57,139 nt of DNA from Candidatus Doudnabacteria bacterium (lineage in GTDB: Bacteria; Patescibacteriota; Doudnabacteria; UBA920). Where the stretch lies: NCBI GenBank assembly GCA_016218585.1, contig JACRDK010000022.1, positions 1 through 57,139 of the forward strand, given 5' to 3'. Under the pieces are notes generated by a model. It did not search any database, was not told the DNA's origin, and worked only from the letters and a program-made list of their open reading frames with translations. Below are positions 1 through 57,139 of this stretch, piece after piece (position 1 is the first letter of the stretch; each line of letters opens with the position of its first letter). Both the position numbers and the translations under genes were made by a program.

Positions 1-2
1 AT

Positions 3-851
3 TCTAATGTTGCCTCTGCTTACATTTCCGGCAGCTCTCTTTATGTAAATGCTCTAACCAGCGGATCTACTAACATTTATGTCTGCCAAAACAATTCTTC
101 TAACTGCGCTACTTTGTATGTAACGGTGAGCGGGGGGTCTTGTGGCTATTACGGTTGCGGCACCGGCACAGGCAGTTTGTATTTTAACACCGCCAGTTTG
201 CCGGTAATGGTAATTGGCCAGTATTACAGCTACCAGTTGCAGACCACCGGCGGCAGCTATCCATACAACTACTATGTTAGCAGCGGCAGCCTGCCTTATG
301 GCTTGTCATTGTCTTCTTCGGGATTAATTTCCGGCGTGCCAAACAGCACCAATACCTCCACCTTCACTGTAAGAGTCAGCGACAATTATGGACGCAGCGC
401 AACAGCTAACTTTACTATTGGCACTACCGGCGGCGGATTAAACTATCCGGGCGGCGTATTGGGCGCGAGTGCTTACGCCAGCGGCAGACTAATAAAAGAA
501 AACGGTACCGTCTATATAGTTTACAAAAATACCAAAACCGGTTTTATTTCCGCATCCGTCTTTACCGGCTTGGGTTTTAAGTTCAGCAATGTCTCTGACG
601 TTGGTTCGTCTGGTTTAGTTGATTCCGGTTATACAGTTCGCACTGCCGCAGCTAGCCACCCATGGGGAGCTTGGATTAAGAGCGGTTCAACTATTTACTT
701 TGTCCATGAGTCCGGCTTGATTCCGGTAGCCGATTATGCAACCTTCATTAATAATGGCGGGCAAGATGCTTATGTTGTAAACGCTAACACTTACGACTTC
801 CGCCTGCCAATGCTAAGCGTAATGACTTACAGCGATTCAAGGCTTCAATAG
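3..851 (+). CDS. Surface/secreted protein C-terminal fragment with putative Ig (He_PIG-like) repeat and CPR-type C-terminal domain; 5' truncated by window edge
   Basis: Frame open from base 3; motifs LPYGLSLSSSGLISGVPNSTNTSTFTVRVSDNYGRSATANFTI and HPWGAWIKSGSTIYFVHESGLIPV. Confidence 0.8.
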   Translation, partial: SNVASAYISGSSLYVNALTSGSTNIYVCQNNSSNCATLYVTVSGGSCGYYGCGTGTGSLYFNTASLPVMVIGQYYSYQLQTTGGSYPYNYYVSSGSLPYGLSLSSSGLISGVPNSTNTSTFTVRVSDNYGRSATANFTIGTTGGGLNYPGGVLGASAYASGRLIKENGTVYIVYKNTKTGFISASVFTGLGFKFSNVSDVGSSGLVDSGYTVRTAAASHPWGAWIKSGSTIYFVHESGLIPVADYATFINNGGQDAYVVNANTYDFRLPMLSVMTYSDSRLQ

Positions 852-884
852 CTTATTAGCTGATAGGTTTTAGCTTATAGCTTT

Positions 885-920
885 AAAATCCCATCCCGAC
901 TTTGTCGGGATGGGATTTTT
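885..920. terminator. Intrinsic terminator between convergent genes
   Basis: AAAATCCCATCCCGACtttGTCGGGATGGGATTTTT. Confidence 0.85.
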
Positions 921-951
921 GTTTGAACTATAAGCTATAAGCTTGCAAGAG

Positions 952-1512
952 TTACTGAGACGCTCTTTCTACATATTCACCGGTGCGGGTGTCGATTCTT
1001 AAAGTATCGCCTTCTTTAATGAACATTGGGGCGTTAACAGTCAGTCCGGTTTCCATAATTACCGGCTTGGTAACATTGCCGCCGCTGTTGCCTTTAGTGT
1101 CAGGCGGAGCCTCGGTAACCTTAAGCTCAATTTTTATAGGCAGTTCAATGGAGACTGGTTTGTTATTGAAGCGTAAAATGGATACTTCCATTCCTTCCTT
1201 CAAAAACTTTTCCTGTTCTTCGGTAACTTCCTTGGCAATGTCCACTGTTTCAAAAGTTTCCTGGTTCATAAAGTGGGTGCCTTCGGCGTCGGCGTAGAGG
1301 AAGCTGGCTTTTTCACGAACTACATCTGCTTCTTCAATGCTTTCTCCGAATTTGAAGGAGTATTCATAAACTTTGCCGGTAATAACGTTGCGCATTTTAG
1401 TCTGCATAACGGGCTTTCTTTGGGCGGTGCGCATGCGGTTGCTCCAGATTACCTGAACCGGCTGGTTCTCCCAAAGAATAATTGTGCCAATTTTTAAATC
1501 GTTTAAATCCAT
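952..1512 (-). CDS. efp: Elongation factor P
   Basis: MDLNDLKIGTIILWENQPVQVIWSN...TGLTVNAPMFIKEGDTLRIDTRTGEYVERA. Confidence 0.96.
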   Translation of the reverse strand: MDLNDLKIGTIILWENQPVQVIWSNRMRTAQRKPVMQTKMRNVITGKVYEYSFKFGESIEEADVVREKASFLYADAEGTHFMNQETFETVDIAKEVTEEQEKFLKEGMEVSILRFNNKPVSIELPIKIELKVTEAPPDTKGNSGGNVTKPVIMETGLTVNAPMFIKEGDTLRIDTRTGEYVERASQ

Positions 1513-1624
1513 AATATCGCTGAATGACGCGGAACTTTACGCTGAATGACGCGGAAAGTACAGCATCGTTAATGTTTAGCTTCTGCGTATTTCCGCGTTA
1601 GATTCCGCGTACTTCCGCGTTTAT
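1513..1624. repeat. Family F1 (ACGCGGAA/TTCCGCGT) inverted-repeat element directly upstream of efp start
   Basis: Multiple acgcgga / ttccgcgt words arranged as two inverted arms, ending 3-8 nt before the efp ATG. Confidence 0.8.
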
Positions 1625-1855
1625 TTAAGCTGCAACAAACGGCAGCAAAGCCATATGTCTGGCTTGCTTTAAGGCTTTGGTCACCATTCTCTGGTGCTTC
1701 GGGCAGGTGCCGGTGCGGTTGTGATTTAAAATTTTAGCATGGGGGGACATAAAGCGGCGCAAAGTCACCGTGTCTTTGTAGTCCACCGTAGAAATTTTGT
1801 TAGAGCAGAAATAACACTGCTTCTTAACTAGGGGGGTGTTGTTAGTTGGTCTCAT
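1625..1855 (-). CDS. rpsR: 30S ribosomal protein S18
   Basis: CYFCSNKISTVDYKDTVTLRRFMSPHAKILNHNRTGTCPKHQRMVTKALKQARHMALLPF. Confidence 0.97.
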   Translation of the reverse strand: MRPTNNTPLVKKQCYFCSNKISTVDYKDTVTLRRFMSPHAKILNHNRTGTCPKHQRMVTKALKQARHMALLPFVAA

Positions 1856-1857
1856 AA

Positions 1858-1944
1858 TAAATAAGTTTATAAAGTTTATCAGGTTTGTAAAGTTATAAAG
1901 TTTGGGTTCAACTTGATGAACTTGTAACTTTATAACTTTATGAA
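1858..1944. repeat. Family F6 (aagtttataaagtttatc) inverted-repeat element upstream of rpsR
   Basis: ataagtttataaagtttatcaggtttgtaaagttataaagttt ... aacttgtaactttataactttatgaac. Confidence 0.75.
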
Positions 1945-2433
1945 CTAAAATGGAATGTCTTCTACATTAATGTCTTCGCCTTGGACAATAGTTGGCAATT
2001 CTTCATTTATCACTGGGGCCTGCTGAGAGCTTTGGGCGGGGGCGGAAAAATTTTGGCTCGGAGCGGAAGAAGCGGCTGGGGCATATGGGGCTCCGGTGGC
2101 GCCGCCACCGTCAAGCATAATCATATTTTCCCCGACAATTTCCGTGCGGCTTTTTTTCTGTCCGTCTTTGCCATCCCAGGAACGAGTTTGCAAGCGGCCT
2201 TCAATGTAGACGCGGCGGCCTTTTTTCAAGTATTGGGCGGCAATTTCGCCGAGCTTTCTCCAGAGTACCACGTTGTGATATTCTACTTGCTCAACTTTTT
2301 GGCCGGTGGTCTGGTTGTTATAGACAAAGTTGGTGGCTAAGCCAATTTGGCAGACGCTGGAACCGGATGGCGTTGTGCGCAATTCCGGGTCGCGTGTTAA
2401 TCTGCCAATTATCATAACTTTATTTAAGTCCAT
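1945..2433 (-). CDS. ssb: Single-stranded DNA-binding protein
   Basis: MDLNKVMIIGRLTRDPELRTTPSGSSVCQIGLATN... with acidic tail EDIPF. Confidence 0.96.
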   Translation of the reverse strand: MDLNKVMIIGRLTRDPELRTTPSGSSVCQIGLATNFVYNNQTTGQKVEQVEYHNVVLWRKLGEIAAQYLKKGRRVYIEGRLQTRSWDGKDGQKKSRTEIVGENMIMLDGGGATGAPYAPAASSAPSQNFSAPAQSSQQAPVINEELPTIVQGEDINVEDIPF

Positions 2434-2439
2434 AAAATT

Positions 2440-2520
2440 CTCCACTAATTCACTAATTTCACGAATTGCACGAATACCACTTAGTGATATTTGTGTTGAT
2501 TCGTGAATTAGTGGATAAAT
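2440..2520. repeat. Family F2 (cactaattcacgaat) inverted-repeat element upstream of ssb
   Basis: ccactaattcactaatttcacgaattgcacgaat ... gttgattcgtgaattagtgg. Confidence 0.8.
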
Positions 2521-2522
2521 AA

Positions 2523-3017
2523 TTATTTTGTTAAATCTTCAGACAAGGCTTCTTCAATTTTTTTATCCAGTTCTTCCTGGTTGATTTCCGTTAAGACCGG
2601 AGTTTCTTTTTTTGCAGCAGGAGCTTTTGCGGCTGGCTTTTCGGCCACAACTGCAACTTCTTCGGCTGGAGGTCCTTTGCGGATAATTTTGGACTGGGCA
2701 ATCTTATCTTTTTCCATTCTCGCCAAGTGTTCGTCCAAATTTACAATCAGGTAGCGAACTATGGTCGAATCCTGAGTGTGGATTTTGGCGTCAAAGGCGT
2801 TAATGTTTTTGCTGTCCATTGCAAAATTTACCACAACATAATGTCCGTTGCGGGTTTTACCAATGGGGTATGCTAATTTTTTCTTACCTAACTGAGTCTC
2901 TCTTATGTCGGTTGCGCCAAAGTCTTCAGCAAACTTTAGTACACCTTGAGCAATTTTAGGTACTTCGTCGTCGGCGACTTGAGCGCCAAGCAAGTACATG
3001 AGCTCATATTGCGGCAT
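2523..3017 (-). CDS. rpsF: 30S ribosomal protein S6
   Basis: MPQYELMYLLGAQVADDEVPKIAQGVLKFAEDFGATDIRETQLGKKKLAYPIGKTRNGHYVVVNF; start moved to 3017. Confidence 0.94.
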   Translation of the reverse strand: MPQYELMYLLGAQVADDEVPKIAQGVLKFAEDFGATDIRETQLGKKKLAYPIGKTRNGHYVVVNFAMDSKNINAFDAKIHTQDSTIVRYLIVNLDEHLARMEKDKIAQSKIIRKGPPAEEVAVVAEKPAAKAPAAKKETPVLTEINQEELDKKIEEALSEDLTK

Positions 3018-3100
3018 AGAAAGTATCCTTTCTATCCCCCTAATTGGGGGAATATGAATTATTAAGTTGTTGAAATTATAGCATTTGCTGGGGTTTTTGT

Positions 3101-3130
3101 CTATTGACAAAACAATCTAAAAATGCTTTA
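3101..3130 (+). promoter_or_regulatory. sigma70-like promoter for the 3203 ORF
   Basis: TTGACA, ~17-18 nt spacer, TTAATA/TTTAAT. Confidence 0.6.
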
Positions 3131-3202
3131 ATATAAAGAATTCTTGGCTTAACCAAGAACTACGCCATTTTGAATTTGGCGTAACCCTTAAGGAGGGTTG
3201 AA

Positions 3203-3661
3203 ATGCCTAACAGACTGAATACATTAAAACACATCGATTCTCTCCACACTTTGAGTGTGTGGACGCCGTTTGGCAGTTTGATGACTGACCTTCATTGCTT
3301 TTTGAACGGTCAGCGTCAGCCTTACGGCAATGGGGAAATCTTCATGATGTCGAATGTGATGCCCTTTACAAACGAGCAGGTTCTTGAATCGCTTGGTTCG
3401 CGGGGCAAAAAAACCCTTCCTCTCTGGCTCGATACGCGGCGGTCGGCTTATCTAAGGTTCAACGCAAGCGTAGCATCTGCATTGCCACTGCCGGGGTCCG
3501 ATACCGCGTGGATTCTGACGCTGGAAGGTGAGGTTAGTTGTCCACGATTCGAGGGTGTTATTACCACTGCAAAGATGGTGGGATTCTACGACTGTAAGAA
3601 CGGTAGGGGCTTCATCTTGATCCCCGAGCTGGCCTTACAACAGTTGTACGTCAATCGGTAA
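3203..3661 (+). CDS. Hypothetical protein (152 aa ORFan-type cassette)
   Basis: Strong SD aaggagg, own promoter and terminator. Confidence 0.75.
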   Translation: MPNRLNTLKHIDSLHTLSVWTPFGSLMTDLHCFLNGQRQPYGNGEIFMMSNVMPFTNEQVLESLGSRGKKTLPLWLDTRRSAYLRFNASVASALPLPGSDTAWILTLEGEVSCPRFEGVITTAKMVGFYDCKNGRGFILIPELALQQLYVNR

Positions 3662-3683
3662 TCACATAATGTGTTTTGACAGA

Positions 3684-3716
3684 CAGCGCAGACCTTCGGG
3701 CCTGCGCTGTTTTCTT
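3684..3716 (+). terminator. Intrinsic terminator
   Basis: CAGCGCAGaccttcgggcCTGCGCTGttttcttt. Confidence 0.85.
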
Positions 3717-3778
3717 TACTCAAAAAACATAGTATGTGTTAAAATAATTTATATCAAATCCCGAACTGGAGGATGAGG

Positions 3779-4138
3779 ATGCAGTTTGCGTGTATTGTTC
3801 TGTTGTTAGTTTTTGCGCCGGCGATGTTTAGTCAGCGTTTCTTTGATAGTCCTGTGGTAATGGGCAATCTTAAGCCTGGCCACAGTATCAACCTCGTTTG
3901 TCCGGAGGCGATGCCGGAGCTCAAGTTCGAGGTTACGGTCAACGCAGCCGGCGAGGTGAAGAAGGCTAAGGCCCTCAAGCCCAGAAGTATGCCAGTAAGG
4001 TATTCAATGGCAGCTTATGGGTTTCTGCGCAATCAGGCCAAGGTTATGGTCTCAAGTTGGACCTTCCGGCCCATGCTATTAAACAACAAGGCGGTTCCAA
4101 TGAGAACCGTAATCACCGTGCCCTGCACCCCGCAATAA
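3779..4138 (+). CDS. Small secreted protein with a TonB C-terminal-like region
   Basis: Signal peptide MQFACIVLLLVFAPAMFS; KFEVTVNAAGEVKKAKALKP..SMAAYGFLRNQAKVMVSSWTFRPMLLNNKAVPMRTVITVPC; SD ctggagg. Confidence 0.65.
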   Translation: MQFACIVLLLVFAPAMFSQRFFDSPVVMGNLKPGHSINLVCPEAMPELKFEVTVNAAGEVKKAKALKPRSMPVRYSMAAYGFLRNQAKVMVSSWTFRPMLLNNKAVPMRTVITVPCTPQ

Positions 4139-4164
4139 TCCCGCGCTCTGTTTCGCGCGTATGC

Positions 4165-4206
4165 AAAAAGGCCTTCCCGCGTTTGGAGGGCCTTTGTCTT
4201 TTTGTC
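4165..4206 (+). terminator. Intrinsic terminator
   Basis: AAAAAGGCCTTCCcgcgtttGGAGGGCCTTTgtcttttt. Confidence 0.85.
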
Positions 4207-4264
4207 TCACCCCTTCTTCCTTATCTAACTTCGGTGGGCAGGCAGGGGGAGGGAAATTTACAAA

Positions 4265-5341
4265 TTATAGAAAGTGAACCACATCGCCATCTTGAACGAT
4301 ATAATTTTTGCCTTCCGTTCTAATCCAACCTTTGTTTCTGGCTGGACCGTAGCCGCCGGCTTCCAAGAGTTTGTCCCATTGGATAACCTCCGCCCGAATG
4401 AAGCCTTTTTCAAAGTCGCTGTGAATTTTTCCGGCCGCTTGCGGAGCCTTGCTTCCTGCAGTGCAAGTCCAAGCCTTGCTCTCTTTTGGCCCGGCAGTAA
4501 TAAAAGTAATAAGCCCAAGAGTTTTATAAGCTTCTTTGATAATTTTATTTAGGCCGGATTCCGGCAGCCCCAATTCTTTTAAATATTCAGTTCGCTCTTC
4601 GTCGGAAAGTTCCGCCAGCTCGCTTTCAATTTTCGCGTCTATTGGGATGGGATTGGAAATTGGAAATTTGGTTTGAGAAAGTTCGGAAGCGAATTGTTTT
4701 TTCTCCAAATTAAATTCGTCGTTTACTACGTACATTATCGGTTTGTTGGTAAGCAAAATAATATCTTTGCTGTGTTCTCTCTCTTCATCGCTTAACTGTA
4801 CACTGCGAACCATTTCTCCTTTTTCCAGAGCCGTTTTATATTTTTCTAAAACTTGTTTCTTTACAATTGCGTCGCGATCGCCGGACTTTGCCATTTTGTT
4901 TACAGTGGTTAAGCGATTTTCTACATTTTGTAAGTCTGCCAATTGCAGTTCAATGGCAATAGTCTCCATATCGCGGCTTGGGTCAACATTGCCGTTAACG
5001 TGGATAATGTCTTTATTTTCAAACACGCGAACCACTTCCAAAATTGCATCCACTTCACGAATATGGCTTAAAAATTTATTTCCCAGTCCAGCACCTTCGC
5101 TCGCTCCTTTTACAAGCCCGGCGATATCTACAAATTCAATGGTGGTTGGGACAATTTTTTCGCTATTTTCCAGCTTCGCAAGTTTTGCCAAGCGATCATC
5201 CGGTACGGCCACAACACCCACATTGCGGTCAATGGTAGCAAAAGGGTAGTTAGCCGCTTCTACTTTGCTTTTAGTAATGGCGTTGAATAAAGTTGATTTG
5301 CCGACATTAGGCAGGCCGACGATGCCGATTTGAAAGCTCAT
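4265..5341 (-). CDS. ychF: Redox-regulated ATPase YchF (Obg-like)
   Basis: IGIVGLPNVGKSTLFNAITKSKVEAANYPFATIDRNVGVVAVPDDRL... Confidence 0.97.
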   Translation of the reverse strand: MSFQIGIVGLPNVGKSTLFNAITKSKVEAANYPFATIDRNVGVVAVPDDRLAKLAKLENSEKIVPTTIEFVDIAGLVKGASEGAGLGNKFLSHIREVDAILEVVRVFENKDIIHVNGNVDPSRDMETIAIELQLADLQNVENRLTTVNKMAKSGDRDAIVKKQVLEKYKTALEKGEMVRSVQLSDEEREHSKDIILLTNKPIMYVVNDEFNLEKKQFASELSQTKFPISNPIPIDAKIESELAELSDEERTEYLKELGLPESGLNKIIKEAYKTLGLITFITAGPKESKAWTCTAGSKAPQAAGKIHSDFEKGFIRAEVIQWDKLLEAGGYGPARNKGWIRTEGKNYIVQDGDVVHFL

Positions 5342-5365
5342 AATATGATACTAATATACGGATTA

Positions 5366-5450
5366 ATACAGATGATGCTGATAATACGGATATTTGTGAT
5401 CAGTATTATCGGTAGCATCTGCACGCATCAGTATATCAGTATCTCGTAAG
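5366..5450. repeat. Imperfect inverted-repeat element upstream of ychF
   Basis: gatgctgataatacggat ... cagtattatcggtagcatctgcacgcatcagtatatcagtat. Confidence 0.65.
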
Positions 5451-5474
5451 TTTAGCCAAGGGGAGCATATGGTT

Positions 5475-5503
5475 TTGACAAAAGGCCGATATAGGAATAT
5501 TAT
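5475..5503 (+). promoter_or_regulatory. sigma70-like promoter
   Basis: TTGACA-17 nt-TATTAT. Confidence 0.7.
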
Positions 5504-5565
5504 TTGCAGTAGAATTAGGGCGCTTGTACTGGCGCCTTGGTTAAGTAAGTTATGTAAGAGGAACG

Positions 5566-5895
5566 ATGCCAAACAACTATCGGTTGAAGGATTTTGACGG
5601 GACAAATGCGTCCTTTCAGGATGTGGTCAGCTATTTCGAGGCTGTCCATCAGGTTAGTCCTCGTCTTCGTAAGCCGGGTCGACGTCCTCAACTTCTTCAT
5701 GAGCTGAGGCTCGCCGGAGGCCAGCTGAAGGAGATTCGAACCAGTGATCGTCTGAGGGGCGATGGCTTTTCTCTCTCAGAAGCCAAAGCCATCAATCCTG
5801 ACGAAGTCAGGGTGACGCTCGTTCATGAATTCATGGGCGCGCCCCTTCGTACGGCCTCGGTCACGTACCATCGCATTCTTGTTAACCTTGTTTGA
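5566..5895 (+). CDS. Hypothetical protein (109 aa)
   Basis: Promoter, SD-like taagagg, terminator immediately downstream. Confidence 0.65.
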   Translation: MPNNYRLKDFDGTNASFQDVVSYFEAVHQVSPRLRKPGRRPQLLHELRLAGGQLKEIRTSDRLRGDGFSLSEAKAINPDEVRVTLVHEFMGAPLRTASVTYHRILVNLV

Positions 5896-5933
5896 TCACA
5901 TCGATTAGAGCACTCACAACCGTGAGATGCCAA

Positions 5934-5970
5934 GGGCGGCCCGCAATCACGCGCGGCCGCCCTCTTTCTT
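5934..5970 (+). terminator. Intrinsic terminator
   Basis: GGGCGGCCcgcaatcacgcgcGGCCGCCCtctttctttt. Confidence 0.85.
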
Positions 5971-5977
5971 TTATATA

Positions 5978-6199
5978 AAAAAGAGGGGCACGTACTTGTG
6001 CCCCGTGTGAAGGACGCCCGTCAGGTGTCCGTCCTTCAAAGGTTTTTTGGATCACCCCCTTCCGTGGCCAGGCGCCACAACGGCCCTTGCGATTTAGCCC
6101 GGCTATAAGTGTTGGTCTGTTTTGACCGGACTTGAACGAATCGCGTTAACCACGGAAGGGAGGTGTTTTGAGTGTCATCATAGATGCCTCCTTAATTTC
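5978..6199 (-). ncRNA. Candidate structured minus-strand RNA with 11-codon leader ORF and terminator
   Basis: -10 TATAGT (6200-6205 complement), SD aaggagg + MMTLKTPPFRG*, paired arms 6053-6067/6150-6165, terminator GGGGCACaagtacGTGCCCCtctttttt. Confidence 0.5.
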
Positions 6200-6316
6200 A
6201 CTATAGCACTTTTTTATTATTTTACAATTTATTTGACGAAAATATATTTAGGTAGTACGCTTTGCCTTATGAGCGGCTGTTTAACCGCTCCAAACCAAGC
6301 TCCTAAGGGGGAGTGA

Positions 6317-6787
6317 ATGCAATATTACATTAGAAGCGGAAGGAATGGGGCAGATAATCACGGAAGTCATCCCGACAAAAGAAAGTTTTTGGCGGCTAAT
6401 GATCTTTCCCCAGAGGAGCATCCCGAGACAATCGTACAAATTTGCAAAGCCGTGTTGGCCATTTGCCGCAGGAAGCCGCCCGGTAAAAGAAGTGGTCGAA
6501 TAAAGAGATCCTTTCAGGGGTTTCCGCGAGACCTGACTTCTTTTTCGGCCGCTCTAAGCGGAGTGGGCAAGCAGTTTGGCATAACAGAGGTCTCGAGAGA
6601 AGGAGTCCTGGTTGTTTGCAGGGTCAAGTTTACCGGCGGCTCCATTTGGGTGAGCGGTGACATATATTCTTATGTGTCGCTGCTTAGTAAACTTGAAGAT
6701 GCCAAACAGGCCTTAAGGCGCAGGATTGAAAAACTAGCGCCTGGGGAGAAAATCCTGCATGGCATTTCCGAATTTAACGGCTTCTGA
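6317..6787 (+). CDS. Hypothetical protein (156 aa)
   Basis: TTGACG-17-TACGCT promoter, SD ggggg, terminator. Confidence 0.7.
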   Translation: MQYYIRSGRNGADNHGSHPDKRKFLAANDLSPEEHPETIVQICKAVLAICRRKPPGKRSGRIKRSFQGFPRDLTSFSAALSGVGKQFGITEVSREGVLVVCRVKFTGGSIWVSGDIYSYVSLLSKLEDAKQALRRRIEKLAPGEKILHGISEFNGF

Positions 6788-6808
6788 GTTTTCCGTTGGC
6801 AAGCGGCA

Positions 6809-6845
6809 GCGCCGGCATCCCTTTGTGGTGCCGGCGCATTTTTGT
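6809..6845 (+). terminator. Intrinsic terminator
   Basis: GCGCCGGCAtccctttgtggTGCCGGCGCattttt. Confidence 0.85.
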
Positions 6846-6941
6846 TAAAATAAAGTTGGTCCTGGAGCTTAAGTTCCGAGGTATTCGGCCATACATAATA
6901 AAACTAAAGCAGTTTAAGCGATTTTAGAAAGGAACAAGATT

Positions 6942-7232
6942 ATGTCCGCAGAACGAAGGTCTTCGCCGGAGGAAATAGTTCGCACATTATATGTATCAGA
7001 CTTGGAAGATAAAGATCTTAGAGAGTTGGCCAGTTATATAAGAGCTAACAGAATTAATATTAATCAGGTAATGCTGCAAGAAAAGGGCAGGATATCCGCG
7101 GGATATGAAAAGTTTATTATTGATTTTGGAGACGGGCAAATTGCATTTCGGCCAAATGAAGGGAATATAATTGTTTATGGAACCCCGGAAATTTTTTTAA
7201 AAAAGCTAAGAGAAATAGACCCACATATATGA
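6942..7232 (+). CDS. Hypothetical protein (96 aa), ATGA-coupled to phosphomannomutase
   Basis: SD aaagg; 4-nt overlap ATGA with the next ORF. Confidence 0.7.
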   Translation: MSAERRSSPEEIVRTLYVSDLEDKDLRELASYIRANRININQVMLQEKGRISAGYEKFIIDFGDGQIAFRPNEGNIIVYGTPEIFLKKLREIDPHI

Positions 7233-8656
7233 ATATCGACACATCTATATTTAAAGCTTATGACATCCGGGGAATTTACCCAGAGCAAATTAATGCTGAT
7301 CTGGTATATAAAATTATTCAAGGTTATGTCCAGTTAATAACGCGGAAGGACGCGGAAACTAACGCGGAAGGACGCGGAAATTTTTTGGTTGTCGTGGGGC
7401 ATGATATGCGCCTTTCCGGCGAAGAATTCAGCGAGTCGGCAATTAGCGCTTTAACAGATGCCGGAATTAATGTTATAGATATTGGCCTGGTTTCTACCGA
7501 CCAGCTGTACTTTGCCGCGGCAACATTGCCTGTGGCAGGCGGAATTCAAATTACCGCCAGCCATAATCCAAAAGAATTCGGCGGAATGAAATTAGTTCGT
7601 GCTAAGGGAGCGCCAATTTCCGGCGACAGCGGAATATATGAAATAAGGGATATGGTAATTTCCAATTTCCAATTTCCAATTTCCAAAAATAAGGGGAAGG
7701 TGGAGAAGAAAGATATAAAACAAGAATATTTTGACCATGTTTTTAAAACTTTTGACGTTAGCAAAATTAAACCGCTGAAAATTGTTGCCAATACCAATTT
7801 TGGCATGGCGACCCAGGTAATTGATGAGTTGAAAAAAAGGTTGCCCATAGAATTTTTAGAAGTGGTTAATCCGGAATTAGACGGCAATTTTCCTAAAGGG
7901 CCATCCGATCCATTATTGCCCTCTAACCGCGGCGAAACTATTGCTGCAATAGAAAAGTTGCATCCCGATTTCGGCGTTGCCTGGGACGGTGATGCCGACC
8001 GTTGTTTCTTTTTTGACGAAAATGGCAAATTTATTACCCCGGCATATATTAATGCCTTGCTCGCCGGATATTATTTGCAAAAATACCCTGGCGGAAAAGT
8101 CTTGCACGATACGCGCGTGGTAAGAGTGATTGACTATGCCATTGCGCAGAATCACGGCGTGGCCATTATGAACAAAGCAGGGCATTCTTTTATTAAAGAG
8201 AGAATGGCTAAAGAAGATGCGGTGTTTGGCAATGAAACCTCCGGCCATTATTATTTTAAAGATAATTTTTATTTGGATAACGGTTTGTTTCCGCTGCTGG
8301 CTGTCCTGGATATTCTTTCTACAGAAACACAAAAAAATTCACTACAGATGCCTACAGAAGCGAAGCCGATGACGTTTTCGGAGTTGTTAAAGCCGCTGCG
8401 CGAAAAGTTTTATATATCCGAGGAAATTAATTTTGAATTTACAAACACGAATATTTTGGAAGATATAAAAAACAAATATTCAGATGCGGAAATAGATAAT
8501 ACCGACGGATTTAGTTTTAGCTATCCTTCCTGGAGATTTAATGTCAGAAGTTCTAATACCCAAAATTTGCTGCGCTTGAACTTAGAAGCTGACAGCGAAG
8601 AGTTGCTAAAACAAAAAACCGACGAGTTAGTCGGATTCATAAACGAAGTTAAATAG
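7229..8656 (+). CDS. manB: Phosphomannomutase/phosphoglucomutase
   Basis: FKAYDIRGIYPEQ, GIQITASHNPKEFGGMKL, GVAWDGDADRCFFFDENG, FGNETSGHYYFKD. Confidence 0.95.
   Translation: MNIDTSIFKAYDIRGIYPEQINADLVYKIIQGYVQLITRKDAETNAEGRGNFLVVVGHDMRLSGEEFSESAISALTDAGINVIDIGLVSTDQLYFAAATLPVAGGIQITASHNPKEFGGMKLVRAKGAPISGDSGIYEIRDMVISNFQFPISKNKGKVEKKDIKQEYFDHVFKTFDVSKIKPLKIVANTNFGMATQVIDELKKRLPIEFLEVVNPELDGNFPKGPSDPLLPSNRGETIAAIEKLHPDFGVAWDGDADRCFFFDENGKFITPAYINALLAGYYLQKYPGGKVLHDTRVVRVIDYAIAQNHGVAIMNKAGHSFIKERMAKEDAVFGNETSGHYYFKDNFYLDNGLFPLLAVLDILSTETQKNSLQMPTEAKPMTFSELLKPLREKFYISEEINFEFTNTNILEDIKNKYSDAEIDNTDGFSFSYPSWRFNVRSSNTQNLLRLNLEADSEELLKQKTDELVGFINEVK
7338..7382 (+). repeat. In-frame F1 words inside phosphomannomutase
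   Basis: aacgcggaaggacgcggaaactaacgcggaaggacgcggaaa encoding TRKDAETNAEGRGN. Confidence 0.8.
7653..7687 (+). repeat. In-frame F7 tandem (aatttcc)n inside phosphomannomutase
   Basis: ggtaatttccaatttccaatttccaatttccaaaa encoding VISNFQFPISK. Confidence 0.75.
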
Positions 8657-8673
8657 AATTTAGATTTGAGTAA

Positions 8674-8708
8674 GGCCGCCACGACGATTGGTCGCGGCGG
8701 CCTTTTGG
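8674..8708. terminator. Intrinsic terminator between convergent genes
   Basis: AAGGCCGCCacgacgattggtcGCGGCGGCCTTttggtt. Confidence 0.75.
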
Positions 8709-8718
8709 TTTGCGTGGT

Positions 8719-9045
8719 TCAAGCAGCGAGGTTGCTGGGTCGAGCCACTAGTGTCGGTTTGTTTTTAGCCTCTTGCTCTTCTTTTTTGAGCCGTGCCAAA
8801 TTTTCTTCGGGCGTTCCATCAATGGGGCTTGCTCCAGCCTCCATCGGCAGAACAAAGCGCAGAGGCTCTGTTAGCGGCTTTTTGAGGCCACACAAAATCA
8901 GGTTTTTGCCAGAGCCGGTAAAGATTAGAATATGCAGCGGGTCTATTGCAACATTTGTATTCACCTTCACCAGCGGGAGACCTGTGAGGCTGCGGAAAAT
9001 AGACCACATATCCGCGGCAGTGCAAAAGCTGAGCTGAATCGTCAT
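8719..9045 (-). CDS. Hypothetical protein (108 aa)
   Basis: ATGA-type overlap with upstream 9042-9380 ORF. Confidence 0.6.
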   Translation of the reverse strand: MTIQLSFCTAADMWSIFRSLTGLPLVKVNTNVAIDPLHILIFTGSGKNLILCGLKKPLTEPLRFVLPMEAGASPIDGTPEENLARLKKEEQEAKNKPTLVARPSNLAA

Positions 9046-9380
9046 GGATGCCCTCTTTCGAATAGTTGTACCAACTTGATCTCGTTGTGGCCGTGGCCGT
9101 TAGTGTTGACCTTGGGCCAAAGTCTGCGTTTAGCGGCGCAGAGGTCTGCGGAACCGGGAAAATAACAAATCTTCTTCACCCATGCTGGTATTTCTACGTA
9201 GTTCAGTGTTCCGCCGCAAGATAAGCAGAGAATTACGTCGTTGTCATGGACTTCTGCATTCCTGTTGACCGGGAACAGTCCGCACCATTTACCCAGGCTT
9301 TGCCAATTTTGAGCCAAGAGGCGTGCTTCGGCATCACCCGTACAAAAAATCACAAAGACGCTTGGCGGTTGAACCGACAT
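9042..9380 (-). CDS. Hypothetical protein (112 aa; start MSVQPPSVF)
   Basis: SD aaggaggt 6-8 nt upstream of ATG 9380. Confidence 0.65.
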   Translation of the reverse strand: MSVQPPSVFVIFCTGDAEARLLAQNWQSLGKWCGLFPVNRNAEVHDNDVILCLSCGGTLNYVEIPAWVKKICYFPGSADLCAAKRRLWPKVNTNGHGHNEIKLVQLFERGHP

Positions 9381-9466
9381 TGTACTACCTCCTTGGTAAT
9401 ATAAAAAGACAACCAAAAATTAGTTTCCTTTTTATGTTGCCAAATAGTTTTTCATAAGTAAAAAAG

Positions 9467-9490
9467 ACTGCTCAATTAGAGCAGTCCAAT
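9467..9490 (-). terminator. Intrinsic terminator overlapping the trpS stop codon
   Basis: Minus strand GGACTGCTCtaattGAGCAGTCtttttt. Confidence 0.75.
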
Positions 9491-10450
9491 TTTTTGTTTC
9501 ACTTCCGTTAAAGTTGCCTGGGCAACCGTGCGGGCACGGTCTGCCCCTTGTCCTAAAATTTTTGCCAGATAATCGGGGCGGGCTAACAGTTCCTGTTTCT
9601 TTTCTCTAAAGTTTTCAAAATAAACAGCAATATCTTTTGCCAAGGTCTCCTTGAGTTCGCTAAATTTTAAGTTGCCCTGTTTTTGTTGATCGTGGAAAAA
9701 AGCTACTTCTTCTTTGCTGCCAAAGTGTTCGAGCAAAGAAAATAAATTCTCAACTCCCGGAGACTTATGTCCGGCCTCAGAAGCGGTTACGGCTTTTTTC
9801 AGTTTGCGGGAAATCTCAGCAGGGGAGTCATCCATTAAAATTGCTTCATCGCCGGTCTTGCTCATTTTTTTTGCCGGGTCGGCCAGAGACATAATCCTTA
9901 GTGGTTTGCGCATAAAAGTATGAGGCTCAGGAAAAACTTTGCCGAAGCGGTTGTTAAATTTTCTGGCCACCACACGAGACAATTCCACATGCTGGGTTTG
10001 GTCTTCGCCAACTGGCACGGCTGATGGTTTGTACATTAAAATATCAGCAGCCATTAATGCTGGGTAAGTTAGCAGGCCGGCATTGATATTCTCTTTATGA
10101 GATTTAGATTTATCTTTAAATTGAGTCATCCTTTCCAGTTCGCTTAGCGGCAGTATACAGTTAAAAATCCATGCCAGTGTGGCGTGCTCTAAGATATGAT
10201 TTTGCAAAAAGAACACTGACTTTTCTGGGTCAATGCCAGCAGCTAAATAAGTGGCCGCAACATCTAAAGTGTTTTGGGAAAGCTCATCAGGCTTAAATGG
10301 GGTAGTAATGCCGTGAAGATCGGCTATAAAAAAATAGCAATTATGGCCTTGGTTTTGTAGCTCTACCCATTGCTGCAGTGCGCCTAAGTAATTGCCTATA
10401 TGTAGTTTGCCCGAAGCCCTAACTCCGGAGACAATAGTTTGTTTTTCCAT
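9476..10450 (-). CDS. trpS: Tryptophan--tRNA ligase
   Basis: SGVRASGKLHIGNYLGAL, FIADLHGIT, KMSKT. Confidence 0.96.
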   Translation of the reverse strand: MEKQTIVSGVRASGKLHIGNYLGALQQWVELQNQGHNCYFFIADLHGITTPFKPDELSQNTLDVAATYLAAGIDPEKSVFFLQNHILEHATLAWIFNCILPLSELERMTQFKDKSKSHKENINAGLLTYPALMAADILMYKPSAVPVGEDQTQHVELSRVVARKFNNRFGKVFPEPHTFMRKPLRIMSLADPAKKMSKTGDEAILMDDSPAEISRKLKKAVTASEAGHKSPGVENLFSLLEHFGSKEEVAFFHDQQKQGNLKFSELKETLAKDIAVYFENFREKKQELLARPDYLAKILGQGADRARTVAQATLTEVKQKIGLL

Positions 10451-10486
10451 AAAATAAGTATAGCAAATAATGGCCGGAAATAAAAA

Positions 10487-10518
10487 GGTGGCCGCGGAAC
10501 TTGGGGTTCCGCGGCCTT
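10487..10518 (-). terminator. Intrinsic terminator
   Basis: Minus strand GGCCGCGGAACcccaaGTTCCGCGGCCacctttttatt. Confidence 0.85.
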
Positions 10519-10525
10519 GGAGGGG

Positions 10526-10690
10526 TTAGAAATGTTCCGGGAAGGGGGCTTCAATCTCTGTGACGGATACTATTTCTAGAACCGTCATAGCCGGCTGGGT
10601 GGTTTCCTGTTCGGCGGCGTCGGAGTATACAGCTCCGTCAGTCTCGGAGGGTTTAAAAAAGCTAAACGAATTAAGAATCCACTGGAACAT
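10526..10690 (-). CDS. Small hypothetical protein (54 aa), below the ORF-track cutoff
   Basis: MFQWILNSFSFFKPSETDGAVYSDAAEQETTQPAMTVLEIVSVTEIEAPFPEHF; SD ggaggatccacaATG; terminator downstream. Confidence 0.65.
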   Translation of the reverse strand: MFQWILNSFSFFKPSETDGAVYSDAAEQETTQPAMTVLEIVSVTEIEAPFPEHF

Positions 10691-10775
10691 TGTGGATCCT
10701 CCTTCGTGGAGGATTATAGCATAAAACCAAAAGCTCCAGCCAGAGCCAGAAATTTGCAGGTTTTTCCTTTGCGAA

Positions 10776-11390
10776 TTAAACTATTTTTCCTATAAAATAT
10801 ATTGTAATGTTGGCCATTACCCAGGCTAAGCCCAATAAAGCAAACATAGTGGCATAATTTTTACTGTTTGGCATTGGCCGCGGCAATGCCGCCAGCTGGT
10901 CTTGAGTCAGCAAGAAGGGGATAGTTGAAAATGAACCATAGACCATAAAAATAAACAGCCAGATTAATGGGTTGAATGCTCCGTATAGCAGAATGCCCTC
11001 AAACAAAACTCCCCACAGGCCGGTTACCCAAAAAACTGCCCAAGAGGAAAAGTCATATTTTTTTAACATATAATACCAGGCAACTACCACCCAGAAGTAT
11101 ATGGTGAGAGCTTGAATAAAATGATGAATTGGGTTTTGGCTGAAACTTTTTTCAAATCCTTCAATTTGCACAAACCATTGGGTTAATCCGCCAAATACAA
11201 CACCCCAAAAAATATAAGCCAGGCCCAATGGCAAGGGAAGTTTGGCTAATGTGAGCCTTAGTCCTGACCAAAGTAAAATTAAAACAAATACGGAAAAAAT
11301 TAAGATAGAAGATATTCCATCCTGCGACCAGCGGATAACGGGCAAGAGAGCGGCAAGAATCAAAAGGGTTTTTAAAATTTTGTTTTTCAT
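10776..11390 (-). CDS. Polytopic membrane protein
   Basis: Multiple hydrophobic segments; start moved to MKNKILKTLL. Confidence 0.7.
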   Translation of the reverse strand: MKNKILKTLLILAALLPVIRWSQDGISSILIFSVFVLILLWSGLRLTLAKLPLPLGLAYIFWGVVFGGLTQWFVQIEGFEKSFSQNPIHHFIQALTIYFWVVVAWYYMLKKYDFSSWAVFWVTGLWGVLFEGILLYGAFNPLIWLFIFMVYGSFSTIPFLLTQDQLAALPRPMPNSKNYATMFALLGLAWVMANITIYFIGKIV

Positions 11391-11423
11391 ATAGGACGTC
11401 ATCAATTTTAATCAGGATAACAA

Positions 11424-11462
11424 AAATCCCGCCCCAAGACAATTGGAAGCGGGATTTTTTAA
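11424..11462 (-). terminator. Intrinsic terminator after rnj
   Basis: AAAAATCCCGCcccaagacaattggaaGCGGGATTTTTT. Confidence 0.8.
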
Positions 11463-11464
11463 GC

Positions 11465-13315
11465 TTATATTTCAATAACCACTGGAAGCACCATGGGTCT
11501 ACGTTCAGTCTTTTGGTATAAGTATTCGCCGATTTCGTCGCGGACAATGTTGCGCAGGTAGGCATAGTTAGGTTCAAGTTTTTCCTTGCCTTTGCTTTCA
11601 ACTAATTTGCGTACTTCGTGTTTAACTTCGCGAATCAAATCGTCATTGCCTTTCATATAAATGAAACCGCGGGAGATGATGTCGGCTTGGTTAATTAATT
11701 TACCGGTGCGGCGGTCAAGCGTCATAATAATAACGAACATACCGTCTTGGGCCATAACCTGGCGGTCGCGAATAACAACTTCGCCAACATCGCCAATGCC
11801 CAGTCCGTCAATAAAGACATAGCCGCTGGAAATTTTTGAATCTTCGGTAACTTTGGCATCCTGAGCGGATGTTATTTCCAAAATTTGTCCGTTATCTAGG
11901 GCAAAAATTCTGTCGTCGGCAATGCCCATGGTTCTGGCCAAGTCAGCGTGAGCTACAATCATATGGTGCTCACCGTGAATCGGCATAAAGAATTTTGGTT
12001 TAACCAACGCCATCATTAATTTTAATTCTTCCTGGTGGGCGTGTCCGGAAGTGTGGATGTCTAATGTTTTGTTATATATAACGTGGCTGCCTAAGCGGGT
12101 AAGGTTAGACAACATAGCGGAAATAGCGCGTTCGTTGCCTGGAATAGGGGAGGCAGAGACAATGGTGGTGTCGCCTTTTTTAATTTTAACGGTTTTGTGG
12201 TCGCCGCGGGCAATGCGGGCCAAGCCGGCCGCTTCTTCGCCTTGAGCGCCGGTGGTTAAAATTAAAATTTGGCTATCCGGAAATTTTTTGGCAATTTCCG
12301 ACTTTATAATAATCTTTGGCTGGATTTTTAAATAACCCAGGGAAAGAGCGATTTCAATGTTATTAACCAAGCTGCGCCCGGTAACAATAACTTTGCGGTT
12401 GTATTTTGCCGCTGAATCAAACACCTGTTGAATACGGGAAATGTTGGTAGAGAAGTTGGCAAAAATTATGCGTCCCTTTATGTCGGCAAAGGTGCGGTCA
12501 ATGGTTAAGCCAATTTCGCGTTCAGATGCGCAGTAGCCGGGCTTGGTGGCATTGGTCGAGTCGGACATTAACAAAGTTACGCCCTCGGCTCCAAATTTAG
12601 CGATTTTATCAAATTCGGTAGGTTTGCCGTCGGCCGGGGTATGGTCAAACTTCCAGTCAGTGGCATAAACAATTTGCCCGACAGGAGTGGTAATGCATAA
12701 GCCAACAGAATCCGGAATGCTGTGATTTAATCTAAAGAAGCGTACTTTAAAATTACCCAAAGTAAGCACGTCATCTTTAGTTAGGGTGTGAATTTTGGAA
12801 CGGCCTAATAGGCCAAATTCTTCCAAACGCTTTTTAATAAAAGCAGCGGTGAGGCCCATAGTATAAACTGGCGGGTCGCCAATTTTCGGCAAAATGTAAG
12901 GTACGGCGCCAATGTGGTCCAAGTGGCCGTGGGTAATAATTACTCCGCGAATGCGGCGCTTGTTTTCTTCCAGCCATTTTGTGTCCGGAATAATGTAATC
13001 AATTCCGGGCATGGTGTCGTCCGGAAAGGCGAGTCCCATATCAATTACAATTAAGTCGTCGCCGAATTCCAGCACGGTCATATTTTCACCGACTTCTTCC
13101 ACACCACCCATCGGGATAATGCGCAAGTTTTGCCTGGAAGCGGTGTAGCGGCTGGTATTTAAAGCAGTCGCCGGTTTGTTGCCGGAAATTAATCCGGTGG
13201 CCTTGTTAATTAACATATCAAGGCGGTCGGTTTTCTCTGGTTCTTGTTTGGCAAAATTATTCGGCCTATTTTGGTGGGCCGGTTTGTTGTGCCTGTGGTC
13301 TTGTCTTTTTATCAT
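11465..13315 (-). CDS. rnj: Ribonuclease J
   Basis: metallo-beta-lactamase/beta-CASP: IIPMGGVEEVGENMTVLEF, ITHGHLDHIGAVPYI, TSGHAHQEELKLMM, FMPIHGEHHM. Confidence 0.95.
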   Translation of the reverse strand: MIKRQDHRHNKPAHQNRPNNFAKQEPEKTDRLDMLINKATGLISGNKPATALNTSRYTASRQNLRIIPMGGVEEVGENMTVLEFGDDLIVIDMGLAFPDDTMPGIDYIIPDTKWLEENKRRIRGVIITHGHLDHIGAVPYILPKIGDPPVYTMGLTAAFIKKRLEEFGLLGRSKIHTLTKDDVLTLGNFKVRFFRLNHSIPDSVGLCITTPVGQIVYATDWKFDHTPADGKPTEFDKIAKFGAEGVTLLMSDSTNATKPGYCASEREIGLTIDRTFADIKGRIIFANFSTNISRIQQVFDSAAKYNRKVIVTGRSLVNNIEIALSLGYLKIQPKIIIKSEIAKKFPDSQILILTTGAQGEEAAGLARIARGDHKTVKIKKGDTTIVSASPIPGNERAISAMLSNLTRLGSHVIYNKTLDIHTSGHAHQEELKLMMALVKPKFFMPIHGEHHMIVAHADLARTMGIADDRIFALDNGQILEITSAQDAKVTEDSKISSGYVFIDGLGIGDVGEVVIRDRQVMAQDGMFVIIMTLDRRTGKLINQADIISRGFIYMKGNDDLIREVKHEVRKLVESKGKEKLEPNYAYLRNIVRDEIGEYLYQKTERRPMVLPVVIEI

Positions 13316-13712
13316 GTGATTTTTGCTCGGCCGTAAATAAAACGGGTAAGCTATATTAATGTGTTCAAACTAAAAAAGGTTTGAACATTACTTATTAGGG
13401 AGTCTGTTACCAAATATCATTTTGGCTACAGTTTAAAAATTTTGGTCACTCGGCCAAAAAAATTTATCAGCTTACCTTTGGGTAAACATCAAAATTTATT
13501 TTGACCGATTGCCTCAAAATTTTGAAACCTCGCCTTAAAAGCCTATTTGGCAACAGACTCATATTTTGTTTTCCCTTTTAAGTGGAATCTATACCGACCT
13601 AAAACGGATCTTGCGACAGTGCGCAATTAACAAATTGCAAACAAAAAGAAACTTTCTAACTGCAATTTATTAACTGAGAATTTTTTTGATTTCAGGGGGG
13701 AACTAACTATTT
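13316..13712 (-). promoter_or_regulatory. Long structured 5' leader of rnj
   Basis: ~390 nt between promoter and ATG; 17-bp pairing arms 13400-13416/13544-13560 plus perfect 8-bp hairpin GTTCAAAC..GTTTGAAC. Confidence 0.65.
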
Positions 13713-13715
13713 CTA

Positions 13716-13745
13716 TAATTATATCATTAACCTGTTTTTTTGTCA
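13716..13745 (-). promoter_or_regulatory. Consensus sigma70 promoter for rnj
   Basis: Minus strand TTGACA-17 nt-TATAAT. Confidence 0.85.
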
Positions 13746-13839
13746 ATTTTCGGATATCTGCATTTTCCGGTTTAGCATCCATTTTACAATGTCGCCAAAG
13801 CTATTTTGGCCAAAGGCCAGTTGTAGCTTTGGCAAAGGC

Positions 13840-13926
13840 TGGTGCCCAGGAGAGGACTCGAACCTCCACGGGATTTCTCCCACACGTACCTGAAACGTGC
13901 GCGTATACCAATTCCGCCACCTGGGC
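13840..13926 (-). tRNA. tRNA-Leu(CAG), CCA encoded
   Basis: GCCCAGGTGGCGGAATTGGTATACGCGCACGTTTCAGGTACGTG...GGTTCGAGTCCTCTCCTGGGCACCA; anticodon loop TTCAGGT; long variable arm. Confidence 0.95.
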
Positions 13927-14060
13927 AAAGTAACTTAATTCATTAAAAATTCTCAAAATAATATTACACATTTTTCCTCGAACAATCAAATACAAGAGGG
14001 CAAATTTTGACTCTGGTTTGATATCCGCGCAATCTACTTTTATTCGCGTATCCGCGAATA

Positions 14061-15815
14061 TTATTTCCAAACTCTCTTCTGCTCAATGTACCAGTTGTTT
14101 ATGTCGTAAAAGCGCTGGTATGGTTCATAGAGAATTTTTATGCCCACATTTTTTACCTTCTGATCCAGCGCGTAAATGTATTCTGTTTGGTCCAGGTAGA
14201 TTACAGGAAAAGCAGCGGAAACTATATCTCTAAATTTTGCGTAGTTTTGTTCTCGCAATTCCTTATTGGTTGTGGTGCGAGCTTCCGTTATAAGCTTGTC
14301 GGCTGCGGAATCCTGGAAGCCGGTAAGGTTTACGCCCGGGTCTTTTGTTTGGCTGGAGTGCCAGAACAGGAAAGGGTCCGGGTCGGATCCAAATTTTTGT
14401 GGGAACAATAAAATATCAAAAGTCCGGGGTTTAATTAAAGTATCGGTAAGCTGTTTGCTTGGTAAAATTGTCAGGTTAACCTTAATATTTAAAGCCCGCC
14501 ATTGGTTGGCTAAAAGCTCGGCCGCTTTGGAGTTAACTAAAGAATCATTGGTGGCAATGGTTAGTTCTAATACCGCGCCTTTTTTGTTAAGCCGCAAGTT
14601 GGACTGTTGGTCGACGTTCCATCCGGCAGCGCTTAATAATTCATTGGCCTTGGCAACATCCGCCGGGGGGTTTAATTCTTCGCTATTCTGCTGTTGTTCA
14701 AACAACATTGGAGAAACCGGCAGCAGGGCATTATTTTTAAATACCTGGTCAATTATTTGGCGTTTGTCTGTGGCCAGCGACAGAGCTTGGCGAACATTTT
14801 TATCCGCTAAAATTTTATTATTCAGGTTAAAAAATACAACCTGATACTGCGGCAAGGGAATTTTAAAAACCTGAGCTTCTGTTTGCCCGTCCTGCAAATA
14901 TAAATTGCTGCCCAAAGGAATGAAGCCGAATCCGCTAATCTCTCTGCTGTGGAAAGCGTTGAGAATGTCGTCCTCCGAGTCATAGAACTTTATTACCAGC
15001 TGTTCAATTTGTGGTTTGTTGGCGTAATAATATTGGTTGGCCTGCAAATCTATTTCTTCTACTTTGCCGCTCGGCAGCTTTTTAATTTGCTTTATGGCAT
15101 ATGGCCCGCTGCCAATTGCCTCTAAATTAAATTTAGACAACAGAAAATTTTGGGAATCTACTTTGCTCCAAATGGTTTGCGGCAAAATTGGCAGGGTTAA
15201 ATTTTCCAGAAAAGGGCCGGAAATATCCTTAGTAGTAAACTTTACGCTGTAATCGGATAGTTTTTCCACGGTAGTGGCTTGCCACAGCGGACGGAGAGGG
15301 CTTTTATAAGATGGGTCCTGCAATAGCTGGATAGTGTAGATTACGTCATCGGCGGTAAAGCTTTTTTCATTGTGCCATTTTACGTCGCGCCTTAAGTTGA
15401 TGGTGTATTGTTTCTGGTCGTCGGAAATTACAGGCATTCCATCGGCCAGGTCGGGAGAAAGTTGTCCGTTGGCGTCGTATTTATAGAGGCCGGAAAAAAC
15501 CAGCTGGGTAAGCGACAGGTCCGGCTCTTGCCTGGCTAACAGGGGATTAATGTAAGTAGGCTGTCCCAATAGTCCTTCACTATAGACTCCGCCCGTGGCT
15601 GGCACCGGAGTTGTGTGTCGGTAATAAAAATTTCTTGCGGAAATAATAAAACTCAAAGCGGCAAGTAAAAATAATATTGCCAAGGCTATTTTTTCGTTTT
15701 TTCCCAATAAAGAAAAAACTTTCCGCAATCGGGAAAGGCTTAAGTGCTTCAGCTCTTTTGTTCCTGAAGCCGCGGTTCTGGTGTAGGAGATTAAGTTGTG
15801 AGCAAAACTGTTCAT
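14061..15815 (-). CDS. ABC transporter substrate-binding protein, peptide family (SBP_bac_5)
   Basis: GGVYSEGLLGQPTYINPLLARQEPDLSLTQLVFSGLYKYDANGQLSPDLADGMPV... TINLRRDVKWHNEKSFTADDVIYT. Confidence 0.9.
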   Translation of the reverse strand: MNSFAHNLISYTRTAASGTKELKHLSLSRLRKVFSLLGKNEKIALAILFLLAALSFIISARNFYYRHTTPVPATGGVYSEGLLGQPTYINPLLARQEPDLSLTQLVFSGLYKYDANGQLSPDLADGMPVISDDQKQYTINLRRDVKWHNEKSFTADDVIYTIQLLQDPSYKSPLRPLWQATTVEKLSDYSVKFTTKDISGPFLENLTLPILPQTIWSKVDSQNFLLSKFNLEAIGSGPYAIKQIKKLPSGKVEEIDLQANQYYYANKPQIEQLVIKFYDSEDDILNAFHSREISGFGFIPLGSNLYLQDGQTEAQVFKIPLPQYQVVFFNLNNKILADKNVRQALSLATDKRQIIDQVFKNNALLPVSPMLFEQQQNSEELNPPADVAKANELLSAAGWNVDQQSNLRLNKKGAVLELTIATNDSLVNSKAAELLANQWRALNIKVNLTILPSKQLTDTLIKPRTFDILLFPQKFGSDPDPFLFWHSSQTKDPGVNLTGFQDSAADKLITEARTTTNKELREQNYAKFRDIVSAAFPVIYLDQTEYIYALDQKVKNVGIKILYEPYQRFYDINNWYIEQKRVWK

Positions 15816-15865
15816 GACTAAAAGCAATAAATGCCCGGGTCTAAGAGGCGCGGGCTTTTAGCGCC

Positions 15866-16093
15866 TTACTTGCTAGTGAACAAGAAACTGATATTAATTG
15901 CTACAAAAAGTATGCCGAGGACAATGGTGGCATAAAATAACCATTTCTCAAAACCTCTTCTGGTCTGGACAATGTTGCCGGCGCCGCCGAAAACATTGGA
16001 CAACCCTGAAGATTTATTTTGCAAAGCAATAGCAATAATTAATAAAATCATTACTAAAATGTTGGAAAACTTGAGAAATGTGCTGAAATTCAT
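15866..16093 (-). CDS. secG: Preprotein translocase subunit SecG
   Basis: LLIIAIALQNKSSGLSNVFGGAGNIVQTRRGFEKWLFYATIVLGILFV. Confidence 0.88.
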   Translation of the reverse strand: MNFSTFLKFSNILVMILLIIAIALQNKSSGLSNVFGGAGNIVQTRRGFEKWLFYATIVLGILFVAINISFLFTSK

Positions 16094-16223
16094 AGAAATT
16101 TTAATGTTTGGGTTAAAGTAATTCGCTCGCCCATTATACAAGAAAAAGGGTTATGGTGTCAACCGGAAGTCCGGAGTCAGAAGTCTGAAGCGTGTGGTTT
16201 TTTTGAGCTATTGGTAATTAATG

Positions 16224-18197
16224 TTACAGGCTTTGTTTAATTGTTTGAGCTAATTTTTTTCCTACTAGCATAGCCAAATCATCTTCACTCGCTTTTTTAA
16301 TTTCCGCGACGGTTCCGAATTTAGTCTTGAGAAGTTTTTTTGTTTTTGGCCCTATTCCCGGGATGTCGTCTAGCGCGGATTTAACGGCCTGCTTACTGCG
16401 TAGATTTCGATGGAAGGTAATGCCAAAGCGATGAGCTTCGTCGCGAAGGCGCTGCAATAGCTGGAGACCCGGCTGGTCGTGGCCTAAAATTATGGGGTGC
16501 TCTTTGTTTGGTAAAAATATTTCCTCTATTCTCTTCGCTAATCCGATAATTGGGATTTGGGTTTTAGAATTTGGGGTTTGTTTAGAAATTAGAAATTTGG
16601 GATTAGAAATTCTTAATGCCGTCAAAGCGGCATTAAGCTGTCCTTTGCCGCCGTCTATTACAATTAAATCCGGTTTTGGCCAATGCGTTTTGTCTGTTTT
16701 GCTTGATTCTTTATTCTTGATTCTTGCCATCCTACGTTTAAGCATTTCGGTCATCATAGCAAAGTCATCCGGGGTGTTTTTGCCGTAAATTTTGAATTTT
16801 CGGTATTCGGATTTAGCCGGCAACCCGTCTTTAAATACCACCATGCTTCCAACAGGATTTGTTCCCTGAATATTGGAAATATCATAACACTCAATGCGCT
16901 TGGGAATGGCTTTGAGTTTTAAAGTTTGCTGAAGCTGGGCCAAGGAAGCATTTATTTTGTCTAAATGGCCGGCTTGGGCTGACATCCAGTTTTTTAAATA
17001 TTCATCGGCATTGGCCGCTCCAAGGCTAATTAACTTTGCCGCCTGGCTTTTTTGCGGGACGGAGATTTTTATTCTTTTCTTGGTATGCTGAAAAATTATT
17101 CCGGCAACATCACTCTCGCCATTAATAGGATATTGCAAAAAAATTTCTTTGGGCAAGCTGCTGGTCTCCAAATAATATTTTTGCAAAAAAGTATTTATTA
17201 TTTCCGAAGCCGCGGCTTCGTGGCCATTTTGCCGCCAGAGGGAGGGGAGTTGATAAATGAAATTTTCTTTGTCGAACAGTTTTCCCCCGCGAACTTTAAA
17301 CAGGTTTATGCAGGCATTGTTTTCCGCGGCAGCCAGGGAAATAACATCCCAGTCAACTTTTTTTGCTAATATGACATTTTGTTTTTCCGTAAGCAATTCC
17401 AGGGCGCGCAATTGGTCGCGCAGCCGGGCGGCTGTTTCAAATTTCTTTTGTTCCGCGGCTTTTTGCATTTCTTTTTTTATTTCGCTGTAAACCCCGGCCG
17501 TGTCGCCCTGCAAGAATTTTATTATTTTTTCCAGGTGGCGATTATATTCATCTAAGCTGATTTTTCCTATACACACTCCAGGGCAGCGGTGCATATAGTA
17601 GTAGAAGCAGGGACGGCTGCTTACTTTGTCATTAGCGCAAAAAGAAAAAACCTTCCGTACCAAATTTAATGTGTTGCGGATTTTATAGGCGGCAGAGTAG
17701 GGACCGAAATAACGCGATCCTAATCTCCGAATGCCATCCCTGCCTACCGAGCAGGCAGGCGAATTATCCGAATTGATCCCTTTCGGGGTATTCGGATGTA
17801 ATTTGTAATATTCGGATCGTGTCTCCACTTTTCTCGCATAACCGATTTGCGGGATTTGGGTGGAGTAGTCAATTTTTATAAAGGCGTAGTTTTTGTCGTC
17901 CTTTAAATCAATATTAAATCTTGGGGAGTATTGTTTAATTAGCGTATTTTCTAAAAATGCGCTCTCTAATTCATTATTAACAACGGTATAATTTATATCC
18001 GCGGCTTCCGCCATTAAAAAAGGAATTTGCGCTCTGGTGTCATCGTGCCCGAAATATTGTCTCACCCGGCTGCGCAAATTTTTTGCTTTGCCCACATACA
18101 AAACCCGTCCCTTAGCATCTAAAAATTGATAAATGCCCGGCTGCTGGGGGAGTTGCGAGGTTTTTGATTTAAGGTTTTTTGAACTGCTTGATTCCAT
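16224..18197 (-). CDS. uvrC: UvrABC system protein C
   Basis: GIY-YIG start QPGIYQFLDAKGRVLYVGKAKNLRSRVRQYF; SRYFGPYSAAYKIRNTL; CYDISNIQGTNPVGSMVVF; HhH end. Confidence 0.97.
   Translation of the reverse strand: MESSSSKNLKSKTSQLPQQPGIYQFLDAKGRVLYVGKAKNLRSRVRQYFGHDDTRAQIPFLMAEAADINYTVVNNELESAFLENTLIKQYSPRFNIDLKDDKNYAFIKIDYSTQIPQIGYARKVETRSEYYKLHPNTPKGINSDNSPACSVGRDGIRRLGSRYFGPYSAAYKIRNTLNLVRKVFSFCANDKVSSRPCFYYYMHRCPGVCIGKISLDEYNRHLEKIIKFLQGDTAGVYSEIKKEMQKAAEQKKFETAARLRDQLRALELLTEKQNVILAKKVDWDVISLAAAENNACINLFKVRGGKLFDKENFIYQLPSLWRQNGHEAAASEIINTFLQKYYLETSSLPKEIFLQYPINGESDVAGIIFQHTKKRIKISVPQKSQAAKLISLGAANADEYLKNWMSAQAGHLDKINASLAQLQQTLKLKAIPKRIECYDISNIQGTNPVGSMVVFKDGLPAKSEYRKFKIYGKNTPDDFAMMTEMLKRRMARIKNKESSKTDKTHWPKPDLIVIDGGKGQLNAALTALRISNPKFLISKQTPNSKTQIPIIGLAKRIEEIFLPNKEHPIILGHDQPGLQLLQRLRDEAHRFGITFHRNLRSKQAVKSALDDIPGIGPKTKKLLKTKFGTVAEIKKASEDDLAMLVGKKLAQTIKQSL
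16545..16615 (-). repeat. In-frame F7-like words inside uvrC
   Basis: gataattgggatttgggttttagaatttggggtttgtttagaaattagaaatttgggattagaaattctt. Confidence 0.65.
16703..16735 (-). repeat. In-frame F4 words inside uvrC
   Basis: cttgattctttattcttgattcttgcc encoding ARIKNKESSK. Confidence 0.7.
17715..17824 (-). repeat. Palindromic element inserted in frame in uvrC
   Basis: CCTGCCTaccgAGCAGGCAGG hairpin plus attatccgaatt / gtattcggatgtaat words, between KVET and SRYFGPYS. Confidence 0.75.
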
Positions 18198-18216
18198 AAC
18201 AGAATTATATCTGTGG

Positions 18217-18245
18217 ATTGACAGAACTGCAATGTTTGGCTATGT
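18217..18245 (+). promoter_or_regulatory. sigma70-like promoter
   Basis: TTGACA-17 nt-TATGTT. Confidence 0.6.
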
Positions 18246-18267
18246 TTTTAATGAAAAGAGGAGTTGA

Positions 18268-18471
18268 ATGGTGAAAGAGGAAAAAAACAACTGCAAGCAA
18301 CTCGCAATTTTGTTCTCGCAGGTCGCATGTCTTTTTGGGCTTGGCTTAATTCTTATTTCGCCATTTTCGCCCTGGCTAGTTTTGGGGGCAGATTGGCTAG
18401 TTAGGATTGAAGCCTGGCTATACAGCAACGGCTGGAGTTACTGGTACTACGGACAAGGAGGCCTGGAATGA
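18268..18471 (+). CDS. Small membrane protein (67 aa)
   Basis: SD gaggag; hydrophobic LAILFSQVACLFGLGLILISPFSPWLVLGADWL; downstream terminator. Confidence 0.65.
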   Translation: MVKEEKNNCKQLAILFSQVACLFGLGLILISPFSPWLVLGADWLVRIEAWLYSNGWSYWYYGQGGLE

Positions 18472-18544
18472 TACGATTGATGTCTTTTATGGGGGTGCTG
18501 CCATAGCGCCTTTGTTCAGCTTCTTTTGTAACCGTGTCGTCTCA

Positions 18545-18583
18545 CGGGGGTCGCGTAAAATATGCGCGCCCCCGGTTTTTTGT
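18545..18583 (+). terminator. Intrinsic terminator
   Basis: CGGGGGtCGCGtaaaatatgCGCGCCCCCGgttttttg. Confidence 0.8.
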
Positions 18584-18627
18584 ATCCGCGTTATCTGTTT
18601 TCATCCGCGCATTAGCGATGTGTTAGC

Positions 18628-18773
18628 CTCTTGCTTGGTCTTGACCCCGGTAGAATCCCGCATAAAATGCCGGGCTCTGCGGGGCGAGAAGTACAATGTT
18701 TAAGGCTGTAATAATGAGTAGCTCTATGATGGGCTTTATAGCTCTTGCTTGGTCTTGACATAAGTGGTAGAAT
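18628..18773 (+). repeat. Promoter-like direct repeat CTCTTGCTTGGTCTTGAC...GGTAGAAT, two copies
   Basis: 18628-18656 and 18742-18773; second copy has TTGCTT-17-TAGAAT spacing. Confidence 0.65.
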
Positions 18774-18794
18774 GATGGCTAGTCTGTTGTTATT

Positions 18795-18895
18795 TACTAA
18801 ATACGAATTTGTACTAATATACTAATCTTTATTTTATTAAAGATATAAAGGCTTTTGAATTAGTATATTAGTATTTATTAGTACTTAGTAAAAAT
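18795..18895. repeat. Family F3 (tactaatatactaat) inverted-repeat element upstream of uvrA
   Basis: ttactaaatacgaatttgtactaatatactaat ... attagtatattagtatttattagtacttagtaa then aaatATG. Confidence 0.85.
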
Positions 18896-21745
18896 ATGAA
18901 AGATATTATATCTATCCGGGGAGCCCGGCAGCACAATTTAAAGAATTTGGACGTGGATTTGCCCAGGAATAAGCTGGTTGTTTTAACCGGTTTGTCCGGT
19001 AGCGGCAAATCTTCTTTAGCTTTTGATACTATTTATGCCGAAGGCCAAAGGCGTTATGTGGAATCTCTTTCCGCTTACGCCAGGCAATTTATTGGCCTTA
19101 TGGATAAACCGGACGTGGACAAAATTGAAGGATTGTCTCCGGCAATTTCCATTGACCAAAAAAGCGCCAGCCATAACCCTCGTTCTACTGTCGGTACCGT
19201 AACCGAAATTTATGATTATATGAGGCTGCTTTGGGCGCGCATTGGCATTCCGCACTGTCCTGTTTGCGGCAAAAAAATTCAAGGGCAAACTATCCACTCT
19301 ATGGTTGAGCAATTGTTGGCTCTAAAACCGGGAACAAAAATAATTTTATTAGCGCCGTTTATTAAAGATCAAAAAGGGGAACATAAAGTTATTTTTGAAC
19401 AGATTAAAAAAGCCGGCTTTGCCCGCGTGCGCGTGGACGGAACGGTAATGGATTTAAACGAGGCGCAGAATTTAAATTTAGACAAACAGAAAAAGCATAA
19501 AATAGATGTTGTGGTAGACCGTTTGGTTGTATCCGTGGAAGACAAAGGCCGTTTGTCCGAAAGCTTGGAAAAAGCTCTGGATTTGGGCGATGGTTTGGCG
19601 TTTGCTTTAAAAATGGAAGGCGACAAGCCCGGCAGCGAAATTTTGTTGTCGCAAAAATTTGCCTGCCCGGACGGCCATATGCAGTTGTCGGAATTAGACC
19701 CAAGAGATTTTTCTTTCAACAGCCCGCACGGCGCTTGCCCGGAATGTAAAGGTTTGGGCAACAAGCTTACAGTGGAGCCGGATTTGGTAATCCCAAATCC
19801 GCGATTAACTTTGGCCGAAGGCGCGGTGCGCCCCTGGAGCAAAACCACTTCCCGTTTGTCCTGGTATGGCAGAATTATGCAGGCTGTGGCCAAAGAGTAT
19901 GGTTTTTCCATTAACACGCCAATAAAAGATTTACCGAAAAAATATTTGGACGTAATTTTATTCGGCACAGGCGACAAGAAAGTTAAAGTTTCCGGAGAGT
20001 TTGCCAGCCGCGAAGGCGAATTTGAAATGATGACTGTATTTGAAGGGGTTATTCCGAATTTGGAACGCCGCTATAAGGAAACCGATTCTGAATATATGCG
20101 CGGTGAAATAGAAAACTATATGCGCATTCGCCAGTGTCCTTCCTGCAACGGCAAGCGTTTAAAACCGGAAGTTTTAGGCGTAACTGTTGGCGGCAAGGGA
20201 ATTGTTGATATTTCAGGAACTAACATTGAAGCCGCGGAAAAGTTTTTTAAAGATCTTGGAAAAGGCCTAAACGCAAAAGATATGGCTATTGCCAGGCAGG
20301 TGCTAAAGGAAATTAGCGCCAGGTTGCAATTTTTGCTAAATGTCGGGTTGTCCTATTTGTCATTGGACCGCGCTGCCGACACCTTGTCCGGCGGAGAAGC
20401 GCAGCGCATCCGTTTGGCCACGCAAATCGGCAGCGGCCTTACCGGCGTTCTCTATATTTTAGATGAACCGTCTATTGGATTGCATCAGCGCGATAACACC
20501 AGGCTTTTACAGACATTAAAAGATCTGCGCGATTTGGGCAACACTGTAATTGTGGTTGAGCACGATGAAGAAACCATTCGCGAAGCCGACTGGGTGGTGG
20601 ACATCGGTCCCGGAGCAGGGAAGCATGGCGGCGAATTGGTAGCCGAAGGAACCCCGGCGCAAGTGCAAAAAAATCCCAAGAGCTTAACCGGACAATATTT
20701 GTCCGGCAAGGAATTTATTGAAGTTCCCAACAAAAGAAGAAACGGCAACGGCCGAAAAATTTCCATTGTTGGCGCGGAAGAGTTCAATTTAAAAAATGTT
20801 AATGTTGATATCCCGTTGGGTAAATTTGTTTGCGTCACCGGCGTGTCCGGGAGCGGCAAGTCTACGCTTTTTCACGACATTTTGGCCCGTGCTTTATACA
20901 AGTATTTTTATAACAGCAAAGATGAGCCAGGCCAGCACAAGAAAATTTTAGGAATTGAGCATATTGATAAAATTATTAATATTGACCAAAGCCCAATTGG
21001 CCGAACTCCGCGCAGCAATCCGGCAACTTACACCGGATTATTTACCCCGATTCGGGATTTGTTTGCCGAAACCAAAGAAGCTAAAATGCGCGGTTATAAA
21101 GCGGGCAGATTTAGCTTTAACGTTAAAGGCGGCCGTTGTGAAAAATGCGCCGGCGACGGGGTAATTAAAGTAGAAATGAATTTCCTGCCCGATGTCTACA
21201 TTACCTGTGAAGAATGCGGCGGCAAACGCTACAACGCGCAGGCTTTGGAAATCCACTATAAAGACAAAACTATTTCCGATGTTTTGGAAATGACTGTGGA
21301 CGAGGCAAAAACTTTTTTTGCCAGCTTGCCGATGATCTATAAAAAATTGGAAACTTTGAGCCAGGTAGGTTTAGGCTATATGCGCTTAGGGCAAAACGCC
21401 ACTACTCTTTCCGGCGGAGAGGCTCAGCGCATAAAGCTTGCCACGGAATTGTCCCGCGCTTCCACCGGGCGCACTTTATATTTGCTGGATGAACCGACTA
21501 CCGGTTTGCACTTTGCCGATGTAAAGCGTTTAGTTCAGGTTTTAAACAAGCTCGTGGACAAAGGCAATACCGTAGTGGTTATTGAGCATAACCTGGATAT
21601 GATAAAAACCGCCGATTGGATTATTGATTTGGGGCCGGAAGGCGGCGACAAGGGCGGAGAAGTAGTTGCGGTTGGAACCCCGGAAGATGTGGTAAAAGTT
21701 AAAAAGAGCTATACCGGACAATATTTAAAAACAATCTTAAAGTAA
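18896..21745 (+). CDS. uvrA: UvrABC system protein A
   Basis: [61 protein letters not shown]. Confidence 0.98.
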
Positions 21746-21750
21746 ATTCA

Positions 21751-21906
21751 GGCGTGATCCAATAACCCTACTGGTGTCATCCCGGCCTCCGAGCCGGGAT
21801 CCAGTATTTAAGCCAAGTTCTGGATCCCGGATATCCCGACCTGCCTACCGGACAGGCGGGTAAATCGGGATTCCGGGATGACACAGTTAGGTTATTTGAC
21901 TCACGT
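21751..21906. repeat. Long nested inverted repeat (TGTCATCCCGG...CCGGGATGACA)
   Basis: Outer arms cgtgatccaataaccctactggtgtcatcccgg / ccgggatgacacagttaggttatttgactcacg; inner ggatccag/ctggatcc and cctgcctaccggacaggcggg. Confidence 0.85.
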
Positions 21907-21916
21907 AACTTCACTG

Positions 21917-21945
21917 TTGACTAAACCGGCAATTTTTGGTAGAAT
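21917..21945 (+). promoter_or_regulatory. sigma70-like promoter for rpsP
   Basis: TTGACT-17 nt-TAGAAT. Confidence 0.75.
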
Positions 21946-22054
21946 ATCAGCACGCTCAGTTAAGTGTAAATTGGAAAAGTTTCAGAGTTTGCTGCTATGA
22001 AATTTTCCCCGCACTTTAGTACTTAAATCTTAAATCTAAATTTTATATAGCCTT

Positions 22055-22438
22055 ATGTTAACTATTCGTTTGCAGAGAACCGGAAAAAGAAACCAAGCTG
22101 ATTTTAGAATCGTCTTGGCTGAAAAAGAATCTCCGGTACAGAAAAAGTTTGCCGAAATTTTGGGCAGCTATAATCCGCGCAGAAAAACTTTTCAGGTAAA
22201 AGAAGAACGCGTAAAATATTGGCTAAGCCAAAGAGTTGAGCTTAGCGAAACCGTTCATAATTTGTTTGTTACTAAAGGTTTGGTAGACGCTAAGAAGGTT
22301 AAAGCTTTTAACATTCCAAAAAAACCGGTTGAAGCCGCTGCTCCGGCAGCTCCGGCAGCCGCTACTGAAACCCCGGCCGAAGCAGTTGAAGCCCAGGTAG
22401 AGATGGAAGAAAAGATAGAAAATCCTCCGGCAGCCTAA
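22055..22438 (+). CDS. rpsP: 30S ribosomal protein S16
   Basis: MLTIRLQRTGKRNQADFRIVLAEKESPVQKKFAEILGSYNPR. Confidence 0.96.
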   Translation: MLTIRLQRTGKRNQADFRIVLAEKESPVQKKFAEILGSYNPRRKTFQVKEERVKYWLSQRVELSETVHNLFVTKGLVDAKKVKAFNIPKKPVEAAAPAAPAAATETPAEAVEAQVEMEEKIENPPAA

Positions 22439-22449
22439 ATTTAGCAGTT

Positions 22450-22482
22450 AAAAAAATCCCGACTAGTAGTCGGGATTTTTTG
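22450..22482 (+). terminator. Intrinsic terminator
   Basis: AAAAAATCCCGACtagtaGTCGGGATTTTTT. Confidence 0.85.
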
Positions 22483-22511
22483 TTGACACTCATATATTCA
22501 TAGATTATAAT
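22483..22511 (+). promoter_or_regulatory. Consensus promoter for khpA
   Basis: TTGACA-17 nt-TATAAT. Confidence 0.85.
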
Positions 22512-22580
22512 ATTCCAAGATAGCAAAGCTAAGTAATGAAAGGTCGAAGCAGAATTACGCTATCCAGAAATAGTACCATT

Positions 22581-22925
22581 ATGGAGCAAGATCAAGAATT
22601 CGTAGAATACATTGTCAAAGCGTTGGTTGATCATCCAGCAGATGTTAAAACCGAACGCGTTGTTGACGAAATGGGAGTATTAATTACTCTTCATTTGAAC
22701 CCGGAAGACATGGGTCAGGTTATTGGCCGCATGGGCCAGACCGCCAAAGCCATCCGCACCCTGCTTAGAGTTGTCGGCGCCAAGCGCAAAGCTCGCGTCA
22801 ACTTGAAAATCTATGAACCAGAAGGTTCTCACCGCAGAACTGAACGCCACGAAAGCGGCGATCACAGCAGCCAAATGGAAATGAGCCACGACTCCGGCGA
22901 TTCCATTGATGAATTCAAACTATAA
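22581..22925 (+). CDS. khpA: KH-domain RNA-binding protein KhpA
   Basis: EFVEYIVKALVDHPADVKTERVVDEMGVLITLHLNPEDMGQVIGRMGQTAKAIRTLLRVVGAK. Confidence 0.92.
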   Translation: MEQDQEFVEYIVKALVDHPADVKTERVVDEMGVLITLHLNPEDMGQVIGRMGQTAKAIRTLLRVVGAKRKARVNLKIYEPEGSHRRTERHESGDHSSQMEMSHDSGDSIDEFKL

Positions 22926-22977
22926 ACGCGGAACTTGCGCGGACATTAACGCAGGATTCGCCGAACAGTTAAGATTA

Positions 22978-23018
22978 AAATAACCCCTTTAGCTCTTACG
23001 CTTTTGGGGTTATTTTGT
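22978..23018 (+). terminator. Intrinsic terminator
   Basis: AATAACCCCtttagctcttacgcttttGGGGTTATTttgtt. Confidence 0.75.
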
Positions 23019-23032
23019 TAGAATAAGAGCGT

Positions 23033-23356
23033 ATGAATGAGAATGAATCAAAATTTAATCCGGGTTATGAATATATGGCAGACTCGGAAATTCGTGCGCT
23101 GCAAATTTGTCTGGATAGCTGTTGGTCCGGAAGGAGCCAAGAAGAAAGAGATGAGGCCAGAGTTAAATTCCCGGAATTAATTAAGAGTGCTGTGAGTTCG
23201 TGTAAAAGCAATCCGGTACGCAAAGAAATGCTCACTCAGTTTTTAGATACTAACATAGCTATAAATTATGCCGGCGGTGTGGGAAAAGATCTAAATAACC
23301 CAATTATAAAAGCGATTGCCCAAGCAAATAATGAGTTAAATAAGAAGAACCTGTAA
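23033..23356 (+). CDS. Hypothetical protein (107 aa)
   Basis: Complete ORF between khpA and trmD. Confidence 0.6.
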   Translation: MNENESKFNPGYEYMADSEIRALQICLDSCWSGRSQEERDEARVKFPELIKSAVSSCKSNPVRKEMLTQFLDTNIAINYAGGVGKDLNNPIIKAIAQANNELNKKNL

Positions 23357-23366
23357 TTTTGTACAA

Positions 23367-24107
23367 ATGAAAAAACCTAAAAAATTATCTGTAAAAGTTA
23401 TTACATTATTTCCACAATTCATTGAAAATTTTGTGGAAAGTTTTGGTATTTTAAAGCGGGCTATTAAATTAAAGCTGCTAGATTTTAAACCAGTTTATTT
23501 GCGGCAGTTTGGCTTGGGAGAAAGACAGGTTGTAGACGACCGTCCTTACGGCGGGGGAGTTGGAATGGTTTTACGGGCAGATGTCCTATATAAAGCCATT
23601 CTTAGTATTAAGAAGAAAGAATTGAGAATCAAGCAGAAAACAAGGATTATTCTACTCACCCCGCAAGGAAAACAGTTTAAACAAGCTGATGCTCATAGGC
23701 TTTCTAAGTATGACAGCTTAATTTTTGTCTGTGGACGCTATGAGGGTTTTGATGAAAGGGTAAGGGGTTTTGTGGACGAAGAGTTGTCCATTGGCGATTA
23801 TATCCTAATGGGCGGGGAACTGCCGGCTTTAGTAATAAGTGAGGCGGTAATGCGCTTAAGGCCGGGCATTTTGGGCAAAGATGAATCTACAGTTGCGGAA
23901 TCATTTTCGGAGAATTTATTAGAGTATCCTCAGTACACAAAGCCTGAAACTTTAAGAATTAAGAATAATGAATCAAGAATTAAGGTGTTAAAAGTGCCTA
24001 AGGTTTTGTTAACAGGGCATCATAAAAATATTGAGCAGTGGCGCAAGGATGAATCTATAAAACGAACAAAGAAGAGAAGGCCGGACTTATTAATTGACCA
24101 GAATTAA
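23367..24107 (+). CDS. trmD: tRNA (guanine-N1)-methyltransferase
   Basis: VITLFPQFIENFVESFGILKRA, DDRPYGGGVGMVLRAD, VCGRYEGFDERV, SIGDYILMGGELPALV. Confidence 0.95.
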   Translation: MKKPKKLSVKVITLFPQFIENFVESFGILKRAIKLKLLDFKPVYLRQFGLGERQVVDDRPYGGGVGMVLRADVLYKAILSIKKKELRIKQKTRIILLTPQGKQFKQADAHRLSKYDSLIFVCGRYEGFDERVRGFVDEELSIGDYILMGGELPALVISEAVMRLRPGILGKDESTVAESFSENLLEYPQYTKPETLRIKNNESRIKVLKVPKVLLTGHHKNIEQWRKDESIKRTKKRRPDLLIDQN

Positions 24108-24135
24108 ATAAAATTGATCAACATTGAGCAAAATT

Positions 24136-25086
24136 ATGGAGCATCAATTTAAAGTTGAACAGTTGAAGACCCGTTTGGACAAATATTTGGCCGAGCAGTT
24201 GGCTGGCGTGTCGCGCAGCCAGATTCAGCGCGACATTGAGGCCGGGTTGGTTTTGGTAAACGGCAAAAAAGTTTCGGAGTCAAAGTTTGTTGTAAGGTTA
24301 AATGACATAGTTAAGTATCAAGAATCAGGAATTAAGGATCAGGAAAACATAATTCAGGCAACTAACACGCCGCTTAAGGTTTTATATAACAATCATGGAC
24401 TTATTATTATAGACAAGCCGGCGGGAATGGTGGTTCATCCCGGCGCTGGCTTTAAAGGCGAAACTTTAGCCTCCGCCTTGTTGTATGAGTTTAAAGATAT
24501 TCATTTAGTGGGCGAGGAACATCGTCCAGGAATAGTGCATCGGTTGGACAAAGATACCAGCGGCGTGATTTTGGTTGCCGCTAACAGTGATATGTATGAG
24601 CATTTAAAAAATGCTTTTGCCGAGAGAAAAGTTAAGAAAGAATATATTGCCCTGGTCTGGGGGAGAGTGGAAAAACAACAGGGGGTTATTGATGCGCCCA
24701 TAGGCAAAAGTAAGACTGATTTTAGAAAAATGGCAGCCAAAGAGCCGGTAGATGCTAAAGAGGCTTTGACCGAGTATAAAGTCCTGGAATATCTTAAAAA
24801 CCCCTCTACCCTTGACGAATACACCCTAATTAGGGTAAAATTACACACAGGCAGAACTCATCAGATTCGGGTGCATATGTCTTATATAGGGCATCCGCTT
24901 TTGGGAGACTCGCTTTACGGCGGGAAAAGAGCCAATTTTAAAGGCCTAAACAGGCAATTTTTACACGCAAAGAAGATAGAAGTTCGGCTGCCGGACGGCA
25001 CTTGGATAGAGGCAGAGAGCGAATTAGCCGAAGATTTAAAAGATATATTGATTAATTTAAACAGCAAGGTAGTAACAAGTTTATAA
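24136..25086 (+). CDS. rluD: RluA/RluD-family pseudouridine synthase
   Basis: S4 domain + GIVHRLDKDTSGVILVAANSD + LHTGRTHQIRVHMSYIGHPLLGDSLYG. Confidence 0.93.
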   Translation: MEHQFKVEQLKTRLDKYLAEQLAGVSRSQIQRDIEAGLVLVNGKKVSESKFVVRLNDIVKYQESGIKDQENIIQATNTPLKVLYNNHGLIIIDKPAGMVVHPGAGFKGETLASALLYEFKDIHLVGEEHRPGIVHRLDKDTSGVILVAANSDMYEHLKNAFAERKVKKEYIALVWGRVEKQQGVIDAPIGKSKTDFRKMAAKEPVDAKEALTEYKVLEYLKNPSTLDEYTLIRVKLHTGRTHQIRVHMSYIGHPLLGDSLYGGKRANFKGLNRQFLHAKKIEVRLPDGTWIEAESELAEDLKDILINLNSKVVTSL

Positions 25087-25169
25087 ACTCAAGAATTAGG
25101 AGTTTAGAATCAAGAATTAGGTTTTAGGCCTTTCATGATTCATAATTCCTGATTCATAATTCACGACCT
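25087..25169. repeat. Family F4 (aatcaagaattagg/cataattcctgattc) element upstream of rplS
   Basis: actcaagaattaggagtttagaatcaagaattagg ... tcatgattcataattcctgattcataattc. Confidence 0.75.
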
Positions 25170-25520
25170 ATGAAACTCGTAAAAAATATTAGCCAAGCCC
25201 AAATTAAAGAACTTCCTGAATTTAAAGTTGGGGACACTGTTAAAGTTCACCAGCGCATTAAAGAAGGAAGCAAGGAACGCGTACAGATTTTTGAAGGTTT
25301 GGTTATTGCCCGCAAAGGCGGTACCGGCGTGAATGCCACATTTATGGTTAGAAAAATTTCCTATGGCGTTGGCGTCGAAAGAATTTATCCCATTCATTCC
25401 CCGAACATCGTAAAACTGGAAGTTACTAAGCCGGGAAAAGTCTCCAGAGCAAAACTCTACTATGTCAGAGCCCGCCAGGACAGCCAGCCCCGCTTTAGAA
25501 AAAACAAAGCAAAGAAATAA
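25170..25520 (+). CDS. rplS: 50S ribosomal protein L19
   Basis: [63 protein letters not shown]. Confidence 0.96.
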
Positions 25521-25528
25521 TTTTGTCA

Positions 25529-25563
25529 TTGACCCTTTGGTTAAAAGCCAGAGGGTTTTTTGT
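25529..25563 (+). terminator. Intrinsic terminator
   Basis: gaCCCTtTGGttaaaaGCCAgAGGGttttttg. Confidence 0.65.
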
Positions 25564-25589
25564 AAGAAGCAAAAAAAAGAGGAGGAGCT

Positions 25590-25850
25590 ATGAGCTCAAT
25601 TCAAGACGTACTGAACCAATTGGAATTTACCGCCAAGCTTTATAGAAAAGCTTTGGAAGGCACGCATCCATATAAGCCGGCCATCGAACTTTATCAGGCG
25701 TTTTTGGAGATAAAAGCCAGGGCCGAAAACCAACTTATGTTAGCCGCCGAACGGGGCGAGAGCGTGTTGATGCAGAGGTTGTTGCTCATTAGAATTGCCG
25801 ACGAAGTCGGCGGGCTCGAAAGAGCCGCTCAAATCCGCCAAAGCCCATAA
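25590..25850 (+). CDS. Hypothetical protein (86 aa)
   Basis: SD agaggagg; stop codon lies within a 14-bp inverted repeat. Confidence 0.65.
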   Translation: MSSIQDVLNQLEFTAKLYRKALEGTHPYKPAIELYQAFLEIKARAENQLMLAAERGESVLMQRLLLIRIADEVGGLERAAQIRQSP

Positions 25851-25874
25851 AGATGAGAAATTATGGGCTTTGGC
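25837..25874. repeat. Perfect 14-bp inverted repeat across stop codon
   Basis: GCCAAAGCCCATAAagatgagaaaTTATGGGCTTTGGC. Confidence 0.85.
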
Positions 25875-25954
25875 AGGAGAATTAAAATGTGGAAAACTCA
25901 CATTTGACTCAATATAATTATAGGGGTAATATAATCAGGAAAGTTATAATTTAA

Positions 25955-26032
25955 ATGAATCAAAAAGACCGACAAAAATACTTTCAGCCCAAGCAAAACA
26001 ATAATCCTTTTTTGAATTTTTATATTTTCTAA
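25955..26032 (+). CDS. Putative 25-aa microprotein
   Basis: MNQKDRQKYFQPKQNNNPFLNFYIF*, between a promoter (TTGACT-17-TAATAT, 25904-25932) and a terminator. Confidence 0.4.
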   Translation: MNQKDRQKYFQPKQNNNPFLNFYIF

Positions 26033-26057
26033 ACCTCCCCAGTTGGGGAGGTTTTTT
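26031..26057 (+). terminator. Intrinsic terminator
   Basis: AACCTCCCCagttGGGGAGGTTttttg. Confidence 0.85.
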
Positions 26058-26129
26058 GTAAGCACATTTTTGCGCAAAGCATTTTGCCCAAAAATGTGAG
26101 TGCAAAGTTAAAACATCCGGGAGGATAAT

Positions 26130-26450
26130 ATGGACAAAGACACTTTCAATGCCCTGGAAAAGCATTCAGGTCGTTTGATGACCGATTTTCGCAAGGCCGT
26201 ACAGAATTACAAAGAAGCTTTGCTGCAAGGTTCGCAGACAGAGCAGCTGGAAAGAGAGTACTTAGACAGGTGTAGAGACGCCATGTGCTTTCTCACCACT
26301 CCTAGCCTAAAGGGCAATAAGTATCCGCCGCCAACATCTTTTGGCCCGTTAATAGGATACATCCAGGAGACCCAGAGCACGCTGGCGTCTATCGCCGCCA
26401 AGAAAGCCGAAAACCGCTCTGCGGTTTCACTTCAGCCCCTGCCTGCCTGA
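26130..26450 (+). CDS. Hypothetical protein (106 aa)
   Basis: SD gggagg; terminator downstream. Confidence 0.65.
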   Translation: MDKDTFNALEKHSGRLMTDFRKAVQNYKEALLQGSQTEQLEREYLDRCRDAMCFLTTPSLKGNKYPPPTSFGPLIGYIQETQSTLASIAAKKAENRSAVSLQPLPA

Positions 26451-26476
26451 TGTCTCATCGTGTCTGTCAAACAAAG

Positions 26477-26508
26477 AGGCCGTTCCGATTCACTCGGAAC
26501 GGCCTCAC
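26477..26508. terminator. Intrinsic terminator between convergent genes
   Basis: AGGCCGTTCCGAttcacTCGGAACGGCCT. Confidence 0.75.
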
Positions 26509-26520
26509 ACATTTACAATT

Positions 26521-27102
26521 TTAAATTAACTTTAAAACTTTCCACCAGGCTTCAATATAATCAGCGCGCTTATTTTGATATTTTAGGTAATAAGCATGTT
26601 CCCAAACATCAAGGCCAATTAGGGGGGTGTGGTTTTGCATTAACGGGCAATCTTGGTTGCCGGTGGAATAAACATCTAAACTGCCATCGTTTTTTCGCAC
26701 CAGCCAGGCCCAGCCTGAGCCAAAACGGGAGACGGCCGCTTCATTAAATTTTTTCTTAAATTCATCCATACTTCCAAAAGCAGCAGTTATATCATCAACG
26801 AGTTTTTGGTCAATGGCTTTTTTCGGCCCCATAATATTCCAGAAAAAGGAGTGGTTCCAGTGCCCGCCACCATGGTTTTTTATAGCGGTTTTATCAGCCT
26901 CGGGAATATCCAGTGCATTTAGGCCCTTTAGCAGTTCTTCTAAGGGCTTCTCAGCCAAGTCCGGATGTTTGTCCAGTACGGCGTTAAGTTTGTCTATATA
27001 AGCCTGGTGATGCTTAGTGTAATGGAGTTCCATTGTTTTGGCATCAATATAGGGTTCCAGATCATTATATGAGTAAGGCAAGACAGGTAATGTATATTTC
27101 AT
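26521..27102 (-). CDS. Superoxide dismutase (Fe/Mn)
   Basis: LPYSYNDLEPYIDAKTMELHYTKHHQAYIDKLN, GGGHWNHSFFW, DVWEHAYYLKYQNKRADYIEAWW. Confidence 0.95.
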   Translation of the reverse strand: MKYTLPVLPYSYNDLEPYIDAKTMELHYTKHHQAYIDKLNAVLDKHPDLAEKPLEELLKGLNALDIPEADKTAIKNHGGGHWNHSFFWNIMGPKKAIDQKLVDDITAAFGSMDEFKKKFNEAAVSRFGSGWAWLVRKNDGSLDVYSTGNQDCPLMQNHTPLIGLDVWEHAYYLKYQNKRADYIEAWWKVLKLI

Positions 27103-27172
27103 ATTTTTCTCCTTTTGAATCAGACCAGGTCAAAAGCCTTAATTCTTGATTCTTAATTCTTGTTTCAAATTT
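27103..27172. repeat. Family F4 element upstream of sod
   Basis: cttaattcttgattcttaattcttgtttc. Confidence 0.6.
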
Positions 27173-27187
27173 AATTATAAGTATCTT

Positions 27188-27216
27188 TGACAGGGAGGGC
27201 AACTTATGGTAAGATT
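27188..27216 (+). promoter_or_regulatory. sigma70-like promoter for rny
   Basis: TTGACA-17 nt-TAAGAT. Confidence 0.7.
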
Positions 27217-27221
27217 GAGCT

Positions 27222-27430
27222 GCTGAAATTTATTGATTAATCTTCCGTAAAAGAAGGCTGAACTGGAACAAACGGCAGCAAAGAGTGTCTTTTTTAAACT
27301 GATTTTTTCTACACGTGCCTATATTCGTTAGAACCAAATCTAAAAGAAAGATTACAGACTAATTCACAAAAATTAGTCGCTTTTGCCGTTCCCAATTTAG
27401 ACCTTACTTTTTGCGGATGTAAGGTATTTT
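27222..27430 (+). promoter_or_regulatory. ~200-nt 5' leader of rny with hairpins
   Basis: GACTAATTcacaaaAATTAGTC hairpin; ggaac..ggca / tgccgttcc pairing. Confidence 0.5.
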
Positions 27431-28969
27431 ATGATTGCTTTGTATATATTAATAGGAGTTGCCGCCGGCTTGCTGGTTGGCTATTTTGTGCGCCAGTCTT
27501 TGGCTACAAAAAAAATTGGTTCCGCGGAAAGCCGCGCTGAAAAGATATTGGAGGAAGCGAAAACCAGAGAAAAAGAATTGTTGCTTGAAGCCAAGACCCG
27601 CGGAATGGAAATTATTGACCAGGCTAAAAAGCAGGAAGCGGATTTTCGAAACCAGATTGTTCGTTTTGAAGAACGCATTGACCGCCGCGAAAAAGACTTG
27701 GATCAAAAATCCAACGCCTTAGACAGGCAAAAAGCCGAGCTGGAAAGCAAAGGCGAGCAAATTAAGCAGATTCAGGAAGAGATTAAAGAATTGCGCCAGA
27801 AGCAACTGGACAATTTACAAAAAATTGCCGGAATGACCCGCGAGGAGGCGGCTAAGGTTTTGCTTGATAACGCAGAGAAAACTGTAAAAGAAGAAATGAT
27901 TTCCTTGCACAAGAAGTTGGTTGCCCAGGCGCACGAAGATGCGGACAGAGACGCCCGCAATATTGTGGCCCAGGCAATTGAACGCGTGGCTTCCGAAGTT
28001 ACCGCCGAGGTAACCACTACCACCGTGCAAATTCCAAGCGAAGAAATGAAGGGTAGAATTATTGGTAAGGAAGGGCGCAATATTCGCGCTTTTGAACAGA
28101 TGATGGGCGTGGAAATTTTAATCGACGACAGCCCCGATACAGTTGTTATTTCCGGTTTTAATTCCATTCGCCGCCATATTGCCAAAATGACTTTGGAGAA
28201 ATTATTGGCGGACGGACGCATTCATCCGGCAAGAATTGAAGAAGCTTACGAAAAGAGCAAAGCGGAAATTAATGAACAGATTAAACAGGCAGGGGAGCAG
28301 GCGGTTTATGATTTGGGTATTACCAATTTCCCGCCTAAGCTGGTTCACTTAATCGGCAGAATGATGTTTAGAACTTCTTATGGCCAAAATATTTTGCGCC
28401 ACTCAGTGGAAATGGCTAAACTCGGCGCATTAATGGCCGAAGAACTTGGCGCGGATGTTTTAATAACCAAACAAGGCGCGCTGCTTCATGACATTGGCAA
28501 GGCGCTTGACCAGGACTTGGAAGGCAGCCACGTGGAATTAGGCAAAAAAGTTGCGGAAAAATTCGGCCTCGACGCCAGAGTTGTGGAAGCTATTGCCAGC
28601 CACCATGCCGACACTGACGTTTCCGGCAAAGCTGTAGCCGCGCAAAGCATTGAAGCAATTATTGTTGACGCTTGCGATAACATTTCCGGCGCGCGCCCCG
28701 GAGCCCGCAAAGACACTTTGGAAAACTATATTAAGCGCCTTACCGATTTGGAAAATATGGCCAACAGCTTTGAAGGCGTGGAAAAAACTTACGCTATTCA
28801 AGGCGGCCGCGAAATTCGCGTATTTGTAACTCCTTCCAAATTAGACGACCTGGGCTGCCAAAAGCTAGCCCGCGACATTGCCAATAAACTGGAAGCGGAA
28901 TTAAAGTTCCCGGGTGAAATTAAAGTTCATGTTATTAGAGAGACCCGCGTTATAGAATACGCGAGATAA
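27431..28969 (+). CDS. rny: Ribonuclease Y
   Basis: N-terminal TM, coiled coil, KH (GRIIGKEGRNIRAFEQMMGVEILIDDSPDTVVISGFN) and HD (GALLHDIGKALD) domains. Confidence 0.97.
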   Translation: MIALYILIGVAAGLLVGYFVRQSLATKKIGSAESRAEKILEEAKTREKELLLEAKTRGMEIIDQAKKQEADFRNQIVRFEERIDRREKDLDQKSNALDRQKAELESKGEQIKQIQEEIKELRQKQLDNLQKIAGMTREEAAKVLLDNAEKTVKEEMISLHKKLVAQAHEDADRDARNIVAQAIERVASEVTAEVTTTTVQIPSEEMKGRIIGKEGRNIRAFEQMMGVEILIDDSPDTVVISGFNSIRRHIAKMTLEKLLADGRIHPARIEEAYEKSKAEINEQIKQAGEQAVYDLGITNFPPKLVHLIGRMMFRTSYGQNILRHSVEMAKLGALMAEELGADVLITKQGALLHDIGKALDQDLEGSHVELGKKVAEKFGLDARVVEAIASHHADTDVSGKAVAAQSIEAIIVDACDNISGARPGARKDTLENYIKRLTDLENMANSFEGVEKTYAIQGGREIRVFVTPSKLDDLGCQKLARDIANKLEAELKFPGEIKVHVIRETRVIEYAR

Positions 28970-28974
28970 TTAAT

Positions 28975-29068
28975 CGCGGATACGCAGATCCTAAACCGGA
29001 TAGCGCAGATAACTGCAATTGCAGTACTGCAAATCTGTGTTATCAGCGTCAATCCGCGCATCTGTGAT
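28975..29068. repeat. F8 (cgcggatacgcagat) inverted-repeat element upstream of ymdB
   Basis: atcgcggatacgcagatcctaaaccggatagcgcagataactgca ... tgcaaatctgtgttatcagcgtcaatccgcgcatctgtga. Confidence 0.75.
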
Positions 29069-29070
29069 TT

Positions 29071-29868
29071 ATGGCGAAGATTTTATTTATCGGTGATGTA
29101 GTAGGGAAGCCGGGGCGCAAAATATTGCGCGAGGTCTTGCCGCAATGGAAAGAAAAGTACCAGCCGGACGCAGTAATTGTTAACGTTGAGAATTTAGCAC
29201 ATGGCAAAGGAGTAACTCCTTCGACTTTGGCTGACATCGATAGCCTTGGCATAGATTGCTTTACCTCGGGTAACCACATCTTTAATAAACACCAACTTTC
29301 CACGGAATGCTTTGAAAAGTATACTAAACTTATCCGCCCGGATAATTTTGGCACGCAGTATCCTGGTTTTGGTTATTACCGTTTTTCCGCCGCCGGCAGG
29401 CAATTTTTGGCTATAAATTTGAACGGGCAAGTCTTTATGGACCACCAGTTCGAAGGCAGCATATCTAATCCATTTTTTGCAGTAGATAAAATATTAGAGC
29501 AGCAGGCGCAAAAAGGTGATATAATATTAGTGGACTTCCATGCAGAGGCTACAAGCGAAAAAGTAGCTATGGGATATTACTTAGACGGCAGAGTTAGTTT
29601 TTTAACAGGAACGCACACACATGTGCCTACTGCCGATGCCAGAATTTTGGCTAAAGGGACCGGCTATATAACCGACACCGGAATGACCGGTGCGCTGAAT
29701 GCGGTTCTGGGCACAAAAAAAGAAAATGCTTTAAAAAAGTTTTTAGAGCAGGGAAAATTTGTAAATGAGTTGGAAGAGGAAGGGCAATTGCAGATTAACG
29801 GAGTGCTGGTAGAAATTGATGATAATCAAAAAGCAATAAAAATAGAAAAGTTGTACCAGGAAATTTAA
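29071..29868 (+). CDS. ymdB: YmdB-family metallophosphoesterase
   Basis: AKILFIGDVVGKPGRKILREVLPQWKEKYQPDAVIVNVENLAHGKGVT...FTSGNHIFNK...DFHAEATSEKVAMGYYLDGRVSFLTGTHTHVPTAD. Confidence 0.94.
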   Translation: MAKILFIGDVVGKPGRKILREVLPQWKEKYQPDAVIVNVENLAHGKGVTPSTLADIDSLGIDCFTSGNHIFNKHQLSTECFEKYTKLIRPDNFGTQYPGFGYYRFSAAGRQFLAINLNGQVFMDHQFEGSISNPFFAVDKILEQQAQKGDIILVDFHAEATSEKVAMGYYLDGRVSFLTGTHTHVPTADARILAKGTGYITDTGMTGALNAVLGTKKENALKKFLEQGKFVNELEEEGQLQINGVLVEIDDNQKAIKIEKLYQEI

Positions 29869-29955
29869 TAATTCACAAATTCGCGAAATACGCCAATATC
29901 ACAAAATATGAATTCGTGATATTCGCGTTATTAGTGAATTAGTGGACAAAACAAA
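29869..29955. repeat. Family F2 element upstream of methyltransferase
   Basis: aattcacaaattcgcgaaatacgccaatatcac ... gaattcgtgatattcgcgttattagtgaattagtgga. Confidence 0.8.
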
Positions 29956-30483
29956 ATGTCAAAATTTTTAAACCCAAGCGAAATAGTAGCTCAGACAGGC
30001 TTAATGCAAGGCCAGGTAGTGGCTGATTTAGGCTGCGGCAATGGGTTTTACGTTTTGCCGGCAGCTCAAATGGTAGGAAATTCCGGCACAGTCATAGCGG
30101 TAGACGTGGTGGAGGAAAAATTAGCAGCCACCATTTCCATTGCTAATCAGTTTGGTTATAAAAATGTTCGAGTGGTGAAAGCGGATTTGGCTAAGCCAAT
30201 TATGGAAATTGCCCCGAACTCCTGCGACTTGGTAATTGTTGGAAATATCCTTCACGAAATAAGCGGCAAAGACCAGCTAATTAAAAATATTTACAGAATT
30301 TTAAAAAGTCCCGGCAGAGTTGTAATAGTTGAATGGAAAAGAACGGCCACGCCGTTTGGGCCGCCTATAGACAAGCGAATAGATCAGGAAAAATTGGAAG
30401 TCCTGTTTATGCAGGCCGGATTTAGAAAAGACAAAGAGCTCCACACCGACGGCTACCATTATTCCATATTGTTTGAAAAATAA
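29956..30483 (+). CDS. Class I SAM-dependent methyltransferase
   Basis: VADLGCGNGFYVLPAAQMVGNSGTVIAVDVVEEKL, LVIVGNILHEI. Confidence 0.88.
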   Translation: MSKFLNPSEIVAQTGLMQGQVVADLGCGNGFYVLPAAQMVGNSGTVIAVDVVEEKLAATISIANQFGYKNVRVVKADLAKPIMEIAPNSCDLVIVGNILHEISGKDQLIKNIYRILKSPGRVVIVEWKRTATPFGPPIDKRIDQEKLEVLFMQAGFRKDKELHTDGYHYSILFEK

Positions 30484-30485
30484 AC

Positions 30486-30594
30486 CTACCGAAACTGCAC
30501 ATATACTGCACTACAGAAGTCTACAGAAGGGTCCAGGTGTTTCGATTCTGTAGTTTTCTGTAGATTAGTATTAATTAGTAATTTTTGTAGGTCT
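30486..30594. repeat. Family F5 (ctacagaa) inverted-repeat element
   Basis: ctgcactacagaagtctacagaagg ... gattctgtagttttctgtagattag. Confidence 0.75.
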
Positions 30595-30987
30595 ATGAAT
30601 TTAAAATCATATTTCTCAACCCAAAATTTGTTGCAGATTAACCCCGTAACCCCGGTAGATAAAATTTTTCTTTTGGGCGGCGTAATCTTGCTGCTTTTGG
30701 GAATTGTTTTAAAAATTTCTTCCGTATTAGCCCCAACCCCGGCGGACAAAAAATATCGCAACAAATTTTATCATCTGCTTTTATCTATTGGCTTATTGGA
30801 AATGTTTTGGTATTTTTGCCGGTATGAGAATGTTAGCCTGTTTGGCAGCTATTTATTAAACTGGGTTATTGCAATTGTTGGTTTGGTTTGGCTGGTTGTA
30901 CTGCTTACTTCGGCAATGAAAAACTACAAGGCAGAAAAAGCCGGCTGGGATAAAGAACAGCAGAAAAAAAAGTACTTGCCCAGCTAA
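30595..30987 (+). CDS. Hypothetical membrane protein
   Basis: Three hydrophobic segments. Confidence 0.65.
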   Translation: MNLKSYFSTQNLLQINPVTPVDKIFLLGGVILLLLGIVLKISSVLAPTPADKKYRNKFYHLLLSIGLLEMFWYFCRYENVSLFGSYLLNWVIAIVGLVWLVVLLTSAMKNYKAEKAGWDKEQQKKKYLPS

Positions 30988-31016
30988 GTATTTAAACTAT
31001 GAAAAATAAATGATGC

Positions 31017-31056
31017 AAACAACAGCAAATTCTAATGATGGATTTGCTGTTGTTTT
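31017..31056 (+). terminator. Intrinsic terminator
   Basis: AACAACAGCAAATtctaatgatggATTTGCTGTTGTTtttat. Confidence 0.8.
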
Positions 31057-31064
31057 TATAAAGT

Positions 31065-31484
31065 ATGTTTAATTTTTTTAAACCAAAACTTATAAAGCCC
31101 GCATCTCTTGGCCAAAGAGGCGAAGAGTTTGCCCAGGAGTTGTATAGAAAAAAGGGTTATAAAATAATCGCGGCCAATTTCTTTAACAGGAAAGGATTGA
31201 GAAAAGGGGAGGTGGATTTTATTGCCGCAAATAAAACAGACATAGTTTTTGTTGAGGTAAAAACCCGCCGCGTAGGCGATAAAAAATTTGGTGGCGGAGC
31301 GGAAGCCGTTAACTTATATAAACAATTAAAACTGCTTAAAGCGGTGAAGATTTTTTTGCAGCAGCATGCAGAGTACGTTGAACTTAAGCCTCAAATTGAT
31401 GTTTGCCTGGTAGACTATAATGAACTTGACAATCCGCAGTTTTGTGCTAAAATATTAATGAATGCGGTAGAAGATTGGAACTAG
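31065..31484 (+). CDS. YraN family (UPF0102) endonuclease-like protein
   Basis: LGQRGEEFAQELYRKKGYKIIAANFFNRKGLRKGEVDFIAANKTDIVFVEVKTRR. Confidence 0.88.
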   Translation: MFNFFKPKLIKPASLGQRGEEFAQELYRKKGYKIIAANFFNRKGLRKGEVDFIAANKTDIVFVEVKTRRVGDKKFGGGAEAVNLYKQLKLLKAVKIFLQQHAEYVELKPQIDVCLVDYNELDNPQFCAKILMNAVEDWN

Positions 31485-31544
31485 ATGAGCGGGTCTCATC
31501 TTTTTTTGTCTTCTGGCGCTAAACAACTAAATAACAATTAAATA

Positions 31545-31630
31545 TAAATTCACTAATTCACGAATCAACACCAATATCACTAATGGGTGATTTCGTGTCA
31601 TTCGTGCTATTAGTGTATTAGTGGACAATT
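31545..31630. repeat. Family F2 element upstream of nusA
   Basis: attcactaattcacgaatcaacaccaatatcactaa ... attcgtgctattagtgtattagtgga. Confidence 0.8.
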
Positions 31631-32773
31631 ATGAACGAACAATTAGAACAAGCGTTAGACCAGATAGCAGAAGAAAAAGGCATTAGCCGCCAGGAACTTA
31701 TCTCTATGATAGAGGCGTCTTTGGCTGCGGCTTTTAGAAAAGATTACGGCGAAAAAAATCAGAATATTGTGGTTGAGTTTAATCCGGAAAATATGGCCAC
31801 TAAAGTTTTCGATGTAAAGGTTGTGGTGGAAAATGAAAGTGAAGTGGAAGAAGATCCCCAAAAATTTATAATTTTAGAAGAAGCTAAAAAATTAAAAAAA
31901 TCCGCCAAAGTCGGCGATGAAATAAAGACCGACATTACTCCCAAGACAGGAACTTCCTACGGCCGCATTGCCGCGCAAACCGCCAAACAGGTTATTATTC
32001 AAAAACTTCGCGAAGCAGAACGCAATGTCCAGTTTAGCGACTTTAAGGCAAAAGAACGCACTTTGCAAAATGGTTTAGTCCAGAGAATAGAAGGGGATAC
32101 AATCTTGGTTGATATGGGCAAAGCTACCGGCGTATTATTTCCTTCGGAACAGATTCGCGGAGAAAAATATGCCATCGGCCAACGCCTGAAGGTTTTAATT
32201 TTACACGTTGAACCTGCAACAAAGGGCCCAAAAATAACTTTATCCCGCTCCCATCCGGATATGGTGCGTAAATTGTTTGAATTGGAAGTTCCGGAAATTT
32301 TTAATGGCAGCGTGGAAATTAAAGCTGTGGCCAGAGAAGCCGGCTCACGTTCCAAGATTGCTGTTATTTCCACCCAAGACGGCATTGATCCGATTGGTTC
32401 CTGTGTCGGGCAAAAGGGCAGCCGCGTACAGACAGTAATGGCTGAACTTGGCGGTGAAAAAATTGACATTATTGAATATTCCGACGATCCGGTAAAATTT
32501 ATTGCCAATTCCTTGTCCCCGGCAAAAATTTTAAATGTCCAGTTAGACGAAGAAGCTAAAGAAGCCAAAGTTGGCGTGCTGGAAGACCAATTATCTTTGG
32601 CCATTGGCAAAGCCGGACAAAATGTCCGCCTTGCCGCCCGCTTAACCGGTTGGAAAATTGACATCAACGGAGAAAAATTAACAAGCGAAGACCAGCCGCA
32701 GACTGATGCGGACTTATCGCAGACTGATGCGGAAACTAAGCCCGAAGAGGCTAAAGAAGAAACAGCTGAATAA
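31631..32773 (+). CDS. nusA: Transcription termination/antitermination factor NusA
   Basis: EAALAAAFRKDYG-like start, S1 and KH domains: IDPIGSCVGQKGSRVQTVMAELGGEKIDIIEYSDDPVKFIANSLSPAK. Confidence 0.95.
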   Translation: MNEQLEQALDQIAEEKGISRQELISMIEASLAAAFRKDYGEKNQNIVVEFNPENMATKVFDVKVVVENESEVEEDPQKFIILEEAKKLKKSAKVGDEIKTDITPKTGTSYGRIAAQTAKQVIIQKLREAERNVQFSDFKAKERTLQNGLVQRIEGDTILVDMGKATGVLFPSEQIRGEKYAIGQRLKVLILHVEPATKGPKITLSRSHPDMVRKLFELEVPEIFNGSVEIKAVAREAGSRSKIAVISTQDGIDPIGSCVGQKGSRVQTVMAELGGEKIDIIEYSDDPVKFIANSLSPAKILNVQLDEEAKEAKVGVLEDQLSLAIGKAGQNVRLAARLTGWKIDINGEKLTSEDQPQTDADLSQTDAETKPEEAKEETAE

Positions 32774-32985
32774 TTAACCTAATTATTCTAATTTCTAATT
32801 GACTTAAGTAAGCCCAAATGAAGAAAATAAAAATTATTAAAGTACCACTTTTTGGGTGCGGCTGAACTTGATTTGTTTAGAAATTAAGAATTAGATATTA
32901 GAAATTATTAACACCCTCACCCGCCCTTCGCTATTGCTTCGGGCACCCTCTCCTAGAGGGCGAGGGGATAAGGAATAATCTATAT

Positions 32986-33561
32986 ATGCCTTTAGTACCA
33001 ATGGTAATTGAAAAGTCTCCCATGGGGGAGCGCGGCTATGATATTTACAGCCGTTTGTTAAAAGATCGCGTAATTTTTTTGGGCGAACCAATAGACGACG
33101 CCGTGGTTAATACCGTAATTGCCCAGTTATTGTTTTTAGATGCCGACAATAACAAAGAAGATATAAAACTTTATATTAATTCTCCCGGCGGTTCGGTTAC
33201 TTCCGCAATGGCTTTGTATGACACAATGCAGCACATTAAAGCGGATGTTTCGACCATTTGCATTGGCCAGGCGGCTTCCGCCGCCGCAGTCCTTTTGGCC
33301 TGCGGAGCCAAAGGTAAGCGCTTCTCTCTGCCAAACTCCCGCGTACTTATTCACCAGGTAATGGGTGGGGCGGAAGGCCAGCAAAAAGACGTGGAGATTC
33401 AGGCCCGGGAAATGCTCAGAATAAAGAATCAAATCAATCATATTCTGGCAAAACACACCGGCCAGCCTGTGACTAAAATTGAGAAAGATACCGACCGCGA
33501 TTATTTTATGACTGCGGAAGAAGCAAAAAAATACGGAATTATTGATAAAATCATCCAGTAA
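32986..33561 (+). CDS. clpP: ATP-dependent Clp protease proteolytic subunit
   Basis: [38 protein letters not shown]...[21 protein letters not shown]...[12 protein letters not shown]. Confidence 0.97.
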
Positions 33562-33616
33562 TGGGTGATTTTTCTTTAGTTATGGTATAATTAAGTATAC
33601 TAATTTTAAGCAAGCA

Positions 33617-33712
33617 ATGAAACAAACACTACAATTTATTGAAAAATTTCTTGCCAGGCTTCATTATAAAAATAATTTTTTATATTTTTTTTGGGAATTT
33701 AAATATAAATAA
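33617..33712 (+). CDS. Putative 31-aa microprotein
   Basis: MKQTLQFIEKFLARLHYKNNFLYFFWEFKYK*, preceded by TGGTATAATTAAG. Confidence 0.3.
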   Translation: MKQTLQFIEKFLARLHYKNNFLYFFWEFKYK

Positions 33713-33746
33713 AATCGAGGAAATTATTTTTTTATAATTAAAATTA

Positions 33747-34325
33747 ATGGTTATGGATATAAAAGAAGTAAATTTTTTACCAATTTTACAAAATGACAAT
33801 GATTCTGTTTTAAGAGCGACTAGAAGAGCTGCCTATATGATGGCGCAGGCTCCTCAGAGAGGTTTTACCTTAATTGAACTCCTTGTGGTAATTGCGATTA
33901 TTGGATTGTTGGCGTCAGTGGTGTTAGTAGCATTAAACGGCGCCAGACAAAAATCCAGGGATTCAAAAAGAGTGGCCGATTTAAGCCAGCTAGCTAAAGC
34001 ATTTGAGCTTTATTATAACGAACATAACAGTTACCCAACCAGAACCACGGCTGCTGGCGGTGTTGTTTTGAGCTCCTCATTAACTCTCGGTTCTCCCTCC
34101 ATCTCCCCAAATTATTTAAGCCAACTACCCACGGCGCCCACTCCCGCAGACGGGAGTTGTACTTCCGGAACCGCTAACGGCAAGAATGACTATTATATGT
34201 ACCCAAACAGCACCGGAGTCACTCAGTTGCTTACAAGCGCTTATACGATTACTTTTTGCTTAGGCCAAAAAACCGGTAGTTTAACGCCGGGTCCCCACAC
34301 CCTTACCCAGGCAGGGTTCCAATAG
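33747..34325 (+). CDS. Type IV prepilin-like protein (start uncertain; cleavage at G|FTLIELLVVIAI)
   Basis: GFTLIELLVVIAIIGLLASVVLVALNGARQKSRDSKRVADLSQLAKAFELYYNEHNSYPT. Confidence 0.88.
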   Translation: MVMDIKEVNFLPILQNDNDSVLRATRRAAYMMAQAPQRGFTLIELLVVIAIIGLLASVVLVALNGARQKSRDSKRVADLSQLAKAFELYYNEHNSYPTRTTAAGGVVLSSSLTLGSPSISPNYLSQLPTAPTPADGSCTSGTANGKNDYYMYPNSTGVTQLLTSAYTITFCLGQKTGSLTPGPHTLTQAGFQ

Positions 34326-34527
34326 AGCCTGCTTCCGCGTTTTTTCTAGTAACTTGACTTAATTTAAAACCTAATTAATTTATATGGTATAATTAAGCAT
34401 AGTTACTTTGAGTGCTTAAAGCGCCGCTTACGTTAATATTTCCGGAGAACTTTACTTTAAAAACTCAATTAATTATATAATTATGTTATAATTAATTTAT
34501 AAAAAGTTTATATTTAACCGGATAAAT

Positions 34528-35004
34528 ATGAGAAACAAAAATCAACTCAATAAAGGTTTTACCTTAATTGAACTTTTGGTTGTTATAGCCATTATTGGGC
34601 TGTTAGCATCCGTTGTCTTGGTAGCCTTAAACAGCGCCAGGCAAAAATCAAGAGACGCGAAAAGAATTGCCGACTTAAACCAGCTGGCCAAAGCTTTTGA
34701 GCTATATTTTAATGAGAATAATAGCTACCCTACCAAAACTGCCGGGGGAACTGTGGCAGCTCCGCTTGGTAGTCCGTCAATTACCCCGAATTACTTAAGC
34801 CAACTTCCAACAGCCCCTTCCCCGGCTGATGGCAGTTGCACTTCAGGTACGGGTAACGGCAGGAATGATTACTATATGTATGCTAATAGCACCGGAGGAA
34901 CGCAGTTAATTACTGGGGCCTACGTAATTACTTTTTGTTTAGGAGACAAAACCGGCGGGCTCGGGGCCGGCGCGCACACTCTTACTCAGGCTGGTTTCCA
35001 ATAA
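34528..35004 (+). CDS. Type IV prepilin-like protein, paralogue of 33747
   Basis: KGFTLIELLVVIAIIGLLASVVLVALNSARQKSRDAKRIADLNQ. Confidence 0.9.
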   Translation: MRNKNQLNKGFTLIELLVVIAIIGLLASVVLVALNSARQKSRDAKRIADLNQLAKAFELYFNENNSYPTKTAGGTVAAPLGSPSITPNYLSQLPTAPSPADGSCTSGTGNGRNDYYMYANSTGGTQLITGAYVITFCLGDKTGGLGAGAHTLTQAGFQ

Positions 35005-35011
35005 AATATAT

Positions 35012-35042
35012 AAAAAACCCTCCGGCAACGGAGGGTTTTTTA
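35012..35042 (+). terminator. Intrinsic terminator
   Basis: AAAAAACCCTCCGgcaaCGGAGGGTTTTTT. Confidence 0.85.
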
Positions 35043-35100
35043 ATTTTAGGCATAAATAAAAGTCCTAGTTTTTGAGTAGGATTATTCCTAAAATTATCAC

Positions 35101-35142
35101 TTGACACCCTAGAGTGCTAAATGCTACTATGCATTTAGTACT
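35101..35142 (+). promoter_or_regulatory. hrcA promoter with CIRCE-like inverted repeat surrounding the -10 box
   Basis: TTGACA-18-TACTAT; AGTGCTAAATGC-tactat-GCATTTAGTACT (11/12 paired). Confidence 0.7.
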
Positions 35143-35160
35143 ATTTTTTTAGTTAAACTT

Positions 35161-35913
35161 ATGGAAAATAAAAGCGAAATTACTCCAAGACAAGCCAAAA
35201 TTTTGGCGGCAATTGTTAAGGAGAATTGCGACAATTGCCAGCCGGTAGCAAGCGGTGATTTAGCGGAGAAATATAATTTTGGCGTATCCGCCCCAACTAT
35301 TCGCAATGAGATGCAGGAACTGGAGAAACAGGGGTTTATAAAACAACCTCACACTTCAGCTGGCCGCGTGCCTACCGACAAGGGTTTTCGTTACTTTGTT
35401 AACGAATTAATGGACAGGGTAAAGCTAACTTTAAAAGAACAGGATACTTTAAAACGGGAATTAATGAAGCTGCAGATGGCTCATATGGAAATGGGCCGCC
35501 GTTTAACCAAACTTTTATCCGAACATAGCCAGTCTGCCAGTTTTGCCTTGTTCGATAACGAGGTTTCCACGATGGGCCTGTCTAATATTTTAAGCAATCC
35601 GGGACTGCAGGCGGAAGACGCCAGAGAAATTGCCAAGTTTTTTGATGACATTGACCAGCATGCTGAAAAGATGATGCAGGACTATTCAGGCATGGGGCCA
35701 AAAGCAATGATTGGCAAGGAAATTGAACTTTCTAAAACCAGCGATTATTCTATGATTGTTTCCGGCTTGCAATTGCCGTCCGGTAAAAAAGGAATTATTG
35801 GTTTGGTAGGCCCGAAGTCGATGAAGTACGAAAAAAATATGAGTTTGATGGAATACATAGCGAAATTACTTGGCGGAGGAGCGGGAGTTATACTATTGAC
35901 CATAATTAAATAA
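35161..35913 (+). CDS. hrcA: Heat-inducible transcription repressor HrcA
   Basis: RQAKILAAIVKENCDNCQPVASGDLAEKYNFGVSAPTIRNEMQELEKQGFIKQPHTSAGRVPTDKGFRYFVNELM. Confidence 0.95.
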   Translation: MENKSEITPRQAKILAAIVKENCDNCQPVASGDLAEKYNFGVSAPTIRNEMQELEKQGFIKQPHTSAGRVPTDKGFRYFVNELMDRVKLTLKEQDTLKRELMKLQMAHMEMGRRLTKLLSEHSQSASFALFDNEVSTMGLSNILSNPGLQAEDAREIAKFFDDIDQHAEKMMQDYSGMGPKAMIGKEIELSKTSDYSMIVSGLQLPSGKKGIIGLVGPKSMKYEKNMSLMEYIAKLLGGGAGVILLTIIK

Positions 35914-35926
35914 TTAACTGTTTTTA

Positions 35927-36013
35927 CTAAATTCTAATATGTACTAATATACCAATCTTAAACAGCGCGCATTAGTATATTGGTAAATAATTAGTATTTA
36001 GTAAAGAAAATTT
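35927..36013. repeat. Family F3 element upstream of grpE
   Basis: actaaattctaatatgtactaatataccaatc ... gcattagtatattggtaaataattagtatttagtaaag. Confidence 0.85.
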
Positions 36014-36538
36014 ATGCCTGAAGACAATCAACCAGAAGAACAATCAAATATAGAATTGCTGCAGCAAGACCTGGATGCTGTGACCAATAATTGGAAGCGG
36101 GCCCTGGCAGATTTTGAAAATTATAAAAAGCGGAAAGAAGCGGAAAATAAAGAATTGGTGGAATTTGCCCGTGAAGTTGCCGTGGTAAAATTATTGCCAG
36201 CGCTCGACAGCCTCGAACAAGCGCTAAAGCATATGCCTAACGAGGAGAATCAAGAATTAAGAATTAAGAATCAAGAGTTTTTTAAGAAGTACGATAACTG
36301 GCAGACGGGAGTAAATGGGATAGTAATGCAGCTGGATAAGGCCTTAGGGGAACTTGGAGTTAAAAAGATTGAGGCGGTTGGAAAAAAGTTTGACCCGAAT
36401 TTCCACGAAGCTGTCCGCGAAGTAGAAGGCGAGCAGGACCATGTGGTCGTGGATGAATTGCAAACCGGCTTTGAATTAAATGGCAAACTTATTCGTCCTT
36501 CGCAGGTGGTCATCAGTAAAAGTAAATCAGCTAATTAA
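36014..36538 (+). CDS. grpE: Co-chaperone GrpE
   Basis: NNWKRALADFENYKKRKEAENKELVEFAREVAVVKLLPALDSLEQAL... VGKKFDPNFHEAVREVEGEQDHVVVDELQTGFELNGKLIRPSQVVISK. Confidence 0.95.
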   Translation: MPEDNQPEEQSNIELLQQDLDAVTNNWKRALADFENYKKRKEAENKELVEFAREVAVVKLLPALDSLEQALKHMPNEENQELRIKNQEFFKKYDNWQTGVNGIVMQLDKALGELGVKKIEAVGKKFDPNFHEAVREVEGEQDHVVVDELQTGFELNGKLIRPSQVVISKSKSAN

Positions 36539-36621
36539 AAATTCAAGATAACTTGGTAGCAATAATAATATTCCGCCAAAAAAGACCAAAACGGCCCACA
36601 AGACGGACAAAAAAGGACTTT

Positions 36622-36915
36622 ATGAAAATATCAGAAATGTTTACAGTTCGGGAAATAATGGAGATGGATGATAAAGCCAAGAGCATAAAACCCCTTGACG
36701 ACAACGATTGTGTAATTACCGGCAAGGCGTTAAATAAAAATAAAATTATTTTGCGCTTAAAGCGGGAAGTAGACGGCAGCGAAGGAAATGTGTTTGTATA
36801 TTTGAAAGATGATAATCGCGAGCATTTCCCAATTTCCAAGAAACTGTTTGCCAGTAAAAAGGTGATTGGTTTAACACTCGGCGAATTTAAAAAATTTGAT
36901 ATTGAAGAGCTTTAA
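36622..36915 (+). CDS. Hypothetical protein in heat-shock operon
   Basis: MKISEMFTVREIMEMDDKAKSIKPLDDNDCVITGKALNKNKIILRL; ORF complete. Confidence 0.65.
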   Translation: MKISEMFTVREIMEMDDKAKSIKPLDDNDCVITGKALNKNKIILRLKREVDGSEGNVFVYLKDDNREHFPISKKLFASKKVIGLTLGEFKKFDIEEL

Positions 36916-36962
36916 GCTACAGAACTGCTGGCATTAGGACACTACAGAAAACTACAGAATCT
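36916..36962. repeat. Family F5 (ctacagaa) words upstream of dnaK
   Basis: gctacagaactgctggcattaggacactacagaaaactacagaatc. Confidence 0.65.
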
Positions 36963-37209
36963 AAATATGTCATTCTGTCTATGGTATATAGAATTTAGAA
37001 AATAATTGTAATAGAGCTATTTTTATTTAATATGTTTTAATTTAATTGAGATCTGGCGGAAATAGAATCCCCGCCTGCCAAGACTGCCTGGATAAATAAG
37101 AAATAGATATTTATCAAGAATTTAATAAGGTTAAACAAATACATTTAACCTAGGGCATGTCGGGCAGGTGTAGATTCGCATTCATCCGTAGATCTGTAGG
37201 AGAATTCGT

Positions 37210-39096
37210 ATGTCAAAAATTATAGGTATCGACTTAGGAACATCTAACTCTGCCGCTTCCGTTATGGAAGGCGGTAAGCCGGTAATTATTCCGGCGGCAG
37301 AAGGCGCCAGTTTAGGCGGCAAGGCTTTCCCGTCTTATGTGGCATTTACTAAAGAAGGCCAGCTGTTAGTTGGCGAGCCGGCCAGGCGCCAAGCGGTAAC
37401 CAATCCGGAAGGAACGATTTTTGAAGCCAAGCGCAAGATGGGCCAGAAATTTAACTTTAATGTTAACGGCAAAGATTACACCCCGGAACAAATTTCCGCT
37501 TTCATTTTACAAAAAATTAAAAAAGACGCGGAAACTTTTTTGGGCCAACCGGTCGCTAAAGCTGTTGTTACAGTTCCCGCTTATTTTGACGACGCTCAAA
37601 GACAGGCGACTAAAAACGCCGGGGAAATTGCGGGTTTAGAAGTTGTTCGCGTAATAAACGAACCGACCGCCGCGGCTTTTGCGTATGGCCTGGATAAGAC
37701 TTCTTCCAAAGACCAAAAGATTTTAGTGTTTGACTTGGGCGGCGGAACTTTGGATGTGACCATTATGGATTTTTCCGAGGCCGATGGCCAGGCGACTTTT
37801 GAAGTGCTCTCCACCTCCGGCGACACAGCTTTGGGCGGCAAGGATATGGACAAAGCGTTGATTGATTATTTGGTGGCGGCTTTTAAAACCGAAAGCGGCG
37901 TTGATATTTCGGCCGACAAAATGGCTATGAACCGCGTAAGAGAAGCGGCAGAAAAAGCTAAAATTGAGCTTTCCACAACAATGGAAACGGACATTAATTT
38001 GCCGTTTATTACCGCTGACGCCAACGGGCCAAAGCATTTCCAGTTAAAGATTACCAGAACAAAGCTGGAAGAATTAATTAAGCCGCTCGTGGAAAGAATG
38101 CGCCATCCGGTTGAACAGGCAATTAATGACGTGGCAAAGAAATTAAATATTTCCTTTACCCCGCAGAATATAGACAAGATTATTTTAATTGGCGGACCGA
38201 CCAGAATGCCTGCTGTTAAAAAATTTGTGGAAGACTATATTGGCAAGCAGGTAGAAGGCGGCATTGACCCAATGGAAGCCGTAGCCAAGGGCGCGGCAAT
38301 CCAGGCCGGTATTTTAGGCGGCGATGTCCAGGGCAAAGAAATTTTGCTTCTCGATGTTACCCCCCTCACTTTGGGTTTGGAAACTTTAGGCGGCGTCCGC
38401 ACTCCATTAATTGAGCGCAATACCACTATTCCAACATCTAAGTCTCAAACTTTCTCAACAGCGGCCGACAATCAGACATCCGTTGAAATTCACGTACTGC
38501 AGGGCGAACGCGAGTTTGCTAAAGACAACAAATCTTTAGGCCATTTTATTTTAGACGGCATCCCGCCGGCGCCTCGCGGCATTCCTCAGGTGGAAGTTAC
38601 TTTTGATATTGATGCCAATGGCATTTTGACGGTTAAAGCAAAAGATAAAGCTACCAACAAGGAAAATAAAATTACCATTCAAGGTTCGTCCAACTTAAAT
38701 AAGGATGAAATTGAAAGAATGAAAAAAGAGGCTGAAGCCCACGCCGAGGAAGACCGCAAGCGCAAAGAAACCGTGGATATGAGAAACCAGGCGGACACTT
38801 TAATTAGCGTTTCGGAAAAGACCTTAAAAGACGCTGGCGACAAGGCCAAAGCGGAAGACAAAACTTTGGTTGAAGAAAAAATTAAAGCGCTAAAAGAAGT
38901 TAAAGATAAAGACAATCTGGAAGATTTAAAGAAAGCTATGGACGCCTTGTCTGAAGCGGTGCAAAAAGTTGGCGCTGCTATGTACGAGCAAGAATCAAGC
39001 AGCAAGAATCAAGAATCAAGCGGGGGAGCAGGAAGTGAAAAGCCGGAAGACAAGGGGCCGGTAGACGCTGAGTACAAAGAAGTTCCTAAGCAATAA
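37210..39096 (+). CDS. dnaK: Molecular chaperone DnaK
   Basis: [29 protein letters not shown]...[16 protein letters not shown]... Confidence 0.98.
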
Positions 39097-39257
39097 ATAT
39101 AGCTTCAGGTTAATTAACTTTTTAACTGAACAGTAGATAAATTATTAATTATTATTGCCTGTCCAAGCCGGTTTGGCAGGCGGAGAAATGAATTAATTTT
39201 GAACATATGAATTTTAGCAATTTTGTTCAATCTTAGTCATTTTTGGTCAATTAATAT

Positions 39258-39998
39258 ATGTCTTGGAAAGCATTTTTCCTTCTGGTTATTATTATTCTGT
39301 GCGGAATCTTCATTTATTTGAAAGTTCAAATTTTGGGCGACCCGCAGAGCAAATTTAATCAAACAACCAGATATGACTTGGGAAGATATCAGTTTGCCCG
39401 CAGCCTGCTTGGTATGCATAGTTACGGCGACGCCAGAGAATGGTATTTAAAACCGGGAAGCCCCATTGTAATTGAAGCAGTTACGGCAACCGGAGCCGGG
39501 ATGGACGACAAAGCCTTTAATAATTTTGTTCAGGACGTAAAAGAATATACCGGCAGAGAAGTTTCCGTTTTTAACACTGAAAAAATTCCGGGCGGAGTTT
39601 TGTCAGACGCTGATTTAGGGGAAATTGCTTCCAAATATCGCCGGCATGTTTTATCCGGCCAAGCCAACCTGTTTGTAATTTATGCCCAGGATTTTAAGCG
39701 CAGCGGTACGGAAATAGGCAAGACATTTCAGGAATATGGAATAGTGCTTTCCGACAAGCGTTTAAGGGAAGTGACAGCGGATTTTCCGCAGGCCATGGCT
39801 CAATATGTGGAATCAACTCTGCTTCATGAATTTGGCCATCAAATTGGCCTGGATCACAATTCAGAACCCGACTGCATTATGAATGAAAGAGTGGAAAAAC
39901 CGGAAAAATTGAATTTTTTTAGCAGTGAGTATACAAATACGAAATTCTGTAATTTTGAGCTCGGGCAATTAAGTAAAATTAAAGCAACTATTAAATAA
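39258..39998 (+). CDS. Membrane-anchored metzincin-like zinc metalloprotease
   Basis: N-terminal TM; HEFGHQIGLDHNSEPDCIMNE (HExxHxxGxxH + Met-turn). Confidence 0.75.
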   Translation: MSWKAFFLLVIIILCGIFIYLKVQILGDPQSKFNQTTRYDLGRYQFARSLLGMHSYGDAREWYLKPGSPIVIEAVTATGAGMDDKAFNNFVQDVKEYTGREVSVFNTEKIPGGVLSDADLGEIASKYRRHVLSGQANLFVIYAQDFKRSGTEIGKTFQEYGIVLSDKRLREVTADFPQAMAQYVESTLLHEFGHQIGLDHNSEPDCIMNERVEKPEKLNFFSSEYTNTKFCNFELGQLSKIKATIK

Positions 39999-40001
39999 GG
40001 T

Positions 40002-40304
40002 ATGTCACAATCACAGGAACAAAATCAACAATTGCAGGTAAAAATTTCCGATGATGTCTTAAAGGGTTTTTATGCCAACTTGGTTCAGGTTGGTTATGGC
40101 TCCGCCGGTGAGGAATTTATTTTGGACTTTATGAATGTTGTTCCTCCCAGCGGGATTGTTGGTTCAAGAATTATTGTTTCCCCGCAACACATGAAAAGAG
40201 TTGCCGCGGTTTTGGCCGACAACATTAAGCGATATGAAGAGCAATTTGGGCAGATAAAAATATCCGACACGCCCAGCCATAAAATCGGTTTTCGAACTGA
40301 ATAA
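40002..40304 (+). CDS. DUF3467-like protein
   Basis: LKGFYANLVQVGYGSAGEEFILDFMNVVPPSGIVGSRIIVSPQHMKRVAAVLADNIKRYEEQFG. Confidence 0.8.
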   Translation: MSQSQEQNQQLQVKISDDVLKGFYANLVQVGYGSAGEEFILDFMNVVPPSGIVGSRIIVSPQHMKRVAAVLADNIKRYEEQFGQIKISDTPSHKIGFRTE

Positions 40305-40403
40305 TTAAACGCAGAAAATGCTGAAATTAACGCCGAAATACGCGGAAAATAACTGCAGTATTCTGCGTTATTCAGCGTAAAATTCCGCGACAGTCCGCGA
40401 ATT
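40305..40403. repeat. Family F1 element upstream of dnaJ
   Basis: aacgcagaaaatgctgaaattaacgccgaaatacgcggaaaataactgcagtattctgcgttattcagcgtaaaattccgcgacagtccgcgaattATG. Confidence 0.85.
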
Positions 40404-41543
40404 ATGAATAAAGATTACTATGAAATTTTAGGAGTTTCCAAAAATTCATCCGCTGATGAAATAAAAAAAGCTTTTCGCAAAAAAGCTCACGAGCACCATC
40501 CAGATAAGGGAAATGGAAACGCGGAAAAATTTAAGGAAATTAACGAGGCATACCAGGTCCTTTCCGACGAAAGCAAGCGCCAGCGCTATGACCAGTTCGG
40601 CTCAAACTTTGAGCAGGCTGGCGGATTTGGCGGGGGAGCTCAGGGAAATCCTTTCGGTGGTTTTGACTTTAACGGCGGCGGGTTTGATTTTGGGTCTGAC
40701 TTTGGCGACATTTTTGGCGACATTTTTGGCCGCAACCAGACTCACGCTAGCCGGCGAAATCGCGGGATAGATTTAGAAATGGGAATCTCTATTACATTTG
40801 AGGAAGCGGTTTTTGGAGTTGAAAAAAATATTAGCCTGGAAAAACAGGATACCTGCAAAACTTGTAAAGGAACCGGAGCGGAAGGCGATTCAAAAATAGT
40901 TACCTGTCCTAAGTGCCATGGACAGGGGCAAATTCGCACCACCAGGCAGACAATTTTTGGAGCCGTGGCTTCTTCGGTTGCTTGCGACCGCTGCAGCGGT
41001 ATGGGAAAAATTCCCGAAGTTGCTTGCAAAACTTGCGGCGGTACCGGAGCATTAAGGCAGGAAAAAACTATTGCCGTAAAAATTCCGGCCGGTATAGACA
41101 ATGGCCAGAAAATTAGAATTTCCGGAGAAGGAGAGGCCGGTTATCGAGGTTCGACCCCCGGAGATTTATATTTGGCGGTAAAAGTTTCGGCTTCAAAAGA
41201 TTATGCCCGCGACGGATTTACTTTGCATAAAGAATTGCCCATTAGTTTTACCCAAGCCGCTTTGGGCGCAAAAATTATTGTAAAAACATTAGACGGAGAT
41301 ATTGAATTAAAAGTTCCTTCCGGCACGCAAAGCGCGACAGTGTTCAGAATAAAGGGCAAAGGCGTTCCGCATTTAAATGACCCGGGCAGAAGAGGGGATT
41401 TAATGATTACCGTGCACGTAGTAACCCCAAAAAAGCTTTCCAAGAAAGAAAAAGAGCTGTTAAAAGAAATTGCCCAGGAACGAGGTGAAGCCGTGCAAAT
41501 AGACGACAGTTTATGGGACAGCATAAAAGAAAGTTTTAAATAA
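40404..41543 (+). CDS. dnaJ: Molecular chaperone DnaJ
   Basis: [53 protein letters not shown]; four CxxCxGxG zinc motifs. Confidence 0.97.
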
Positions 41544-41561
41544 AATATCTTGAGGGGGTTA

Positions 41562-41593
41562 AAAAGCACCGCTATTAGGCGGAGCTTTTTTAT
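41562..41593 (+). terminator. Intrinsic terminator
   Basis: AAAAAGCaCCGCtattaGGCGGaGCTTTTTT. Confidence 0.75.
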
Positions 41594-41643
41594 TTGGTAA
41601 GTTTGTGGTATAATAAAAGAAATTACAAGATCTAGAAACAAAA

Positions 41644-42189
41644 ATGATTTCCACTAACGAAGCTAATCAGCTTATTCAAAATTTCAACTGGCATACGCCC
41701 AGCTGGGATTTATTTATTATATTGTTCTGGGGTGTGGCCTCGGTTTTTTATGCCTTTGCCGCAGGCCGCGGGCGAATTATTAGTTTGTTAATGAGTTTGT
41801 ATATTGCCAAGTTATTGGTGCTCGAAGCCCCCTGGCTTACCAGCGCTATAAATCAAAAATTGCCCAGTTCATTCGCGTCGTTGCAGCAACTGGTGAGTTT
41901 TTTAATTATTTTTGTTGCTTTATTTATTTTGCTATCACGCTATGCCTTTAGGACTTCCGCAGACGGCAGGCATTTCGGCTCAATTCCATTTGCTTTGGTT
42001 TTTGCGGTATTGCAGGTTGGTTTGTTAATTAATACAATTTTAGGTTTTTTAGCGGTTTCCGGAAAAACTTTTTCGCCGCTTGTTAGTTTTTTATTTTTAT
42101 CTAATTCCTCAGGTTTTATTTGGCTATTGCTTCCCCTGGTATTCTTAATAGTGCTTGGCCGTTCTATTGCCGACCCTAACGAGATATAG
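41644..42189 (+). CDS. Polytopic membrane protein, possibly CvpA-like
   Basis: Four to five hydrophobic segments; WDLFIILFWGVASVFYAFAAGRGRIISLLMSLYIAKLL. Confidence 0.6.
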   Translation: MISTNEANQLIQNFNWHTPSWDLFIILFWGVASVFYAFAAGRGRIISLLMSLYIAKLLVLEAPWLTSAINQKLPSSFASLQQLVSFLIIFVALFILLSRYAFRTSADGRHFGSIPFALVFAVLQVGLLINTILGFLAVSGKTFSPLVSFLFLSNSSGFIWLLLPLVFLIVLGRSIADPNEI

Positions 42190-42232
42190 GCAGCTTTCTA
42201 TAATCTAAAATCTTCAATCTAATTCCTAACGT

Positions 42233-42613
42233 ATGAAGCATATAATTTTAATGGTAGACGACGACACGCTAATTTTGAACACTTTAAAAAAGCGTTTCGA
42301 AAACTGGGATACGCAAGTTTACGCCGCCGATACCCCGGAACAGGCGAAAAAAATTTTAAAAGACGTGACCCCGGAAATTATTATTTTAGATTTATTGTTG
42401 ACCAAAGATGACGGTTCAACCGGCGTGCTGGATTATTTACGCACAGAACCTCGGCTGCAGAATATTCCGGTGCTGGTTCTAACCAACTTAGACAAGCCAG
42501 AGCTAAAACAAATGCTGCTTTCGCAGGGCGTAAAGGAATATTTAATTAAAGGCAGTATGACCCTGGATGACTTATATAACAAAGTAATAAGTTATTTAGA
42601 GCCAAAAAATTAA
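42233..42613 (+). CDS. Response regulator receiver-domain protein
   Basis: ILMVDDDTLILNTLKKRFENWDTQVYAADTPEQAKKILKDVTPEIIILDLLLTKDDG...PVLVLTNLDKPE. Confidence 0.9.
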   Translation: MKHIILMVDDDTLILNTLKKRFENWDTQVYAADTPEQAKKILKDVTPEIIILDLLLTKDDGSTGVLDYLRTEPRLQNIPVLVLTNLDKPELKQMLLSQGVKEYLIKGSMTLDDLYNKVISYLEPKN

Positions 42614-42625
42614 TAATAAATTTTC

Positions 42626-43348
42626 ATGGAAAATTTTTCAATAGAGCCGCCAAAACCGGCGGCTGCTGTTTCAAAAGAAGGGTTCCAATGGACAAAAATT
42701 ATTTTAGCTTTTACTCTCGGCGCTCTTTTAATGGGGGCTTTGGTTTATTTTTATCAGCAGCAAAAAATAGACAAAATGCAGATTGCTTTTGCCAACAGGG
42801 GTTTAACAAATATGCAGAATTCTGGCCAAAACTTGGTCCCATCGGCCAGCGCTTTGTATGGGATGGATAACGTGCCTCTGCCGGTGAGTGTTAAAAAACA
42901 GGATTTTGCAGAAGCGTCTTTGGTGAAATGGCTAAGTAACGATAATGCCTTTGCTTTAACAGGCCTTGAATGGGGAACTTACGAGGTAACTCCGGAAATG
43001 GCAATGAAGGGTAACTGGACTAAACAATATAGCCAAAAGAAGCAGGTTAATTTGATTGTTTTGAAATTAAAAGTTACCACTGGTGAAAGCGCAAGTAGCT
43101 GTGTGGACCAAACAATTAGAATGGAGCTTAATGGCGATAAATTTCAGCCTTTAAACAGGCAATTTATATTTCCTGATTCGCATGGCTGCGTTGCCGCGCC
43201 AAATTCTACATATAAAGATATGCTTTTATATTTTGAAAGTCCGGCTCAGGAAGACGCTTTTACTTTTACCGATGGGAAACCAAGATTTACAATTTATAAA
43301 AATTCTTCCGGTGGTTACGACGTTATCTTATTAGGCGGACAACAATAG
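42626..43348 (+). CDS. Hypothetical membrane-anchored extracellular protein
   Basis: Single N-terminal TM followed by beta-rich domain. Confidence 0.65.
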   Translation: MENFSIEPPKPAAAVSKEGFQWTKIILAFTLGALLMGALVYFYQQQKIDKMQIAFANRGLTNMQNSGQNLVPSASALYGMDNVPLPVSVKKQDFAEASLVKWLSNDNAFALTGLEWGTYEVTPEMAMKGNWTKQYSQKKQVNLIVLKLKVTTGESASSCVDQTIRMELNGDKFQPLNRQFIFPDSHGCVAAPNSTYKDMLLYFESPAQEDAFTFTDGKPRFTIYKNSSGGYDVILLGGQQ

Positions 43349-43371
43349 TTTCAGGATATTTGTATCGTTAA

Positions 43372-43409
43372 AAAATTGACCATAATTGAATTCAATTATG
43401 GTCAATTTT
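43372..43409. terminator. Perfect 38-bp palindrome between convergent genes
   Basis: AAAATTGACCATAATTGAATTCAATTATGGTCAATTTT. Confidence 0.75.
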
Positions 43410-43434
43410 ATTTAATTTAAAAATTTTACTTAAT

Positions 43435-44376
43435 TTATTTGCTCCATCTGGTGAAAATTCCGGTAGAGATTGTTCTGCCGGATTTTTGTTTTAGGCAGAG
43501 TTCACCGAATTCAATTTTTCCGGGAAGATTTTTGGTTTTGCTTTCAAGCAGGTTGTTTAAGGACAGCGCTGATGAATTGGTGGCATAACCGTTTATTAGC
43601 AAAAATTTTGCATTTGGCGAAAGAAGTTTGATGCAAGTTTCTAATAGTCCAGGCAAGTCGTCATTAAACCTCCAGGTTTTACCCGTGGGGGAATGGCCAA
43701 AAGCCGGCGGATCCATAATAATGCCGTCATACTTGGCTCCCCGTTTTAATTCCCGGGTGGCGAATTTTACCGCATCATCAAAAATCCAGCGAACAGATTC
43801 TTTGGGGAGTTTATTTAATTTATGGTTTTCATTTGCCCAGGTAATGGTTGGCTTGGAAGCGTCGACATGGGTAACAACTGCGCCCGCTTTAGCCAAAACC
43901 ATTGTCGCACCTCCGGTATACGCAAATAAATTTAAAACTTTAAATTTATTTGTAAGTTGCAAGTTATCAGGTTCCAAGTTTATCAAGTCCCGATCTTTTC
44001 TGTTTTGCTTTATAACTTTATCACCTGACGGACTTGATAACTTGTCTAGCATCCATTCCCAGTTTGCAGCTTGTTCCGCAAAAATGCCGGTGTGTTTAAA
44101 AGGGGAGAGTTTGAGTAAAAATTTGCAGTTTTGAAAATCTATAGTCCAACTTTTAGGAATGGGCTTATTTATTTTCCAACTTCCTTTATCTTCGCCGCCG
44201 CCAGCTTTAAAAACGGCATTGGCGCTTTGCCAAAGTTCGGGTGCTTCGCTTTTTTCCCAGATAATTTGCGGATCGGGGCGCGCCAAAACAATATTGCCCC
44301 AGCGTTCTAAACGCTGTCCGTCGCCGGTGTCTAATAACTCATAACCGGTAAATTTTTTAAATGATTCAAGTAACAT
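43435..44376 (-). CDS. Class I SAM-dependent (rRNA) methyltransferase
   Basis: FKVLNLFAYTGGATMVLAKAGAVVTHVDASKPTITWANEN, YDGIIMDPPAFGHSPTGKTWRF. Confidence 0.88.
   Translation of the reverse strand: MLLESFKKFTGYELLDTGDGQRLERWGNIVLARPDPQIIWEKSEAPELWQSANAVFKAGGGEDKGSWKINKPIPKSWTIDFQNCKFLLKLSPFKHTGIFAEQAANWEWMLDKLSSPSGDKVIKQNRKDRDLINLEPDNLQLTNKFKVLNLFAYTGGATMVLAKAGAVVTHVDASKPTITWANENHKLNKLPKESVRWIFDDAVKFATRELKRGAKYDGIIMDPPAFGHSPTGKTWRFNDDLPGLLETCIKLLSPNAKFLLINGYATNSSALSLNNLLESKTKNLPGKIEFGELCLKQKSGRTISTGIFTRWSK
43945..44052 (-). repeat. In-frame F6 element inside methyltransferase
   Basis: ttatttgtaagttgcaagttatcaggttccaagtttatcaagtcc...ctttataactttatcacctgacggacttgataacttg. Confidence 0.75.
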
Positions 44377-44385
44377 AGAGATTAC

Positions 44386-44480
44386 TAATACGCGATACAA
44401 ATATACTAATTTACTAATGTTAACGAAATAAAGACATTAGTTATCATTAGTCTTCATTAGTATATTGGTATCTTTTATTA
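44386..44480. repeat. Family F3 element upstream of methyltransferase
   Basis: actaatacgcgatacaaatatactaatttactaatg ... cattagttatcattagtcttcattagtatattggtat. Confidence 0.75.
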
Positions 44481-44852
44481 TTATTCCTGTTCCGATAAAG
44501 TTATATCGCCCAGAACAAAATTTTGCCAGGTTCCTTCATAAGAAACCCTGACTTTTTTGCCGATTAGAGAACTGAAGTCCCGGTTGCTGCGAATATAAAT
44601 ATTTCGTTCGCTGGTTACCAATAATAAATTTCCTTTGGCCGCGTTGTCAGATTTCTGCAAAGTGCCGGTCCAAACATCTGATTTAGCGGAAGGAGTGCTG
44701 TCGGTTGGTTGAACTGTCTGCTGTTGGTTTTGGTTTTGTTGCTGCTGCGCCGGCTGCTTATCTGCTTTTTTGCTTAGGGAAAGCCAAAGAGCGGCTATGA
44801 CTATTACAGCTACCCCGATCCAGCCGTATAGTTGTTGATTCTTAATATTCAT
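44481..44852 (-). CDS. Hypothetical membrane-anchored protein
   Basis: N-terminal TM, Q/N-rich linker, small beta domain. Confidence 0.65.
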   Translation of the reverse strand: MNIKNQQLYGWIGVAVIVIAALWLSLSKKADKQPAQQQQNQNQQQTVQPTDSTPSAKSDVWTGTLQKSDNAAKGNLLLVTSERNIYIRSNRDFSSLIGKKVRVSYEGTWQNFVLGDITLSEQE

Positions 44853-44925
44853 ATTTGTATATGATTAATTCTTTCTGCTGTTAGTTTCGCCCTTTTTTCA
44901 AGTTTTGTAAAGAGCTTCTTGAAAT

Positions 44926-44955
44926 TATAAAACCTCCAAATCTTTGGAGGTTTTT
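44926..44955. terminator. Intrinsic terminator after tRNA-Lys
   Basis: AAAACCTCCAAAtcTTTGGAGGTTTTTT. Confidence 0.75.
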
Positions 44956-45031
44956 TGGTGGGTCCGGTGGGGATCGAACCCACGACAAACGGCTTAAAAG
45001 GCCGCTGCTCTACCAACTGAGCTACAGACCC
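44956..45031 (-). tRNA. tRNA-Lys(TTT), CCA encoded
   Basis: GGGTCTGTAGCTCAGTTGGTAGAGCAGCGGCCTTTTAAGCCGTTTGTCGTGGGTTCGATCCCCACCGGACCCACCA. Confidence 0.97.
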
Positions 45032-45169
45032 ACAATAGTTGGAAGAAAATGTATTTCTATGATATTTTACAATATTTCCCGGATTTTATCAAGGGGCTCG
45101 TATTTGTTGAAAGTTTATCCACATTGTTTTTTTAACCGCGTAGTTATATAATAAATATAGAAAAAAATC

Positions 45170-45661
45170 ATGCGAAATAAAAAACAATTTAAAAATGAGG
45201 GTTTTACACTGATAGAATTGCTCGTAGTTATCGCGATTATAGCTTTATTGTCTTCTGTTGCGTTAATTGCTTTTATGTCAGCCAGACAAAAATCCCGCGA
45301 CACCAAGCGCTTGGGTGATATGACCCAAATGAACACAGCCTTGGAGTTATATTTTTCTACTTATAAAGGATATCCTTCTTCTCCCATTCCAGGCATACCG
45401 GCAGGGATGGCGCCGGAAGTCTTGTCCAGCTTGCCGGTAGCCCCAAAGCCGACCGACGGTTCTTGCGACTCCATTGTTTATCCGTCTCCCGTTCCTGGCG
45501 GACATACCGGAGCCGACTACTATTATTATCCAAGCGGGACTTCTTTTTTGAGCAACGGCATTTTGGTTTATAATGATTACGCTTATTATTTCTGCCTTGG
45601 CGACAAAACCGGAGATTATGCCGGCGGCATGAGAATTCTTACCCCAAAAGGTTTAAGATAA
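45170..45661 (+). CDS. Type IV prepilin-like protein
   Basis: GFTLIELLVVIAIIALLSSVALIAFMSARQKSRDTKRLGDMTQMNTALELYF. Confidence 0.9.
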   Translation: MRNKKQFKNEGFTLIELLVVIAIIALLSSVALIAFMSARQKSRDTKRLGDMTQMNTALELYFSTYKGYPSSPIPGIPAGMAPEVLSSLPVAPKPTDGSCDSIVYPSPVPGGHTGADYYYYPSGTSFLSNGILVYNDYAYYFCLGDKTGDYAGGMRILTPKGLR

Positions 45662-45671
45662 TTTAGTTTAC

Positions 45672-45697
45672 AAAACCCCCGAATTCGGGGGTTTTTA
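45672..45697 (+). terminator. Intrinsic terminator
   Basis: AAAACCCCCgaattcGGGGGTTTTT. Confidence 0.85.
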
Positions 45698-45727
45698 AAT
45701 TTCCGCCCAGGCGGTATAATTAAGCCT

Positions 45728-47125
45728 ATGGAGAATTTGGAACAATTAAAATCCGCGGTGCTCAACAAGCAAAAAACCCTCGCTGCCATTTATCATAATA
45801 GCGGGGGGTTAACTTTGGCCGACTACGTTTTAAGCTGGCGACTTTCAAAAAAAGAGCCCGAGGCGAATTTCGCAAAAATTATTAAGTTTTTGCTCGCGGA
45901 TATTTATGGCCAGGATGAGGCTGAAAAAATTTCCGGCCAAATTCAAAAATTTCCATTAGTTTCCACGATTGACCACCATGGAATCTTTGGCCACCCGTTT
46001 TTTTTGAATGCTAACTTGCTGTTTTCCTTAAGGAACGATTTAAAATTTTTGCCCGTTTTAACGACCAGCGGAGTTTCTTTAAATAATTCTTCCTGGCCGG
46101 CGTGTTTAGTTTTGTCTGATAAATTTGGAAAACAAATAAGATTGTCTTTTTTCCACGATGGCCATAAAACAAAAACTGCCTTTGCGGCACAAAAAATAGA
46201 AAAGCGGGATGTGGAAAATATTCGCAAACAAATAAAAGGGCTAAAATTTTTGGATGGCTTAAAGCAGAAAAAACTGGACGAGTTGGTTAAAAAAGTTTTT
46301 TTGTCTCCTGAGGTTTTGGAAAGAAAAATTTTTTCCGACCAGGCTTGTATTATAAGCCGGATGCTTTGGGCTGAAGTTTTTCCCGAAGCCCCAAAATTAG
46401 CATATTTGCCTTTGGAAGATTTGGTGGGGGAGTTAATTGTTAAAGACATCGCGAATAATAAAAATCATTTTTTATGCCAATTGCTTTTTACTTCTTCTGG
46501 CTTTGATCTGGCTGAAAAGTATTTTACCGGGTTAAAAGGCGCATTTGGGTTTGGAAAAGGGAGCTTTTTATTTTGGGAGGTTGACGGCTTTGGCAGGCGC
46601 CGGGCTTTAAGCAGGCAAGATTTAGAAACAAAATATCGGGATTTAGCGGAAGGAATAAGCAATGACTTAAAAGACAGAAAAATTTATCCAACCAGTTTAG
46701 TTTGTTTTTTGGTAAGTTTATTTTATGGCTTAAACTGTCTTGGCGGATTTAATCAAACCAGTTGGCTTACGGATATAAAAGAAAAGTTTGTCGCCTTGCT
46801 TTCGGAAAGGGGGGAGACGGAACTTGCGGCTAGGATTTCCCAGGTTGTTACAGATAATTTTGCGGAAACCCCCGTGGCTTTTTCTTTAGCCAATAATGTT
46901 TTACTTAAACCTTCGTTGTTAGACTTGTATTTAAATAACGCGAGTTATTCCTCTATAATTAACAATGCCCGCAAAATCACGCTAGCCCAAAGCCTGGAAA
47001 CTGAGCTGCCGGAGATTTATAAGATTGTTATGCCGGAGCTTGATCGTTTGCCTGAGTTGTCTGCCATAACTTCCGGCCAAATTGCCCAAAATAACGGTTT
47101 GACAAAGAAATTGGATTTGATATAA
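45728..47125 (+). CDS. Conserved-looking hypothetical protein (465 aa), family not recognised
   Basis: Long ORF in host-like codon style; preceded by CGGTATAATTAAG. Confidence 0.8.
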   Translation: MENLEQLKSAVLNKQKTLAAIYHNSGGLTLADYVLSWRLSKKEPEANFAKIIKFLLADIYGQDEAEKISGQIQKFPLVSTIDHHGIFGHPFFLNANLLFSLRNDLKFLPVLTTSGVSLNNSSWPACLVLSDKFGKQIRLSFFHDGHKTKTAFAAQKIEKRDVENIRKQIKGLKFLDGLKQKKLDELVKKVFLSPEVLERKIFSDQACIISRMLWAEVFPEAPKLAYLPLEDLVGELIVKDIANNKNHFLCQLLFTSSGFDLAEKYFTGLKGAFGFGKGSFLFWEVDGFGRRRALSRQDLETKYRDLAEGISNDLKDRKIYPTSLVCFLVSLFYGLNCLGGFNQTSWLTDIKEKFVALLSERGETELAARISQVVTDNFAETPVAFSLANNVLLKPSLLDLYLNNASYSSIINNARKITLAQSLETELPEIYKIVMPELDRLPELSAITSGQIAQNNGLTKKLDLI

Positions 47126-47136
47126 TTAAATAACTT

Positions 47137-47217
47137 ATGAAACGCATTACTCAAAATTTTTGGTTTTATTTTACCCCGATCGTTGAGACCGGAAATTTTG
47201 AGTTGAAAAAATCCTAA
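47137..47217 (+). CDS. Putative 26-aa microprotein
   Basis: MKRITQNFWFYFTPIVETGNFELKKS*, -10-like TATAAT upstream and terminator downstream. Confidence 0.35.
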   Translation: MKRITQNFWFYFTPIVETGNFELKKS

Positions 47218-47229
47218 ACCTTTCGACTT

Positions 47230-47266
47230 CTAATTCCCGAGCTCAACTGAGCGTCGGGATTTTTTA
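47230..47266 (+). terminator. Intrinsic terminator
   Basis: TCCCGAGCTCaactGAGCgTCGGGATTTTTTATTT. Confidence 0.8.
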
Positions 47267-47332
47267 TTTGTCTTTCGACTTATCGACGGCCAAATAAATA
47301 TAAATTGTTTGAAAAACCCTTAGGAGGGAAAG

Positions 47333-47539
47333 ATGGAAGGTAAACCAGTAATTAGACCAGTATGTGAATGTGGTTGGGAGCTTGATTTGCCGTCCGGCAC
47401 ATGTTCTAACCCGAAGTGTTATGTGCAGTTTGTTCCTGTGCCGCCTGAATCGAAACCTAAAGCCAAGCGCCCGGCTTTTGCCACCGATGAAGAATTTCAA
47501 CGCTGGAAAAACGGACGGCCTAATGAAGTTCGTTTTTAG
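47333..47539 (+). CDS. Small four-Cys zinc-ribbon-like protein (68 aa)
   Basis: VCECGWELDLPSGTCSNPKCYVQF; SD aggaggg. Confidence 0.65.
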   Translation: MEGKPVIRPVCECGWELDLPSGTCSNPKCYVQFVPVPPESKPKAKRPAFATDEEFQRWKNGRPNEVRF

Positions 47540-47642
47540 GACTGTTGCCCATGAGGGCGAGGAATTTATGTCCCGGCCCCGGGAACATTTTCCTGGCCCT
47601 CTTTGGGCCAAAACAAACGCTGCTGAAAGGAGAAAAGCATGA
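47523..47642 (+). CDS. Putative 39-aa ORF overlapping the end of the zinc-ribbon ORF
   Basis: MKFVFRTVAHEGEEFMSRPREHFPGPLWAKTNAAERRKA*. Confidence 0.3.
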   Translation: MKFVFRTVAHEGEEFMSRPREHFPGPLWAKTNAAERRKA

Positions 47643-47687
47643 ATGAAGTCTGGTTTTGATTACCGAGCCGAAGCGGGTTTCTTTGGC

Positions 47688-47730
47688 AGCCGGGGGAGAG
47701 TTTCCTTCTCCCCCGCAAAATTTATTTTTT
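47688..47730 (+). terminator. Intrinsic terminator
   Basis: GCcGGGGGAGAgtttccttCTCCCCCGCaaaatttatttttt. Confidence 0.8.
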
Positions 47731-47835
47731 TATATATTTATGAACAATTTAAATAATTCATTTTCAGTCTCGTGGTATACATTGCCGGGTGTTTGAATTT
47801 GGCAATTTTGAGCTGCAAGATTATTGGCTCCAGTT

Positions 47836-47866
47836 TGCCGGATTCAACAAGGTCCGGCTTTTTTGT
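47836..47866 (+). terminator. Intrinsic terminator or attenuator in leader of 47893 ORF
   Basis: GCCGGAttcaacaaggTCCGGCttttttg. Confidence 0.75.
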
Positions 47867-47892
47867 TTGGCAGAAAATTTTAAGGAGCGAAT

Positions 47893-48159
47893 ATGAACAA
47901 CCGTTTAAAGAGAGTCCTGATTACAAAGCTGCAGGCATTCAAGAATCAGCACAAGCATTGGAACGGGCCGCAACAGCAACTTTTCAGTGCCTTGAGCGGA
48001 AAACGCGGGCTGTGGAGTGTCCGTTGCTGTGCGAAATGCCTGGAAGAGGTAATCGGGTCCAAAGATCAACTCAATCATCACTGCGGCGAGCTGATTGTTG
48101 AAGTTCAGATCAAGGAGCCCAAAAAAGTTCCGGGCGACTATGTCTCAGCTTGGGAGTAG
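47893..48159 (+). CDS. Small CxxC...HxC protein (88 aa)
   Basis: CCAKCLEEVIGSKDQLNHHCG; SD taaggag. Confidence 0.6.
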   Translation: MNNRLKRVLITKLQAFKNQHKHWNGPQQQLFSALSGKRGLWSVRCCAKCLEEVIGSKDQLNHHCGELIVEVQIKEPKKVPGDYVSAWE

Positions 48160-48183
48160 TAAAGGGCTTTGCCAAACCGCCAT

Positions 48184-48226
48184 CTATCCGTTCCCCTTAT
48201 TTAAGGGGAACGGATAAACTTTTTTC
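48184..48226 (+). terminator. Intrinsic terminator
   Basis: TATCCGTTCCCCTTatttAAGGGGAACGGATAaacttttttctt. Confidence 0.85.
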
Positions 48227-48227
48227 T

Positions 48228-48275
48228 TGACAAAGTGCCAAAAATAGTGTATGATAAGTATGTAATGACATACTT
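48228..48275 (+). promoter_or_regulatory. Promoter plus operator-like palindrome for AbrB-MacAB operon
   Basis: TTGACA-17-TATGAT then AAGTATGTaatgACATACTT. Confidence 0.75.
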
Positions 48276-48295
48276 TAATTTTTTGGAGGCAAATA

Positions 48296-48592
48296 ATGGC
48301 TAAAATAGTTATGGATTCAAAAATCCACCAGCAGGATAAAATGTATGGGACCACAACCATAGGAGCGCGCGGCCAGGTGGTTATTCCGGCTCAGGCCAGA
48401 AAAGATTTAAAACTTAAGCCGGGTGATCAATTTATAGTAATGGGTAAGTTTGGCAAAGTGGTGGCTTTAGTTAAAACAGACCAACTCTCCGAACTAATAG
48501 AAACAATTATGTCTAATATTAGCAATCCTTCATGGAAAAAAGGAATTAAAAAACATATGCAAGGAGTGCTAGGAAGCCAATTTATTAAATAA
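48296..48592 (+). CDS. AbrB/MazE/SpoVT-type DNA-binding protein
   Basis: TTTIGARGQVVIPAQARKDLKLKPGDQFIVMGKFGKVVALVK; SD ggagg. Confidence 0.92.
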   Translation: MAKIVMDSKIHQQDKMYGTTTIGARGQVVIPAQARKDLKLKPGDQFIVMGKFGKVVALVKTDQLSELIETIMSNISNPSWKKGIKKHMQGVLGSQFIK

Positions 48593-48615
48593 ATTATTTA
48601 TAATTATAAACACGT

Positions 48616-50142
48616 ATGAACATTAGGGGATTTTTCACAAAAAAGAAAATAATTTGGACAGTAATAATTTTACTGGTCGTTTTGCCAATCGCGTATAATA
48701 TTTTAAAACCAAAAGACAACAGCGCCAACATTGTTACAGATGTTGTAAAAAAACAAGACATAAAATATACCGTTTTAGCTACCGGACAGGTTGTTTCCGA
48801 AACCGACTTGAACTTGAGTTTTAAAACCAGCGGCATTGTCCAGCAGGTTAGAGTTAAAGAAGGGGACAAGGTTAAAGCCGGACAAATTTTGGCCAGCTTG
48901 GATCAAAAGGACCAGTTAGCCAGCCTTACCTCCGCCCGCGGCGCGCTTTCTTCCGCCCAGGCCAACTACAATAAAGTTTTGTCCGGAGCCAGCAACGAAG
49001 AAATTTCCGTAGCTCAGGTGACTTTAGACAATGCCAAGAGCTCATTGGATAATACTATTAAGCAACAGCAAGTATTGGTAGACAGCGCTTATAAAGCTTT
49101 AATGAACTCAGGTCTTTCCGCTATTGCCGGTTCAGGCAATACCGGTTCGGTAACTTCTACTGTTTCCGGTACATATACCGGCAAAGACCAGGGCGTTTAC
49201 AAAATTTCTATTTATTCCACCGGAAATGGTTTGCGTTTTCAGGTTAATGGTTTAGAAACCGGCGATGGTTTGGTGGATGTAACTCCGCAGCCAATTGGCA
49301 CCAAGGGTTTGTTTATCCAATTTTCCTCCACCAGCGTGCCAACAAACAACTCTTGGACAATAACAATTCCAAATACTCAATCTTCTTCTTACGTTACGGC
49401 ATACAATGCTTATAACTCTGCTTTAGAAACTCAGAGAAGCGCCGTGTCTGCCGCTCAGAATGCTGTTTCTTCCGCTCAGGCATCTTTGGATTTGAAAAAA
49501 GCCCAAGCCCGCCCGGCAGACTTAGAAGCCGCCCAGGCGCAGATTTTAAGCGCGCAGGGACAAGTTTTGGCTGCTCAGTCGGCTTTCGATAATACTATGA
49601 TAAAAGCTCCGGCCGATGGCACCATTACTTCGGTAGACGTTAAAGTTGGCGAACTCGCCTCAGCTTTAAAAGAAGTAGTGATTTTACAGGATGTTGGCAA
49701 TTTGCACGTTGAAGCCAATATTAGCGAGGCCAACATTGCTTCTTTAAAGCCTGATCAATCGGTAGATATTACTTTGGATGCTTTGGGGCCGGACAGACAT
49801 TTTACCGGCAAGGTTCAAACTGTAAATCCGGGGGCAACTGTCGTCTCAGGCGTAGTAAACTATAAAGTTACCGCCAGTGTCGACAATATTCCCGAAGTAA
49901 AACCGGGGATGACAGCCAATATGACTGTTTTGGTAGCGGAAAAGAAAAATGTTTTGGCTATGCCGCTCCGCGGTATTATTTCCAAAGACGGAAAAAAATA
50001 TGTCCGCGTAATTACCGACAGCAAAAAGAAAACCTATAACGAAGTAGAAGTTACAACCGGCCTGGAAGCAGATGAAGGCTTGGTGGAAATCCTCTCCGGC
50101 TTAAATGACGGACAAGAAGTTGTGACATATATAAAACAATAA
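48616..50142 (+). CDS. HlyD/MacA-type efflux RND/ABC periplasmic-adaptor-like protein
   Basis: VLATGQVVSETDLNLSFKTSGIVQQVRVKEGDKVKAGQILASLD; coiled coil; IKAPADGTITSVDVKVGE. Confidence 0.92.
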   Translation: MNIRGFFTKKKIIWTVIILLVVLPIAYNILKPKDNSANIVTDVVKKQDIKYTVLATGQVVSETDLNLSFKTSGIVQQVRVKEGDKVKAGQILASLDQKDQLASLTSARGALSSAQANYNKVLSGASNEEISVAQVTLDNAKSSLDNTIKQQQVLVDSAYKALMNSGLSAIAGSGNTGSVTSTVSGTYTGKDQGVYKISIYSTGNGLRFQVNGLETGDGLVDVTPQPIGTKGLFIQFSSTSVPTNNSWTITIPNTQSSSYVTAYNAYNSALETQRSAVSAAQNAVSSAQASLDLKKAQARPADLEAAQAQILSAQGQVLAAQSAFDNTMIKAPADGTITSVDVKVGELASALKEVVILQDVGNLHVEANISEANIASLKPDQSVDITLDALGPDRHFTGKVQTVNPGATVVSGVVNYKVTASVDNIPEVKPGMTANMTVLVAEKKNVLAMPLRGIISKDGKKYVRVITDSKKKTYNEVEVTTGLEADEGLVEILSGLNDGQEVVTYIKQ

Positions 50143-50238
50143 TTAACGCGGAAAAGCGCGGAATTTCACGCAGAAAGACGCAGAAATACTGCAGTCTTCC
50201 GCGTTAGTCCGCGTTAAATTCCGCATCATTCTGCGAAT
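50143..50238. repeat. Family F1 element upstream of macB-type ATPase
   Basis: ttaacgcggaaaagcgcggaatttcacgcagaaagacgcagaaatactgcagtcttccgcgttagtccgcgttaaattccgcatcattctgcgaatATG. Confidence 0.9.
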
Positions 50239-50955
50239 ATGAGTTTAATCAAAGTAGAAAATTTACAAAAAGATTATATAAATGAAGAAGTCGTGACTTC
50301 GGTTTTGCACGGCCTGACTTTTGCCATTGAGCAAGGAGAGTTTGTGGCAATTATGGGGCCGTCCGGCAGCGGTAAATCTACCTTAATGCACATATTAAGT
50401 TTTTTGGATCGCCCGACCGGGGGATTGTATGAGTTTAAGGGAAAAGATATTAAAGGATTTGACGACGATTATTTGGCGGCTTTGCGCAACGAAGAAATTG
50501 GTTTTGTTTTCCAATCTTTTAACCTGTTGTCGAGAACCTCGGTGCTTGATAACGTTAAGCTGCCTTTAATTTACAGCAAGAAAAAGAACCACGATGAGCT
50601 TGCAAAAAAAGCTTTGGACAGCGTTGGTCTTTCGCATCGTTTGAATTTTTTTACTAACCAAATTTCCGGTGGAGAAAAACAGCGCGTGGCAATTGCCCGG
50701 GCTTTGGTTAATGATCCGGCGGTTATTTTTGCGGACGAGCCGACGGGAAACTTAGACAGCAAGAGCGGTAATACCGTTATGCAAATTTTGCAAAAATTAA
50801 ATGACGACGGCAGAACAATTATTTTGGTGACCCACGAAATGGATACCGCCAACCATGCCAAGAGAATTATTCGCGTTAAAGACGGAAATATTATCGGCGA
50901 CGAAAAAGTGCTTAAGAGAACAATTGCTTCCCCGGATAAAGAACTGGTTAAATAA
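50239..50955 (+). CDS. ABC transporter ATP-binding protein, MacB/LolD type
   Basis: [56 protein letters not shown]. Confidence 0.95.
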
Positions 50956-51032
50956 GAATTAAGAATCTGGAATTATGAATCAAGAATGGGCCCATTGCCT
51001 TAATTCTTAATTCATCATTCATAATTCTAAAA
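50956..51032. repeat. Family F4 element upstream of MacB-type permease
   Basis: gaattaagaatctggaattatgaatcaagaatggg ... cttaattcttaattcatcattcataattc. Confidence 0.8.
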
Positions 51033-52304
51033 ATGAATTTCATTTCTACCATCAAACTTGTTTTTAGAACGCTTCTGGCTAGAAAAGGCCGGTCGTTTTT
51101 GACAATTCTGGGTATTGTTATTGGCGTTGCCGGAGTAATTATAATAATTGCCCTTGGCGCCGGCGCGCAAAGCTTGGTGCTTGGGCAGGTTACCAAATTA
51201 GGAACTAATTTGCTTTCTGTCCAACCGGGCAAGAGCAATGAAAAAGGGCCGCCAGCCCAAATTTTTGGCATTGTTATTACCAGCTTAATCCAGGAAGACG
51301 CGGACGCCCTAAGGGATACCGCTCAAGTTCCTCATGCCACGGCTGTTGCTTCGGGTGTGCGCGGCGGCGGCACGGTTGTATGGCAGAGCAAGGAAGTAGA
51401 CACAAACTTTGTCGGCACCGATTATACCTATCCGGAAGTTGTTACTATAACCATGCAAGAGGGTCGCTTTATGAGCCAACAGGAAGAGCAGGGGAACGCC
51501 AATGTGGTTGTGTTAGGTTCAGCTGTTGCCGACGAATTGTTTACAGAGAGCGGCACCGACCCATTAGGCCAGGTTATTAAAGTTAAGAGCTCATCTCAGA
51601 CTGAGGCCGGCGGCATTCCTTTAAGAGTTATTGGCGTGGTCTCTCCGCGCGGCAGCGCTTTTTTCCAAAATCAGGACGACCAAATTTTTATTCCGTTAAC
51701 CATTGCTCAAAAGCAATTGTTGGGCATACACTACTTGCAGTCAATCAATGTTAAAGTTGACTCGGCGGATAATGTTGACCAGACAATTGCCGATGTAAAA
51801 GCAGTATTAATGCAGCGTCATCACATTAAAAAAGAAGTTGATACAGATTTTACCGTCCGCAATATTGCCGATGCGGTTAGCGCGCTTAATACAATTACCA
51901 ATGCTTTGCGCTTGTTTTTAACAGCTATGGCTGCCATTGCTTTGGTTGTCGGCGGTATTGGAATTTTAAATATTATGATGGTGACTGTGGCGGAGCGAAC
52001 CAGAGAAATTGGTTTGCGTAAAGCCGTGGGCGCTAACAATTCCGCGGTGCGAAATCAGTTTTTGCTGGAAGCCGGAACTCTTACTTCCGTCGGCGGGGTA
52101 ATTGGCATTATTTGTGGAATTATAGTTTCATATTTGGTTTCTTTATTAATGAAATATTTGGGTTACGATTGGGCCTTTGTTGTTTCTTTAACTTCCGTGG
52201 TCTTGGCGGTCGGTGTCTCAATTTTAACCGGAGTTATTTTTGGGCTGTATCCTGCTTTTAAAGCGTCAAAGCTTAATCCGATAGACGCGCTACGCTACGA
52301 ATAA
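51033..52304 (+). CDS. ABC transporter permease, MacB/FtsX type (1)
   Basis: LLARKGRSFLTILGIVIGVAGVIIIIALG...GIGILNIMMVTVAERTREIGLRKAVGA...PIDALRYE. Confidence 0.94.
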   Translation: MNFISTIKLVFRTLLARKGRSFLTILGIVIGVAGVIIIIALGAGAQSLVLGQVTKLGTNLLSVQPGKSNEKGPPAQIFGIVITSLIQEDADALRDTAQVPHATAVASGVRGGGTVVWQSKEVDTNFVGTDYTYPEVVTITMQEGRFMSQQEEQGNANVVVLGSAVADELFTESGTDPLGQVIKVKSSSQTEAGGIPLRVIGVVSPRGSAFFQNQDDQIFIPLTIAQKQLLGIHYLQSINVKVDSADNVDQTIADVKAVLMQRHHIKKEVDTDFTVRNIADAVSALNTITNALRLFLTAMAAIALVVGGIGILNIMMVTVAERTREIGLRKAVGANNSAVRNQFLLEAGTLTSVGGVIGIICGIIVSYLVSLLMKYLGYDWAFVVSLTSVVLAVGVSILTGVIFGLYPAFKASKLNPIDALRYE

Positions 52305-52315
52305 CGAAAAAAGCC

Positions 52316-52394
52316 GCAAGTTAATAAAGTTATCAAGTTCTTCGAGTCCTTATAACTTTACAAACTTGATAGACTTGATAACTTGAAAAACTAC
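52316..52394. repeat. Family F6 element upstream of second permease
   Basis: caagttaataaagttatcaagttcttcgagtccttataactttacaaacttgatagacttgataacttg. Confidence 0.8.
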
Positions 52395-52395
52395 T

Positions 52396-53652
52396 ATGCT
52401 TAACGCATTCAAACAATCTACCAAAGCTTTATTTGCCAACCCGGCCAGGACCGGGCTGACAACCTTAGGCATTGTTATCGGTATTGCCACCGTAATTTTA
52501 GTGCTGTCTGCCGGGGAAGGTTTTAGAAGTTTAATTAACGCCCAGGTTCAGGCTTTTGGCACTAATACTTTATTTGTGGAAACTAAAGTTCCGCCTACCA
52601 CAAAAAATCGCGCTAACTCCAGCGCCGCTTCGGCGGATACCGGCCGCGCCGGCTCTGCTGTTGCCATTACCACTTTAAAAAATCGTGATTTGGAAGACAT
52701 AAAGCGTTTGCCAAATGTGGTAAATGATTATGGCGTTGTGGTTGGATTAAAAGTTGTAAGTTTTCAGGACGTAGCAAAGAGCATTATGTTTTATGGCGCT
52801 TCTCCTGAACGTTTTGATATTGATAAAGGAACTTTAAAATCAGGAAGGTTTTATACAACAGGGGAGAATCTTGGCGCGGCGCAGGTTGTGGTTTTGGGCA
52901 GCCAATTAGCGGAAGATTTATTTTTGCAAAACGATCCAATAGGCAAATATATTCGCGTCGGGGATTTAAACTTTGAAGTCATTGGTGTTTATAATTCCCG
53001 CGGCGGCCTTGGCGGCGACGAGGACAACGCTTTGTATATGCCGCTTAATACCGCTCAAAAGAAAATTTTAGGTATTGATTATTTGCTGTACTCGGTGGTA
53101 CAAATTGAAAACACCAAATTGGGAGATGCTACCTCGGAAGACATTAGAACTGTTCTTAGAAGAAATCACAATATTGATGATCCATTTAAAGATGATTTTT
53201 TGGTACAGACCCAGGCGCAAACTTTGGAAACTTTTAACACCATTTTTAATGGGATAACAATTTTGTTAATTGCCATTGCCGCAATTTCTTTAATTGTCGG
53301 CGGCGTTGGGATTATGAATATTATGTATGTGGTGGTGACCGAGAGAACTTCTGAAATCGGATTAAAAAAAGCTTTGGGCGCAACCGGCAGCGATATTTTA
53401 ACTGAATTTTTAATTGAGTCTGTGTTGGTTACAGTGATTGGCGGAATTTTTGGTATTTTGGCCGGAGCCGCTATGGGTTGGCTAATTTCAGTAATTGCCA
53501 CTGCCAGCGGTTTGGCTTGGACCTTCACCGTGCCCCTTTATGCAATAGGCATTGGATTTGGCGTTTCCGCCACCATTGGTATTCTGTTCGGCGTGTTGCC
53601 TGCCCGCCAGGCCTCAAAACTTGATCCAATACAAGCACTGCAATACGAGTAG
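52396..53652 (+). CDS. ABC transporter permease, MacB/FtsX type (2)
   Basis: NPARTGLTTLGIVIGIATVILVLSAGEG...GVGIMNIMYVVVTERTSEIGLKKALGA...PIQALQYE. Confidence 0.94.
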   Translation: MLNAFKQSTKALFANPARTGLTTLGIVIGIATVILVLSAGEGFRSLINAQVQAFGTNTLFVETKVPPTTKNRANSSAASADTGRAGSAVAITTLKNRDLEDIKRLPNVVNDYGVVVGLKVVSFQDVAKSIMFYGASPERFDIDKGTLKSGRFYTTGENLGAAQVVVLGSQLAEDLFLQNDPIGKYIRVGDLNFEVIGVYNSRGGLGGDEDNALYMPLNTAQKKILGIDYLLYSVVQIENTKLGDATSEDIRTVLRRNHNIDDPFKDDFLVQTQAQTLETFNTIFNGITILLIAIAAISLIVGGVGIMNIMYVVVTERTSEIGLKKALGATGSDILTEFLIESVLVTVIGGIFGILAGAAMGWLISVIATASGLAWTFTVPLYAIGIGFGVSATIGILFGVLPARQASKLDPIQALQYE

Positions 53653-53693
53653 CACTCTATTATATAAACATTTTAACATTCTATCATTCTAAC

Positions 53694-53728
53694 AACAGGC
53701 CTGTCCTTAACGGACAGGCCTGTTGTTT
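53694..53728 (+). terminator. Intrinsic terminator
   Basis: AACAGGCCTGTCCttaacGGACAGGCCTGTTgttt. Confidence 0.85.
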
Positions 53729-53793
53729 ATGGTATAATTAAGGCAGAAAATATTTGAGTATAAGAGTATTTTGATACATAAATAAAATCACCT

Positions 53794-56700
53794 ATGAATA
53801 GATTTAAACAAGGCTTAATTGTTTTTACAATCTTAACTTTAAGTCTAATTCAAACCTCTCAAGCTCTTACCTTGCAGGAAATTATTAGTGGCCAGCAGGG
53901 GCAGGTTTTGGGGGCGAGCACTCCTGTTAGAATTGGCTCAACCCAAACCTCAAGTTATGGAAAAACTTTAACTTTCACGGCTTCCGGCGGTGTTGCGCAA
54001 GGCCATACCATTGTGGTTTCGGTAGTTACGACTGGCATTGATCCAACCGCAAGCGGTTGGACTTCCTGTTCTGATTCAGCCGGCAATACTTATTCTCGCG
54101 ACGCTGCTGTTTTTAATGGCATTGGAGCGGTAATTTGTAGCGCATATGTTACAACTGCTCTGTCGGCAGGAGCAACTATAACAATAACTTTTTCCAGCAA
54201 TGATGGTTTGTCCGGAGCTGCTTATGATTTGAGCCCAACCATTTCAACAGGAAGAATCAATGTTACCGGAACTGCTAGCAATGGGTATGGCAGTGCTATG
54301 ACGGTGGCTGCTTCTACCGCTGTAACCTCAGCAAGTATTGTGCTTGGGGTTTTTGCAACCGGAGCAACTCAATCTTCTTTTACTAATTGCACTGGTTTAG
54401 ACGCAAATGTCGCAAATGGACAGGGTAGAAATTTAAATACCTGCTGGGCAGAAGCATCCAGCGGAACTCCCAGCTTAACCATGAATCTTGCTTCCGCAAC
54501 TTCAGGTGCTTCTTTGCTTGTTGGATATACGGAATCAGCAGGCACACCGCCGCCCGCCGACACAACCGCCCCCACAGTCCCAACTAATCTTTCAGCCACA
54601 GCTGTTTCTGCGTCTGGCATCAACCTTTCCTGGACCGCCTCAACAGACGCTGTTGGAGTAGCGGGATACAAAATTTATCGCAATGGTTCTTTACTAGCTA
54701 CTAGCAACTCACAACTCACAACTTTTAGCGACTCTGGTCTTTCTGCGTCAACAAATTATTCGTATACAGTAGCGGCATACGATGCAGCAGGAAATAATTC
54801 TTCCCAAAGTTCTTCAGCTTCTGCTACTACCCAGGCAGCAGCTGCTCCAGACACAACAGCGCCCACAGTCCCAACCGGCCTTTCCGCCACAGCCATATCA
54901 TCATCCGCTATAAATCTGTCCTGGACAGCCTCAACCGATGCTGTTGGAGTAGCAGGCTACAAAATATATAGAAATGGTTCTCTTCTAACAACTACAAACT
55001 CACAACTCACAACTTACTCCGACACCGGTCTTGCCGCCTCCACATCTTACAGCTACACCGTGGCTGCTTATGATGCTGCAGGAAATAACTCTTCCCAAAG
55101 TTCTTCTGCTTCTGCTACAACACAAGCTCAAGCTTCTGGTAATTGTTCAGCAGCAAATATTCGCTGTGTTGGCAGCGGCCAGGAATATACCACTATATCC
55201 GCAGCTGCTGCAGCTACGGTAGCAGGGGACACAGTCGTGGTTTATCCGGGGACGTATAATGAAAGCGTAACCATTAGCAGAAGCGGAAGCTCCGGAAATA
55301 AAATTACCTATCAAGGTTTTCTTCCCGGGTCTTCATGTCCAAGCACAACTTACTCCGATATTAACTCTCGCGGATTTAGGCCGGCGCCTACTGTTATTAT
55401 GAATGGCTTTACTGTTAGCGCCAGCTATATTCGAATAGATTGTTTTAATACCAACGGCAACGGGGTTTTAGACATTACTCAGCCAAATATTCACGACGTC
55501 GAGTCTGTAAATAATTACTCAGCGGCCGGAGCCGGTGGTTCCGTTGGCGTAAGTTTAAATGACCAATTAACATTGGCTACATCCGCGCAGAATATTTACG
55601 TTGGATATAATTTTATTAGCGGCGGAGGATATGGAGTCTTGCAAAAATGCCGAAACTGTAAATATGAGTATAATGAATTTTATCAAATGAATCCCGGTAG
55701 CAGCGGAGCGGATGGAGACTATGCCCGTATTTTTGGCAACGACATAACTTTCTATAAAAATTATATGCACGGCAACGACCGCAATCTTTGCGGCGGTACG
55801 GATTGCCATATTGACTGTTTTCAAACTTTTGCTTACACAGCGGACTTCCCAGCTTACAATATTACCATAGACAGCAATGTTTGCTTTAATGCCAGCGAGG
55901 GAGTAATAGCGACGAATGAATCAAAACTTTCGGTCTTTCATGATTGGACGATTAAAAACAATTTAATTGCTCATGCGCCATTAAATTATTATGGCGCGCA
56001 ATGTATGATTATTAGCGACATTACAAATGTTACTGTTATTAATAATACTTGTTCCGACGCGGGCGTTACAACTTATGCCAACACTACAACCGGGATTCAC
56101 AGGAATAATATTCATGAGCGGGTCGGGACATACTTGGCTTATAGGATGATTGGCGGGGCAAATGTTACCGCTGACCACAACTTACTTTACGACACTGGAT
56201 ATACTTACACCAGCAGCGGGGATGTTGTAAATAAGAGCCCGTTATTTGTTAACTCATCAATTGACGATTATCATTTGCAGTCTACCAGTCCAGCTGTAAA
56301 TGCCGGAGCCAATATCGGGCTGTCGGTTGATATTTCCGGCGCCTCCCGTCCCCAAGGAGCAGGTTATGATATTGGCGCTTATGAATATGCGTCTGGAGGT
56401 TCTAACCCTCCCCCAGATACCACCGCCCCCACCGTCCCAACCGGTCTTTCCGCCACAGCCATATCATCATCCGCTATAAATCTGTCTTGGACAGCTTCAA
56501 CAGACGCTGTCGGAGTAACCGGATACAAAATCTATCGTAATGGTTCTCTTTTAGCAACTAACAATTCTACCGCAACAACCTATTCCAACACAGGATTAAC
56601 ATCATCTACCAGTTATTCTTACACCGTAGCCGCCTTTGATGCTGCAGGTAATACCTCTGCTCAAAGCTCTTCCGCCTCTGCAACCACTCAAGCCCCGCCT

Positions 56701-57139
56701 CTAACTCCGGACGTAACCGCTCCAACTGTATCTTTAACCTCTCCATCTTCCGGCACGGTAAGCGGCAGTGTCACTGTCTCTGCCACAGCCTCAGACCCTA
56801 GCATAGGAGGGGCTATTACTTCCGGCCTGTCTTTGCTTACCATAACAATAGACGGTACTGTATATGCCACTTCTTCTTTGGGTAGTTTAAGTAAAACCTT
56901 AGACACCACCAGTCTGACTAACGCTAGTCATAGCATTGTAGCTACAGCTAAAGACAGTGCCGGTAACCAAGCTTCTTCTAACACAACAACTATTACCATA
57001 AACAACGCCCCGGCTGCTAAATATCCAAGACTAATAACCCTAACCTCACTAGAAGGACTGTCTGCCATCCCAAGCAATCAAAGCATAACAGTAACTATTC
57101 TCTCAGGAAGCACAGTCCTGGAAACCCAAACCCTAACCC
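53794..57139 (+). CDS. Large secreted surface protein: FN3 repeats, parallel beta-helix (pectate-lyase-like) domain, third FN3, Ig-like domain; 3' truncated (missing from ORF track)
   Basis: MNRFKQGLIVFTILTLSLIQTSQALT signal; DTTAPTVPTGLSATAISSSAINLSWTASTDAVGVAGYKIYRNG x3; EYTTISAAAAATVAGDTVVVYPGTYNESVTI...; frame open to window end. Confidence 0.88.
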   Translation, partial: MNRFKQGLIVFTILTLSLIQTSQALTLQEIISGQQGQVLGASTPVRIGSTQTSSYGKTLTFTASGGVAQGHTIVVSVVTTGIDPTASGWTSCSDSAGNTYSRDAAVFNGIGAVICSAYVTTALSAGATITITFSSNDGLSGAAYDLSPTISTGRINVTGTASNGYGSAMTVAASTAVTSASIVLGVFATGATQSSFTNCTGLDANVANGQGRNLNTCWAEASSGTPSLTMNLASATSGASLLVGYTESAGTPPPADTTAPTVPTNLSATAVSASGINLSWTASTDAVGVAGYKIYRNGSLLATSNSQLTTFSDSGLSASTNYSYTVAAYDAAGNNSSQSSSASATTQAAAAPDTTAPTVPTGLSATAISSSAINLSWTASTDAVGVAGYKIYRNGSLLTTTNSQLTTYSDTGLAASTSYSYTVAAYDAAGNNSSQSSSASATTQAQASGNCSAANIRCVGSGQEYTTISAAAAATVAGDTVVVYPGTYNESVTISRSGSSGNKITYQGFLPGSSCPSTTYSDINSRGFRPAPTVIMNGFTVSASYIRIDCFNTNGNGVLDITQPNIHDVESVNNYSAAGAGGSVGVSLNDQLTLATSAQNIYVGYNFISGGGYGVLQKCRNCKYEYNEFYQMNPGSSGADGDYARIFGNDITFYKNYMHGNDRNLCGGTDCHIDCFQTFAYTADFPAYNITIDSNVCFNASEGVIATNESKLSVFHDWTIKNNLIAHAPLNYYGAQCMIISDITNVTVINNTCSDAGVTTYANTTTGIHRNNIHERVGTYLAYRMIGGANVTADHNLLYDTGYTYTSSGDVVNKSPLFVNSSIDDYHLQSTSPAVNAGANIGLSVDISGASRPQGAGYDIGAYEYASGGSNPPPDTTAPTVPTGLSATAISSSAINLSWTASTDAVGVTGYKIYRNGSLLATNNSTATTYSNTGLTSSTSYSYTVAAFDAAGNTSAQSSSASATTQAPPLTPDVTAPTVSLTSPSSGTVSGSVTVSATASDPSIGGAITSGLSLLTITIDGTVYATSSLGSLSKTLDTTSLTNASHSIVATAKDSAGNQASSNTTTITINNAPAAKYPRLITLTSLEGLSAIPSNQSITVTILSGSTVLETQTLT

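Follow-up and report, generated by a model that had tools for sequence, protein, structure and literature searches.

An eight-word palindrome dispersed between genes of a Candidatus Doudnabacteria genome

The window analysed here (the whole contig of 57,139 nucleotides) carries, in this order, genes for a MacA/HlyD-type fusion protein, for an ABC ATPase and for a permease of the MacB type (assigned with Pfam). The entire gap between the first two, with the stop codon ending at 50142 on one side and the ATG at 50239 on the other, is occupied by an imperfect palindrome of eight words (50143-50238), and the sequence that an earlier note had quoted for it is present exactly as given. This palindrome is a member of a repeat family, denoted F1, whose copies and parts in the window are as follows:

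1513-1624, minus strand: full F1 copy, from rpsR to efp; 117 bits in the covariance model search
7338-7386, plus strand: solitary F1 left arm within the phosphomannomutase gene, inserted in frame and contributing about 12 amino acids
40305-40403, plus strand: full F1 copy, from the DUF3467 gene to dnaJ; 99 bits
50143-50238, plus strand: full F1 copy, from the macA-like stop to the ATG of the ABC ATPase; 109 bits, E 8e-27
50146-50185, plus strand: left arm of this copy, with the words ACGCGGAA, GCGCGGAA, ACGCAGAA and ACGCAGAA; direct reading
50186-50196, plus strand: loop with CTGCAGT, common to the dnaJ and ftsE-ftsX copies
50197-50235, plus strand: right arm of this copy, with TTCCGCGT, TCCGCGT, TTCCGC and TTCTGCG; direct reading

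In an F1 element, which is about 100 nt in size, four words of 8 nt are followed by a loop and then by four words in inverted orientation; no ORF is contained within the 96-112 nt of the copies. The words follow one another at a spacing of about 10-12 nt, with the left arms mostly arranged as word-2-word-4-word-2-word, and the copies start with TTAACGC, ATAACCGC or TAAACGC. In the copy at 50143-50238, the right arm ends 3 nt before the ATG. Folded as RNA, this copy reaches -40.7 kcal/mol (z = -6.0, with none of the shuffled sequences equally stable); because all the words are alike, the minimum-energy fold is partly shifted in its register, pairing left words 1-2 with right words 1-2.

A covariance model was built from eight F1 copies and searched against the 1.19-Mb genome, whose size and gene content point to a member of the candidate phyla radiation. 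It recovers these eight full copies with E values from 4e-31 to 4e-23, scores that follow by construction given that the model was derived from the same copies, along with a single arm-only copy; no other full copy turned up. Each of the eight spans the interval between a stop codon and the ATG that follows it, within co-directional gene pairs, namely, macA-macB, DUF3467-dnaJ, rpsR-efp, infA-rpmJ, rplF-rplR, rplX-rplE, ftsE-ftsX and the gap before ftsA (the genes of the first three sites were checked by Pfam, and the remaining names come from reading the translations). The single, start-proximal architecture that the earlier note had proposed for this family thus extends to every full copy of the genome, and the absence of the element from start-proximal positions elsewhere, which the note had named as a point against it, is not observed. 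The copies before dnaJ and efp, pointed out for their similar architecture, are both homologous to the one at 50143-50238, and the CTGCAGT loop is found in the latter and before dnaJ. Two of the F1 copies are 94.6% identical despite lying at different gene pairs, and loops are common to subsets of copies, so that the copies descend from one element rather than having been invented independently. An Rfam scan of the window brings only two tRNAs to the gathering score, and F1 matches no known Rfam family.

Words of this kind also occur inside genes, where only arm-only arrays are found and no full palindrome lies in frame. The phosphomannomutase insertion site is empty in 5 of the 8 homologues; two relatives (G001 and G015) have other inserts there, and the G001 insert is built of other words than those in the present genome (G000), which suggests that words can be rewritten in place. 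A second in-gene word slot is seen in the same gene (window 7229-8656), with NFQFPIS in G000 and G016 and SGQWLVDSGQ in G001. Arm-only CGCGGAT words also lie within a dinB-like polymerase gene of G001 (L153:2200-2240). Hairpins could, accordingly, be thought to grow where they stand, with replication slippage multiplying a word and fold-back copying rendering the arms complementary, so that transposition is not needed; the build of the arms from repeated words, the arrays of single arms in coding sequences and the different words of G000 and G001 at the phosphomannomutase site all fit such a process. It fails, however, to account for the same words, spacing and loops at eight loci and for a vocabulary common to the sites within one genome, which call for dispersal or conversion between loci, and growth in place is accordingly quite unlikely as the explanation of F1.

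F1 is one vocabulary among many in this genome. Long imperfect hairpins were collected with an inverted-repeat alignment scan (arms of at least 26 nt, with dinucleotide shuffles as the control); the alignment score was used instead of a minimum-free-energy list, which is too noisy for long gaps. There are 233 such loci genome-wide, and 174 strong windows (score of at least 20) compared with 0 in the shuffles. Other word vocabularies include ATACTAAT, ATACAGAT, GAATTAAG, CACGAATT, AAGTTATC and GGGTATAG, and whole elements of many of these other families are likewise copied between loci. Hairpins with other vocabularies occur in the window itself at 2434-2522, 5347-5443, 18793-18892, 25087-25169, 35914-36013, 44377-44480, 50955-51028 and 52305-52395. 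The class is present in all types of gaps, with 1.05 hairpins per kb in co-directional, 1.00 in convergent and 0.62 in divergent gaps, compared with 0.03 in coding sequences; the equal density in convergent gaps rules out a purely operon-internal function of the hairpins. In some convergent gaps, an ordinary terminator sits in the hairpin loop. One of these, at 852-951 of the window, has the word arms AGCTTATAGCTT around the terminator, a layout that is also seen at C17:16272 and C30:43252. F1 itself is not an intrinsic terminator: no U-tract follows the stem and the sense strand has no terminator-like site.

The earlier note implied a start-adjacent element that acts on the downstream gene. 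This reading lacks support, as the hairpins lie with their left edge close to the stop codon in more cases than with their right edge close to the start (gene calls came from a simple script, so that start positions are approximate), and the hairpin density in convergent gaps counts against it as well. The observation that no Shine-Dalgarno (SD) sequence lies between the hairpin and the ATG is true but uninformative, because SD-like motifs are rare throughout the genome (18% of the genes have an SD-like 4-mer, compared with 13% in the control window). In the genome as a whole, 65% of the genes have a T at -1 of the start context, and there is little SD signal despite an intact 16S anti-SD.

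The F1 model also matches relatives, other families included, in which the same four-plus-four plan is combined with genome-specific word endings. A significant hairpin is present in 13 of the 17 rpsR-efp gaps compared, in 9 of the 14 DUF3467-dnaJ gaps and in 49 of the 105 site-genome combinations of the spc operon, where the gaps are either short and devoid of a hairpin or about 80-130 nt long and contain one. Occupancy in this operon ranges from 5 of 5 sites in G002 and G010 to 0 of 6 in G012, G014, G015 and G021, with the gaps short throughout in G012 and G021 and mostly so in G014. Across 40-kb samples of 20 relatives, the load varies between 0 and 45 hairpins per 100 kb. When hairpins are compared by the mean Jaccard index of their 6-mers, those from different sites of the same genome score 0.077, those from the same site in different genomes 0.042 and those differing in both 0.039, the last value being the background. 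Thus, judging from the sequences, the words of a hairpin go with the genome that carries it rather than with the site; the conservation upstream of the same gene that marks cis-regulatory leader RNAs is missing among these relatives, with same-site likeness barely above background. At orthologous sites, the element is absent or replaced, and relatives within the family with unrelated words or nothing in the same gaps weigh further against the start-adjacent regulatory reading. In a relative from another family (G035), an F1-like element lies immediately before the 16S rRNA gene (L086:1501-1599).

Pairing of the arms at invariant word positions proves nothing by itself, because the words are alike. 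Within the genome, the word centres form Watson-Crick pairs in only 10 of 32 cases, compared with 13.7 expected under random dealing and with 170 of 176 at the other word positions; these mispaired centres, too, speak against the regulatory reading of the earlier note. Across genomes, the covariation that the note had called for does exist: for 27 elements from many genomes, the score between arms is 0.153 compared with a shuffled mean of 0.087, none of the 500 shuffles being as high and slid controls reaching at most 0.070, although the score, which comes mostly from word ends, may be inflated by relatedness. The polarity of F1, scored without the flanks, matches transcription in all 18 copies with an assignable gene direction, and such constancy is not expected from free insertion of a palindrome.

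Constant polarity and arm covariation, together with the stable fold, the stop-to-start position of all eight full copies between co-directional genes and a sense strand without a terminator U-tract, are what would be expected of a functional intercistronic RNA, a hairpin that joins stop and start or shields the mRNA and so would promote ribosome re-initiation or set an expression ratio. Such a function nevertheless appears rather unlikely, given that the same gaps in relatives lack the element or contain unrelated words, that the hairpin class is equally dense in convergent gaps and present in divergent ones, that one F1-like copy directly precedes a 16S rRNA gene, and that the word centres mispair while the remainder of the words pair. 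Alternatively, the words, conserved while their centres vary and spaced by 10-12 nt or about one helical turn, might be candidate binding sites for a protein (a regulator, a nucleoid protein or a DNA-uptake receptor), with the hairpin being secondary. This is very improbable in view of the small number of full copies (only eight), the wealth of other vocabularies in this genome and the lack of conservation of the sites between genomes.

Among known systems, REP and REPIN elements, which owe their mobility to RAYT (Y1) transposases, resemble F1 in being extragenic, hairpin-forming imperfect palindromes that are dispersed in one genome and form genome-specific families (PMC3116915, PMC2817692). 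F1 differs from them in its eight repeated 8-nt words, about eight copies, a lack of the GTAG foot and a location away from the single Y1 gene. MITEs such as Correia and ERIC are likewise short, non-autonomous intergenic palindromes that are transcribed with their neighbours (PMC10969869). As in MITEs, F1 has terminal inverted repeats and no ORF, the arms being inverted along their whole length, but these arms are arrays of short words, and neither a parent transposon (in a search for Y1_Tnp) nor a target duplication was found. By eye, the flanks of the F1 copies have no common target-site duplication, in a comparison made without a closely related empty site. The palindromic elements of Rickettsia also comprise several families in a small genome, with in-frame insertions in genes (PMC10969869), whereas F1 enters genes only as single arms and its full elements are exclusively intergenic. 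Borg repeats are similar fast-turnover repeats of short units that also occur within proteins but are tandem direct repeats, whereas F1 is inverted and dispersed (PMC9879509). A search of the open-access literature on palindromic repeats in genomes of candidate phyla turned up no account of the class to which F1 belongs.

The genome encodes a single Y1 transposase, which is RAYT-like (C29:54244-54657, minus strand, locus L068). This gene is flanked on both sides by the palindrome GTAG / CGATTTATCG, of the kind GTAG..CCGATTTATCGG, which recurs in the genome, and the gene and its flanking palindromes are likely to be a RAYT-REP pair unrelated to F1. A GTAG foot is a feature of REPs; neither GTAG nor GTGG is found at the 5' foot of the F1 copies. 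A link between F1 and this transposase is ruled out, as the Y1 gene has a REP pair of its own and no F1 element next to it; at four Y1 loci of relatives, the F1 model has no matches, and the transposase search of the genome, which covered Y1_Tnp, yielded no mobilising enzyme for F1.

F1 shares with REPs and REPINs the trait of dispersed, extragenic, imperfect palindromes, and it is probably a non-autonomous dispersed palindromic repeat that behaves like a REPIN or a MITE. Shared loops and near-identical pairs show that entire F1 elements were duplicated from one locus to another within the genome, presumably by transposition or conversion; an enzyme acting in trans and gene conversion between existing copies would each fit. 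The copies would persist where insertion does least harm, that is, in short gaps between genes, so that inside operons they would come to span stop to start. Many such families with different words are present in the genome, and relatives of the same taxonomic family have other vocabularies or nothing at these sites. Once transcribed, F1 is expected to form a long imperfect hairpin in the mRNA, and any effect on the neighbouring genes would be incidental. More tentatively, F1 might represent a previously undescribed class of mobile hairpins, characterized by arms in which a short word occurs four times, a separate trans-acting enzyme or recombination process for each vocabulary, polarity relative to transcription, and genome-wide turnover of the vocabulary in slots that stay the same, both between and within genes.

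If F1 is indeed such a dispersed repeat, much of the spacing inside the operons of these compact genomes would be made up of palindromic repeats that are dispensable, and not of regulatory leaders, so that a start-proximal hairpin in them should not be taken for a riboswitch or an attenuator. The combination of a constant slot with changing words would then offer a comparative system for the spread and homogenisation of short palindromic repeats within a genome.
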